Shown in pieces: positions 1 to 47,789 of a DNA stretch of 47,789 nucleotides (positions are counted from its first letter, which is position 1; each line of letters opens with the position of its first letter). A model generated the notes under the pieces. The model did not search any database. It saw nothing but the letters and a program-made list of their open reading frames with translations, and had not been told where the DNA came from. The DNA comes from Candidatus Coproplasma excrementigallinarum. Lineage in GTDB: Bacteria; Bacillota; Clostridia; Christensenellales; Borkfalkiaceae. Position numbers and translations under genes: made by a program. The DNA lies in NCBI GenBank assembly GCA_018714625.1, contig DVNE01000034.1:1-47789 (forward strand), given 5' to 3'.

Positions 1-21
1 CGCGCGGAAAGATTCCGCGCG
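1..21. repeat. Perfect hairpin at window edge
   Basis: Bases 1-9 (CGCGCGGAA) are the exact reverse complement of 13-21, with a 3-base loop. A T-run follows at 30-35. It may be the transcription terminator of a gene lying to the left of the window, but the T-run is 8 bases away from the stem, so this is uncertain. Confidence 0.45.
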
Positions 22-96
22 CCACGCCCTTTTTTACCTGCGCGCCACGCCATTTATTCGTGCGCCACGCCCTTTTTTACCTGCGCGCCACGGCTT
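17..96. repeat. Four short tandem repeats (20-23 bp)
   Basis: The core GCGCGCCACGCC (or close to it) begins at 17, 40, 60 and 83. Copies 1 and 3 are followed by the same T-rich tail ending TTTTTTACCT. Together they form a small tandem array in non-coding DNA. No function is evident. Confidence 0.7.
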
Positions 97-253
97 TCGG
101 TATCTTGCAATGTTTAAATTTTGCCGCTGACATATGCCTTTTTTTGTGCGCATACATAATATGGATTGTGCGCATATCGCCGCACAGGCTACCTTGAAAA
201 ATATAAAGTTTATGCGGTGAATTTAATTTCACACAAATTTAACGCTGACGGTA

Positions 254-282
254 TTGACATAACAGCTCCGCGGCCTTATAAT
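254..282 (+). promoter_or_regulatory. Sigma-A promoter of the ABC transporter operon
   Basis: TTGACA at 254-259, a 17-bp spacer and TATAAT at 277-282: a perfect consensus promoter. Transcription would start near 289, leaving a leader of about 87 bases before the ATG at 376. Confidence 0.85.
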
Positions 283-322
283 TAAGTTGAAAATATGTAA
301 AGGGTAAAAACAATTAACAGTA

Positions 323-344
323 TTGTCGTATTTTTATATGACAA
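323..344. promoter_or_regulatory. Palindromic candidate operator (MarR-type)
   Basis: Half sites TTGTCGTA (323-330) and TATGACAA (337-344) form an inverted repeat matching at 7 of 8 positions across a 6-base centre. It lies just downstream of the predicted transcription start, where a bound repressor would block transcription. The operon's third gene encodes a MarR protein, the obvious candidate to bind it. The assignment is inference. Confidence 0.45.
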
Positions 345-375
345 ACTTAAAAATCGTCAGTCGTTGAGGTGATTT

Positions 376-1152
376 ATGGGATACGTCAAATTTGTACGCA
401 CCAAAGAGAGCGAACAGCCTGCCGCTAATGCCGCAAAGCAAAATTCCGGACACAGCTTTGTTGAATTTACCGATGTCAGCAAGCACTACACAATGGGTTC
501 AAACATCATAAAGGCGGCAAACGGTGTAAATTTTAAAATTGAAAAGGGCGAGTTTTGCGTTATAGTCGGCCCTTCGGGCGCAGGCAAGACCACCGTTTTG
601 AATATGCTCGGCGGCATGGACGCCGTAACTTCGGGCACTATCCTTGTCGACGGCGTAAAGGTAAGCTCGTTCAATGAAAGACAGCTCACCGAATACCGCC
701 GCTACGATGTGGGCTTTGTGTTCCAGTTCTATAACCTCATTCAGAACCTCACTGCGCTCGAAAATGTGGAGATAGCTTCTGAAATCTGCAAAAACCCGCT
801 CGACGCCGAAAAGACGCTCGAAGAGGTGGGGCTTGCAGACAGAATGAAGAACTTCCCCGCACAGCTTTCGGGCGGCGAACAGCAGAGGGTCTCCATTGCG
901 CGCGCCATTGCCAAAAACCCCAAACTTCTGCTCTGCGACGAGCCCACGGGCGCGCTCGACTACGAAACGGGCAAAAACATTCTCAAACTTCTGCACGACG
1001 TCTGCCGTAACAGCGGCAAGACCGTCATAGTTATAACGCATAACAGTGCAATAACGCAGATGGCCGACAGGGTAATTCACATAAAGAACGGCACCGTCGT
1101 CGGCGAGGAAGTCAACCCCGACCCCATGGATGTTTCGCTCATAGAGTGGTAA
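376..1152 (+). CDS. ABC transporter ATP-binding protein, MacB/LolD type
   Basis: This 258-residue cytoplasmic ATPase powers the FtsX-like permease encoded next to it. Visible motifs are Walker [10 protein letters not shown] (from residue 65), the signature LSGGEQQR (from about residue 164), Walker B LLLCDEP just after it, and a switch histidine in VIVITHN. The family couples ATP hydrolysis to mechanical work or export of peptides, antibiotics or lipids at the membrane; the substrate cannot be read here. A roughly 28-residue polar N-terminal extension precedes the usual family start. The ATG at 376 is supported by GAGGTGA upstream. It is expressed from a consensus promoter with a palindrome in the leader and is followed by permease and MarR genes, an arrangement typical of drug- or peptide-responsive exporters in Firmicutes. 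Confidence 0.93.
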
Positions 1153-1397
1153 TATATTTTTAAACCGCTTTACAGGTACGCACCTTTGTGCGCAAGGCCG
1201 CAAGCAATGCAACAACAGCCACAGGGCAAACACAAGCTTGTAAACAGCGCCGCATAAAATGTCTGCCTGCGCAAGTCATATGCAATATAATATAAAGTTT
1301 AAGCGGCGCAAGGCTGTAAACAGTTGCATAACGGATAGTCGGCAAACAGTTTTAAACCGCTAAGATTTCTGCCTGCACGGAATTCAGTGAGGTATAT
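1153..1397. other. 245-bp gap inside the ABC operon, with short repeats
   Basis: No convincing gene is present. TTTTAAACCGCT occurs at both ends of the gap (near 1158 and 1353) and a CATATG palindrome lies at 1277-1282. No clear terminator separates the two ABC genes, so cotranscription remains likely despite the unusual gap. Confidence 0.5.
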
Positions 1398-4109
1398 ATG
1401 AAAAAATTTACAAAAAATATCGTAAAGGAATTCAAGCACAGTTTTGGCAGGTTCCTTGCAATCATGGCCATAATTGCGCTTGGCGTGGGATTTCTTATAG
1501 GCATATCGCAGGCCACGCCCGACATGAAGACCTCTATGTCGGACTTCCTCTTCGAAAATGAGGCTTACGACGTGGATATAAAGTCTGCCTACGGCCTCAC
1601 GCTTTCCGATATAGAGGGCATCGCCGCCGTTCAGGACGACGATGGCGAGGACGTCGTCTCCGCATATATGCCCGCCGTGACCAGTTCGGTTATGGCCAGC
1701 ATAGACGGCGCAAAGGCCTCCGCCGTAAACCTCATAGGCCTCGATTTTTCGGTAGTTTCGGGCGACAGCGTACGCGACGGAAAGAGCGCCTACCTCAACC
1801 ATATGACGCTGCTCGAGGGCTCGTTCCCGCACGAGGGCTTAAAGGACGCGGACGGCAACGAAATACCCCTTTCGCAGCAGGTGGTTGCAGAGCGCTCCAA
1901 TAACTACTTTGCCGAAGTTGAGGTTGGCGACAGGATATCGCTCTCATCTGAGATAGACACCTCCTCGAGCACTTACGGCGACATATACGCGCAAAAGCAA
2001 TTTACCGTAGTGGGCATAGTTTCCTCGCCCGACTACTTCTATCGCGACGCGCGCGAGATAACGACGATAGGCACGGGCGTGGTAAACCTCGTAATATACG
2101 GCAACTACACGCCTTCGGACGAGGTCGAAAACGACGTCTACGACCTCACCAAGCCGAACACTCCGTTCTACGCGCTCAATCTTTCGCTGCTCGGCAAACC
2201 TATACGCGAGGAGAGCATTCTGTATACCGACCTGTGGGTGCAGATAGCGGGCGTGGAGGACTACGAGCATTTCTACACCGACTACAAGGACTATGTTCTG
2301 AACAGGGCCGCCTTTATAGAGGATTTGGGCGCGCAGATAAACGCCGCCATCAACGCCGATATAGAGAGCAATACGCTGATAGGCGGAATGCTGCCCGCCA
2401 ACGCAACGTGGTACGTGCTCGACCGCGGCAGCACCAACGTAAGCTACGTAAGCTTCGACATGAACGTCGAAAAGGTGGAGGATATTGCGGGCGTGTTCCC
2501 CATATTCTTCATAGTCGTTGCGGCGCTCGTCGCGCTCACCTCCATGACGCGAATGGTTGAACAGGACAGAATGCAGATAGGTACGCTCAAGGCGCTCGGC
2601 TATAAAGAGGGCACTATTATGATAAAGTACCTCGTCTACTGCATACTCGCCTGCCTGATAGGCGTAGTCGTGGGCATACTGCTCGGCTTCTCCATAATGC
2701 CCAGCATTTTCTGGAACGCCTACAAGACGATGTACTTCCTGCCCTCGCTCTACCTCGGTTTCTCGTGGTATATAGCACTCGCTGTAGTGTTCGGCTCGCT
2801 GGCAATAATCATTGCCGTAACCATGTTTGCCTGCCGCGCCACCACCAAGGAGCGCCCCTCCGTACTCATGCAGCCCAAGGCGCCCAAGCCCGGCAAGCGC
2901 ATACTTCTGGAGCGCTGCACCCCTATCTGGAAACACATAACCTTCCGCTGGAAGGCCACCATCCGCAACATATTCCGCTATAAAAAGAATATGGTGCTCA
3001 CAATAGTTTCCGTGCTCGGCTGCACGGCGCTCATACTCACGGGCTTCGGCCTCGGGGACAGCGTCGCCGCAGTCACCGACCTGCAGTACAGCCGAATAGT
3101 GTTCTACGATACCTCTATAAGCCACAACGCCGCGCAGGAGGGTGCGGAGGACGGCGAACTTGCTGCTTACCTCAATTCCCTGGACGCGGCCGACTATACC
3201 GACGTATATACCGAAAACGGCCAGCTTGCGATAGGCGACGGCGAAACGCGCTCGCGCGAGAGCGTAGATTTGTACGCCGTGGCGGACGAGGAGGTGTTTT
3301 CTCAGTTTGTAAGCCTGCATATAAGGGGCTCGGGCAAGCGGATAGACTTAAGCCAGGGCGGCATAGTCGTACCCGAAAATATTGCCACGGTTTATGACTT
3401 GTCTGCGGGCGACGACATAACCTATGTCACTGCGGGCAGGGTAACTTTAAACCTCAAAATACTTGCCGTGTGCGAAAATTACACCGGTTCCAATGTGTAT
3501 ATGAGCGCCTCTGCGTTCTCCGATGCAGTCGCTCAGGCGGGCGGCACGGTGGATACCTCGCCCAATACCTACCTGGTAATATACGGATACGGCTCTGATA
3601 CCGAGCGGATGGACGAGGACGCGCAGCGCCTGCTCTCCGATACATCGGTTACGGGCGTGGAGTTCACCTACACAACCGTGCAGACCTTCAGCTCCATAAA
3701 CCAGACAATGAGCTTTGTAATACTCATTCTCGTCGTGTGCGCGGGCGCGCTGGCGGCGATAGTGCTCTACAACCTCACCAACATAAACATAGACGAGCGC
3801 CGCAAGGAGATAGCTACTCTCCGCGTTCTCGGCTATACCAAGTGGGAGGTCGCGGGCTATATCTACCGCGAGAGCATAATTTTGACGATAGTGGGCGCGC
3901 TGTTCGGACTGCTCGTCGGCTGGCTGCTGCATATGTTCATAATAGGTAGGGTAAGCAGCGTGTGGATGATGTTCGGCACGGCCATATCGCCGCTCAGCTA
4001 TCTGTGGGCGTTCCTTATAACCATAGGCTTCGCCATAGTCGTCTATGCGTTCATGCTCATAAAGCTGTACAGAATAAACATGGCCGAATCGCTCAAGTCA
4101 AACGAATAA
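1398..4109 (+). CDS. FtsX-like ABC transporter permease (903 aa)
   Basis: This is the membrane partner of the ATPase upstream. An N-terminal membrane helix (about residues 17-37) is followed by a large extracytoplasmic segment. A first FtsX-type membrane block lies at about residues 370-480 (IFFIVVAALVALTSM, then several helices). A second extracytoplasmic segment and a C-terminal FtsX block from about residue 770 complete it. Each block carries the charged cytoplasmic loop typical of FtsX domains (QIGTLKALGY and EIATLRVLGY). The length of about 900 residues with two FtsX domains fits the large Firmicutes permeases of this class rather than MacB. The start at 1398 has GAGG upstream (AGTGAGGTATAT). 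Substrate unknown; export or envelope stress response is inferred from the family. Confidence 0.92.
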   Translation: MKKFTKNIVKEFKHSFGRFLAIMAIIALGVGFLIGISQATPDMKTSMSDFLFENEAYDVDIKSAYGLTLSDIEGIAAVQDDDGEDVVSAYMPAVTSSVMASIDGAKASAVNLIGLDFSVVSGDSVRDGKSAYLNHMTLLEGSFPHEGLKDADGNEIPLSQQVVAERSNNYFAEVEVGDRISLSSEIDTSSSTYGDIYAQKQFTVVGIVSSPDYFYRDAREITTIGTGVVNLVIYGNYTPSDEVENDVYDLTKPNTPFYALNLSLLGKPIREESILYTDLWVQIAGVEDYEHFYTDYKDYVLNRAAFIEDLGAQINAAINADIESNTLIGGMLPANATWYVLDRGSTNVSYVSFDMNVEKVEDIAGVFPIFFIVVAALVALTSMTRMVEQDRMQIGTLKALGYKEGTIMIKYLVYCILACLIGVVVGILLGFSIMPSIFWNAYKTMYFLPSLYLGFSWYIALAVVFGSLAIIIAVTMFACRATTKERPSVLMQPKAPKPGKRILLERCTPIWKHITFRWKATIRNIFRYKKNMVLTIVSVLGCTALILTGFGLGDSVAAVTDLQYSRIVFYDTSISHNAAQEGAEDGELAAYLNSLDAADYTDVYTENGQLAIGDGETRSRESVDLYAVADEEVFSQFVSLHIRGSGKRIDLSQGGIVVPENIATVYDLSAGDDITYVTAGRVTLNLKILAVCENYTGSNVYMSASAFSDAVAQAGGTVDTSPNTYLVIYGYGSDTERMDEDAQRLLSDTSVTGVEFTYTTVQTFSSINQTMSFVILILVVCAGALAAIVLYNLTNINIDERRKEIATLRVLGYTKWEVAGYIYRESIILTIVGALFGLLVGWLLHMFIIGRVSSVWMMFGTAISPLSYLWAFLITIGFAIVVYAFMLIKLYRINMAESLKSNE

Positions 4110-4322
4110 TTTTAATTGGGTCGGGTCCGCAAAACATAATCGGACGGCACATATGGCCCGACGAATGGAATTTTCTGCGACATATCTGACTGGACTTGCA
4201 GGACTTTCTGCGGCAAATTTTGCCTGATGTATGAAAGTTTGCGGCATATATGGCCGTGCAGATAATCTTTGTACAGCGGATAAAGGAAGTTTTTGCGGGC
4301 GTTGCCCGCACGGGAGAGTGTT
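4110..4322. other. Gap with CATATG/CATATATG elements
   Basis: This 213-bp interval has no gene. It contains CATATG at 4150-4155 and CATATATG at 4246-4253, members of the palindromic family that recurs between genes throughout the window. No terminator is visible, so the MarR gene may be read from the operon promoter. Confidence 0.5.
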
Positions 4323-4778
4323 ATGGATAAAGTGGAATTGCGCAACGCGCTTTTGGAGCAGCTCTGGCGCATGTACAGAATGGATATAATGCTGTATCTT
4401 CGCGAATTTCTTGTGGGCGAAACGGCGCTTATGGAGTATATAGCAATGGCAGGCAGGGCGGTCACGCCTACGGAGATAAGCGAAGAGGCGCATCTCAGCC
4501 GCGCGCGCACGGCAAATATCCTGCGCTCCCTGCGCGAAAAGGGCTACATCTCAATGGAGATGGACGAGGAGGACAGGCGCAGAATGAATGTCACCGCCAC
4601 ACAGTCGGGGCTGAAGTACTTAAAGGGCAAGCACGAGTATGTGGAGAGCTATCTGGACAGATATGTCGAGGTGCTGGGCGAAAAGAACATCTCTGACCTC
4701 ACCGCGCTTTTAAAGGTGACTGCCGACAGCGAGGCCGAGCTCGTTTCGCGCTTCGGCTCGTCCGCGGGCATAAAATAA
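4323..4778 (+). CDS. MarR-family transcriptional regulator
   Basis: This 151-residue winged-helix DNA-binding protein contains the MarR-type recognition region (TPTEISEEAHLSRARTANILRSL) and the wing (KGYISMEMDEEDRRRMNVTAT). MarR proteins bind palindromic operators as dimers, usually as repressors released by a small ligand. As the last gene of the ABC operon it probably controls that operon, and the palindrome at 323-344 is the candidate site. The ATG at 4323 is chosen because GGGAG lies just upstream; an in-frame start at 4293 has no such site and would add an atypical N-terminus. Confidence 0.9.
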   Translation: MDKVELRNALLEQLWRMYRMDIMLYLREFLVGETALMEYIAMAGRAVTPTEISEEAHLSRARTANILRSLREKGYISMEMDEEDRRRMNVTATQSGLKYLKGKHEYVESYLDRYVEVLGEKNISDLTALLKVTADSEAELVSRFGSSAGIK

Positions 4779-4874
4779 GTAGCGGGCATAAAGCAAGGTA
4801 TTTTAAGTCCGCACTCAGAAAGTCTGTGACAAGTGATGTGCTTTAAAGTGCGTTTTAAAAAAATATATAAAAGG

Positions 4875-4909
4875 TTTTAAGCGCGCGGCAGAATGCCGCG
4901 CGCTTAAAA
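4875..4909. terminator. 16-bp perfect hairpin between convergent genes
   Basis: 4875-4890 pairs perfectly with 4894-4909 across a GAA loop, with a GC-rich core flanked by TTTTAA/TTAAAA. It sits between the convergent MarR and DUF378 genes, where a bidirectional terminator is expected. Read on the plus strand no clean U-run follows. On the minus strand a T-rich stretch begins four to six bases later. Confidence 0.65.
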
Positions 4910-4943
4910 ATTGCCCGAAAAAGTTTTCAGCGCATAAAATAAT

Positions 4944-5189
4944 TTAACGCGCCCTCTGCTTTTTCATCTCTTCCCTGCGGGTAAGGCGCAGACCCCAGCC
5001 CGAAATAATGGGCGAAATTATCAGCCAAAGCGCCGCAACGGCAATAAGCACGTAAATGGTTATAGAACCTGCGGTGCGGGGGCCCTGGAATATCCAGCTT
5101 ACAAGGTTGAAGTCGAATATGCCGTAGAGACCCCAGTTGAGCGCGCCTATTATGCAGAGAATATAGGCAATAAAATTTGCAATCAACAT
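4944..5189 (-). CDS. DUF378 small membrane protein
   Basis: This 81-residue protein begins with a membrane helix containing the DUF378 hallmark IIGALNWGLYGIFDFNLV, then a short loop and a second helix (YVLIAVAALWLIISPII), and ends in a basic tail. DUF378 proteins (YuzA-like) are small two-helix membrane proteins of unknown function. The ATG at 5189 is preceded by AAGGAG at good spacing, so a longer in-frame version starting at 5267 is rejected. It is a stand-alone gene convergent with the MarR gene. Confidence 0.85.
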   Translation of the reverse strand: MLIANFIAYILCIIGALNWGLYGIFDFNLVSWIFQGPRTAGSITIYVLIAVAALWLIISPIISGWGLRLTRREEMKKQRAR

Positions 5190-5261
5190 AGCGTTATCTC
5201 CTTGCAAATAAGTATGCCCGCAATTTAAGCAACTATGCGCGGCGGTAAAAGAATAAAAGTA

Positions 5262-5290
5262 TTGCAAATCGCCTTAAAATGTGGTAAAAT
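5262..5290 (+). promoter_or_regulatory. Sigma-A promoter for the reductase gene
   Basis: TTGCAA at 5262-5267, 17-bp spacer, TAAAAT at 5285-5290, about 50 bases upstream of the ATG at 5346. Confidence 0.6.
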
Positions 5291-5345
5291 ATTCGTTGTA
5301 AACAGCACGCTGCGCAAAATTGTGCATATTAATGGGGGGATTTTT

Positions 5346-6356
5346 ATGAGGACTGCAATTTACGGCGCGGGCGCCATGGGCACGGTGCTCGGCGCATACA
5401 TAACAAAAAACGGCGGCCAGGTCGACCTTATTTCGCGCAACCGCGAACATATTCTCGCCCTTAAAAAGGGCGGCGCTCACATAACGGGCACGGTGGATTT
5501 CACCGTAAAGGTCAGCGCCCTCCTGCCCGAGGAGATGCAGGGCAGGTACGACGTCATCTTCCTTATGACAAAACAGCGCGAAAACAGGCGCACGGTGGAG
5601 TTTCTTCTTCCCTACCTTGCCGAGGACGGCATAATATGCACCACGCAGAACGGCATACCCGAGCCCTCGGTTGCCGAAGTGGCGGGCGAGGCGCGCACCT
5701 GCGGCTGCGCGGTATCGTGGGGCGCAACATTCAAAGGCAGGGGCGAAGCCGTGCTTACCACGCGTACAGACGGCCTGGAATTTGCACTCGGCACGCTCTA
5801 TACCAATTTTGAAAAGCTGGGCGCGGTCAAAGATATTCTCTCCCTTATGGGCAGGGTGCAGCTTGAAAAAAATTTCATAGGCGCAAGGTGGTCAAAGCTC
5901 ACCATAAACTGTGCCTTTTCCGGCATTTCCGCCATAACGGGTATGACCTTCGGCCAGATATGCGATAATAAGTATGCCCGCAAGGTGGCGCAGGCCATAT
6001 TAAAGGAGTGCTTCGATATAGCCATAGCAAGCGGCATAACGCCCGCAAAGGTGCAGGGTCACGATATCGCCGCCCTGCTTGGCTACCGCACGGCGCTCAA
6101 AAAATTCATATCCTACTTAATCATTCCCATCGCCATGAAAAAGCACCGCGACCTCGTTTCGGGAATGTATTACGACCTTGTTTCCGGTAAAAAGTGCGAG
6201 GCCGACCTCATTAACGGCGTAGCCGTAAAATATGGCGCGCGCGTGTGCAGGCCTGCCGTACTCAACGGCCTGGTGGTAAAAACGGCGCACCGCATAGAGG
6301 ACGGCGAACTGTCAGTCTCGGAAGAAAATCTTTCGGTATTCCGCGAATATATCTGA
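5346..6356 (+). CDS. Ketopantoate reductase family protein (ApbA/PanE)
   Basis: The 336-residue protein has an N-terminal Rossmann NADP-binding motif (GAGAMG at residues 7-12). A C-terminal helical domain carries the family segment beginning ARWSKLTINCAFSG, whose lysine and asparagine match the catalytic region of 2-dehydropantoate 2-reductase. The family reduces 2-ketopantoate to pantoate for coenzyme A synthesis, but many Clostridia paralogues act on other 2-keto acids. No panB or panC is adjacent, so the exact substrate is open. The ATG at 5346 follows a G-rich ribosome binding site (TGGGGGGA) and places the Rossmann motif at the very N-terminus, as usual. Confidence 0.85.
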   Translation: MRTAIYGAGAMGTVLGAYITKNGGQVDLISRNREHILALKKGGAHITGTVDFTVKVSALLPEEMQGRYDVIFLMTKQRENRRTVEFLLPYLAEDGIICTTQNGIPEPSVAEVAGEARTCGCAVSWGATFKGRGEAVLTTRTDGLEFALGTLYTNFEKLGAVKDILSLMGRVQLEKNFIGARWSKLTINCAFSGISAITGMTFGQICDNKYARKVAQAILKECFDIAIASGITPAKVQGHDIAALLGYRTALKKFISYLIIPIAMKKHRDLVSGMYYDLVSGKKCEADLINGVAVKYGARVCRPAVLNGLVVKTAHRIEDGELSVSEENLSVFREYI

Positions 6357-6439
6357 ACCTTAAGGGAAAATCCGTCTTTCGGCTGAATAAAAAATCTGTC
6401 TTTTCAAAAAAATACAAAGTTGCTTAAAAAAAGGCCTGG

Positions 6440-6451
6440 GCGCATATGCGC
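6440..6451. promoter_or_regulatory. Perfect 12-bp palindrome GCGCATATGCGC
   Basis: Centred on CATATG and placed immediately upstream of the ribosome binding site of the hydrolase gene at 6464. It belongs to the window-wide CATATG/CATATATG family. Function unknown. Confidence 0.45.
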
Positions 6452-6463
6452 AGAGGAGGCGTT

Positions 6464-7393
6464 ATGGAAGATATTTATTACCCTTCGGCGGACGGAGTGC
6501 ACACCATTCATGCGTGCATATGGCGTCCCGAAGGCAGCGTCTGCGGCATTTTGCAGATAATACACGGAATGGAGGAGTACGGCGCGCGCTATTCGTCTTT
6601 TGCCGAAGAGGCCGCCCGCCGCGGCTTTCTCGTCTGTGCCGAAGACCACCTCGGACACGGCCAGACCGCCGCAAAAGAGGAGCGTGGACACTTCCCCAAA
6701 GACGGCGCCGAGCTGGTTTTAAGCGATATATATGCCCTTTCGCTGAGGGTGAGGGAGTACGCGCCCAAAGTGCCCTTTATAATAATGGGGCACAGCATGG
6801 GCTCTTTCTTCTGCCGCGAATACATTGCGCGCTACGGCAGTCAGTGTGCCGCCGCAATAATAATGGGCACGGGCTATAAGGACGGCGCAACGCTGTTCTT
6901 TGCAAAACTTCTCACCAAACTTGTCGGTGCGGTGAAGGGACGCGGCTACAAGAGCAAACTTATATCTTCCCTGGCGTTCGGCGCGTACAACAAGCGATTT
7001 TCGCCCGCAGAAACGGGCTACGAATGGCTCTCGGCCGAGGGCGGCAATGTGCGCAAGTATGTCGCCGACGAGCTGTGCGGCTTCGGCTTTACCTGCGGCG
7101 GATATGCGGGACTGTTCAGCATTATGTCCAAGGCGTGTTCGTCTGCGGCCTTCCGCGCCGTCCCCAAGGAGCTTCCCCTGCTTATTGTGTCGGGTGCCGA
7201 CGACCCTGTCGGCGACTACGGCAAGGGCGTAAAAACGGTCTGCAATAAATATAAAAAGGCGGGCGTAAAGGATGTTTCACTCATACTTTACAGCGGTGCG
7301 CGGCACGAAATTCTAAACGACTTCTGCGGCGCGCAGGCGTGCGAGGACGTGCTGTCCTTTATGCAAAGGCACTGTAAAAATGCCGTTGAATAA
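6464..7393 (+). CDS. Alpha/beta hydrolase, lysophospholipase/monoglyceride lipase type
   Basis: This 309-residue serine hydrolase shows the nucleophile elbow GHSMG (Ser111), an acid residue in the segment VSGADDPVGDYG and the catalytic histidine in YSGARHEIL near the C-terminus. These are the order and spacing of the COG2267 lysophospholipase group. No signal peptide is visible, so it should act in the cytoplasm, cleaving ester bonds of lipids or small acyl compounds. The ATG at 6464 has AGAGGAGG upstream. It is the first of three unrelated-looking alpha/beta hydrolases in a row, followed by an ATP-grasp ligase, which suggests a shared pathway. Confidence 0.88.
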   Translation: MEDIYYPSADGVHTIHACIWRPEGSVCGILQIIHGMEEYGARYSSFAEEAARRGFLVCAEDHLGHGQTAAKEERGHFPKDGAELVLSDIYALSLRVREYAPKVPFIIMGHSMGSFFCREYIARYGSQCAAAIIMGTGYKDGATLFFAKLLTKLVGAVKGRGYKSKLISSLAFGAYNKRFSPAETGYEWLSAEGGNVRKYVADELCGFGFTCGGYAGLFSIMSKACSSAAFRAVPKELPLLIVSGADDPVGDYGKGVKTVCNKYKKAGVKDVSLILYSGARHEILNDFCGAQACEDVLSFMQRHCKNAVE

Positions 7394-7501
7394 GGCATAT
7401 ATGCTGCTCTTTTGATTACAATACAAAATGCCGCGTCAGCGGTTTAAAATACGGCGGCGTATGAACGCCGCGCCTTAAGACTTTTTATACGAGGCTTTTT
7501 T
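7394..7501. other. Gap between hydrolases with CATATATG and hairpin
   Basis: CATATATG lies at 7396-7403. A GC-rich inverted repeat (GGCGGCG...CGCCGC, about 7450-7476) is followed by a short T-run, so it may be a weak terminator or attenuator before the next gene. GAGG shortly upstream of 7502 serves as the ribosome binding site. Confidence 0.4.
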
Positions 7502-8266
7502 ATGGTTCACAAATGGGAAATTGCCATACCGCAGCTCACGGGTGAGCGCAAGCGCAGGGCGTACGTCTATCTGCCCGTCGACTATCAGGAGGAAGCGCCC
7601 CGCCGCTACCCCGTAATGTATATGTTCGACGGTCACAACCTCTTTTTTGACGAGGACGCAACTTTCGGCAAGAGCTGGGGTATAGGCGAATATCTCGACT
7701 ACACCCATACAAAAATAATAATCGCCGCCGTGGAGTGCAATACCGAGGGCAACGGCAGGCTTGAGGAGTATTCTCCCGTAAATTTCTATATGCCCGACGG
7801 CACATTCATACGCGGCAGGGGCAAAAAGTATATGGACTGGCTCGTCAAGGAGTTCAAGCCGTACATAGACGGCAGTTTCCGCACCCTGCAGGACAGAGAG
7901 AATACCGCCATAGGCGGCAGTTCCATGGGCGGACTTATGTCTTTATATGCCCTGGCCGACTACAACAGGTACTTTGCGCGCGGCGCAGCGCTTTCGCCCA
8001 GTCTTTGGGTGGGCGGAGGAATGCCGCAGTTTCTGTCAAAGGCGGCCTTTTCCCGCCCCACGCAGCTGTATATGGACTATGGCAGCAAGGAGTTTTCCAA
8101 CCACTACGGCCAGCGCGGCATCTTTGCCGAGGCAACCTCAGGCCTTATAAAAAAGGGCGTGTTCGTCACCTCGCGCATTGTTCCCTACGGCACTCACAGC
8201 GAGGCATCCTGGCAGCGCCAGTTGCCCGTAATGTTCAATTCCCTCGGCTTTGAAGGGGAATTTTAA
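7502..8266 (+). CDS. Alpha/beta hydrolase, esterase D / enterochelin-esterase-like
   Basis: This 254-residue protein resembles COG2819-type hydrolases. It has the motif YPVMYMFDGHNLF near the N-terminus, a nucleophile elbow GGSSMGG with Ser141 as predicted nucleophile, and a C-terminal histidine in YGTHSEASW. Family members hydrolyse siderophore esters, S-formylglutathione or acyl esters; the substrate here is unknown. There is no signal peptide. It lies between two other hydrolases and probably works with them. Start at the ATG at 7502. Confidence 0.86.
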   Translation: MVHKWEIAIPQLTGERKRRAYVYLPVDYQEEAPRRYPVMYMFDGHNLFFDEDATFGKSWGIGEYLDYTHTKIIIAAVECNTEGNGRLEEYSPVNFYMPDGTFIRGRGKKYMDWLVKEFKPYIDGSFRTLQDRENTAIGGSSMGGLMSLYALADYNRYFARGAALSPSLWVGGGMPQFLSKAAFSRPTQLYMDYGSKEFSNHYGQRGIFAEATSGLIKKGVFVTSRIVPYGTHSEASWQRQLPVMFNSLGFEGEF

Positions 8267-8343
8267 GGAAATATTTAAGCAAAACTTAAAGGGCAATTTG
8301 CCATTTTTGATTGTTGCTAATCAATAAAAAATGCGTTAATCGC

Positions 8344-8355
8344 GGCATATATGCC
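8344..8355. promoter_or_regulatory. Perfect 12-bp palindrome GGCATATATGCC
   Basis: Lies about 25 bases upstream of the esterase start at 8380. A second inverted repeat, TTGATT...AATCAA, lies just before it (about 8307-8325). No U-run follows either, so regulation or a structural role is more likely than termination. Confidence 0.4.
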
Positions 8356-8379
8356 ATGCAATTTTAAGTCAGGTGTTCG

Positions 8380-9129
8380 ATGTTCAGCTCTTACGGAAAG
8401 ATTTACAGCCGCTACCTCGGCAGAGAAATGGAATATATGCAATACGGTACCAGCGGCAAGCCCGTGCTCATTCTGCCCTGCCAGGGCGGGAGGTTCACTG
8501 AGTTTGAAGAGATGGGCATGCTTAAAGTCTACGCGCCGTTTATAGAGGACGGAAGAATTCAGGTCTTCACCATAGACAGCATAGATAATCAGACGCTGCT
8601 TGCCCCCGGCGACCCGCGCGGCCGCATAGTACACTACGAGGCGTGGGTGAATTTTGTCATAGGCGAGGCCGTTCCTTTCTTTTCAAGGATAAACACCCAG
8701 GCCAACGGCTGGCAGATACGCTTTATGTCAGCGGGGATAAGCCTCGGCTCGCTGCACGCCTCCAACCTGTTTTTTCGCTTTCCCGATACTTTCGATGCCC
8801 TGCTTGCCCTCAGCGGCATATACACCAACGAGCGCAGCTTCGGCTGTTATCACGACGACCTCACCTACAACAACGCCCCGCTCCAGTACCTCGGCGGAAT
8901 GCCGTGCGGGCATCCGTATATCGAAAAATATAACCGCAGCCGCATTGTGCTGTGCGTCGGCCGAGGCGCGTGGGAGGTGGAGACGCTCGAAGATACGCGC
9001 GCAATGGCGGCCATTTTCAGGCGCAAGGGCATAGACGCGTGGGTGGATTTCTGGGGCGACGATGTCTGCCACGACTGGAACTGGTGGTATTTGCAGGCCG
9101 CGTACTTTCTGCCGCTCATTCTCGGCTGA
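8380..9129 (+). CDS. Esterase of the COG4947 group
   Basis: The 249-residue protein has a compact alpha/beta hydrolase fold with the elbow GISLG (Ser121) and a C-terminal catalytic histidine in the family-typical DVCHDWNWW (His231). The segment LILPCQGGRFTEFEE near residue 30 also fits COG4947-like esterases. No signal peptide. This family is poorly characterised and its substrates are unknown. It directly precedes an ATP-grasp ligase. Confidence 0.82.
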   Translation: MFSSYGKIYSRYLGREMEYMQYGTSGKPVLILPCQGGRFTEFEEMGMLKVYAPFIEDGRIQVFTIDSIDNQTLLAPGDPRGRIVHYEAWVNFVIGEAVPFFSRINTQANGWQIRFMSAGISLGSLHASNLFFRFPDTFDALLALSGIYTNERSFGCYHDDLTYNNAPLQYLGGMPCGHPYIEKYNRSRIVLCVGRGAWEVETLEDTRAMAAIFRRKGIDAWVDFWGDDVCHDWNWWYLQAAYFLPLILG

Positions 9130-9426
9130 TTTCAGCAGGTAATTGAACTTAGCCGCGACCCTTTTAAAAGCGCTGCAAAAGTAAGGTAACAGCTGCTGGC
9201 AAACGCTGTCCGCAACGGCATAGAGCAAAAGCGCCGTAAACGCAGTCTGCAAAAAATACCGCAGACTTTGTCCTGAAAAAAATCACGCAAAAAGCGCCCA
9301 ATAAAAAACTTTTTAAAAAACTATGTAAAAAACGCCTTATCAGAATTGGCTTATAAAAACGACGGCATATATGGCGCAATCAATCGCTATGCGGCTTACA
9401 ATCTGCCGCAAAAAGAAGGTGTGTAT
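9130..9426. other. 297-bp gap before the ATP-grasp gene
   Basis: No gene is seen. The stretch is rich in A-runs. CATATATGGCGCAATCA at 9366-9382 recurs exactly at 28129-28145. No clear terminator or consensus promoter was found. Confidence 0.5.
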
Positions 9427-10617
9427 ATGAGGAATTTTATATTTATATCGCCAAATTTTCCCACAAACTACTGGCATTTCTGCCACGAACTAAAAAATAA
9501 CGGCTACAATGTGCTCGGCATAGGCGACTGCCCCTACGGCGACCTCGCCCCCGAGGTAAGGGACAACCTTGCGGAATACTACTGGGTGCGCTCGTTAAAG
9601 GACTATGACGAGGTGTACCGCGCCGTAGCAATGTTCATATTCAAGTACGGCAGGATTGACTATATAGAGAGCAACAATGAATACTGGCTGGAGCTGGACG
9701 CAAGGCTGCGCACTGACTTCAACATTACAAGCGGCTTTAAGCTTGCCGATATGCCAAAGGTAAAGTGCAAGTCCCGCATGAAGGAATACTACAAAAAGGC
9801 GGGCGTGGTCACCGCGCGCTACTGTATGGCAGACTCGCGCGAGCAGTGCGAGGCGTTCATAGAGGAAGTGGGCTATCCCGTAATAGTCAAGCCCGATAAC
9901 GGCGTGGGTGCAAACGATACCTATAAACTCTCCTCCAGGGCCGACCTAGACGAGTTTTTCGCGAACAAGCCGCCAGTGGAGTACATTATGGAGGAATTTG
10001 TGGAGGCGGAGGTCAACTCCTACGACGCAATAATCAACAGTCGCGGCGAGCCCATCTTTGAAACGGGCAATGTAACGCCCTTCTCTATAATGGACATAGT
10101 CAACACAAACGATAACAGTATATATTATATAGTTAACGAGCTCAAGGACGACGTCCGCAGCGCAGGCAGGCGCACGGTAAAGGCGTTTGGGGTAAAGAGC
10201 AGGTTTGTCCACTTTGAATTTTTCCGCCTTACAAAGGACCAATACCTCGGCAAAAAGGGGGACGTGATTGCTCTGGAGGTAAATATGCGCCCCTGCGGCG
10301 GCTTTACCCCCGATATGATGAACTACGCCAATTCTACCGATGTGTACAAGATATGGGCGGACATGATTGCCTACGATAGTACCCTCGTTCCCTCGGGCGA
10401 AAAATTTTTCTGCGCGTTTGCTGGCAGGCGCGACGGAAAGCCCTTCCTTTACAGCGAGGACGAAATTTCAGCTATGTATCCGCAGAACATAAAGGTAGTG
10501 GGTACAATACCGTTCGCCCTCTCTGCGGCAATGGGCAACACCTACTTTCTGGCCACTTTCAAAACGGAAGAGGAGATGAACGCCTTCTACGTTGAGGTTC
10601 TCAAAGAGAGAAATTAA
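9427..10617 (+). CDS. ATP-grasp carboxylate-amine/thiol ligase
   Basis: This 396-residue protein has the ATP-grasp order. An N-terminal pre-ATP-grasp domain starts MRNFIFISPNFP. The nucleotide-binding lysine lies in PVIVKPDNGVGA, the hinge is YIMEEFVEAE, and the metal-binding segment is ALEVNMRPCGG. Such enzymes activate a carboxylate as an acyl-phosphate and join it to an amine or thiol, as in carbamoyl-phosphate synthase or peptide ligases. The substrate is not recognisable. The ATG at 9427 has AGAAGG upstream; an earlier in-frame start at 9346 lies in A-rich non-coding DNA and is rejected. As last gene of a cluster with three hydrolases, it may build a small ester or amide that the hydrolases process. 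Confidence 0.88.
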   Translation: MRNFIFISPNFPTNYWHFCHELKNNGYNVLGIGDCPYGDLAPEVRDNLAEYYWVRSLKDYDEVYRAVAMFIFKYGRIDYIESNNEYWLELDARLRTDFNITSGFKLADMPKVKCKSRMKEYYKKAGVVTARYCMADSREQCEAFIEEVGYPVIVKPDNGVGANDTYKLSSRADLDEFFANKPPVEYIMEEFVEAEVNSYDAIINSRGEPIFETGNVTPFSIMDIVNTNDNSIYYIVNELKDDVRSAGRRTVKAFGVKSRFVHFEFFRLTKDQYLGKKGDVIALEVNMRPCGGFTPDMMNYANSTDVYKIWADMIAYDSTLVPSGEKFFCAFAGRRDGKPFLYSEDEISAMYPQNIKVVGTIPFALSAAMGNTYFLATFKTEEEMNAFYVEVLKERN

Positions 10618-10684
10618 AAATTTCAGCCCGCAACACGGCGGGAAAAAGCTCATACACCTTTTTTTATGAGGAGAAGAATAAAGT

Positions 10685-10727
10685 GCGGGGCGGCAACATT
10701 CTGTTGCCGCCCCGCGCAATTTTTTTA
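10685..10727 (+). terminator. Strong intrinsic terminator after ATP-grasp gene
   Basis: A 14-bp perfect GC-rich stem (10685-10698 with 10702-10715) with a TTC loop is followed within 5 bases by seven T residues. It isolates the SpoIVA-like gene from the hydrolase cluster. Confidence 0.93.
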
Positions 10728-10948
10728 TTGTATGTCGGGTTTTGCATATCCGGCGGGGCAAAAGTTTTCGCTGCTTTTTTGATTTTACGGCAGGTTTTGC
10801 GGCAAGTGCCAAAAGTTCATATTCTAAGGCCGTTAATGCCATTATTTTTTATATGGTTTGTCTATTTATTTTTAATAAGTTCTATTTCTGGTGCGGGCAA
10901 AATACAATATCATATACAATTTGCAATCCGTATAAAGTGGAGGGAAAA

Positions 10949-12046
10949 ATGGCAGACAGCGAAATTTGCAAGGATTTATCAATGCGCCTTTGCGGCGCGG
11001 CCATAGGCGTGCATAACGGCGGCGATTTGCTTGCCGCGTTGCAGGCTGAGGACTGCGGCGGACTTACTTTTAAAGAGCTTTCCGAAGATTGCGGCGCCGT
11101 TATCTTTTGCGGAGACGATTTCAATGCCGAAGAGATGGCCGGCGGCAGACCGTATATAATTTTGTGCGAAAACTGCGAAGAGCAGGAAAAGCGGTACGGC
11201 TGTGCCTGCCTTCCGCTCGGCGGGTATGACGAGGCCAAGATATCCCGTATTCTGCGCGCGCTTGCAGGCGAATTTGCCCTTTTAAAGGTGTGCGTGAATA
11301 TTCCCGAATGGATGCGCTTTCTGCCTCAGGATAATTCCGCCATAGCCGAACTGCTTTCCCGCGTGCGCGAGGTGTGCAAGGGCGTAAGCAAGGTAAAACA
11401 CGCGCCGTTGCTTTCGGCCATACCCGAGGGAACTTCGCACTGGTCGGCGGAGGCCAATATATATGTAAATTTTGCCTCAGGCGAGGCAAAGGTAACCTGC
11501 GCCGCAAACGAGGGCATCTTCTTTGAAATGCTCTCTGAAATAGCGGGCGACAAAATAGACGGCGAATATTCGCTTATGAAGTACGTCCGTTCGGCATCAG
11601 AGGCGCAAAAGGGGTATGCAAAAGTGCGCGATGCGCTCGGCTGTGCGCAGGTCAACGGTTACGGCATAGTCAGCCCTTCGGCAGACGATTTAAGCTACGA
11701 AAACCCTCAGCTTGTCCGTCAGGGCTCGTCCGTCGGCATAAAATTAAAGGCATCCGCACCCACATATCACATTATAAGAGTGGATGTAGCGGGGGAGGTA
11801 AGCCCCATAATGGGCGAAAGCTCGCAGAGCGAAAGCATTGTAAACGGCATGATGAAGGAGTTTGAAACAAACCCCGAAAACGCGTGGAATACAGATGTAT
11901 TCGGAAAATCGCTGCGCACTATGGTTCAGGAGGGGCTTGTATCAAAAGTTTCCGCCATCGGCGACGATACACGCGCAAAATTGCGCAAGGCCATCACGCG
12001 AATGACCAACGAGGGCAAGGGCGGCGTTATCTGCGTAATTCTTTAA
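10949..12046 (+). CDS. spoIVA: SpoIVA homologue lacking the P-loop NTPase region
   Basis: SpoIVA is the ATP-driven scaffold on which the spore coat is built around the forespore. This 365-residue protein matches its middle and C-terminal domains closely. It has NIPEWMRFLP (about residue 117), EGEYxLMKY-like and YGIVSPS segments, GIKLKASAP then HIIRVDVAGEVSPI, DVFGKSLRTMVQEGL, and the terminal NEGKGGVICVIL. Family members are about 490 residues and start with a TRAFAC NTPase. Here the first ~115 residues keep only its tail (PYIILCENCE, YGCACLPLGG, ISRILRALAGEFAL). No G-x4-GK[ST] Walker A exists anywhere. The ATG at 10949 has GGAGGG upstream; no in-frame upstream DNA encodes a missing NTPase. 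It could be a paralogue helping a full-length SpoIVA, or a relic in a lineage losing sporulation. Confidence 0.85.
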   Translation: MADSEICKDLSMRLCGAAIGVHNGGDLLAALQAEDCGGLTFKELSEDCGAVIFCGDDFNAEEMAGGRPYIILCENCEEQEKRYGCACLPLGGYDEAKISRILRALAGEFALLKVCVNIPEWMRFLPQDNSAIAELLSRVREVCKGVSKVKHAPLLSAIPEGTSHWSAEANIYVNFASGEAKVTCAANEGIFFEMLSEIAGDKIDGEYSLMKYVRSASEAQKGYAKVRDALGCAQVNGYGIVSPSADDLSYENPQLVRQGSSVGIKLKASAPTYHIIRVDVAGEVSPIMGESSQSESIVNGMMKEFETNPENAWNTDVFGKSLRTMVQEGLVSKVSAIGDDTRAKLRKAITRMTNEGKGGVICVIL

Positions 12047-12120
12047 ATTATATTGGTAAATAACTCTATAAAAATTTTAAAATAATCAAAAAATTTTTTG
12101 TGGCTAAAAAATCTCTTTTA

Positions 12121-12153
12121 AAAAAATCTCTGCCTTTTAGCGGAGATTTTTTT
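12121..12153 (+). terminator. Intrinsic terminator after the SpoIVA-like gene
   Basis: Stem AAATCTCTGC (12124-12133) with GCGGAGATTT (12140-12149), one T:G wobble, loop CTTTTA, running into a T-run to 12153. Confidence 0.9.
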
Positions 12154-13407
12154 GTTGCCCGAATTCAAAAAGTTTTTCTGTTTCGATTTAAATGGCTTTG
12201 TTGTTCTGATTTAATTTATAAAAAATTACTCAATAAAATTTTTTAAATAGTTTTTTCATAAATATCCTTCATGAAATTTTTAAAAAATATGTCGGTTTAT
12301 GGCGGCGGTAGTAAGCCATAATAAATTACTTTTACGGGAGTAGAGGTAGAAATATGAGCCGCCCAGCCAGAAGCGCCAAGCCAGAAGCCGACAAAATAAA
12401 AGCTCATCCAAAAATTTAAAAACAAAATAAAAAAGCAAAATTAAAATGCACAAAAAAATTAAACTAAATATTGAAATTAAAATCTGTCCCCTTCAGAATT
12501 TTTTTGGCGTGCAAAAGATGTCGTAAAATGCGCTGTTATGTCATATGCGCCGTATGCGCTCAAAATCATAAAATAGGGCTTTTTGCCGCCATAAAGCATA
12601 TGTGCGTGACTTAATATCAGCGGCTGTAAATATGTGTTGCGGCTGATATAATGTCAGCGCGCACATAAACGCGGCGGCATATGCCGTAAAATGCAGGGGA
12701 AAAGAGGATATATGCGAGGCAATTGCAATGCGCCGCAATACATATTTTTTAAAAAGCAGCGGAGGAGGTAGTGGCGGAGGGACATATCTGTCAGAATGCA
12801 ATCAAGGTGTTTTCACCGTATGCGTGAGGCATATGCGTCTTAATTCCTCCGTATTTCTGTATACATATGTGCGTGGCTATATATTTTACAGGCGGCATAT
12901 GCGTTAAGGCGGCAAAAACATTATTTAAATGTGCGCCGTAATTAAAATGAGCGCAAAATAATATGCAATTTTTATAATATGTGCGTCAACCCATAGATAG
13001 CCATTTTAAGCAATATATTTGCCATTTCACATATGCGTTAATGCGGCAAAATCAGCTGTTTTCGGGTGCTCCTCCACTCTTTGGCGGCGGTGTATAGCCT
13101 GCCGCTGTTTTGGGGATATGTGCCGCCGTGTGCACTTGTTCTGTCTGCCGTTTTTGACTTCTTTATTTAAAAATTTACAAAATCCGACAAAATGTCCGTT
13201 AATAACCGCGCAATCATAGTTGAAAACTCTTTTAAATGCAAGCGTTTTTCAGTTAAATTCTCTGTTGATAACTTAAAAAATCGCTGCAATTTTATATGCG
13301 GCGGCTTTAATAAAATAATCAGACGCTGAAAATCAGAGCAAATATAATAATTAAGGGGCTGTAAAATCAAAAATAAATAATTAAGTGGCAAATAATTAAA
13401 TTAAATA
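12154..13407. other. 1.25-kb gene-free AT-rich region
   Basis: No reading frame here has a ribosome binding site plus recognisable protein features. The first part is A/T-rich with A-runs. From 12542 to 13051 the DNA is crowded with CATATG-centred motifs (separate entry). It may be decayed former coding DNA or a site for structural or regulatory proteins. Confidence 0.6.
12542..13051. repeat. Cluster of CATATG-centred repeats
   Basis: CATATG occurs at 12542, 12598, 12678, 12830, 12864, 12896 and 13030, seven times in about 500 bp. Two contexts repeat. CATATGCGTTAA or a near copy followed by GGCGGCAAAA-like sequence occurs at 12896 and 13030, nearly identical over 22 bp. CATATGTGCGTG occurs at 12598 and 12864. 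The copy at 12675-12686 is a perfect 12-bp palindrome (CGGCATATGCCG). Confidence 0.75.
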
Positions 13408-13448
13408 ATTAAAAATTAAAAATGAGGACGGCAGGAAACCTGCCGTCC
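13408..13448 (-). terminator. Terminator of the minus-strand ABC exporter operon
   Basis: A 10-bp perfect stem (13426-13435 with 13439-13448, loop of three) is followed on the minus strand by TCATTTTTAATTTTT. It lies about 90 bases beyond the stop codon of the last exporter gene. Confidence 0.88.
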
Positions 13449-13538
13449 GTTATAATACCGCCCGCGCAAAGCGTTTAAATTACCGCATGCAACCGCTCTC
13501 TCACCGCGGGCGCGTATCTGATTGTGTAATGCACAGCC

Positions 13539-15341
13539 TCAACAATCGCCTGCAAACTGCGAATTGTAGAGCTGCGCGTAAAATCCGTCTTTAGCTATAA
13601 GCTCTTCGTGGTTGCCCTGCTCTATTATGTTTCCGTCGCGCATCACAAGTATCATATCGGCGTTCTTTATAGTGGAAAGTCTGTGCGCAATAACAAAGCT
13701 CGTTCTGCCGTGCGTAAGATTATCCATCGCCTCCTGAATGACCTCCTCAGTGCGCGTATCCACGTTGGAGGTCGCCTCGTCGAGTATGAGCATGGGCGCG
13801 TTTTCCACCATCGCGCGGGCAATGGTGATAAGCTGTTTCTGTCCGCCCGAAATCTCGTCGCCGTTCTCCACATAGTGGTCAAGTCCGCCAGGCTGCGTGG
13901 CTATAAAGTGCGAAATTCCCGCCGCATCGCACGCCTTGCGTATCTCTTTGTCGGAGACGTTCTTGGAGTAGGCTATGTTCTCCCGCAAGGTGCCTGCAAA
14001 CATCCACGTGTCCTGGAGCACCATGCCGAACAGGTCGTGTACCTCCTCGCGCGGCATATCCTTTATCGATACGCCGTCTATCAGTATGTCGCCGCTGTTT
14101 ACCTCGTAAAAGCGCATAAGCAGGTTTACCATAGTCGTCTTGCCTGCGCCCGTAGGTCCTACAATGGCCACCTTCCAGCCGGGCTGTATCTTTGCGGAAA
14201 AGTCGGGTATTATCACTCTGTCGGGCGAATAGCCGAAGCGTACGTGTCTGAATTCCACTTCGCCGCGCACTCCGTCTTTAAGCATGTATTTTTTGCCGCT
14301 CTCGTCCGAAAGTTCCTCTTCCTCGAGGAAGGCGAACACCCTGCCGCTCGCCGCTGCCGCACTCTGCAACACGTTGGCGGCCTGCGCTATCTGCGAAAGG
14401 GGGCTCTGGAACAGGTTTACATATACGAGGAAGGCGGATAGAGTACCAAAGTTGACGCCGCTTTGGGGGTCCGTAATCATAAGGCCTGCGACCACGCACA
14501 CCGCCGCGTATGCAAAGTAGGAAATAAACGTCATTGCGGGCTGCATTATGCTGGACAGCGCCTGCGCCTTGAAGGTGCAGTTTTTAAGCTTTTTGTTTGT
14601 CTTGTCGAAGTCGGCGCCCGTGCGCTTTTCGGCGTTGAACGCCTTTATCACGAGCTGTCCCGAATAATTTTCCTCTACCTTACTGTTCAGAACGGCGAGT
14701 TCGTCCTGCATCTTTCTGAACTGCGGCTGTGAAAATTTTAAAATTACAAAGAGCAGCAGCGCCATAAAGGGCACTATAATCAGCACTGTCAGGGCGAGCT
14801 GCCAGCTCGTCACAAACATTGCAATAAGCACGCCCACCAGCATGCAAACCGACTGCACCACCATGGATACGCCCTGCTGCATAGAGTTGCCTATGGTGTC
14901 CACGTCGTTTGTCACGCGGGAGAGGGTGTCGCCGTAGGGGTGGGAGTCGAAGTACTTAAGGGGCACGCTGTTTATCTTTTCAGAAATCTGCGTGCGCAGT
15001 TTGCGGCACATCCTCTGCGAAACGGTGGTCATTATATAGCTGGAGGTGTATGTGCACAGCGCGTTGCAGGCGTAAAAGATTATCAGTATTACCGCAAAGC
15101 GTGCTACGTCGCTCATTACGACGGGCGCGCCCGTCAGAAGTCCTGCCGTGATTACGTTTACCAGGTCAGAGAGTATCTGAGGCGCGTATATAGAAAGCAC
15201 CGTGGCGCCCGCCGTAAACACAAGCGCTATAAGTATGGGTATAAGGTAGGGCTTCATAAAAAGGACAAGTTTTTTTATGTTCTTTTTGAATTCGCCCTTT
15301 TTCAGCGGAGCGCCGCTCATTCTCATATGTCCGGGGTTCAT
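13539..15341 (-). CDS. ABC exporter half-transporter, catalytically complete subunit
   Basis: This 600-residue fusion has six membrane helices (about residues 35-330) and a C-terminal nucleotide-binding domain. Motifs are Walker A GPTGAGKTT, signature ISGGQKQ, Walker B MLILDEATSNVD with the catalytic glutamate present, and switch histidine in VIAHRLSTI. It pairs with the upstream 581-residue subunit, whose site is degenerate, giving a heterodimeric multidrug/lipid-type exporter such as BmrCD or TM287/288. Its ATG overlaps the partner's stop codon (ATGA) and AGGAGG lies 10 bases upstream, so translation is coupled. Substrate unknown. Control is probably through the MarR regulator that starts the operon. 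Confidence 0.93.
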   Translation of the reverse strand: MNPGHMRMSGAPLKKGEFKKNIKKLVLFMKPYLIPILIALVFTAGATVLSIYAPQILSDLVNVITAGLLTGAPVVMSDVARFAVILIIFYACNALCTYTSSYIMTTVSQRMCRKLRTQISEKINSVPLKYFDSHPYGDTLSRVTNDVDTIGNSMQQGVSMVVQSVCMLVGVLIAMFVTSWQLALTVLIIVPFMALLLFVILKFSQPQFRKMQDELAVLNSKVEENYSGQLVIKAFNAEKRTGADFDKTNKKLKNCTFKAQALSSIMQPAMTFISYFAYAAVCVVAGLMITDPQSGVNFGTLSAFLVYVNLFQSPLSQIAQAANVLQSAAAASGRVFAFLEEEELSDESGKKYMLKDGVRGEVEFRHVRFGYSPDRVIIPDFSAKIQPGWKVAIVGPTGAGKTTMVNLLMRFYEVNSGDILIDGVSIKDMPREEVHDLFGMVLQDTWMFAGTLRENIAYSKNVSDKEIRKACDAAGISHFIATQPGGLDHYVENGDEISGGQKQLITIARAMVENAPMLILDEATSNVDTRTEEVIQEAMDNLTHGRTSFVIAHRLSTIKNADMILVMRDGNIIEQGNHEELIAKDGFYAQLYNSQFAGDC

Positions 15342-17083
15342 AGTCCGAGCTCCTCCTTTGAAAGTTGTGATAGCGCTATATCTCTGTAAACGGGGCAGGT
15401 TTCAAGCAGCTCTCTGTGCGTTCCCTCGCCGACCGCCTTGCCGTTGTCGAGCACTATTATCTTGTCTGCGTCCATTATGGTGCCTATGCGCTGGGCGACT
15501 ATGAGGTTGGTCACGCCCTCCAGGCTGTTTTTAAGGTTTTCCCTGACCTTTCTGTCCGTCTTGTAGTCGAGTGCGGAGAAACTGTCGTCAAATATCATTA
15601 TTTCGGGTTTCTGCGCCACGGCTCGGGCGATAGCCAGCCTCTGTTTCTGTCCGCCCGAAACGTTCTTTCCACCCTGGGAGATGGGGCTGTCGTACCCGTT
15701 TTCCATCTCGGATATAAAACCGTCCGCCTCGGCAATTCTGGCGGCGGCCTCTATCTCCACTCTGTCAGCCTTTCCGCCGAAGGCTATGTTGTCGCTCACC
15801 GTGCCGGTAAAGAGTATGCCCTTCTGCGGCACATAACCTATTTTGTCACGCAGGGTGGACTGTTTTATATCCTTTACGTTGACGCCGTCAACAAGCACTT
15901 CGCCCTCGGTTGCGTCGTAAAAGCGGGGGATAAGGTTTATAAGCGTGGACTTGCCGCTGCCCGTGCTGCCTATAAACGCCACCGTCTGCCCCTTTTCGGC
16001 GCGGAAGGATATGTGCTCGAACACGTCGGCGTCGGCGTCGGGGTAGCGGAAGCTCACGTCCCTGAATTCCACCGTACCCTCTTCGGTCAGCGGCTTTTCT
16101 TCGGCAGGGTCGGAGATGGTGAGGGGAGTGGACAGCACTTCGTTTATACGCTTTGCTGCAACCTGGGCGCGCGGCAGCAGTACGAACATCATAAGCAGCA
16201 TCAAAAACGCCATTATGACCTGCGAGGCGAGCGTCATAAATGCGACTATCGTCTGGTATTCTATCTCGCCCGCGTTCATAAGCGAAGCGCCTATCCAGTA
16301 TATGGCAAGCGTAAGGCCGTTCATTGCCAGCATCATAAGGGGGTTCATAAGCGCCATTACGCGCCCCGTGAACAGCTGTGTGCCTGTAATCTCCTTGTTT
16401 GCCTTTTCAAATTTGTTTTCCTGATACTTTTCGGCGTTATAGGCGCGCACAACGCGTATGCCCGTAAGGTTTTCGCGCGTTACGCCGTTCAGCTTGTCTG
16501 TAAGCTTCTGCATAAGCTTGAATTTGGGCAGTACTGTAAGCATTATTGCAAGTATGCATATCACAAGCACCACAACCGTCACAACCGTTGCGGAGGTGAG
16601 CTGCCAGCTCGAGGCGTTTATCTTGCATATCGCCCAGATTGCCATAATGGGCGCGTATATCAGCATTCTCAGCACAAGCAGGTTTGCCATGTGTATCTGC
16701 TGAATATCGTTGGTGGTGCGCGTTATGAGCGACGCCGTGGAAAATTTGTTTATCTCCGCAATGGAGAAACTCTCTGTTTTTTTATAGACCTCGTTGCGCA
16801 GCGTGGCCGAAAGTCTGCTCGCCACGTGTGATGCCGTTACGCCAGTAGCCGCAAGGCAGAGCGCGCTGCCCACCGCATATGCCAGCATTATGCCGCCCTC
16901 GCGCCAGATGTCGCCCGTGTCCCAGCCCGGCAGCTTTTCGCTGACGCACTGTATTGCGCCCACTATGGTGGAAATCTGGTCGGTCAGCTGTATGGTCAGG
17001 AACACCTGCAATACCGTTATGCCCACTATAAGGACTATAAGTATGCAGTCGCTTGCCCTTAAATTTTTGTAAAGTCTAAGCAT
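15338..17083 (-). CDS. ABC exporter half-transporter, degenerate-site subunit
   Basis: The 581-residue protein has an N-terminal six-helix membrane domain and a nucleotide-binding domain with Walker A GSTGSGKST and signature VSGGQKQR. Two catalytic residues are altered. Walker B reads IMIFDDSFSALD, with Asp in place of the catalytic Glu, and the switch region reads VAQRIGTI, with Gln in place of His. This pattern is known for the non-hydrolysing site of heterodimeric exporters and supports pairing with the downstream 600-residue subunit. GGAGAAGG precedes the ATG at 17083, which overlaps the end of the MarR gene by 8 bases. Confidence 0.93.
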   Translation of the reverse strand: MLRLYKNLRASDCILIVLIVGITVLQVFLTIQLTDQISTIVGAIQCVSEKLPGWDTGDIWREGGIMLAYAVGSALCLAATGVTASHVASRLSATLRNEVYKKTESFSIAEINKFSTASLITRTTNDIQQIHMANLLVLRMLIYAPIMAIWAICKINASSWQLTSATVVTVVVLVICILAIMLTVLPKFKLMQKLTDKLNGVTRENLTGIRVVRAYNAEKYQENKFEKANKEITGTQLFTGRVMALMNPLMMLAMNGLTLAIYWIGASLMNAGEIEYQTIVAFMTLASQVIMAFLMLLMMFVLLPRAQVAAKRINEVLSTPLTISDPAEEKPLTEEGTVEFRDVSFRYPDADADVFEHISFRAEKGQTVAFIGSTGSGKSTLINLIPRFYDATEGEVLVDGVNVKDIKQSTLRDKIGYVPQKGILFTGTVSDNIAFGGKADRVEIEAAARIAEADGFISEMENGYDSPISQGGKNVSGGQKQRLAIARAVAQKPEIMIFDDSFSALDYKTDRKVRENLKNSLEGVTNLIVAQRIGTIMDADKIIVLDNGKAVGEGTHRELLETCPVYRDIALSQLSKEELGL

Positions 17084-17534
17084 TTGCCTTCTCCCGTCTC
17101 TTTTTTATTATTCCTTCAAATCCTTCAACAATGCAATTTAGTCCGTCTAAAAAGCTCTGCTTTGTGCCTTCGTCGAGCGGCCCGAGCGTCTCGTTGATTT
17201 CCTGCAGCAGAACAAGCCACTGTTTTTGCAGTTCTTCTTCCGCCCTTACAGTGGTAACAACGCTCACCGTCCTGCCGTTTTTGCGGCGCACAATGTAACC
17301 TTCGCGCTCCAGCGGGGCAAGCATCCTGCTCACGTTGGGCAGTGCAATGCCTGTCGTGCGGGCAATCTCCGTCATTGTCACCGGTCTGCCGTGCGTCGTC
17401 TCGTATTCGCGCAGACTGCCTAGTATTATAAATTTTCTGTCTATTCCGGAGGCGGTCTGTCTGTATCTTCGCAGACAGTCCTTCAGTCGGAAAAAGGCGG
17501 AAACAATTTTTTCGGCGTCTTCGAATTGCTCCAT
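17076..17534 (-). CDS. MarR-family regulator of the ABC exporter operon
   Basis: This 152-residue winged-helix protein has a recognition region (VTMTEIARTTGIALPNVSRML) and wing (REGYIVRRKNGRTVSVVTT) of MarR type. It is the first gene of a three-gene operon with both exporter subunits and overlaps the next gene, so it almost certainly regulates its own operon. The ATG at 17534 has AAGGAG upstream; an in-frame start 33 bases earlier lacks one. A palindrome just downstream of its promoter is the likely operator. Confidence 0.92.
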   Translation of the reverse strand: MEQFEDAEKIVSAFFRLKDCLRRYRQTASGIDRKFIILGSLREYETTHGRPVTMTEIARTTGIALPNVSRMLAPLEREGYIVRRKNGRTVSVVTTVRAEEELQKQWLVLLQEINETLGPLDEGTKQSFLDGLNCIVEGFEGIIKKRREKANA

Positions 17535-17560
17535 AAATGCTCCTTCGTCATAGTTTATAC

Positions 17561-17574
17561 TTATCAACTGATAA
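17561..17574. promoter_or_regulatory. Perfect palindrome TTATCAACTGATAA (candidate MarR operator)
   Basis: A 14-bp inverted repeat (TTATCA-AC-TGATAA) sits about 5-18 bases downstream of the predicted transcription start of the MarR-exporter operon. The position suits autorepression. Binding by this MarR is inferred. Confidence 0.6.
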
Positions 17575-17585
17575 ATGTCTTAAAC

Positions 17586-17614
17586 AGTATATGCCCGCCA
17601 CAAAAGCAAGTCAA
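17586..17614 (-). promoter_or_regulatory. Sigma-A promoter of the MarR-exporter operon
   Basis: On the minus strand: TTGACT (17614-17609), 17-bp spacer, TATACT (17591-17586). Confidence 0.8.
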
Positions 17615-17680
17615 CCGCAAAAGGGTACTTAAAAGTTATATTCACAAACTTTTCATTTTGTTAATGCGGCGTGTTGTTGA

Positions 17681-18030
17681 TTAAGGGAGAGGGAGGGGCT
17701 TGGTAATTTTTGGAAATGGGAGGCGGTGTGTTGCGGAGTGTTTTGGCAACTTTGGGGGGAGTGTTACGGCGGGCGAGGGTGAGTGGGTTGTCGGTGGGTA
17801 GGGTAGCGGCGGGTTATCGGATGGCTTGACGGTGGGCGGCGGAAAGGGCGGACAGGGGCGTAAAATAATAAGGAGTGGAGGTCGGATTTGCGGCCAGGCG
17901 GGGGCAGTCTTGTAGCCAGGCGGTGCGGCGAGAGTGGCTATAAACGAGGTGGCTATAAACGAGGTGGCTATAAAAGGAGAGGTGGCTATAAGAAGAAGAG
18001 GCCAATAAAAAAAGAGTGTGGCTATAAAAA
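17681..18030. repeat. G-rich low-complexity block with repeated GTGGCTATAA
   Basis: The plus strand from about 17681 to 17910 is strikingly rich in G, with many GGG runs, and C is scarce. It passes into a short repeat array: GTGGCTATAA starts at 17934, 17949, 17964, 17982 and 18018, the first three copies in an exact 15-bp period. Frames through this block give only proline-rich or Gly-Tyr-Lys-Arg repeats without ribosome binding sites. It looks non-coding. Some G-runs are close enough to allow a G-quadruplex. Confidence 0.7.
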
Positions 18031-18074
18031 TAAAAGCGCGCCGCGCGGGCACAGGGCTGTGCCGCGCGGCGCGC
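18024..18074 (-). terminator. Terminator of the 38-residue protein gene
   Basis: A very GC-rich inverted repeat (18036-18048 with 18062-18074, extended by CACAG/CTGTG) begins about 5 bases beyond the stop codon. On the minus strand it is followed by TTTTATTTTTAT. Confidence 0.9.
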
Positions 18075-18078
18075 AATG

Positions 18079-18195
18079 CTATCTGTCGTCGGGGCGCTGT
18101 TTTGCACCCTCCTCGCCGTCCGCCCTCAGTCGGGCAAGGTATTCGCTGTACTGTCGGTCTGTAAGTTTTGCAATCTTTTTCTTTTTATGCGACAT
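18079..18195 (-). CDS. Small basic protein, 38 residues, unknown function
   Basis: A short reading frame encodes MSHKKKKIAKLTDRQYSEYL and 18 further residues, ending QRPDDR. Support comes from context: an ideal GGAGG seven bases before the ATG, and an intrinsic terminator directly after the stop. The lysine-rich start followed by LTDRQYSEYLARLR resembles small conserved hypothetical proteins of Clostridia. That family resemblance is from memory and not verified. Charge and size would suit a nucleic-acid or ribosome-associated peptide, which is speculation. Confidence 0.75.
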   Translation of the reverse strand: MSHKKKKIAKLTDRQYSEYLARLRADGEEGAKQRPDDR

Positions 18196-18251
18196 TTTAT
18201 AGCCTCCGTAGTTATTGTAGCTGATTATGGGCCAGGTGCCGCCTTTTTATA

Positions 18252-18286
18252 CAAAAAAATTTACGCCGCAACCTAAGCGGCGTAAA
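18252..18286 (-). terminator. Terminator of the serC-serA operon
   Basis: TTTACGCCGC (18260-18269) pairs perfectly with GCGGCGTAAA (18277-18286). On the minus strand the stem is followed at once by ATTTTTTTGT. It lies about 200 bases past the serA stop. Confidence 0.85.
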
Positions 18287-18484
18287 TGTGCTTTTATTTG
18301 GTGTCGTCCGTCTGCGCGGAAATTGCAACAATCTGCGGCGGCATACTCTGCGTGCAAACCGCAGGCAATATCCCGCACATAACCTCGCAGCGCTCTGCGG
18401 CGGCAGCCCCCGCACGCATGGCAAAACCGCTGCAAACCGCGGGCATATCTTGCGCGTTTATTCCCCTGGCGGGGTCAGCGCTTT
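18287..18484. other. Gap downstream of serA
   Basis: About 200 bp between the serA stop and its probable terminator. Minus-strand frames of 60-70 codons run through it, but they lack ribosome binding sites and recognisable features. It appears to be 3' untranslated sequence. Confidence 0.45.
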
Positions 18485-19648
18485 TTAAAGCGAGCGAACC
18501 CTTAAAACGCCCTCGATTGCGGATATGGCGGAAATAGTCTTTTCCGGGATTGCCCCGTCAGTATCCATTATCGAGCAGGCAAACTCGCCCTTGCTGGAGC
18601 TTGCCATATTGGCTATGTTCAGTCCCTGGTCTGCTATGGCGGAGGTAAACTTTGTTATAATATTCTTTACGTTGCGGTGCAGTATCTGCACTCTGCCCTT
18701 GCCCTCTGTGCGCGTAAGATATACGGCGGGGTAGTTTACGCTGTTGGTTATGTTGCCGTTCTCTATATAGTCCACAAGCTGGTGCGCGGCCATAACGGCG
18801 CAGTTGTCCTCCGCCTCGGGCGTGCTCGCGCCAAGGTGGGGCACGCATATGCAGTTTTTAACGCCTATCAGCTTTGCGTTGGGGAAGTCGGTTATGTAGC
18901 GCGCAACCTTTCCGCTTTCAAGCGCGGCAATCATATCGTCGGTATTCACAAGTTCGCCGCGGCTGTTGTTAATAATAACTACGCCGTCCTTCATCTGCGC
19001 TATCGCCTCGGCGTTAATCATGCCCTTCGTGTCGTTTGTAAGGGGCACGTGCAGCGTTAAAAAGTCTGCCTTTTTATATACGTCCTCGCGCTCGGGCACG
19101 ACGTTGACGTGCGGCGAAAGCGCAAGCGCGTGAGTGGTGGAGAGGTAGGGGTCGGTGCCCGTAACGTTCATAAGCAGCTTGTGCGCGGCATTGGCCACAT
19201 ATACGCCTATCGCGCCCAGACCTATAACGCCCAGCATCTTGCCCTTGATTTCGCAGCCCGCAAATTTAGCCTTGCCCTTTTCCACAAGCTTGCCTATATT
19301 TTCGCCCTCGTCTTTGAGCGTCCTGACCCAGTCTATGCCGTCAATAATCTTCCTGCCGCCGAGGAACAGCTCGCACATAACCAGCTCTTTTACGGCGTTT
19401 GCGTTTGCGCCGGGAGTGTTGAATACTACTATTCCTTTTTCGGCATAGTCGGCCACGGGTATGTTGTTTGTGCCCGCGCCTGCGCGCGCCACTGCAACCA
19501 GGTTCTTGCCGGGCTCATAGTCTGCCATCTGCGCCGAGCGAACTATTATGCCGTCGGGGTCGTCGCAGCTGTCGCTGTATCCGTATCCTGCAAATATTGC
19601 GTCGGCAAGCGGGCTTATAGCGTTGAGTTTAAGTATCTTCTTGGTCAT
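18485..19648 (-). CDS. serA: D-3-phosphoglycerate dehydrogenase
   Basis: It oxidises 3-phosphoglycerate to 3-phosphohydroxypyruvate, the first step of serine synthesis. The 387-residue protein shows the NAD-binding loop GLGAIGVYVANAA (about residue 140), the 2-hydroxyacid dehydrogenase segments HVPLTNDTKGMI and NNSRGELVNTDDMI, and the catalytic histidine in CVPHLGASTPEAEDN. A short C-terminal ACT domain (about residue 320 on) suggests allosteric control, classically by serine. The ATG at 19648 has AAGGGG upstream. It follows serC by only 18 bases on the same strand, so the two form an operon. Confidence 0.95.
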   Translation of the reverse strand: MTKKILKLNAISPLADAIFAGYGYSDSCDDPDGIIVRSAQMADYEPGKNLVAVARAGAGTNNIPVADYAEKGIVVFNTPGANANAVKELVMCELFLGGRKIIDGIDWVRTLKDEGENIGKLVEKGKAKFAGCEIKGKMLGVIGLGAIGVYVANAAHKLLMNVTGTDPYLSTTHALALSPHVNVVPEREDVYKKADFLTLHVPLTNDTKGMINAEAIAQMKDGVVIINNSRGELVNTDDMIAALESGKVARYITDFPNAKLIGVKNCICVPHLGASTPEAEDNCAVMAAHQLVDYIENGNITNSVNYPAVYLTRTEGKGRVQILHRNVKNIITKFTSAIADQGLNIANMASSSKGEFACSIMDTDGAIPEKTISAISAIEGVLRVRSL

Positions 19649-19666
19649 TGTTTTTCCCCTTTTAAT

Positions 19667-20740
19667 TTACTTGTTTTCCAGCTCGAATTTCTTCATGAAC
19701 TCAATCAGCGCCTTTACGCCCTCCACGGGCATTGCGTTGTAGATGGAAGCTCTCATTCCTCCCACAAGTCTGTGTCCCTTAAGCGAAACCAGTCCCGCGC
19801 TCTTTGCCTCGGCTATAAACTTTGCGTCCAGCTCGGCCGTGGGCGTAACAAAGGGTACGTTCATTATTGAGCGGTATTTTTTCTCTACATTGTTTTTGAA
19901 AAGCGATGAGTTGTCTATAAAGTCATACAAGAGCGCGGCCTTGTATTCGTCCACCTCGTTCATTGCCTTTACGCCGCCCTTGGCCTTCAGGTCCTGAAGC
20001 ACCAGGTCGGCCATATATATGGCAAAACAAGGGGGAGTATTGTAGAGCGAGCCGTTTTCGTCCTGTATCTTCCACTTGAGCATAGTGGGGCATATTTTCA
20101 GGGGGGCCTGAATAAGGCTGCGCTTTGCGATTACTATCGTCACGCCGGCAGGCGCAAGGTTCTTCTGTGCGCCCGCATATATCACGCCGAACTTGCTTAC
20201 GTCCACCTCGCGGGAGAATATCTCTGAAGACATATCCGCCACGAGCGGCGCTTTGCATTCGGGGAACTTTATATACCTCGTGCCGAATATCGTGTTGTTG
20301 GAGGTGATATGCACATAGTCGGCGTCATCCGAGTAGGGCAGGGTGTCCACGTCGGGTATGTAGGTGTAGGTCTTGTCTGAACTGTCGCCAATCTTTACGG
20401 CCTCGCCGAAAATTTTGCCCTCCTGCCAGGCCTTTTTGGCAAAGTTGCCCGTCACTATGTAGTCGGCCTTGCCGCTGTGCATAAGGTTTAAGGGCACTGC
20501 CGCAAACTGGGTGGAGGCTCCGCCCTGAACGAATATCACGGCGTAGTCGTCGGGTACGGCCAGAAGCTCCCTCACGAGCGCCTCGGCGTCGGCCACAACC
20601 GCGGCGAACGCCTTGTCTCTGTGCGAAATCTCGGTTACTGACATTCCCGTGCCGGCAAAATCCATAAATTCCTTCTGCGCCTTTTCAAGCACGCTCACGG
20701 GCAGGGTGGAAGGCCCTGCGGAAAAGTTGTAAACTCTCAT
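19667..20740 (-). CDS. serC: Phosphoserine aminotransferase
   Basis: A PLP enzyme that transfers an amino group from glutamate to 3-phosphohydroxypyruvate, giving phosphoserine. The 357-residue protein starts with the family hallmark MRVYNFSAGPSTLP. It has the segment VFVQGGASTQFAAVP and the PLP-lysine region VIYAGAQKNLAPAG, and ends GGMRASIYNAMPVEGV. The ATG at 20740 is preferred because GGGAG lies 7 bases upstream; a TTG two codons earlier is too close to that site. It is first in the serC-serA operon, from a consensus promoter with a roughly 230-base leader. Confidence 0.96.
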   Translation of the reverse strand: MRVYNFSAGPSTLPVSVLEKAQKEFMDFAGTGMSVTEISHRDKAFAAVVADAEALVRELLAVPDDYAVIFVQGGASTQFAAVPLNLMHSGKADYIVTGNFAKKAWQEGKIFGEAVKIGDSSDKTYTYIPDVDTLPYSDDADYVHITSNNTIFGTRYIKFPECKAPLVADMSSEIFSREVDVSKFGVIYAGAQKNLAPAGVTIVIAKRSLIQAPLKICPTMLKWKIQDENGSLYNTPPCFAIYMADLVLQDLKAKGGVKAMNEVDEYKAALLYDFIDNSSLFKNNVEKKYRSIMNVPFVTPTAELDAKFIAEAKSAGLVSLKGHRLVGGMRASIYNAMPVEGVKALIEFMKKFELENK

Positions 20741-20746
20741 AATCAA

Positions 20747-20978
20747 TCTCCCTTCAGATAAATTTTATATAAAAAGGCCTGCTCGCCGCTCATTCCGTCC
20801 GCCGCCTTTATCGTGCAGCGGTAAGTACGTTCCGTGTGCATATATGCGCGCCTTTATATGCGCGCCTTTTTTGTGCCGCCTGCGCACCAAAAATATGCGT
20901 AATTTATTATATGCGCCCTGAATGCCTCCTGAGCAATCCGCGGCTGTATAAGGGGTGCATATCGTGTATAATAATTAC
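20747..20978. other. Long serC leader with internal repeat
   Basis: The predicted serC transcript has about 230 untranslated bases. On the minus strand it holds a direct repeat, AAAGGCGCGCATAT occurring twice 17 bases apart (about 20840-20873), including a CATATATG palindrome. A stem AAAGGC/GCCTTT precedes a T-run (about 20775-20808). No T-box or known riboswitch signature was recognised. Confidence 0.45.
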
Positions 20979-21007
20979 ATTATAATACAACCTTGAGAAA
21001 ATATCAA
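20979..21007 (-). promoter_or_regulatory. Consensus sigma-A promoter of serC-serA
   Basis: On the minus strand TTGATA (21007-21002), exactly 17 bases, TATAAT (20984-20979). It is divergent from the promoter of the large repeat protein. Confidence 0.85.
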
Positions 21008-21121
21008 CCCCACAGGCAAAATAAATTGTGAAATTTTTAGCGAATAGACCTTTTGGGTGCATTGATTGTGGCATATCTGCCGAGTAATTTAAAAAAATTA
21101 AAAAAATTTTCAGTAATTATA

Positions 21122-21150
21122 TTTACAATTTGTATTTTTTGTTGTAAAAT
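21122..21150 (+). promoter_or_regulatory. Sigma-A promoter of the large repeat protein gene
   Basis: TTTACA at 21122-21127, 17-bp spacer, TAAAAT at 21145-21150. The ATG follows about 70 bases after the predicted start. Confidence 0.75.
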
Positions 21151-21225
21151 GTTTCTGTAAGCAAAAGTGCGGCGCTATATATATTGTAAAACTATAAGGG
21201 GCGCGCCGCCCAGTGAGGTGCAATT

Positions 21226-24200
21226 ATGGCAGGTTACAACAACAGGAACGGGGGCGCAGGCTCCGCAGGGTACGCAACCAAAGCAGACGTCATTTTACAG
21301 CGCGAGGCGGAAATATCGGGCAAAATAGATATGCTGCTTGCCGCCGAAAAGGGCAACGCCGGGGCGGACGCTTTGTCTGACAAGATAGCTACGGAGGCTG
21401 CCTACATAAGCAAGCAGAACAGCGCCATCTTTGAAAAGCTCGTGCAGGAGAACGAAAAGCTGCGCAGGGAAATGAGCTACATAGCCGCCCAGTGCGAAAA
21501 TATTTTCACCAGGCTCTCCGGCATGATTTCTGCCCTGGAGGCAAAGGTGGATGCGGCCGCCGTCGATTACGATAAGGTTGCCGACGCCGTTTCCGAAAGG
21601 TTCTATGCCTCTTCCGACGAAGAGGAGGTCACCTTCGACGACGAAGTTGCACCCGCAGCCTATACCGAAGAGACGGGCGACGAACAGCTCTCTATTGAAG
21701 ACAGCTACTTCAACTACGACGAGCTGGCAGACCGTCTTGCCGAAAAACTTGCCGAAAAGGGCGCCTTCAATTCTTCCGTGGAGCTTGACTACGACGTGCT
21801 CGCCAAGAAGGTGGCAGACAGTCTTCCTCCTCAGGAAGTAATTTCACCCGATTACATAGCTTCCAAGGTTGCCGAGCAGATAGTCATTCCTCAGGTTGTG
21901 ATCGGCGAGGGTGACGAGGCTAAGCCCGTGGAAGTTCACGCCACCGCCGAGGTGGATTACGATGCACTCGCCGAGCGCATCGCCGAAAAGCTTGCACCCA
22001 AGGAGGAAGCGGAAGTTGCCGAGGCCGCCGCAGAGAGCACCGTGGAAGAGAATTCCGACGCGCTCTCAGACGAGATAGCCCGCAAGGTAAGCGCACTTTC
22101 GCCCAACGATTTCGATATAATAGTGGACGACGAGGGTTGCCGTTCGCTTGCAGAGGCAGTAGTCGACAGCCTCGACTACGACCTCATAGTACGCAAGATT
22201 GCCGAACACTCTGCGGCTTCTGAAGAAGTTGCCGCGGCAGACGCAGCCGAAACGACTGCGGAGAGTACCTCTGAAGAGATTGCTCAGCTCGTATCCGAAA
22301 AACTTGCCGCAAACGGCATAAACGAAGACGCCATTGCAGACAAGACGGCTGCAGCAGTATCCAATATGCTGCCCGAAGTCGATTCTGAAGACATTGCCGA
22401 TAAGGTTGCCGCCGCAGTGCTCGCATCCATACCTGCAACCGAGATTGATTACGACGCCATAGTAAACGGCGTGGTTGAAAAACTCGGCACGGCAAACGTT
22501 GCCGCCGAAGAGAGCGCGCCCGAGGCCGAGGCTGTTCCCGCCGCAGCGGAGAGCGCCGCTGAAGAAAGTGCCGAAGAGGCCGCCGTGGACGACGATTACG
22601 ACATCGTTATAGACGACGAGGGACTTCAGAAGATAACCGAGAGCATTTCCTGGAAGGTTACTGCCTCCACCAATGCAATGCTCGAGGGCATGGACGAAAA
22701 GCTCGCCGCAATGAAGAGGGAGCTTGAAGGTCTGCGCGAACAGCTCGCGGCGTCCGAGGCCGCCGAAGAGAGCGCCGAGGTCGTTTCCGAGGAGGCCGAA
22801 GACGTGGCCGCCGACACCGCCGAGGTTGAAGAGGCCGCCGCGGAGGAGAGCGTAGCCGAAAACACCTCCGCACTTGAAGATATCAACCGCAAGATAGACG
22901 AACTCACCGCAAAGGTAGAGGAACTGCTCACACCCGATGATGTGCTCGAGGACGAGGAGGCCGAAGAGGCTGAAGCAGAAAAACAGCCTGTACCTGCAAC
23001 GGCGGAGAAGGTAGAGGAGCTTGCTGGCAAGATAGACGACCTCACTGCAAAGATAGAGGAGTTGCTCACACCCGACGAAGAGCTCGCCGAGGAAGAGAAC
23101 GCCGAAGAGGCTGAGGCAGAAGAGCAGCCCGCACCTGCAACGGCAGAGAAGGTAGAGGAGCTTGCAACCAAGATAGACGACCTCACCGCAAAGATAGAGG
23201 AGCTGCTCACACCCGACGAAGAGCTCGCTGAGGAAGAGAGCGCCGAAGAGACCGAGGCTGAAGAGCAGCCCGCACCTGCAACGGCAGAGAAGGTAGAGGA
23301 ACTTGCTGGCAAGATAGACGACCTCACCGCAAAGATAGAGGAGCTGCTCACACCCGACGAAGAGCTCGCTGAGGAAGAGAACGCCGAAGAGACCGAGGCT
23401 GAAGAGCAGCCCGACGAAGTAAAACTTGAGCTTGAAAACATTAAGGCTACGCTGGAAGAGATAAAGCACGACCCCGCAATCCAGGAACTCAAGGGCGAGG
23501 TTGCCGAGCTCACTTCCAGGATAGACGAACTGTTCGCACCCGACGAAGAGCCCGAGGCCGCTGAAGAGAGTGCCGAAGAGGAAGACCCTGTTCAGGCTGA
23601 ATTCGACGAAATCAAGGGCAAGCTTGAAGATATAGCCAACAATCCCGCCATAGAAGATTTAAAGGGCGAGGTTGCCGAACTTACATCAAGAATAGACGAA
23701 CTCGTTGCCCGCAACGCCCGTGCAGAGGAAGAGGTAGAAAACGCCGAGCCTGCTCCCGTTGCAGAAAATAACGAGGATATTGCAGAAATCAAGCAGGAAA
23801 TAGCAGAAATCAACAGGCAGCTCGATGTCATAAAGGCCATGATTGCGGGCGGTGCAGTTATAACAACCGCAGCCGCTGTGGCAAGCAAGACCGAGGAAGA
23901 GCCTGAAGAGACCGAGACGGCAGAGGAGGCCGCTGAAGAAGAAACAGCGGAAGAGGAAGCCGAGGAGGCACAGCCTGAAGAGGAAGCCGAGGCTGCAGAA
24001 GAGGTAGCTGAACCCGAGGAAACCGCCGAAGAAGCGGCTGAACCCGAGGAAGCGGCTGAAGAAACCGCCGCAGAAGAGGAGACCGAAGCAGAGGAGGCTG
24101 AAGAGCCCGTTGAAGAGGCTGCGGCAACTGAGGAAGTTGTTGCAACGGAAGAGCCTGCTGAAGAACAGACGGCAGAAGAGTCCGCCGAGGAGGCAGCTCC

Positions 24201-24873
24201 TTCTGAAGACGGCGAATACAACGAAGAAGAGCTTGTTACCGTAAGCGATATCGTGGGCGAGGACGAAGTTACAGACGACGAACCCATCGACGAGGCTATG
24301 GAGAACATCTTTGAAGACGTAGACGAGCAGACGGCGATGGGCGAGGCTCAGCCTGACGGAATACCCGGAATAAGCAACGGCGGCGTAGACTTCGTCAACA
24401 TGATGAAGTATAACCGCAGCTTTATCGCAAGGATAATCCAGAGCAGCGACGAGGTAAAGCGCTACTATGGCCAGATAAAGAACGCAATGCTTGCTTACAG
24501 AAAGGTAAACTCCTCAATAGCGTGGGGCGCCGAGCGCTTCAATAAGGGCAGGGAGACGATTGCAAAACTTAAAATCAGGGGCAAGACGCTCTGCCTGTAC
24601 CTCAATCTCGACCCCAACGAGTATAAGACGTCGGTATACCATCAGGTGGACGTATCAGACAACAAGTCGATGCACGGCACGCCTATGATGGTCAAGATAA
24701 AGAGCCCTCTCGGCGTTAAAAAGGCCATAAGGCTGATAGACGATATGCTCGCAAAGCGCGACGGCGAAAAGCGTCCCATCCAGGAGAGGGATTACGCCGC
24801 AATGTATCCTTACGAAACTATCGAAGAGCTGATAGAAGACGGCCTCGTTAAGGACGTAAGCAGGAACAAGTAA
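21226..24873 (+). CDS. Large acidic repeat/coiled-coil protein with distinct C-terminal domain
   Basis: This 1215-residue protein has no signal peptide or clear membrane helix. Residues 1-125 are a polar head with coiled-coil character (KLVQENEKLRREMSYIAAQ). Residues ~115-490 carry a degenerate ~14-residue motif of the type DYDxLAxRIAEKL about a dozen times, separated by acidic linkers. Residues ~560-730 hold tandem 47-residue coiled-coil units (KVEELAxKIDDLTAKIEELL). About 880-1040 is almost only Glu/Ala. Residues ~1056-1215 form a globular basic domain (YNRSFIARIIQSSDEVKRYYG, then RGKTLCLYLNLDP and YPYETIEELIEDGLV) that I recall from unannotated gut-Firmicutes proteins; it is not a named family to me. 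It is monocistronic with its own promoter and terminator. A cytoplasmic scaffold or cell-architecture role is a guess. Confidence 0.85.
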   Translation: MAGYNNRNGGAGSAGYATKADVILQREAEISGKIDMLLAAEKGNAGADALSDKIATEAAYISKQNSAIFEKLVQENEKLRREMSYIAAQCENIFTRLSGMISALEAKVDAAAVDYDKVADAVSERFYASSDEEEVTFDDEVAPAAYTEETGDEQLSIEDSYFNYDELADRLAEKLAEKGAFNSSVELDYDVLAKKVADSLPPQEVISPDYIASKVAEQIVIPQVVIGEGDEAKPVEVHATAEVDYDALAERIAEKLAPKEEAEVAEAAAESTVEENSDALSDEIARKVSALSPNDFDIIVDDEGCRSLAEAVVDSLDYDLIVRKIAEHSAASEEVAAADAAETTAESTSEEIAQLVSEKLAANGINEDAIADKTAAAVSNMLPEVDSEDIADKVAAAVLASIPATEIDYDAIVNGVVEKLGTANVAAEESAPEAEAVPAAAESAAEESAEEAAVDDDYDIVIDDEGLQKITESISWKVTASTNAMLEGMDEKLAAMKRELEGLREQLAASEAAEESAEVVSEEAEDVAADTAEVEEAAAEESVAENTSALEDINRKIDELTAKVEELLTPDDVLEDEEAEEAEAEKQPVPATAEKVEELAGKIDDLTAKIEELLTPDEELAEEENAEEAEAEEQPAPATAEKVEELATKIDDLTAKIEELLTPDEELAEEESAEETEAEEQPAPATAEKVEELAGKIDDLTAKIEELLTPDEELAEEENAEETEAEEQPDEVKLELENIKATLEEIKHDPAIQELKGEVAELTSRIDELFAPDEEPEAAEESAEEEDPVQAEFDEIKGKLEDIANNPAIEDLKGEVAELTSRIDELVARNARAEEEVENAEPAPVAENNEDIAEIKQEIAEINRQLDVIKAMIAGGAVITTAAAVASKTEEEPEETETAEEAAEEETAEEEAEEAQPEEEAEAAEEVAEPEETAEEAAEPEEAAEETAAEEETEAEEAEEPVEEAAATEEVVATEEPAEEQTAEESAEEAAPSEDGEYNEEELVTVSDIVGEDEVTDDEPIDEAMENIFEDVDEQTAMGEAQPDGIPGISNGGVDFVNMMKYNRSFIARIIQSSDEVKRYYGQIKNAMLAYRKVNSSIAWGAERFNKGRETIAKLKIRGKTLCLYLNLDPNEYKTSVYHQVDVSDNKSMHGTPMMVKIKSPLGVKKAIRLIDDMLAKRDGEKRPIQERDYAAMYPYETIEELIEDGLVKDVSRNK
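22999..23412 (+). repeat. Three near-identical 141-bp in-frame tandem repeats
   Basis: Units begin at 22999, 23140 and 23281, with a diverged 138-bp unit before them. Each codes for 47 residues containing KIDDLTAKIEELLTPDEEL. Near-identity at DNA level suggests recent duplication, and copy number may vary between strains. Confidence 0.9.
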
Positions 24874-24896
24874 GCTAAAAAATAAATTTGCTACAG

Positions 24897-24941
24897 CGGG
24901 GGTTGATAGGTGTTTTTATCAACCCCCGAATGTTGTTTTTT
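24897..24941 (+). terminator. Terminator of the large repeat protein gene
   Basis: A 12-bp perfect stem (24897-24908 with 24917-24928) and an 8-base loop, followed by a T-rich tail. Confidence 0.93.
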
Positions 24942-25201
24942 GTAAATTTGTAGTCGATTTTAAGCGGGTGTAATTTTTTGCCGCGGCCTATATTCTGGCG
25001 TTTTGGCGCATTTTGTTTTGCGTAAGCAACTTGGGGCAATAATTCTTTCAAGGCGGCAGCTTAAAACCGCTTATTTTAATATTGCGGTTTACGCGGGCAA
25101 TACTCACTTAAGATTACAATTTTACTTTAAACTGCATAAAGGATAGCAGTAACGATATAAATTCAATAACAATTTAAGATTACGGCGCAAAGAATGCGCC
25201 G
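24942..25201. other. Gap upstream of RNase J
   Basis: No gene is seen. TTAAGATTAC occurs at about 25108 and 25172. A hairpin (25183-25189 with 25195-25201, CGGCGCA/TGCGCCG) abuts the ribosome binding site and could affect translation of the RNase J gene, whose mRNA is autoregulated in some bacteria. Confidence 0.45.
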
Positions 25202-25210
25202 AGGGAGAGT

Positions 25211-27358
25211 GTGTTGGAAAACGATAACAACAACAAGAGAACATCAAAAAGATTGCGCATAGGCCGCGTCGGCAAGCCCTCGCACGGTACGCCGCTCAAG
25301 GCCTCGGGCGGATTTCCTAGTTTTATGTTTTTAGGCAATTCGGCAAATGTTTCAAAAGAGGCTTCCGAGGGAGAGGAGCGCGCCTCCAGTGCCGCCGCAC
25401 CTTCGGAGGGTTCGTCCTTTGCCCGCGCAGAAAAGACTTCCGAGCGTGCAGAAAAGACCGCGGAACGCCCCAAAAAGACTAATAAGCGCGCAACACGTGC
25501 CGCTGTCGGTGAGGGTACAGATACCGAAACTTTGGCGGACGACGGTGCGGCTGCCGAGCCCAAAACTAAAAGGGGCGGAAAGTCAGGAAAAGCTGCCGCA
25601 AAATCGGCGGTAAAAAAGGTAAAGGATAGCGCAAAGGCGGTTGCCAAAAAACTTCGCATTAAGAATGGCGACAGCGCCGAAGTCAAAGAAAAGAGGCCGC
25701 GCGCAAAAAAGGAGAAGCAAGTAAAAATAATTTTCCTGGGCGGCGTTGGCGAAATCGGCAAAAATATGACCGCCATAGAGTACGGCGACGACATACTAAT
25801 AATCGACGCGGGCATAATCTTCCCCTCTGAAGAGCTGCCCGGCATAGACCTCGTCGCGCCCGACATATCCTACCTTGTGGCCAACAAATCCAAGATACGC
25901 GGCCTGCTGCTTACTCACGGCCACGAAGACCATATAGGCGGCGTGCCCTACTTCCTGCGTGAAATAAAGGCGCCCGTCATAGGTACGCGCCTCACGCTGG
26001 CGCTCGTGGATAACAAACTGCGCGAACACCGCATAAACGACGCCGAAGAGATTATAGTTTCCCCTGGCGACAGGCTCAAGCTTGGCTGTTTCGACGTGCT
26101 TTTCGTCAACGTCAACCATTCCATAGCGGGCGCGCTTGCGCTTGCGATAGATACACCCCAGGGACTCATATTCCACAGCGGCGACTTCAAAATCGACCTC
26201 ACACCCGTTGCGGGCGACCCGATTGATTTAAAAACCATTGCCGACCTTGGCGAGCGCGGCGTTCTTTGCTACCTCGGCGAGAGCACCAACATAGAGCGCC
26301 CCGGCTACACCATGAGCGAAAAGACGGTTGGCAGCACGCTGGACAGGCTGTTCAACGAAAACCTCACCCGCAGGCTGATAATTGCCACTTTTGCCTCCAA
26401 CGTGCACAGATTGCAGCAGATTGTAGACCTCGCCGTAAAGTATAAGCGCAAGGTTGCGCTCTCGGGCAGGAGCATGCTCAACGTCGTGGACGCGGCCGAA
26501 AAGCTCGGCGACCTTAATATCCCCGAAGGTCTGCTCGTTGACGCCGTGCGTGCAAAAAAACTTGCCGACAGCGAGCTTGTAATAGTATCCACCGGCAGCC
26601 AGGGCGAGCCTATGAGCGCACTCACCCGTATGGCCAACGGCGAAAATCCCGCCGTCACCGTTGGAGAAAACGATACAATAATAATCTCCGCGTCGCCCAT
26701 TCCCGGCAACGAAAGGGATATTTACCGCGTAATAAACAACTTGTACCGCAAGGGTGCAAACGTGGTATATAAGAGCCTGGAGAACATTCACGTTTCCGGC
26801 CACGCCTGCCGTGAAGAGCATAAAATAATGCACAGGCTTTTAAAGCCAAAATTTTTCATACCCGTGCACGGCGAATACCGTCACCTCAAGGAGCACGCCG
26901 AGCTTGCGCTTGAACTCGGCATGAAGGAGAGCAACATCTTCCTTCCCGATATAGGCAACAGCGTGCTTTTAACCTCAAACACCCTGCGCCGTTCCGACAA
27001 CGTGCCTTCAGGTTCGCGCCTCATAGACGGCGACGGCATCGAGGACGAAAAGACGTCCACCGTCATGCAGGACAGGCGTCAGCTTGCGGCCGACGGCTTA
27101 TTTATAGTCTCCGTTGTGGTATCTGGCGGCGAGGTGATAGGCGAGCCTGCCGTAAACAGCCGCGGCTTTATCTTCGGCTTCCACAAGGACTATATAAACG
27201 AGGTGCGCGAGGTCATTAAAAACGCCATAGAGGGGTACGACCTCTCTGTCGGCAGCGTGGACGAACTCAAGCGCGCCATAAAAAAGACGCTCAAAAATTA
27301 TCTGTTCAAAAAGACAAAGCAGTCGCCTATGATTGTGCCCGTCGTTGTGGAGCTTTAA
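25211..27358 (+). CDS. rnj: Ribonuclease J with long basic N-terminal extension
   Basis: A metallo-beta-lactamase/beta-CASP nuclease that degrades and matures RNA (5'-3' exo- and endonuclease) in the cytoplasm. The catalytic body starts near residue 171 (KIIFLGGVGEIGKN) and contains the zinc motif HGHEDH (residues 236-241), HSGDFKID, the beta-CASP segment STGSQGEPMSALTRMA and HVSGHA, and the C-terminal domain. That body is about 545 residues, the normal family length. The first ~170 residues are extra: low-complexity, rich in Lys, Arg, Ala, Ser and Glu, probably disordered. The start is GTG 25211 or TTG 25214; GGGAG spacing favours the TTG. The extension may bind RNA or a degradosome partner. 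Confidence 0.94.
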   Translation: MLENDNNNKRTSKRLRIGRVGKPSHGTPLKASGGFPSFMFLGNSANVSKEASEGEERASSAAAPSEGSSFARAEKTSERAEKTAERPKKTNKRATRAAVGEGTDTETLADDGAAAEPKTKRGGKSGKAAAKSAVKKVKDSAKAVAKKLRIKNGDSAEVKEKRPRAKKEKQVKIIFLGGVGEIGKNMTAIEYGDDILIIDAGIIFPSEELPGIDLVAPDISYLVANKSKIRGLLLTHGHEDHIGGVPYFLREIKAPVIGTRLTLALVDNKLREHRINDAEEIIVSPGDRLKLGCFDVLFVNVNHSIAGALALAIDTPQGLIFHSGDFKIDLTPVAGDPIDLKTIADLGERGVLCYLGESTNIERPGYTMSEKTVGSTLDRLFNENLTRRLIIATFASNVHRLQQIVDLAVKYKRKVALSGRSMLNVVDAAEKLGDLNIPEGLLVDAVRAKKLADSELVIVSTGSQGEPMSALTRMANGENPAVTVGENDTIIISASPIPGNERDIYRVINNLYRKGANVVYKSLENIHVSGHACREEHKIMHRLLKPKFFIPVHGEYRHLKEHAELALELGMKESNIFLPDIGNSVLLTSNTLRRSDNVPSGSRLIDGDGIEDEKTSTVMQDRRQLAADGLFIVSVVVSGGEVIGEPAVNSRGFIFGFHKDYINEVREVIKNAIEGYDLSVGSVDELKRAIKKTLKNYLFKKTKQSPMIVPVVVEL

Positions 27359-27429
27359 AGCATTTTTCAGGTTCTGTCGGCGCGGCTTTTGAATGCCGCA
27401 AACAAATTTAAATCAGTTTAAACAGAGAT

Positions 27430-28080
27430 ATGGACGATTTTTCATACGCTCACCGCGACACATCGGGGGCAAGCAGATGGAACAAACCGCACATTCCGCC
27501 CGCTCTTCAGGTAATAAGGGAGGGCGCGTTCAGGCGTGAAATACCTGTTGCCGCAGACGAAACGGTTGCCTATCTGATGGCGCAGGTCGCCGCCGTGCGG
27601 CCTGAAAGGGTGCTCGAGCTGGGCACGGCGATAGGTACAACGGCTATCGCAATGGCGCTTGCCTGCCCCTCGGCGCACATCACCACCGTTGAGCGTGACG
27701 AGAATTTTTTTAAAGAGGCGCAGCAGAACTTTGACGACTGCGGCGTACGTGAGAGGGTGACATCCGTCTGCGGCGACGCGGGCAAGGTTATAGACGAGCT
27801 TGAAGGTCCGTTCGGCCTTATCTTTATGGACTGCGCAAAGGTGCAGTATATAAAGTACCTGCCCCGCCTTAAAAAACTGCTTGCCGCGGGCGGCGTGCTC
27901 ATTGCCGACGACGTGTTGCTGTTCGGCTGGGCGAGCGGCGAGGCCGAAGTGCCCAAAAAGCGCAAAATGCTTGCGCAGCATATAGAGGAATACCTCTCGG
28001 CGGTCACTTCAGACGAGCAGCTCATAACCGCCGTCATAAAGGTGGGCGACGGCATGGCGGTAAGCGTAAAACGCGGATAA
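27430..28080 (+). CDS. trmR: tRNA 5-hydroxyuridine methyltransferase (O-methyltransferase family)
   Basis: This 216-residue SAM-dependent O-methyltransferase has motif I VLELGTAIGTTAIAMA (about residue 60), the acidic VERDENFF, and the metal-binding segment IFMDCAKVQYIKYLP. It fits the COG4122 group to which Bacillus TrmR (YrrM) belongs; TrmR methylates 5-hydroxyuridine at tRNA position 34 to 5-methoxyuridine. The assignment is strengthened by the next gene, a U32 peptidase-family protein of the type that makes the 5-hydroxyuridine; yrrM and yrrNO are also neighbours in Bacillus. The ribosome binding site is weak (AGAGA). A catechol-type methyltransferase with another substrate cannot be excluded from sequence alone. 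Confidence 0.82.
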   Translation: MDDFSYAHRDTSGASRWNKPHIPPALQVIREGAFRREIPVAADETVAYLMAQVAAVRPERVLELGTAIGTTAIAMALACPSAHITTVERDENFFKEAQQNFDDCGVRERVTSVCGDAGKVIDELEGPFGLIFMDCAKVQYIKYLPRLKKLLAAGGVLIADDVLLFGWASGEAEVPKKRKMLAQHIEEYLSAVTSDEQLITAVIKVGDGMAVSVKRG

Positions 28081-28306
28081 CTGCCGCATATTGCGCGGTC
28101 AAACGGCTCGGATTGCGCGGCAGACTGCCATATATGGCGCAATCACTATGCTTTGTATCAAAACTTTTTGCGCGGCTGAAACGGGCATATAAAAGCGTAA
28201 GTTTGCACCCGCCGCCAAGCACAAGACTGAACTTAAAACAAACGCCGCAAAGGCGGCTGAAATACTGATATATGCACATATGCCCCCGTAAGGCGGCGTG
28301 CCTTAA
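28081..28306. other. Gap between trmR and the U32 gene
   Basis: No gene. It contains the perfect palindrome GCCATATATGGC (28127-28138), the 17-mer shared with 9366-9382, and CATATG at 28277-28282. No terminator was seen. Confidence 0.5.
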
Positions 28307-29509
28307 ATGAATATGAAAGTGGAACTTCTTGCCCCTGCGGGCAACTTCAATAAACTCAAAACGGCCTTTTATTTCGGTGCGGACGCCGTGTACCTCGGCG
28401 GAAAAGATTTTTCTCTGCGCTCCTTTGCCGATAACTTTACCCGTGAAGAGATTGCAGAGGCGGTAAAGTACGCTCACGCGCGCGGCAAAAAGATTTATGT
28501 GACGGTGAACATCTACGCGCGCAACAAGGACCTCGCGCTGATGGAGGATTACTTCGCCTTTTTGCAGAGTGCGGGGGTGGACGCGGCGCTCATTTCAGAC
28601 CCGGGCGTGCTGTATGCCGCAAAGCGGTCTGCGCCAAAGCTTGCCGTGCATATCTCCACGCAGGCAAACATAACAAACAAGTACGCCGTAAAATTCTGGC
28701 GCGAGCTGGGCGCCGTGCGCGCCGTGCTTGCGCGCGAGCTTTCACTCGCGGAAGTAAAAGAGATACACGATTTTGTGCCCGATATGGAGCTCGAAGCCTT
28801 CGTTCACGGCGCAATGTGCATATCCTATTCGGGCAGGTGCCTGCTTTCGGACTACCTCACGGGCAGACCCTCAAACCGCGGCGAGTGCGCCCAGGCCTGC
28901 CGCTGGAATTACAGCATAAGGAAGAACGACGAAAAGAGCGACAGCGGCTGGCTTTCCCTCGAAGAGGATGAAAGGGGCTCATATATCCTCAATTCAAAGG
29001 ATTTAAATATGGCTGCCCACCTCGAAGAGATGGCTGCCGCGGGCGTATGCTCGTTCAAAATTGAGGGCAGAATGAAGAGCGAGTACTACCTTGCAACGGT
29101 TATAAACGCGTACAGACGCTGTATAGACGGCGGCTTCAGTGATGTTGTGGAGCGCGAACTTACAACTGCCGCTCACCGCGATTACACCACGGCCTATGCC
29201 CTTGGCGAAAACCACAATACGGTCAACTATTCAGATAGCCAGGCCAAGGGCGACTGCGACTACATAGGCAATGTGGTCGGGACGGACGAAGGCTACGCGC
29301 TTGTGGAGATGCGCGGCAGGTTCCGCGAGGGCGACACTCTTGAAATTCTTTCGCCAACGGAAAACTTCGGCAAAAGTTTTGTGGTGGAGGAGGCGCGGCT
29401 GGGCGACGAGCGCGTCTCGGACTGCAAGCGCGTGCAGGCGATATACAGCGTAAAATGCCCCTACACTCTTTCGGCGGGCGATATTTTAAGGCGCAGAAAG
29501 ACCTTGTAA
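28307..29509 (+). CDS. trhP: Peptidase U32 family protein, tRNA hydroxylation (TrhP type)
   Basis: This 400-residue protein opens with the U32 hallmark VELLAPAGNFNKLKTAFYFGADAVYLGGKDFSLR. It carries the conserved cysteine cluster in EAFVHGAMCISYSGRC and RGECAQACRW, which in the family binds an iron-sulfur cluster, then the FKIEGRMKS motif. Homologues (YegQ/TrhP, Bacillus YrrN/YrrO) need prephenate to hydroxylate U34 of tRNAs. With the neighbouring methyltransferase it would give 5-methoxyuridine and broaden wobble decoding. Only one U32 gene is present, against two in Bacillus. Starts at ATG 28307 or 28313; TAAGGCGG lies upstream. Confidence 0.85.
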   Translation: MNMKVELLAPAGNFNKLKTAFYFGADAVYLGGKDFSLRSFADNFTREEIAEAVKYAHARGKKIYVTVNIYARNKDLALMEDYFAFLQSAGVDAALISDPGVLYAAKRSAPKLAVHISTQANITNKYAVKFWRELGAVRAVLARELSLAEVKEIHDFVPDMELEAFVHGAMCISYSGRCLLSDYLTGRPSNRGECAQACRWNYSIRKNDEKSDSGWLSLEEDERGSYILNSKDLNMAAHLEEMAAAGVCSFKIEGRMKSEYYLATVINAYRRCIDGGFSDVVERELTTAAHRDYTTAYALGENHNTVNYSDSQAKGDCDYIGNVVGTDEGYALVEMRGRFREGDTLEILSPTENFGKSFVVEEARLGDERVSDCKRVQAIYSVKCPYTLSAGDILRRRKTL

Positions 29510-29547
29510 ACGCGCTTTTTAAAAACTTATTAAAAGATTGAACGGGT

Positions 29548-29592
29548 ATGCCGCGCCGCCGCAACTTTGCTGCGGCGGCGCGGCATATAAAT
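29548..29592 (+). terminator. 16-bp perfect hairpin after the U32 gene
   Basis: 29548-29563 pairs perfectly with 29571-29586 across a 7-base loop. The following sequence (ATAAATTT) is a poor U-tract, so termination may be weak or factor-assisted. Confidence 0.65.
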
Positions 29593-29741
29593 TTAATGTT
29601 ACATTGTTATAAAACTCTTTAAATTGCGGCCAAACCGCAAGGCGGCCTGCAAACAAAGAGGCAAATAAAAAGCGACGGGCTTTAAGGCGGTCTGCAGATT
29701 GCGGCCCAAAGACAGATTATAAAGGCGTTCAGGGGGATACT

Positions 29742-30959
29742 ATGGACTATCAAGTGCCCTGCATAGCGGGTAAAATCAAAAACAGATATGCGCAGGTGAG
29801 CGTGCCCGGCTCAAAGAGCATAACGGCGCGCGCGCTGTTTATTTCCGCGCTGGCAAGCGGCACTTCAACGCTGTACGGCGCAGGCCTCTCGGACGACTGC
29901 CTCACCTTTATAAACTGTCTTAAAAGTCTGGGCATATCGGTTGCGGTTGATGGCAACACGGTTACGGTCAAGGGGTGTGGCGGCAGACTTCCCGTGCGCT
30001 CGGCCGAAGTGTTTGTCGGCAGCGCAGGCACGGCGGCCCGCTTTATAACGGCGCTTCTGGCGCTGTCCGAAGGCCGGTTTACCGTCCACTCTTCGGAGCA
30101 GATGAAAAAGAGGCCGACGGGCGACCTTATCTCCGCCTTAAGCGCTCTTGGTGCGCGCTTTGAATTTTTGGAAAAGGAGGGCTGCTTTCCCTTCGTGGTG
30201 CGCGGCACAAGCTCCCCCTTGCGCGAAGTGTGCGTGGATATAGATAGGAGTAGTCAGTTTTTGTCTGCCCTTATGATGGCGGGCGTGGGCGCGGGGCTTA
30301 AAATAAATGTCGTCGGCAGCCACGGTATGCGCTATGTGGATATGACGGCGGATATTATGCGCTCGTTCGGCGCCGAGGTGCGTGCAGAAGGCGGGGCATA
30401 TATTGTCGGCGGCAGCTACTCGGCGCGCGAATACCGCATAGAGCCTGATATCTCCGCCGCCTGTTACTTCTATGCAATCAACAGAATACTCTTTACACAG
30501 CTCTCCGTTTGCGGAATGCCTGAGTTGAGCATGCAGGGCGATATGCGGTTCATAAAGCTTATGCAGGATGGATTTTCGGGCGGCAGAGTGGATATGTCGG
30601 CCTTTTCAGACCAGGCGCTCACAATGGCGGCAATAGCGCCCTATTTTGAAAAACCTACGCATATATGCGGCGTTGAACACATACGCGGGCAGGAGTGCAA
30701 CCGCATACAGGCCATACTTTTTAACCTCGGCGCAATGGGTATAAGGTGTGAAGAACACGCAGACGGCGTTTCAATCTTCCCCGCATTGCCGCAACCTGCC
30801 AAAATACGCACTTTCGGCGACCACCGCGTGGCAATGAGCTTTGCCGTGACAGGCCTGCGCGCGCACGGCATTGTGATAGAGGACGCCGAGGTGTGCGCCA
30901 AAACTTTTGCAGAGTATTTTACCGTACTGGACGGCCTTGTGCAAAGGCTCACCCGCTGA
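29742..30959 (+). CDS. aroA: 3-Phosphoshikimate 1-carboxyvinyltransferase (EPSP synthase)
   Basis: Joins phosphoenolpyruvate to shikimate 3-phosphate in the sixth step of aromatic amino acid synthesis. The 405-residue protein has PGSKSITARALFISALASG (PEP/shikimate-binding lysine), GSAGTAARF, DRSSQFLSALMMAG, DISAACYFY, SDQALTMAA for the catalytic Asp, and GDHRVAMSFAV. The usual KESDR region reads RGQECNR, a divergence that may matter for PEP or glyphosate response. GGGGGA lies upstream of ATG 29742. No other aro gene is adjacent; prephenate from this pathway is the presumed cofactor source of the U32 protein upstream, a possible reason for the proximity. Confidence 0.93.
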   Translation: MDYQVPCIAGKIKNRYAQVSVPGSKSITARALFISALASGTSTLYGAGLSDDCLTFINCLKSLGISVAVDGNTVTVKGCGGRLPVRSAEVFVGSAGTAARFITALLALSEGRFTVHSSEQMKKRPTGDLISALSALGARFEFLEKEGCFPFVVRGTSSPLREVCVDIDRSSQFLSALMMAGVGAGLKINVVGSHGMRYVDMTADIMRSFGAEVRAEGGAYIVGGSYSAREYRIEPDISAACYFYAINRILFTQLSVCGMPELSMQGDMRFIKLMQDGFSGGRVDMSAFSDQALTMAAIAPYFEKPTHICGVEHIRGQECNRIQAILFNLGAMGIRCEEHADGVSIFPALPQPAKIRTFGDHRVAMSFAVTGLRAHGIVIEDAEVCAKTFAEYFTVLDGLVQRLTR

Positions 30960-31076
30960 ATGTCGGCCGCGCTCTGACGGCGCGGCAATTTTAAGTACCA
31001 GTAAGGCGGTGTGGCGTACGTACAGCCGGATACAAGCAATCGGCTTTTGGGATATGCAGATTTTCGGGAGGGGGAT

Positions 31077-32411
31077 ATGGAGAGAATAGTAGTACATTCC
31101 GACCTGAATAACTTTTATGCCTCCGTAGAGCGCAGGCTCAACCCGGGGCTTGCAGGCAATCCGATAGCTGTGTGCGGCAATTCGGAGGAGCGCAAGGGCG
31201 TCGTGCTTGCCAAGAGCGAGGAGGCCAAGCGCTGCGGCGTAAAGACGGGCGAGGCCGTCTGGCAGGCAAAGCGCAAGTGTCCTGAGCTGGTCACGGTCAG
31301 CCCGCACTTCAGCGAGTACAAAAAGTATTCGCGCATGGCGCGCGCCGTATATGCCGAATATACCGACCTTATCGAGCCGTTCGGCATAGACGAATGTTGG
31401 CTGGACATAACGCACAGTACTAAAATATTTCCCCGATTTTCAGGCGATATGTATGCGGAGGAGGAGGGCGAGCGCCGCTTTGCGCCCGCCTATCTGCAAT
31501 TTCTCGGCGATACCTTGCGCGAGCGCGTGAAGTCGGTGCTCGGTCTCACCGTGTCGGTGGGTGTCTCGTTCAACAAGGTGTTTGCAAAACTGGCCTCCGA
31601 CCTCAAAAAGCCGGACGGCACCACCGTGATAGGCCTTTACAATTACAAACAAAAGATATATCCCCTGCCCGTGGAAGATTTGCTGTATGTGGGCAAGTCC
31701 ACGGCTGAAAAGCTCAGGCGGCACGGCATAACCACAATAGGCGCGCTGGCGTGTTCGCCGCAGGGGCTGGCAAAACAGCTGCTCGGCAAGACGGGTGAAA
31801 TGCTTTTGAAATACGCTCTCGGGCAGGACGAAGAGCCTGTGCGCGCCGAGGGCGAGCGCGAGGAGCTCAAGTCTGTGGGCAATTCGCTCACCTATCCCAA
31901 GGACCTCACCGACTATGCCGAGGTCAAAAAGCAGCTGTTTGTGCTTTCAGAAAGCGTCGCGGCGCGGCTGAGGGAGGCGGACGCGGGCAGGGCGGATACC
32001 GTTCATCTGTGGGTGCGAGGCAGCGATATGAACAGCTTTACCGCCCAGAAAAAGGTTCGCGCCACCGTGCTCTGCGGCGAAATTGCCGCACACGCCTTCG
32101 GACTGTTCTGCCAGCGGGTGCGCCCGCCGTTTGCCGTCCGCGCGCTCGGCGTAACGGTGTCGGGGTTCGATAAAAATCTTTCGCAGATGACCTTCGACGA
32201 GGTCGACGGCGACTATAAAAAGCGGGAGGCGGCAGAGCGCGCCGTAGATAAAATACGCAAAAAGTACGGCTATTCGGCCATGCAGCGCGGCATCGCCGCA
32301 AGCGATAAGGAGGCCGCCGAAAACGATATAAAGAGCACTCACCTCATAAAGCCCGCCCGCTTTGACGACGAAACTTGGCGCGCGAAAAGGAGCAAAGGTG
32401 TATCGCTGTAA
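31077..32411 (+). CDS. dinB: DNA polymerase IV (Y family)
   Basis: A translesion DNA polymerase of 444 residues. The N-terminal catalytic motif HSDLNNFYASVE gives metal ligand Asp9 and a tyrosine steric gate (Tyr14). GIDECWLDI supplies Asp105 and Glu106. A helix-hairpin-helix segment (LPVEDLLYVGKSTAEKLRRHGITTIGALA) and a C-terminal little-finger domain follow. The ATG at 31077 has GGGAGG upstream; an in-frame GTG 66 bases earlier is rejected. No LexA-like operator was recognised upstream. No beta-clamp peptide was assigned with confidence at the C-terminus. Confidence 0.93.
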   Translation: MERIVVHSDLNNFYASVERRLNPGLAGNPIAVCGNSEERKGVVLAKSEEAKRCGVKTGEAVWQAKRKCPELVTVSPHFSEYKKYSRMARAVYAEYTDLIEPFGIDECWLDITHSTKIFPRFSGDMYAEEEGERRFAPAYLQFLGDTLRERVKSVLGLTVSVGVSFNKVFAKLASDLKKPDGTTVIGLYNYKQKIYPLPVEDLLYVGKSTAEKLRRHGITTIGALACSPQGLAKQLLGKTGEMLLKYALGQDEEPVRAEGEREELKSVGNSLTYPKDLTDYAEVKKQLFVLSESVAARLREADAGRADTVHLWVRGSDMNSFTAQKKVRATVLCGEIAAHAFGLFCQRVRPPFAVRALGVTVSGFDKNLSQMTFDEVDGDYKKREAAERAVDKIRKKYGYSAMQRGIAASDKEAAENDIKSTHLIKPARFDDETWRAKRSKGVSL

Positions 32412-32614
32412 ATACGCTTTGTGTCAGCGGAAACTTACGCGCTGTCGGCCTTGCAGTACAAAACTTTATATTTTCTGCGTTTAATCGGGAAGAGTTTACA
32501 TATAAAGTCCGCCTGCGGGCAGGCGCGGTAGAGACAGAATACAGAAGTGGAAAGCGGAGTATTTTTACGGCAGAAAATGTTGGTTTGTAGTGTAACGGCT
32601 TGCTTTCAGACCAT
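32412..32614. other. Gap after dinB
   Basis: About 200 bp before the terminator. Short frames run on from dinB in another phase but have no ribosome binding site. Nothing recognisable. Confidence 0.4.
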
Positions 32615-32653
32615 AACGCCGCGGCGCACATTGCTGTGCGCCGCGGCGTTTTT
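32615..32653 (+). terminator. Intrinsic terminator downstream of dinB
   Basis: A 16-bp perfect GC-rich stem (32615-32630 with 32635-32650), TTGC loop, and T-run to 32653. Confidence 0.94.
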
Positions 32654-32763
32654 ATACTTTAATTTTTTCGGCCCAATAAAAAAATGCCCCTGCAATATGC
32701 CTTAAAAATACCCTCCTGCATAATAATATGTACGCGCTCTTGCTATATGCCGCCTCAAAATAA

Positions 32764-32791
32764 GTATAAGCTGTACTTATACCCAGTATAA
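32764..32791. promoter_or_regulatory. Composite operator upstream of glutamine synthetase
   Basis: GTATAAG (32764-32770), 5-base centre CTGTA, CTTATAC (32776-32782), three bases, then a third half site GTATAA (32786-32791). The same three-part arrangement occurs at 39362-39389 before the glutamate synthase operon. The element ends 32 bases upstream of the -35 box, a position more typical of an activator than a repressor. It does not match the GlnR consensus as I know it. Confidence 0.75.
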
Positions 32792-32823
32792 AAACTTGCT
32801 AACCTTAATCTGTCGAATAATAT

Positions 32824-32852
32824 TTGACAGTCAAAAATATTTATCTTATAAT
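32824..32852 (+). promoter_or_regulatory. Consensus sigma-A promoter of glnN
   Basis: TTGACA at 32824-32829, exactly 17 bases, TATAAT at 32847-32852. The leader is about 104 bases and contains a small CGGGG/CCCCG stem. Confidence 0.9.
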
Positions 32853-32962
32853 TTCAATATAAATTTAAGGCGGGCGCAGTTGAAGCCGCGCTTGCCGCTC
32901 CGGGGAGAATTTGAGAGAGCCCCGTAAACTTAAAAAAATATTTTTAAAGGAGATAAGAAGTT

Positions 32963-35044
32963 ATGAATCTTCCCGAAGAGTTCGGCTCGAACGTATTTAA
33001 CGACGCCGTGCAGAAGGAAAGGCTCCCCAAAGAGGTCTATAAGTCGCTGCGCGCCACCATAGAGGCAGGCACACAGCTCGATGTATCCATCGCGGGCGCC
33101 GTAGCCGCAGCCATGAAGGACTGGGCAGTATCCAAGGGCGCAACGCACTACACTCACTGGTTCCAGCCGCTCACCGGCCTCACCGCAGAAAAGCACGACA
33201 GCTTTATCGAGCCTGAAGGCGACAAGGTAATAATGCGCCTGACCGGCAAGAGCCTTATAGTCGGCGAACCCGACGCCTCAAGCTTCCCTTCGGGCGGTTC
33301 AAGGGCAACCTATATGGCGCGCGGCTATACGGCATGGGACCCTACTTCCCCCGCGTTCGTAAAGGGCACAACGCTCTATATCCCCTCTATATTCGTATCT
33401 TACACGGGCGAGACGCTCGATAAAAAGTCGCCCGTACTCAAATCCATGAAGGCCCTCGATATGCAGGCCAAGAGGATTTTAAAGCTCTTCGGCATAAACT
33501 GCAAAAAGGTTACCACCACGGTAGGCCCCGAGCAGGAGTACTTCCTCATCTCCGAGGAGGAGTACTTCAAGCGCATAGACCTCCGCATGACGGGCAGGAC
33601 GCTCTTCGGCGCACCCGTTCTCCGCGGCCAGGAACTTGAAGACCATTACTTCGGCACAATCAAACCCAGCATATCCGAATTTATGGCCGACCTCGACCAG
33701 ACGCTGTGGTCGTTCGGCATTCCCTCCAAGACGAGGCACAACGAGGTTGCCCCCGCTCAGCACGAGATGGCGCCCATATTTGCAACGACCAACGTCGCAA
33801 TAGACGAGAATATGCTCACCATGGAGCTTATGAAGAAGGTTGCCCAGAAGCACGGCCTCATATGCCTGCTTCACGAAAAGCCTTTCGAGGGCATCAACGG
33901 CTCAGGCAAGCACAACAACTGGTCAATGGCCACCGACGACGGGCTCAACCTGCTCGACCCCGGTGAAAATCCCGAAAAGAACACCCTCTTCATGCTCGTT
34001 CTTGCGGCAGTAATCAAGGCCGTGGACGACTATCAGGGCATTTTAAGGGGCGCTGTTGCCTCTGCGGGCAACGACCACCGTCTCGGCGCAAACGAAGCGC
34101 CTCCCGCAATCATATCCGTCTACCTCGGCGACCAGCTCGGCGCACTTGTAGACAGCATTGCAAGCGGCAAGGACTACGTTCCCTTCAGGGCAAAGGAAGG
34201 CTCTATCGGCGTTCCCGAATCGCCCATATTCCCCAAGGACGCATCGGACAGAAACAGAACTTCACCCTTCGCGTTCACAGGCAACAAGTTTGAATTCCGT
34301 ATGCTCGGTTCGCAGGCAAACGTGGCCGACGCAAACATCGTTCTCAATACCATAATAGCCGAGGCGTTCGCAGAATTTGCTGACGAACTCGAGGGCGTGG
34401 ACGATCTCGAAGCGGCAGCCCGCGCGCTCATAACCAAGACTATAAAGGCGCATTCCCGCATCATATTCAACCTCGACGGCTACGGCCCCGCATGGGAGCC
34501 CGAGGCAGAGAGGAGGGGTCTTCTCAACAACAAGGATACCGCCGACGCAACCGAAGTGTTCTTTGAAAAGAAGAATATCGACGTGTTTGTAAACCAGGGC
34601 GTATATACCGAAGAGGAGGCCGTTGCCCGCGCAATGGTAAGGCTGGAAAACTATGTCAAGATTATAAACATAGAGGCAGTCACCATGCTCAAGATGGCAA
34701 AGCAGGATATAATGCCCGCCGTCTCCGACTACGTTGCCGAGCTCTGCTCCAACGTCGCCGCAAAGAAGGCAATCTCCGAGCATATCCCCTGCGAGGCAGA
34801 AAAGGCGCTCATCACCAAGCTCTCCGCGCTCAACGATGCGTTTGCCGTTGAAGTCGCCAAGCTTGAAAAAATACTCGGCGGCATAGACAAAGAGGACGTT
34901 CGTCCCGCATCGAAGGCGATGGCTCACGAGGTTCTTCCTCAGATGGCAGCCGTCCGCAAGATTGCCGACGAAATGGAGACCCTCACCGCAGAGGACTACT
35001 GGCCTTATCCTTCCTACACAGACCTGCTTTACAGCGTAAAGTAA
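32963..35044 (+). CDS. glnN: Type III glutamine synthetase
   Basis: Makes glutamine from glutamate, ammonium and ATP. At 693 residues it matches the GSIII family (about 700), much longer than GlnA type I. Visible signatures are [12 protein letters not shown], a catalytic-domain start at [53 protein letters not shown], and [27 protein letters not shown] stands 12 bases before the ATG at 32963. It sits next to an Amt-PII fusion and shares its upstream operator with the glutamate synthase operon, so it belongs to the nitrogen regulon. GSIII lacks the adenylylation control of enteric GSI; transcriptional control is likely the main layer here. Confidence 0.96.
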
Positions 35045-35140
35045 GTTCTTCTTGCGCCCGCGGCGCAAAAGCGGAGGGTGCGGCAGGCTGTGCCGCAGGC
35101 CTGAAAATTAAGCCTACAAATTTCATTTAACTTTTTTCCT

Positions 35141-35193
35141 CCTTGACGCGGCGCGCGCTAAAAACGCGCGCCGCAAAAAAAGCACTGTCAAGG
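35141..35193. repeat. Nested inverted repeats downstream of glnN
   Basis: Inner stem GCGGCGCGCG (35148-35157) with CGCGCGCCGC (35165-35174). Outer stem CCTTGAC (35141-35147) with GTCAAGG (35187-35193). An A-run rather than a T-run follows the inner stem, so it is not a classical terminator in either direction, though it probably marks the end of the glnN transcript. Confidence 0.6.
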
Positions 35194-35439
35194 CACACAA
35201 AAAATAATTAATAATAATAATTTACAATATAAACTAATAAAAAGTAGCGCATTTTTATTTTGCTGACGGGTACGGCAGATTAAGCTGAAGGAAAATTTAC
35301 TTAAAATATACGCGCCACAAATTCGGGACAATGCCGCGCCGCAGCGCCCGCGCAAGCGTATGGCTGGCCGTGTTATATCGGCCGGAGGGCGGCAAATATC
35401 CCCAGATAAACTGAATAAAATTTTTTGGAGGATATATTT
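35194..35439. other. Gap upstream of amt
   Basis: AT-rich first half, GC-rich second half, no gene. I found no consensus promoter and no copy of the GTATAAG operator. The transporter may be read through from glnN or use a weaker promoter. Confidence 0.45.
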
Positions 35440-37224
35440 ATGACTTGGACTGCTTGGCTGCTTATAGGCGCCGCACTCGTCTTCTTCATGCAGTGCGGCT
35501 TTGCCATGGTTGAAACAGGTTTCACCAGGGCAAAAAATACCGGCAACATCCTTTTCAAGAACTTCGTCGATTTCTGTATCGGCTGCGTCTGCTTCCTCTT
35601 CCTCGGCTTCGGGCTGATGATGGGAGTGGACTACGTCGCAGGATTTATCGGCGTACCCAATCTTGACATCTTCGGCTGCTTTGAAACGCTCTTCCACGGC
35701 GACCCCGCCTCTGCAGATTATGCTGCGGCAACATCTACCGCCGCAAGCTTCGTGTTCAACCTTGTGTTCTGCGCAACCGCCGCAACAATAGTTTCCGGCG
35801 CAATGGCAGAGCGTACCCGTTTCCTGGCATACTGCATCTACTCGGCAATGATTTCGCTCGTAGTATACCCCATCGAGGCAGGCTGGGTATGGAACTCCCA
35901 GGGCTGGCTTATGAACCTCGGCGTAGGTTTCGTAGACTTCGCAGGTTCTGCCGCAATACATACCGTCGGCGGTACTGCATCCCTTATCGGCATTATTTTC
36001 GTCGGCGCGCGTATCGGTAAGTTCGAGCGCGACGAAAATGGCAAAGTAATCAAAGTAAATGTAATTCAGGGTCACAATATGACCATAGGCGCTCTCGGCG
36101 TGCTCATATTGTGGTTCGGTTGGTACGGCTTCAACGGCGCAGCCGCAACGGAAGAAGGTCAGCTTGCAAGAATTTTCGTGACGACTACCATAGCTCCCTC
36201 TGTTGCACTGCTCGTAACTATGATATATACCTGGATAAGGAACAAAAAGCCTGACCTTGTAATGAGCATGAACGCTACGCTTGCAGGTCTTGTAGGCATA
36301 ACGGCAGGCTGCTCCAATCTTGACATAATCGGCGCGCTTGTAGTTGGCGTCGTTTCCGGTTTCCTTGTAATGGGCGGCACCTGGCTGCTTGAACAGAAAC
36401 TTCACCTCGACGACTGCGTAGGCGCTGTACCCGTACACTTCCTCAACGGCGTCTGGGGCACGATTGCAGTAGGTTTCTTTGATGTAAATAACGGTCTCTT
36501 CTACAGCGGCAATGCAGAGCTTTTCGGCATTCAGACACTCGGCCTTGTAACTATCGTTGCCTGGACGGCTGTATGCATGACCATCTTCTTTGCGGCAATC
36601 AAATATATCCCCGTTATGGTTAAGTATAAGACGGTTAAGCCCGCAGAAGTTTTTGCCTATGCAAAGACCTGGAACGGCCTCCGTTGCAACCCCGAGGAAG
36701 AGCTTGTCGGCCTCGACATCAGCGAGCACGGTCTCTCCTCGTCCTATCCCGACTTTGTTCCCTCCGTTCCTTCGTATGACGGCGAGGGTGAAGACGTCGA
36801 CATTTCGGCTGTTAAACCTGTCGCTATCGACCTTGCTCCCGCAAACGAAACAAAGTACACAAAGGTTACTATCATAACCGCTCAGGAGAAGTTCCTCACC
36901 CTTAAGGACGCAATGGCCAAGATAGGCGTAACCGGCATGACCGTATCCAACGTTATGGGCTGCGGCACGCAGGCAGGCAAGATTGGTCAGTACAGGGGCG
37001 TAAAGACGACTATGCGCCTTATCCCCAAGGTACAGGTTGAAATTGTGGTAAGCACGGTAGATCCCAAGCTGGTTGTAGCCGTTGCACAGAAGGTTCTCGA
37101 CGACGGCAAATACGGCGCAGGCAAGATATTCGTCACCGGCATAGAAAACGTAATGCGTGTACGCACGGGAGAAACCGGCGTGGCCGCACTCACCAACGAG
37201 CCGGAGCCCGTTGCCACAAAATAA
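35440..37224 (+). CDS. amt: Ammonium transporter fused to a C-terminal PII domain
   Basis: Residues 1-~400 are an Amt channel with about 11 membrane helices. Both pore histidines are visible (His174 in AAIHTVGG, His333 in VPVHFLNGVWGT), as is the early FKNFVDFCIG segment. After an acidic linker, residues ~472-594 form a PII signalling domain: KVTIITAQEKFLTLKDAMAK, GMTVSNVMGCGTQAG, the T-loop QYRGVKTTMR, PKVQVEIVV and KIFVTGIENVMRVRTGETG. PII proteins sense ATP/ADP and 2-oxoglutarate and plug Amt with the T-loop arginine, kept here as Arg519. The tyrosine uridylylated in enteric PII aligns with Thr523, so that control is absent. Start ATG 35440 with GGAGGA upstream. Confidence 0.95.
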   Translation: MTWTAWLLIGAALVFFMQCGFAMVETGFTRAKNTGNILFKNFVDFCIGCVCFLFLGFGLMMGVDYVAGFIGVPNLDIFGCFETLFHGDPASADYAAATSTAASFVFNLVFCATAATIVSGAMAERTRFLAYCIYSAMISLVVYPIEAGWVWNSQGWLMNLGVGFVDFAGSAAIHTVGGTASLIGIIFVGARIGKFERDENGKVIKVNVIQGHNMTIGALGVLILWFGWYGFNGAAATEEGQLARIFVTTTIAPSVALLVTMIYTWIRNKKPDLVMSMNATLAGLVGITAGCSNLDIIGALVVGVVSGFLVMGGTWLLEQKLHLDDCVGAVPVHFLNGVWGTIAVGFFDVNNGLFYSGNAELFGIQTLGLVTIVAWTAVCMTIFFAAIKYIPVMVKYKTVKPAEVFAYAKTWNGLRCNPEEELVGLDISEHGLSSSYPDFVPSVPSYDGEGEDVDISAVKPVAIDLAPANETKYTKVTIITAQEKFLTLKDAMAKIGVTGMTVSNVMGCGTQAGKIGQYRGVKTTMRLIPKVQVEIVVSTVDPKLVVAVAQKVLDDGKYGAGKIFVTGIENVMRVRTGETGVAALTNEPEPVATK

Positions 37225-37264
37225 CTTTTAAATCAGTTCACCCCGCTCTCTCATAGATACAGGA

Positions 37265-37296
37265 AAGGTCCGCACGTTCGCGTGCGGGCTTTTCTT
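37265..37296 (+). terminator. Terminator of amt
   Basis: CCGCACG (37270-37276), TTCG loop, CGTGCGG (37281-37287), then CTTTTCTTT-like tail. Confidence 0.88.
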
Positions 37297-37342
37297 TGCC
37301 CTTTTTATTACGGATTGCTGCGCTGTGGTGGCGCGGCGGCGC

Positions 37343-37436
37343 GGTGGAGGCGGCAGAGCGGCAACAGCCTTGCTTCGCGGCGGCGGTGTGGTGGAGGCGG
37401 CGGAGCGCCAACAGCCTTGCTTCGCGGCGGGGCGCA
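37343..37436. repeat. Two 47-bp GC-rich tandem repeats
   Basis: Copies at 37343-37389 and 37390-37436 share most bases, beginning GGTGGAGGCGGC and including CAACAGCCTTGCTTCGCGGC. The block is extremely GC- and G-rich, unlike the surrounding intergenic DNA, and lies between the amt terminator and the ClC promoter. No gene was recognised in it. Confidence 0.8.
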
Positions 37437-37500
37437 GGGGCGGCGTGGCGCGCCTTTCTTTTACCTTATATATTGTCGCAGTTTATTGCCGCATAATTTT

Positions 37501-37529
37501 TTGACAATGTTTTTTTGCAGTGTTATAAT
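37501..37529 (+). promoter_or_regulatory. Consensus sigma-A promoter of the ClC gene
   Basis: TTGACA at 37501-37506, exactly 17 bases, TATAAT at 37524-37529. The predicted transcription start (about 37536) lies within a few bases of the ATG at 37539, implying a leaderless transcript. Confidence 0.88.
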
Positions 37530-37538
37530 GTTTTTATT

Positions 37539-39206
37539 ATGTGTGGTAATGAAATTTGTGATGCTGAAAAGGTGCGCTCAAAGCGCGTCAGGGGCAGAAA
37601 AAACCCTCTGCGCGGACTGGGCGGCCACTTTGTAAATCTTATTGCGCTCAGTGTGCTTACCGGCCTTTTTTCGGGCACGGTGGTCACGCTTTACAACATT
37701 CTCACGGGCATAGGCGAGGAGCAGTCGGTAACACTGTACACGCTCATAGTTGAAAATCCCGCCTATATTCCGCTGCTCTTTCTGGGGCTGTTTGCCGGTG
37801 CGCTCATAATAGGCACAATAACCAGGCTGATACCCATTCTGCGCGGCAGCGGTGTGCCGCAGATAGAGGGCGCGGCGCGCGGCTTGCTCCACTTTAAGTG
37901 GTATGTCGTCATGTGCTCTATGTTCGCCGTCTCGCTGGCGTGCGTGTTCATGGGTCTGCCTGCCGGCAGCGAAGGCCCTTCGCTCGAGATTGGCGGCTGC
38001 GCGGGCGACGGAGTGGCAAGCTCATTCAGGCGTTCTCTGATGGTACGCAGATTGCAGATAGCCGCAGGCTCTGCGGCAGGTCTTGCGGCTGCGTTCAATG
38101 CGCCCGTCACCGGTCTGTCTTTCGCAATGGAGGAGGCCTTCCGTTCATTTTCGGCGCAGGTATTTACCTGCTCGGCAATAAGCGTGGTGGTTTCGCTCCT
38201 CGTGCGCAATCTGCTCAGGTGGGCAATACTCTTCCCCGCAATGGACATTGCCGACGTCTTCGGCTCGCCCACTTTCACCGCGTTCGACTTTGCCACCGTT
38301 GAGCCCATCGGCTATCTCTATACCCTGATAGCCGCTCTCGCGGCGGGGCTGCTCGGCGTGGCGTTCTATCACCTTATGCTGCTCACCAGGAAGGGTCTTG
38401 CAAAAATAACCTTTTTAAAGGGTGCGGGCAAGTATGTTGCTCCCTTCATGGTTGCAGGCGCGTTCGGCCTCATCTCGGTGTACGCTATGGGCGGCGGCCA
38501 CGAATTTATCGAGTCGCTCGGCTCTCTGCACGAGGGCGAGTTCAAAACGATATTCGGCCTCAGTCTTGCGGCAACGCTGGCAATAGTGGTGCTTATGCGC
38601 TTTATATCCACAATACTCGCCGTCGGTGCGGGCATGCCCTACGGCATATTTGTGCCCGTGCTTGCAACGGGCGCAGGTCTGGGGGCATTGCTCTGCTGCG
38701 CGTTCAGGGCTATGGGTATGTCGCCCGAGCTTTCAGACTATATAATAATAATTACCATGGCCGCTTACTTTGCAACTGTCGTCCGCGCGCCCGTAACGGC
38801 GCTTATTATGGTGGTTGAGTTCACCGGCCAGTTCCAGAACCTGTTGCCCTCCCTTATCGGCGTGGGCATCGGCTTTATCGTAGGCGAGCTCTTCCGCACC
38901 GAGTCGGTGTTCGAAAAGTGCCTCGATTTTATAGTAAAGGAACAGAATGTAAAGCAGGGCGCAACCAAGCGCCGCGTCACCCTCACGGTAGAGGAGGGCT
39001 CGTATGCAGACGGCAGGGCAATCCGCTCCGTGCTGTGGCCTGCCGGCGGAATGGTGGTGGAGGTAACTCCTTCCTCGGGCGAAAGGTTTGTACCCGACGG
39101 CAAGACCCGCCTCTCCGCGGGCGACAGCATCACTTTCGAGTGTGTTGCCTCCTCTGAAGAGGACGTAAAAAATTACCTCTCCGATATTGTGTGCGGCGAC
39201 GAATAA
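37539..39206 (+). CDS. ClC-family chloride transporter with TrkA-C domain
   Basis: This 555-residue membrane protein shows the ClC filter motifs: GSGVPQIEG, GLPAGSEGPSLEIGG, NAPVTGLSFAMEEAF and GMPYGIFVPVLATGAGLG. The gating glutamate (Glu145, equivalent to E148 of the E. coli protein) and an internal proton-pathway glutamate (198/199) are present, so Cl-/H+ exchange is plausible. The usual GREGP reads GSEGP. After the membrane part, residues ~480-550 form a TrkA-C/RCK-C-like domain, a ligand-sensing module. The start at 37539 has no ribosome binding site and almost no leader. Its place between ammonium and glutamate genes may reflect charge or pH balance, or chance. Confidence 0.93.
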   Translation: MCGNEICDAEKVRSKRVRGRKNPLRGLGGHFVNLIALSVLTGLFSGTVVTLYNILTGIGEEQSVTLYTLIVENPAYIPLLFLGLFAGALIIGTITRLIPILRGSGVPQIEGAARGLLHFKWYVVMCSMFAVSLACVFMGLPAGSEGPSLEIGGCAGDGVASSFRRSLMVRRLQIAAGSAAGLAAAFNAPVTGLSFAMEEAFRSFSAQVFTCSAISVVVSLLVRNLLRWAILFPAMDIADVFGSPTFTAFDFATVEPIGYLYTLIAALAAGLLGVAFYHLMLLTRKGLAKITFLKGAGKYVAPFMVAGAFGLISVYAMGGGHEFIESLGSLHEGEFKTIFGLSLAATLAIVVLMRFISTILAVGAGMPYGIFVPVLATGAGLGALLCCAFRAMGMSPELSDYIIIITMAAYFATVVRAPVTALIMVVEFTGQFQNLLPSLIGVGIGFIVGELFRTESVFEKCLDFIVKEQNVKQGATKRRVTLTVEEGSYADGRAIRSVLWPAGGMVVEVTPSSGERFVPDGKTRLSAGDSITFECVASSEEDVKNYLSDIVCGDE

Positions 39207-39282
39207 AAGGTAGTAAAAAAGCCCTTCGTGTGTCGTGTCACTTATGTATAATTGCATAAAATTATGTTATAAATAATTGTTC

Positions 39283-39325
39283 TATGGCGGCGCGTGCGAA
39301 GGTATTTTTCGCACGCGCCGCCATA
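39283..39325. terminator. 18-bp perfect hairpin after the ClC gene
   Basis: 39283-39300 pairs perfectly with 39308-39325 across a 7-base loop. No U-tract follows on either strand, so this is a terminator-like or transcript-stabilising structure rather than a textbook terminator. Confidence 0.6.
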
Positions 39326-39361
39326 CATTTGCACAATGCCAGAAAAGCGGCGTTTTTTGTG

Positions 39362-39389
39362 GTATAAGTTGTGCTTATACTATGTATAA
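39362..39389. promoter_or_regulatory. Composite operator upstream of glutamate synthase operon
   Basis: GTATAAG (39362-39368), centre TTGTG, CTTATAC (39374-39380), three bases, GTATAA (39384-39389). It has the same geometry as the element at 32764-32791; centres agree as YTGTR. It ends 52 bases before the -35 box, 20 bases (about two helical turns) further than at glnN, so it would face the polymerase on the same side. Confidence 0.75.
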
Positions 39390-39441
39390 ATATAAACTAT
39401 CTTTCACGCTCCTATAAATTGCCTTTTCCAAACATTTACGC

Positions 39442-39470
39442 TTGACTTGAAGTGCCGTTTTTTATATAAT
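39442..39470 (+). promoter_or_regulatory. Sigma-A promoter of the glutamate synthase operon
   Basis: TTGACT at 39442-39447, 17-bp spacer, TATAAT at 39465-39470. It gives a leader of about 157 bases. Confidence 0.85.
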
Positions 39471-39489
39471 ATCATTGAACAATGTTCCG

Positions 39490-39556
39490 CGCGCGGGTGT
39501 GGTTTTTAATCCCGCGCGTTCAAAACTTATTAATCTCCGCCCGTTACGGGCGTTTT
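39490..39556 (+). promoter_or_regulatory. Leader hairpins with possible attenuator
   Basis: Hairpin one pairs CGCGCGGG (39490-39497) with CCCGCGCG (39511-39518). Hairpin two, CGCCCG-TTA-CGGGCG (39538-39552), is followed at once by TTTT and resembles a small intrinsic terminator about 75 bases into the transcript. This is consistent with attenuation, but no antiterminator or known RNA-binding motif was identified. Confidence 0.45.
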
Positions 39557-39633
39557 ATATGCCGCAAAGGCAGGCCGCAGACCAAAGGCTGTTCTTTGCG
39601 AATGGTTGCGGGTTCTGCCCGCGTGGAGTAAGT

Positions 39634-40758
39634 ATGTTCATTACCGAAAAAGATTGCAATACCTCCCTGGAAGGCGAGGTAAGAATACCCTCCGGCTGCG
39701 CCGTAAGCGCCATTATAGACCGCAGCGGCGGCAGAATGACGGGCGATAAAATAATTCGCTCCATAGCCACCATGCACGACAGGTCCAACGGCCTCGGCGG
39801 CGGCTTTGCAGGCTACGGCATATATCCCGACTATAAGGATTATTACGCCTTCCATCTCTTCTTCGACGACCGTATCGCCCGCAAGGAGACCGAGGACTAT
39901 CTCGCCGCCCATTTCGAGGTGGTGTATTCCTCTGAAATGAAGACCAAAAAGGTGGCGGGCATACACGGCGAGCCCCTCATTTTCCGCTATTTCCTGTACC
40001 CGCTCTCCAAGCGTCTTGCAAATTCCCTGCTCGACGAGGAGCAGTATGTGGTGCGCTGCGTAAACGCAATCAATACCAACATCAAGGGCGCGTTTGTCTT
40101 TTCCAGCGGCAAAAACATGGGCATATTCAAGGGCGTAGGCTTCCCCGAAGATATAGGCAGGTTCTTCCTCCTTGACGAGGAATACGAAGGCTATATGTGG
40201 ACGGCTCACGGCCGCTATCCCACAAACACCCCCGGCTGGTGGGGCGGCGCGCATCCCTTCGGCCTTTTGAGCTATTCGGTTGTCCACAACGGCGAAATCT
40301 CTTCCTACGACGCAAACAGAAGATACATAGAGATGTTCGGCTACAAGTGCAACCTCCAGACCGATACCGAAGTTATAACCTATATAATAGACTTTTTGCT
40401 CAGGGTAAAAAAACTCACGCTGGAAGAGGTGGCAAAGGTAATTTCCGCCTCGTTCTGGACTACGATAGACGACAAGAGCGAAGACGACAGGCGTCAGGAA
40501 ACATTTTTGCGCAAGGCCTTCCCCTCGCTGCTCATAAACGGCCCGTTCTCCATAATATTCGGGTTCGACGGCGGACTGATGGCCTTGAACGACAGATTGA
40601 AGCTGCGCTCTATGGTGTGTGCGGAAAAGGGCGACCTCGCCTTTGTTTCCTCTGAAGAGTGCGGCATAAGGGTTATTCAGCCGCAGCTTGACAGCATATT
40701 TGCACCCGCAGGCGGCCAGCCCGTAATTTACACCCTGCGTGAAGGAGTAGGCAGATGA
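39634..40758 (+). CDS. Split glutamate synthase, glutaminase (class II GATase) subunit
   Basis: This 374-residue protein is the amidotransferase part of an archaeal-type glutamate synthase, releasing ammonia from glutamine. The predicted nucleophile is Cys22 in RIPSGCAVSAIIDRSGG, so about 21 residues would have to be cleaved to free it, as known for other class II amidotransferases. HDRSNGLGGGFAGYGIYPDYKDYYAFH and AHGRYPTNTPG, followed by VVHNGEISSYDANRRY, complete the active site. ATG 39634 has GGAG five bases before it; earlier in-frame starts fall inside the leader and are rejected. It overlaps the next gene by ATGA. Expression probably depends on the operator at 39362 and perhaps the leader hairpins. 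Confidence 0.9.
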   Translation: MFITEKDCNTSLEGEVRIPSGCAVSAIIDRSGGRMTGDKIIRSIATMHDRSNGLGGGFAGYGIYPDYKDYYAFHLFFDDRIARKETEDYLAAHFEVVYSSEMKTKKVAGIHGEPLIFRYFLYPLSKRLANSLLDEEQYVVRCVNAINTNIKGAFVFSSGKNMGIFKGVGFPEDIGRFFLLDEEYEGYMWTAHGRYPTNTPGWWGGAHPFGLLSYSVVHNGEISSYDANRRYIEMFGYKCNLQTDTEVITYIIDFLLRVKKLTLEEVAKVISASFWTTIDDKSEDDRRQETFLRKAFPSLLINGPFSIIFGFDGGLMALNDRLKLRSMVCAEKGDLAFVSSEECGIRVIQPQLDSIFAPAGGQPVIYTLREGVGR

Positions 40759-42260
40759 AAGACATTTTTATTCCCGCCGAGTACGAGGTCGTGCGCAATC
40801 CCGACCTGTGCATTGCCTGCAGGGTATGCGAAAGGCAATGTTCAAACGGCGTGCATGAGTACGATAAAGATTTAAAAAAGATGATAGCGGACAGCACCAA
40901 GTGCGTAAACTGCCACAGGTGCGTCTGCATGTGCCCCACGCACGCGCTCAAGATAGTAAAGAGCGACGATACCTATAAAATAAACTACAATTGGCCCGTT
41001 CAGACCATGAACGAGGTGTTCAGGCAGGCGGCTACGGGCGGCGTGTTGCTCTCTTCAATGGGCAACCCCACCGAAAATCCCATCTATTTCAATAAGATAC
41101 TGGTAAACGCCTCGCAGGTAACCAACCCGCCCATCGACCCCCTCCGCGAGCCCATGGAGACTACCGTCTACCTCGGCAAAAAGGATGTGGAGATAAAGAG
41201 GGACGCGCGCGGAATGCTCGTGGACAACCTTCCTCCCCAGTTAAAGCTTACAACGCCCATAATGTTCTCGGCAATGAGCTACGGCTCTATCTCATACAAC
41301 GCGCATGAGGCGCTCGCCCGTGCGGCTGAGGAGCTGGGTATTTACTACAACACCGGCGAAGGCGGACTGCATACCGATTTCTATAAATACGGCAAAAACA
41401 CAATAGTGCAGGTGGCATCGGGCAGGTTCGGCGTGCACGAACAGTATCTGAAGACGGCCGCCGCGATAGAGATAAAGATGGGTCAGGGCGCAAAGCCCGG
41501 CATAGGCGGACATCTGCCCGGAATGAAGATTTCCGACGACGTCTCTAAGACGCGTATGATACCCAAGGGCGTAGATGCAATTTCGCCCGCGCCCCATCAC
41601 GATATCTATTCGATAGAGGATTTAAGGCAGCTCATATACAGCCTCAAGGAGGCTACCGACTATAAAAAGCCCGTCATAGTAAAGGTTGCGGCCGTGCACA
41701 ACGTTGCGGCGATAGCTTCGGGCATTGCGCGCAGCGGCGCGGACATAATAGCCATAGACGGCTTCCGCGGCGGTACGGGCGCAGCGCCTACCAGAATAAG
41801 GGATAACGTAGGCATTCCCATCGAGCTGGCTTTAGCGCAGGTCGACGAGCGTCTCCGTCAGGAGGGCATACGCGAAAACGTATCCGTAGTGGTAGGCGGT
41901 TCAATTCACTCCAGTTCAGACGTGGTAAAGGCCATAGCGCTCGGCGCGGACGCGTGCTACATAGCAACTGCCGCCGTGCTTGCGCTCGGTTGCCATCTCT
42001 GCCGCAGCTGCCATTCGGGCAAGTGCAACTGGGGTATTGCCACACAGCGCCCCGACCTTGTAAAAAGGCTCAATCCCGATGTCGGCAAGGAGCGCCTTGT
42101 AAACCTCGTCCACGCCTGGACGCACGAAATCCAGGAGATGATGGGCGGCATGGGCATCAACTCCATCGAAGCCCTCCGCGGTAACAGACTTATGTTGCGC
42201 GGCATAGGCCTCAACGAGACGGAGCTGAGGATACTCGGAATAAAGCACGCAGGCGAGTAA
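40755..42260 (+). CDS. Split glutamate synthase, FMN/Fe-S synthase subunit
   Basis: The 501-residue core subunit makes glutamate from 2-oxoglutarate and ammonia. It starts with a two-cluster ferredoxin domain (CIACRVCERQC and CVNCHRCVCMCP, residues ~18-65), as in archaeal-type enzymes. The FMN-binding barrel follows: FSAMSYGSISYNAHEALARAA, GEGGLHTDFYK, KPGIGGHLPG, AIDGFRGGTGAAPT and VVVGGSIHSSSDVVKAIALGAD. The final cysteine group in GCHLCRSCHSGKCNWGIATQ ligates the [3Fe-4S] cluster. It is translationally coupled to the glutaminase subunit, with GAAGGAG before the ATG. Confidence 0.94.
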   Translation: MKDIFIPAEYEVVRNPDLCIACRVCERQCSNGVHEYDKDLKKMIADSTKCVNCHRCVCMCPTHALKIVKSDDTYKINYNWPVQTMNEVFRQAATGGVLLSSMGNPTENPIYFNKILVNASQVTNPPIDPLREPMETTVYLGKKDVEIKRDARGMLVDNLPPQLKLTTPIMFSAMSYGSISYNAHEALARAAEELGIYYNTGEGGLHTDFYKYGKNTIVQVASGRFGVHEQYLKTAAAIEIKMGQGAKPGIGGHLPGMKISDDVSKTRMIPKGVDAISPAPHHDIYSIEDLRQLIYSLKEATDYKKPVIVKVAAVHNVAAIASGIARSGADIIAIDGFRGGTGAAPTRIRDNVGIPIELALAQVDERLRQEGIRENVSVVVGGSIHSSSDVVKAIALGADACYIATAAVLALGCHLCRSCHSGKCNWGIATQRPDLVKRLNPDVGKERLVNLVHAWTHEIQEMMGGMGINSIEALRGNRLMLRGIGLNETELRILGIKHAGE

Positions 42261-42544
42261 AAATCCATATCTGCGTCGCATAACATTGTCGCGCTTTGGG
42301 TTCCGCTCGGTCACTTACGTCAAAGTAAGCTCTCTCGCGGCGTTCCGCGCGCTCCTCGTTTTGCGGCAGCGCAATACCGCGCAATATGTTCTGCGGCGGC
42401 ATAGTTTTGCGCAACAACTCTTCCTGCTGTAAATAATCAGTCACATCGGGCGCAAGCCCGCACAACGCACAAAGTGCGCTCACTTCAGTTAAAAAATCCC
42501 TCGATGAGAGCCGAGGGGTAAAAATATTTATAAGGACTTTAATT
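42261..42544. other. 284-bp structured gap before purA
   Basis: No gene. It holds an inverted repeat CTTAC-GTCAAA-GTAAG (about 42313-42328) inside GC-rich, GCG-repetitive sequence, and CCCTCG (42496-42501) pairing with CGAGGG (42510-42515) just before the purA ribosome binding site. The first part resembles palindromic intergenic elements I recall from other Clostridia, which I cannot verify. A purA-specific promoter was not identified. Confidence 0.45.
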
Positions 42545-43825
42545 ATGCTTACAAGTATCTGTGGTATCAACTGGGGCGATGAAGGCAAGGGCAGAATGGT
42601 TGACCTGCTTTCGCGCGATTTCGACATTGTATGCCGTTATCAGGGCGGCAACAACGCCGGACACACCGTCATCAATGAAAAGGGTAAGTTCATTTTAAAC
42701 CTGCTTCCTTCGGGCATCCTGCGCGAAGAGGTAGTCAATATTCTTGGATGCGGCATGGTAATCGACTTAAAGCATCTGTGCGGCGAAATAGAAAAACTGC
42801 GCAACGCAGGCATAAAAATCACGCCCGATAACCTTAAGATAAGCGATAAAGCCGTAATAACAATGCCCTACAATGTTCTTCAGGACGTTATGGAGGAAGA
42901 CAGACTTTCCAAGGCGACAGGCAAGCCCTACGGCTCTACCCGCCGCGGCATCGCTCCCATATATGCAGATAAATATATGAAAAAGGCCTTCCGCATGGGC
43001 GAGCTTTTAAATACCAAGCTCATGTTCAAGCGCCTGCCCGACATAGTGGCGTGGAAAAACCTCACCGTCACCGCATACGGCTACGACCCCATAAAGGTTG
43101 AGGATATGATAGATTACCTCGTAACCTACGGCGAGCCGCTCAAGGAATTTATAACAGATACCGGAGTATACCTCAACAATGCGCACAAGGCTGGCAAGAA
43201 CATAATGTTCGAAGCACAGCTCGGCGCTCTGCGCGATATAGACTACGGTATAGTGCCCTATACCTCGAGCTCTTCCACAATAGCGGCATACGCGCCCATA
43301 GGCGCGGGCGTGCCCAACTTAAAGCTCGATAAATCCATAGGCATAATGAAGGCCTATTCAAGCTGCGTAGGCGCAGGCCCCTTCACCTGCGAATACTTCG
43401 GCGAGCAGGCCGAAAGACTGCGCGAGCTCGGCGGCGAGTACGGCGCGGCCACCGGCAGACCCAGAAGGGTAGGCCCGTTCGACGTGGTTGCCTCGCGCTA
43501 CGGCATACGCTGCCAGGGCGCGGACGAAATTGCCCTCACCAAGCTCGACATTCTCGACGACTACGAGGAGATAGAAATCTGCACGCACTACGAGCTTGAC
43601 GGCAAGATAATAGACGATTTCCCCTTCACCGACGTGCTTGACTACTGCAAGCCCGTGTTTGAAAAGGTCAAGGGCTGGAACTGCGACATATCGGGCTGCA
43701 AAAAGCCCGAAGACCTCCCCAAAGAGGCTATCGACTACATAAAGCTTCTCGAAAAGCTCTGCGGCTGCCGCATAAGGTACGTCTCTGTAGGCGCTGAACG
43801 CGACGCCTGCATCAAGATGTATTGA
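42545..43825 (+). CDS. purA: Adenylosuccinate synthetase
   Basis: Joins IMP and aspartate using GTP, the first committed step to AMP. The 426-residue protein has the hallmark GINWGDEGKGRMVDLLSRD with the catalytic Asp, GGNNAGHTV with the catalytic His, GSTRRGIAPIYADK, MFEAQLGALRDIDYG for the GTP-coupled loop and TGRPRRVGPFD. AAGGAC lies upstream of the ATG. It interrupts the glutamate synthase genes, all on the same strand, so purine and nitrogen metabolism may be co-expressed. Confidence 0.96.
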   Translation: MLTSICGINWGDEGKGRMVDLLSRDFDIVCRYQGGNNAGHTVINEKGKFILNLLPSGILREEVVNILGCGMVIDLKHLCGEIEKLRNAGIKITPDNLKISDKAVITMPYNVLQDVMEEDRLSKATGKPYGSTRRGIAPIYADKYMKKAFRMGELLNTKLMFKRLPDIVAWKNLTVTAYGYDPIKVEDMIDYLVTYGEPLKEFITDTGVYLNNAHKAGKNIMFEAQLGALRDIDYGIVPYTSSSSTIAAYAPIGAGVPNLKLDKSIGIMKAYSSCVGAGPFTCEYFGEQAERLRELGGEYGAATGRPRRVGPFDVVASRYGIRCQGADEIALTKLDILDDYEEIEICTHYELDGKIIDDFPFTDVLDYCKPVFEKVKGWNCDISGCKKPEDLPKEAIDYIKLLEKLCGCRIRYVSVGAERDACIKMY

Positions 43826-43847
43826 TATAAAAAAGGCAATTACCCCG

Positions 43848-43859
43848 CACATATGTGCG
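43848..43859. promoter_or_regulatory. Perfect 12-bp palindrome GCACATATGTGC
   Basis: Lies in the short gap between purA and the ferredoxin gene. Another member of the CATATG-centred family. Confidence 0.4.
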
Positions 43860-43878
43860 GAATAACAGTGGGTACGCG

Positions 43879-44325
43879 ATGAAAAGGATCTATGTTAACG
43901 AAGAGTGGTGCCTCGGCTGCCACCTCTGCGAGTACGAGTGTATGTTTGCCAATTCAGGCCTGGACAAGATGTTCAAGCTCAAGGGCAGGACAACTGAATT
44001 TATCCCCCGCATAAAGGTTGAGGGGGAGGAGGGCAATGCGGTACACTTCGCCGTAAATTGCCGCCACTGCACAAACGCCATATGCATCAAAAGCTGCATA
44101 GCGGGCGCTCTTTCCAAGGACGAATACGGTATAGTGCGCATAAACAAGGATAAGTGCGTAGGCTGCTATACCTGCGTCCTCGTCTGCCCCTTCGGCGCAA
44201 TCATGCCCGCCCCCGACGGTAAGGCCGCCCAGAAGTGCGCGCTCTGCACCGACAATATGATGGGCGGCGAGCCCAACTGCGTCAGAAATTGCCCCAACAA
44301 CGCCATTGTCTTTGAAGAGAGGTAA
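43879..44325 (+). CDS. 4Fe-4S ferredoxin subunit of the glutamate synthase system
   Basis: This 148-residue HycB-like electron carrier has four cysteine groups: CLGCHLCEYEC, CRHCTNAICIKSC, CVGCYTCVLVCPFG and CALC...CVRNCP, enough for four clusters. It probably carries electrons between the FAD oxidoreductase encoded next and the synthase subunit. The ATG at 43879 gives a start directly before the first cluster; an in-frame GTG 24 bases earlier is less likely. The ribosome binding site is modest (GTGGG). Confidence 0.88.
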   Translation: MKRIYVNEEWCLGCHLCEYECMFANSGLDKMFKLKGRTTEFIPRIKVEGEEGNAVHFAVNCRHCTNAICIKSCIAGALSKDEYGIVRINKDKCVGCYTCVLVCPFGAIMPAPDGKAAQKCALCTDNMMGGEPNCVRNCPNNAIVFEER

Positions 44326-44471
44326 TTTTCTGCGGATTTTCCGCCGTACGCGCAGAATATTCTGTCGGCATAAATTTTGTTGACGGTGCAAAAATCAGTT
44401 CGACTTCAATAAGCCATAAAAATCTGCGGTTGCGGCAGTCGGCAATATTGTAAGGTCTGAAGGTATATACT

Positions 44472-45704
44472 ATGAAATATGTTATAATCGGCAACTCAAT
44501 AGCGGCGACCGCCTGCATAGAGGGCATACGCAGCGTGGATAAGGAGGGCGGCATAGCCGTCATCTCTGCGGAAAACTACCCCGTTTACGGCAGGCCGCTT
44601 ATCTCGTACTGCCTGCTCGGCAGGGTAAAGCGTGAAAATATGGGCTACCGTCCCGACGATTTTTACGGCAAAAACGATGTGTCGGTGTACTACGGCCGCA
44701 CCGCGACAAAGATTGACGCCGCCGCAAAGAAGGTTATACTCGATAACGGCAAGGAGATTGAGTACGAAAAACTGCTCGCTGCAACGGGTTCGCGCCCCTT
44801 TGTTCCGCCCATGCAGGGGCTGGACGGCGTCAAGGATAAATTCTCGTTCATGACTATGGACGATATGCTCGCGCTTGAAGGCGCGCTCTCGCCCGAAAAG
44901 GATGTGCTCGTCATAGGCGCAGGCCTTATCGGCCTTAAGTGCGTGGAGGGCATACTTCACCTTGCAAAATCGGTCACCGTCGTCGATATGGCCGACCGTA
45001 TTCTTCCCTCAATTCTCGACAGCGAGGGCTCTGCGCTCGTTCAGCGCGGACTTGAAGAAAAGGGCGTAAAGTTCTTCCTCTCGGACAGCGCGGAAAAATT
45101 CGATGGCAACACCGCATACCTCAAAAACAGCAAAAAGAAGATAGATTTCGATATACTCGTGGTTGCCGTTGGCGTGCGCCCCAATACCGACCTTGTAAAG
45201 GAGGCGGGCGGCGAGGTAAACCGCGGCATAGTGGTGGATAAGGGCATGCACACGTCCATACCCGACGTGTACGCCGCAGGCGACTGCGCCGAGGGGTTCG
45301 ACAGTTCCATCGGTTCCAACCGCATACTTGCGCTTCTTCCCAACGCCTATTTCCAGGGCAACATCGCAGGCGTGAATATGGCAGGCGGCATAGCTTCCCA
45401 TACTGACGCCATTCCCATGAACGCCATCGGCTTTTTTGAAACGCACGTGCTCACCGCGGGCGTGTACGAAGGCGAGGTCATAGCCGATATTCACGACAAT
45501 ACCTATAAAAAACTGTTTGTAAAGGACGGCCGCCTTGTCGGCTTCATACTCATAAACAACTTTTTGCGCGCGGGCATATATACTTCGCTCATACGCGAAA
45601 AGACGCCGCTCGACGAAGTGGACTTTGCGCTTCTCGAACAAGAGCCGCAGCTTCTGGCATTTTCAAAAGAGGTACGCAAGCAAAAGCTTGCACAGCAGGT
45701 CTGA
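44472..45704 (+). CDS. FAD/NAD(P)-dependent oxidoreductase of the glutamate synthase system
   Basis: This 410-residue flavoprotein has an N-terminal FAD motif (VIIGNSIAATACIEGIR), an NAD(P)-binding motif VLVIGAGLIGLKCVEGI (about residue 147), ATGSRPF and the second FAD motif VYAAGDCAEGFD. It resembles the COG1251 group (NirB-like NAD(P)H oxidoreductases). In this operon it should oxidise NAD(P)H and pass electrons through the ferredoxin to glutamate synthase, in place of classical GltD. GAAGG lies upstream of the ATG. Confidence 0.9.
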   Translation: MKYVIIGNSIAATACIEGIRSVDKEGGIAVISAENYPVYGRPLISYCLLGRVKRENMGYRPDDFYGKNDVSVYYGRTATKIDAAAKKVILDNGKEIEYEKLLAATGSRPFVPPMQGLDGVKDKFSFMTMDDMLALEGALSPEKDVLVIGAGLIGLKCVEGILHLAKSVTVVDMADRILPSILDSEGSALVQRGLEEKGVKFFLSDSAEKFDGNTAYLKNSKKKIDFDILVVAVGVRPNTDLVKEAGGEVNRGIVVDKGMHTSIPDVYAAGDCAEGFDSSIGSNRILALLPNAYFQGNIAGVNMAGGIASHTDAIPMNAIGFFETHVLTAGVYEGEVIADIHDNTYKKLFVKDGRLVGFILINNFLRAGIYTSLIREKTPLDEVDFALLEQEPQLLAFSKEVRKQKLAQQV

Positions 45705-45911
45705 TTGCCTTTTAAATTGCCTGCATATCGCTGACAGCTAACGGCGCAAGCAAAAATGTGTACGGCATAAATTGCCCCCGTAATATGCCGCAACCAACGC
45801 CATTTAATGGCCTGTAAACGGTAGCGGCAGATAAAAATTCAAGCTCATTCCCTCTGGTTTTTTGCCTGACGCGGGATAAGAGTTTCCCGTGTATTAGCAA
45901 GGAGGTCTATT
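45705..45911. other. Gap before the GXGXG subunit gene
   Basis: 207 bp with no gene, terminator or consensus promoter seen. AAGGAGG at the end is the ribosome binding site for the next gene. Confidence 0.45.
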
Positions 45912-46640
45912 ATGGAAATAACCGTAGATGAAAACGTGCATTTCGAGGCGCTTAACCGCATCGTGCGCGAAAGTAAGGATACAGATATAACTATAAACGG
46001 CTGCGTCGGTCAAAGGTACATAGCCGACGGCCTTTCGGGCAAGCGCATAGTAATAAACGGCGTGCCCGGCAACGCGCTCGGCGCATATATGAACGGCTGC
46101 GAGGTGATAGTTCACGGCAACGTTCAGGAGGCCACGGGCGACACAATGAACAGCGGAAAGATAATCGTATACGGCAACGCGGGCGACGCCACGGGCTACG
46201 CCATGCGCGGCGGCAGAATATATATCCGCGGCAACATAGGCTACCGTGCGGGCATTCATATGAAGGCCTACATGGATTTCAGACCTGCCATAGTTGTCGG
46301 CGGCAGGGCAGGTTCATTCCTCGGCGAATACCAGGCGGGCGGCGTAATTGTTGTGCTCGGCCAGAATACCGACGGTCTGCCCATAATAAATAACTTCTGC
46401 GGCACGGGTATGCACGGCGGAGTTATCTATCTTCGCTGCGACGTTCTTCCCCGCTCGCTGCCCCGCCAGGTTGCCTCTGAAAAGAAATGGGGCGCAGATA
46501 TAGCCGAATTATCCGAGCTTGTGCGTGACTGGTGCAACTTCTTCCCCGAGTACAATGCCGACGAACTTCTTGCGCACAACTTCTTTGTGCTCACCCCCAA
46601 CAGCGCCAACCCCTACAAGCAGATGTACACCAACAATTAA
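45912..46640 (+). CDS. Split glutamate synthase, GXGXG (alpha-beta helix) subunit
   Basis: The 242-residue protein is the structural C-terminal domain of glutamate synthase on its own. It has the repeated pattern GKRIVINGVPGNALG, VIVHGNVQEATGDTMNSG, IIVYGNAGDATGYAMRGG and IYIRGNIGYRAG, which builds a right-handed beta-helix that links the glutaminase and synthase sites. After GGVIVVLGQN comes a C-terminal tail of about 80 residues. An ideal AAGGAGG precedes the ATG. With the genes at 39634, 40755, 43879 and 44472 this completes the split enzyme. Confidence 0.92.
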   Translation: MEITVDENVHFEALNRIVRESKDTDITINGCVGQRYIADGLSGKRIVINGVPGNALGAYMNGCEVIVHGNVQEATGDTMNSGKIIVYGNAGDATGYAMRGGRIYIRGNIGYRAGIHMKAYMDFRPAIVVGGRAGSFLGEYQAGGVIVVLGQNTDGLPIINNFCGTGMHGGVIYLRCDVLPRSLPRQVASEKKWGADIAELSELVRDWCNFFPEYNADELLAHNFFVLTPNSANPYKQMYTNN

Positions 46641-46780
46641 CTGCTCGGTTAATTAAGGTGCGCGGCGCAATAGGTGCGGCCAATATATGGTGCGGCGCAA
46701 AAATCGGCGCGGCCAATTAAGAGTACGGCACAACAAACATCGCGCAATAAAAGGCGCGGCAGAAATAAAAAAATTATACG

Positions 46781-46808
46781 GGCGCAGCAATGCGCCTTTG
46801 AATTTTTA
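46781..46808 (+). terminator. Small hairpin before dapF
   Basis: GGCGCA-GCAA-TGCGCC (46781-46796) with a GNRA-type loop, followed by TTTGAATTTTT. Probably ends the glutamate synthase transcript or attenuates dapF, whose ribosome binding site follows closely. Confidence 0.55.
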
Positions 46809-46824
46809 TAAAGGATTTTTTAAC

Positions 46825-47664
46825 ATGCTCAAAAAGTTTTATAAGATGCAGGGCATAGGCAACGACTACATATATTTCGACTGTATGAACGGCGAGCTTG
46901 AAAATACCGAAGAGCTGGCAATAAAACTTTCAGACAGACACTTCGGGATAGGCGGCGACGGTATAATTCTGCTCTGCCCCTCAAAGATTGCAGACTGCCG
47001 TATGCGTATGTTCAACCTCGACGGTTCTGAGGGCAAGATGTGCGGCAACGGCATACGCTGCATAGGCAAACTTGCGCACGACCTCGGCTATGTAAAGGGC
47101 GAAAAGATAACCGTAGAGACGCTTTCGGGCATAAAAAAACTCGACCTGCACCTTGGCGAGGACGGTAAAGTCAGCTCTGTAAAGGTGGATATGGGCGCGC
47201 CCATACTGCGCGCCGGGGATATACCCAGCACGCTCAGCGGCGAAAAGGTGGTAAACTTCCCCGTAGAGGTGGAGGGGCGCTCATTCAACATTACGCTCGT
47301 ATCCATGGGCAATCCTCACTGCGTGATTTTTGAGGACCCCGACAGCGTAGGGCTTGAACACTACGGCCCGATATTTGAAAGACTTTCGCTCTTCCCCGAG
47401 CGCATAAATACAGAATTTGTAAAAGTCATAGGCAAAAACAAGCTCAAAATGCGCGTGTGGGAGCGCGGTAGCGGCGAAACGCTCGCCTGCGGCACGGGAG
47501 CCTGCGCCTCGGCGGTGGCGGCTGTGCTCGGCGGCCTCTGCGATAAGAACACGGAGATTGCCGTTGAACTGCTCGGCGGCGAGCTGCGCATAACCTACAC
47601 CGACGAAACGGTGTACATGGAGGGCCCCGCAACGCTTGTGTTTACGGGCGAGGTGGAAATTTAA
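46825..47664 (+). CDS. dapF: Diaminopimelate epimerase
   Basis: Converts LL- to meso-diaminopimelate for lysine and peptidoglycan. The 279-residue protein has QGIGNDYIYFDC, the first catalytic cysteine in MCGNGIRC (Cys73) and the second in ACGTGACAS (Cys222), with GNPHCVIF between. The length is normal for the family. ATG 46825 has AAAGGA upstream; an in-frame GTG-type start far upstream lies in repetitive non-coding sequence and is rejected. It lies downstream of the glutamate synthase genes on the same strand. Confidence 0.96.
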   Translation: MLKKFYKMQGIGNDYIYFDCMNGELENTEELAIKLSDRHFGIGGDGIILLCPSKIADCRMRMFNLDGSEGKMCGNGIRCIGKLAHDLGYVKGEKITVETLSGIKKLDLHLGEDGKVSSVKVDMGAPILRAGDIPSTLSGEKVVNFPVEVEGRSFNITLVSMGNPHCVIFEDPDSVGLEHYGPIFERLSLFPERINTEFVKVIGKNKLKMRVWERGSGETLACGTGACASAVAAVLGGLCDKNTEIAVELLGGELRITYTDETVYMEGPATLVFTGEVEI

Positions 47665-47789
47665 GGGTAAAAACCTTTAAAAACCGCAACACCTTGGTTG
47701 CCGTTGCGCAAAAAACGCTTTGTAAAACCAATGCACTCAAAATAAAATTAAATAATAATCTTTTTTTAACGGGAGGGCGGCGCAAATTT
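47665..47789. other. AT-rich window end with a possible ribosome binding site
   Basis: After dapF the sequence is AT-rich and ends with GGGAGG near 47771. The next gene may start just outside the window. Confidence 0.35.

Follow-up and report, generated by a model that had tools for sequence, protein, structure and literature searches.

A conserved operator stands upstream of glnN, gdhA and glutamate synthase genes in the genus to which the window belongs (the window being the whole stretch of 47,789 nucleotides that was analysed). Very probably it is bound by L116, a LysR-type regulator (LTTR) that is encoded next to mnmE and would act as a tetramer, activating these three targets and repressing its own mnmE-LTTR operon, with 2-oxoglutarate as the guessed effector. 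This reading builds on the site and its spacing, its conservation, its loss together with the LTTR, a dyad at the promoter of the LTTR operon and the linkage of the genes, all of which were observed.

Two copies of a doubled operator in the window

The 28-bp pattern GTATAAG-N5-CTTATAC-N3-GTATAA was matched exactly at 32764-32791 and 39362-39389, both on the + strand, and had no match, even with up to three mismatches, in 100 dinucleotide-preserving shuffles of the window, in agreement with the repeated motif of constant spacing described in an earlier note on this DNA. Downstream, where sigma-A promoters of ammonia-assimilation genes had been placed, sigma-A-like promoters were also found, with TTGACA/TATAAT before glnN and TTGACT/TATAAT before the glutamate synthase genes (Table 1), and the gap between site and -35 box was 32 bp at the former and 52 bp at the latter, reproducing the 20-bp difference in offset. 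The YTGTR centre, also part of the original description, was indeed common to both window copies but mostly lost in relatives. An RNA element at the operators was considered and rejected, with no Rfam match at either of the two loci.

Alignment of the genus sites revealed one half-site per 11 bp, in the order ATAA-N7-TTAT-N7-ATAA-N7-nnA. The three-part operator proposed earlier was dropped in favour of four half-sites, since the A at the fourth position is conserved at glnN, gdhA and glutamate synthase alike; this A is kept in 59 of the 67 aligned sites, in a half-site that is degenerate and has the same 7-bp spacing, and the original third half-site (ATAA, of the type seen at 32788-32791) becomes the upstream half of a second box. 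Both the T and the A of T-N11-A were present in 64/67 sites for the first box and 58/67 for the second. The two boxes lie 22 bp apart, as expected of a LysR-type operator, with its doubled box about two turns apart, and the whole layout looks like that of an LTTR tetramer site.

Regarding the surrounding genes, glutamate synthase is apparently split over separate genes between 39634 and 46640, with purA (42545-43825) sitting among them. The ammonium transporter at 35425-37224 has a fused C-terminal P-II-like domain (residues about 481-589).

Table 1 Operators, promoters and ammonia-assimilation genes of the window.
Feature	Position	Strand	Details
Operator at glnN	32764..32802	+	Half-sites ATAA 32766-32769, TTAT 32777-32780, ATAA 32788-32791, degenerate CTAA 32799-32802; position conserved in genus
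Sigma-A-like promoter of glnN	32824..32852	+	TTGACA 32824-32829, TATAAT 32847-32852
Glutamine synthetase gene glnN, type III-like, 693 aa	32963..35044	+	NCBIfam GlnA match below cut-off; relatives in genus
Operator at glutamate synthase	39362..39400	+	Half-sites ATAA 39364-39367, TTAT 39375-39378, ATAA 39386-39389, degenerate CTAT 39397-39400; position conserved in genus
Sigma-A-like promoter at glutamate synthase	39442..39470	+	TTGACT 39442-39447, TATAAT 39465-39470
Glutamate synthase, amidotransferase-like subunit gene	39634..40758	+	Weak matches to glutamate synthase and amidotransferase models
Glutamate synthase, ferredoxin and synthase-domain subunit gene	40755..42260	+	PRK11750 positions 837-1174, E 2.8e-87
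FAD oxidoreductase gene	44472-45704		Apparent part of split glutamate synthase
GXGXG gene	45912-46640		Apparent part of split glutamate synthase

The operator is conserved before three families of nitrogen genes

We scanned 61 genomes with the window's own 28-bp pattern, allowing up to three mismatches, a search that is non-circular; a model termed R1 was also built, and scans with it are partly circular because it derives from 50 of the 67 sites. The pattern scan returned 49 matches, 47 of them within the genus. Outside the window's contig, 30 of 45 matches preceded glnN, gdhA or glutamate synthase by at most 330 bp, and 28 of these ran in the direction of the gene, supporting the anticipated association with nitrogen genes. 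Among the 15 others are the C27 and C7 places of the window's own genome (G000) and a relative of C7 in G002; the remaining ones were taken as unassigned or chance matches.

Upstream regions were scored with a profile leaving out the tested genome, against 100 block shuffles per region, L123, L146, L159 and L161 being set aside for glnN and gdhA. In LTTR-positive genus genomes, the site passed in 29 of 32 testable glnN regions and 27 of 28 testable gdhA regions, and at glutamate synthase it was present with at most five mismatches in 16/20 loci. Its position lies at fixed offsets in orthologous, otherwise diverged promoters, so that the conservation upstream of glnN and glutamate synthase orthologues on which the earlier note depended was recovered. 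There was no site at glnN of G008 and G018, although both genomes carry the LTTR; glnN of G036 narrowly missed the threshold with its dyad kept (score 8.1, p 0.02), as did gdhA of G007 (score 20.5, p 0.02). The gdhA genes are of the NADP type (NCBIfam equivalog above cut-off in nine proteins). Among glnN genes of named records, the site was present too in L035-L037 (72-78% identical), with weaker matches in L072 and L077 (58% identical).

These data leave a chance similarity of AT-rich, promoter-like half-sites hardly credible. The half-sites do resemble -10 boxes, and a reversed-pattern control gave 13 matches in the 61 genomes, but the true pattern gave its 49, most of those outside the window before three gene families, with none in window shuffles and with a conserved position in diverged promoters; we consider chance refuted by the shuffles, the 61-genome scan and the leave-genome-out profile test.

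An LTTR linked to mnmE is the candidate regulator

Two LTTRs, L116 and L115, were found in G000 (1.43 Mb, 75.7% complete). L116 is encoded outside the window, just downstream of mnmE (C58:39388-40266), and has an orthologue with at least 62% identity in 35 of 41 genus genomes. An L116-type gene followed mnmE in all 30 fetched genus loci, and five loci from the family's other genera (L297-L301) showed the same order. L115, which by eye adjoins an opposite-strand acetyltransferase-like gene, was rejected as the regulator, and so was the gene before gdhA, an amidohydrolase in six loci.

Upstream of mnmE, 19/20 LTTR-positive genus regions had a perfect ATAA-N7-TTAT dyad, where shuffles predict 0.35, and in most cases it follows closely on a -10-like box; in the twentieth (L234) the dyad lies at the edge of the scanned stretch. 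No perfect dyad was found in five LTTR-negative regions, though the mnmE promoter of G063 (L261), where the LTTR is lacking, retains a dyad with one mismatch. In the family's other genera, three of four mnmE regions had a dyad, which in L298 may lie within the gene; these counts leave aside, as too short, 12 loci of the genus and one of the family. A site directly before the LTTR gene was discarded, the preceding 300 bp holding none with fewer than eight mismatches, and the dyad stands before mnmE instead. Its position suggests autorepression of the mnmE-LTTR operon.

We then followed the sites in genomes that lack the regulator. In G009, G019, G034, G062 and G063, mnmE is kept beside another gene and there is no L116-type LTTR, the mnmE tree indicating about three losses. 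The gene is also absent from G004, where this may reflect a gap, since mnmE itself was not found there. No site was detected at glnN of G004, G062 and G063, nor at gdhA of G009 and G034, other target regions of the LTTR-less genomes being absent or cut. Presence of the site was associated with that of the LTTR both for glnN (Fisher p 0.0025) and for gdhA (p 0.007), in tests that ignore kinship. G009 has two glnN copies, one without site and one (L240) with a good site (score 27.3) despite having no L116-type LTTR; its listed contamination is 5%, and contamination or transfer were both considered for the L240 copy.

A different regulator, LTTR or of another family, could bind the operator while the mnmE-linked LTTR is merely co-distributed, which we regard as unlikely. 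The L240 site is in its favour, as is the finding that several genomes, G004 and G062 among them, have LTTRs of a second group with about 30-35% identity to L116, and our regulator survey took in LTTRs only. However, the spacing and the T-N11-A boxes fit LTTRs; in six site-bearing genomes (G008, G011, G020, G021, G023 and G030) the L116-type protein was the sole LTTR returned by the search; the same dyad marks the mnmE-LTTR promoter and is gone where the LTTR was lost; and G004 and G062, which have the second group, are without site at glnN. The mnmE-linked LTTR thus remains our candidate. Two further cases of linkage concern its relatives: in G010, a cluster of amt, glutamate synthase subunits and a GXGXG gene ends with an L116 paralogue (54% identical) and has no site directly before its glutamate synthase gene, and in G183, which belongs to another family, 9 bp separate a relative (37%) from the glnN gene that follows it.

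Sites keep their helical phase relative to the promoter

The distance from the 28-bp site to the -10 box was 54-56 bp in 47, 65-66 bp in 6 and 75-77 bp in 13 of 66 promoters, which share ancestry and hence are not 66 independent events. These three classes are about one helical turn apart, with the greatest vector length (0.959) at 10.5 bp among the periods tried. The same-face placement remarked on for the two window copies therefore holds and extends to three offset classes. Only one class was seen at glnN, and two each at gdhA (-35 box at 30-33 or 42-43) and at glutamate synthase (-35 box at 32 or 52-54). Distances were drawn from 25/30 glnN, 27/30 gdhA and 16/20 glutamate synthase loci, rows being dropped for contig edges (L123, L146, L159), lack of a site (L135, L169, L188), seven mismatches (L136, L174, L187), a spacing variant whose promoter the script did not find (L141) or a missing gene start (L194, L195); L157 and L161, where the script misidentified the promoter or the site, were excluded from the classes, and L197-L206 were not used, being distant paralogues.

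With the start site taken about 7 bp after the -10 box, box centres lie near -86 and -64 at glnN and near -106 and -84 at glutamate synthase. For OxyR and LysR they lie near -65 and -43 (PMC5002191). Because the boxes here are further upstream, the LTTR would act from further upstream too, in the manner of a class I activator, and it is from site position that activation, rather than another form of control, appears the likelier mode.

We also regard repression of the ammonia-assimilation genes by the same LTTR as unlikely. LTTRs can repress, and at the mnmE promoter the proposed site is placed as for a repressor, but the sites at glnN, gdhA and glutamate synthase are wholly upstream of the -35 box and at phase-keeping distances, as for contact with polymerase, and a repressor needs neither.

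Comparison with known regulators

L116 matched HTH_1 (PF00126) with 79.7 bits (cut-off 26.6) and LysR_substrate (PF03466) with 115.5 bits (cut-off 28). None of the 18 NCBIfam models matched at 1e-20 reached its cut-off, with 111.1 bits for GltC (NF053705, cut-off 350), 81.8 for CcpC (NF058504, cut-off 400) and 74.9 for a CbbR model that covers one CbbR group (NF045990, cut-off 450). The LTTR NAC serves nitrogen control in enteric bacteria, has an ATA-N9-TAT site and is itself expressed under nitrogen control; no NAC model is among those 18 families. The site of GlnR/TnrA is TGTNA-N7-TNACA. By eye, and as a comparison of sites only, this pattern is absent from both window operators, consistently with their description as not GlnR-like. 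CcmR of Synechocystis, which has other targets, is the nearest solved structure to L116 (PDB 5y2v, with 2-oxoglutarate), a closeness that is one of sequence profile and overall fold, at about 20% identity; the predicted structure of L116 had a mean pLDDT of 89.7.

GltC of Bacillus subtilis is an LTTR that activates gltAB via boxes I and II and is stimulated by 2-oxoglutarate (PMC6794564). The likeness lies in an LTTR at glutamate synthase genes; in contrast to GltC, glnN and gdhA share the site here, the boxes are further upstream and the regulator gene has mnmE as its partner. For OxyR and other LTTRs, ATAG-N7-CTAT boxes 22 bp apart are described, as four repeats in contiguous grooves (PMC5002191), and this doubled T-N11-A arrangement is the one found here, whereas the box positions, near -86 and -64 or further upstream against about -66 and -44 there, and the targets differ. 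CcpC of Bacillus, a citrate-responsive LTTR, has the identical half-site letters ATAA and TTAT (PMC8514465), but its elements are centred at -66 and -27, unlike ours. Judged by title and opening of the abstract, none of the open-licence papers found on LTTR or nitrogen control of these genes seemed to deal with this regulator.

Additional targets and reach beyond the genus

In G000, only two further places had at most three mismatches. The C27 site (L003:1501-1528), third-best of that genome with two mismatches, precedes a gene for a BspA-type leucine-rich-repeat protein, and a TTGACA that is part of a promoter-like pair begins 44 bp after it (counted by eye). The C7 site precedes a T-box leader and a class II tRNA synthetase gene. 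A reverse-orientation site before an aspartate--tRNA ligase-like (aspS-like) gene was present in G000, G002, G014, G015 and G029 (loci L004, L388, L375, L384 and L386); the T-box leader was matched in both genomes tested, G000 and G002 (L004, L014), and the aspS-like protein of G029 is partial and just under cut-off. No other common target was noticed in 20 regions inspected.

Across the order, LTTRs matching at 1e-30 were found in 38/151 genomes. Among 28 chosen genomes outside the genus, upstream regions scored at least 15 in 7/35 LTTR-positive cases (gdhA of G158, G124, G104 and G082, from the same family, and of G103, from family f14; glnN of G158 and of G053, from f18) and in 0/15 LTTR-negative ones; the other 28 LTTR-positive regions scored below 15. 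The regulatory system seems older than the genus but often changed or undetectable.

Proposed mechanism and significance

We infer that two dimers of L116 would occupy four successive half-sites, a strong upstream dyad, with its centre near -86 for glnN and near -106 for glutamate synthase, and a weaker one 22 bp downstream. The bound LTTR would contact RNA polymerase and so activate glnN, gdhA and glutamate synthase; since action from far upstream would need the right face of the DNA, offsets of 0, 1 or 2 helical turns would follow. The same protein may repress its own mnmE-LTTR operon through the dyad just downstream of the -10 box. As to the effector, 2-oxoglutarate is a guess prompted by the CcmR structure solved with this ligand and made more natural by the response of GltC to 2-oxoglutarate (PMC6794564).

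The nitrogen regulator foreseen in the earlier note is therefore supported and extended, by gdhA as a further target, an LTTR-type site and a candidate regulator. In a broader reading, to which we give even chances, a master nitrogen LTTR not described before, whose gene accompanies the tRNA-modification gene mnmE and which senses the carbon/nitrogen state (perhaps through 2-oxoglutarate), would control from phased upstream sites glnN, NADP-gdhA and glutamate synthase, the three main ammonia routes into amino acids, and in one clade also the aspS leader, replacing GlnR/TnrA in this lineage and leaving traces in other families of the order. For uncultured gut Clostridia, this would put a name to a candidate nitrogen regulator and supply a list of targets and a definition of the operator with which genomes can be scanned; the promoters also form a natural series along which an LTTR seemingly acts from 0, 1 or 2 helical turns further upstream.
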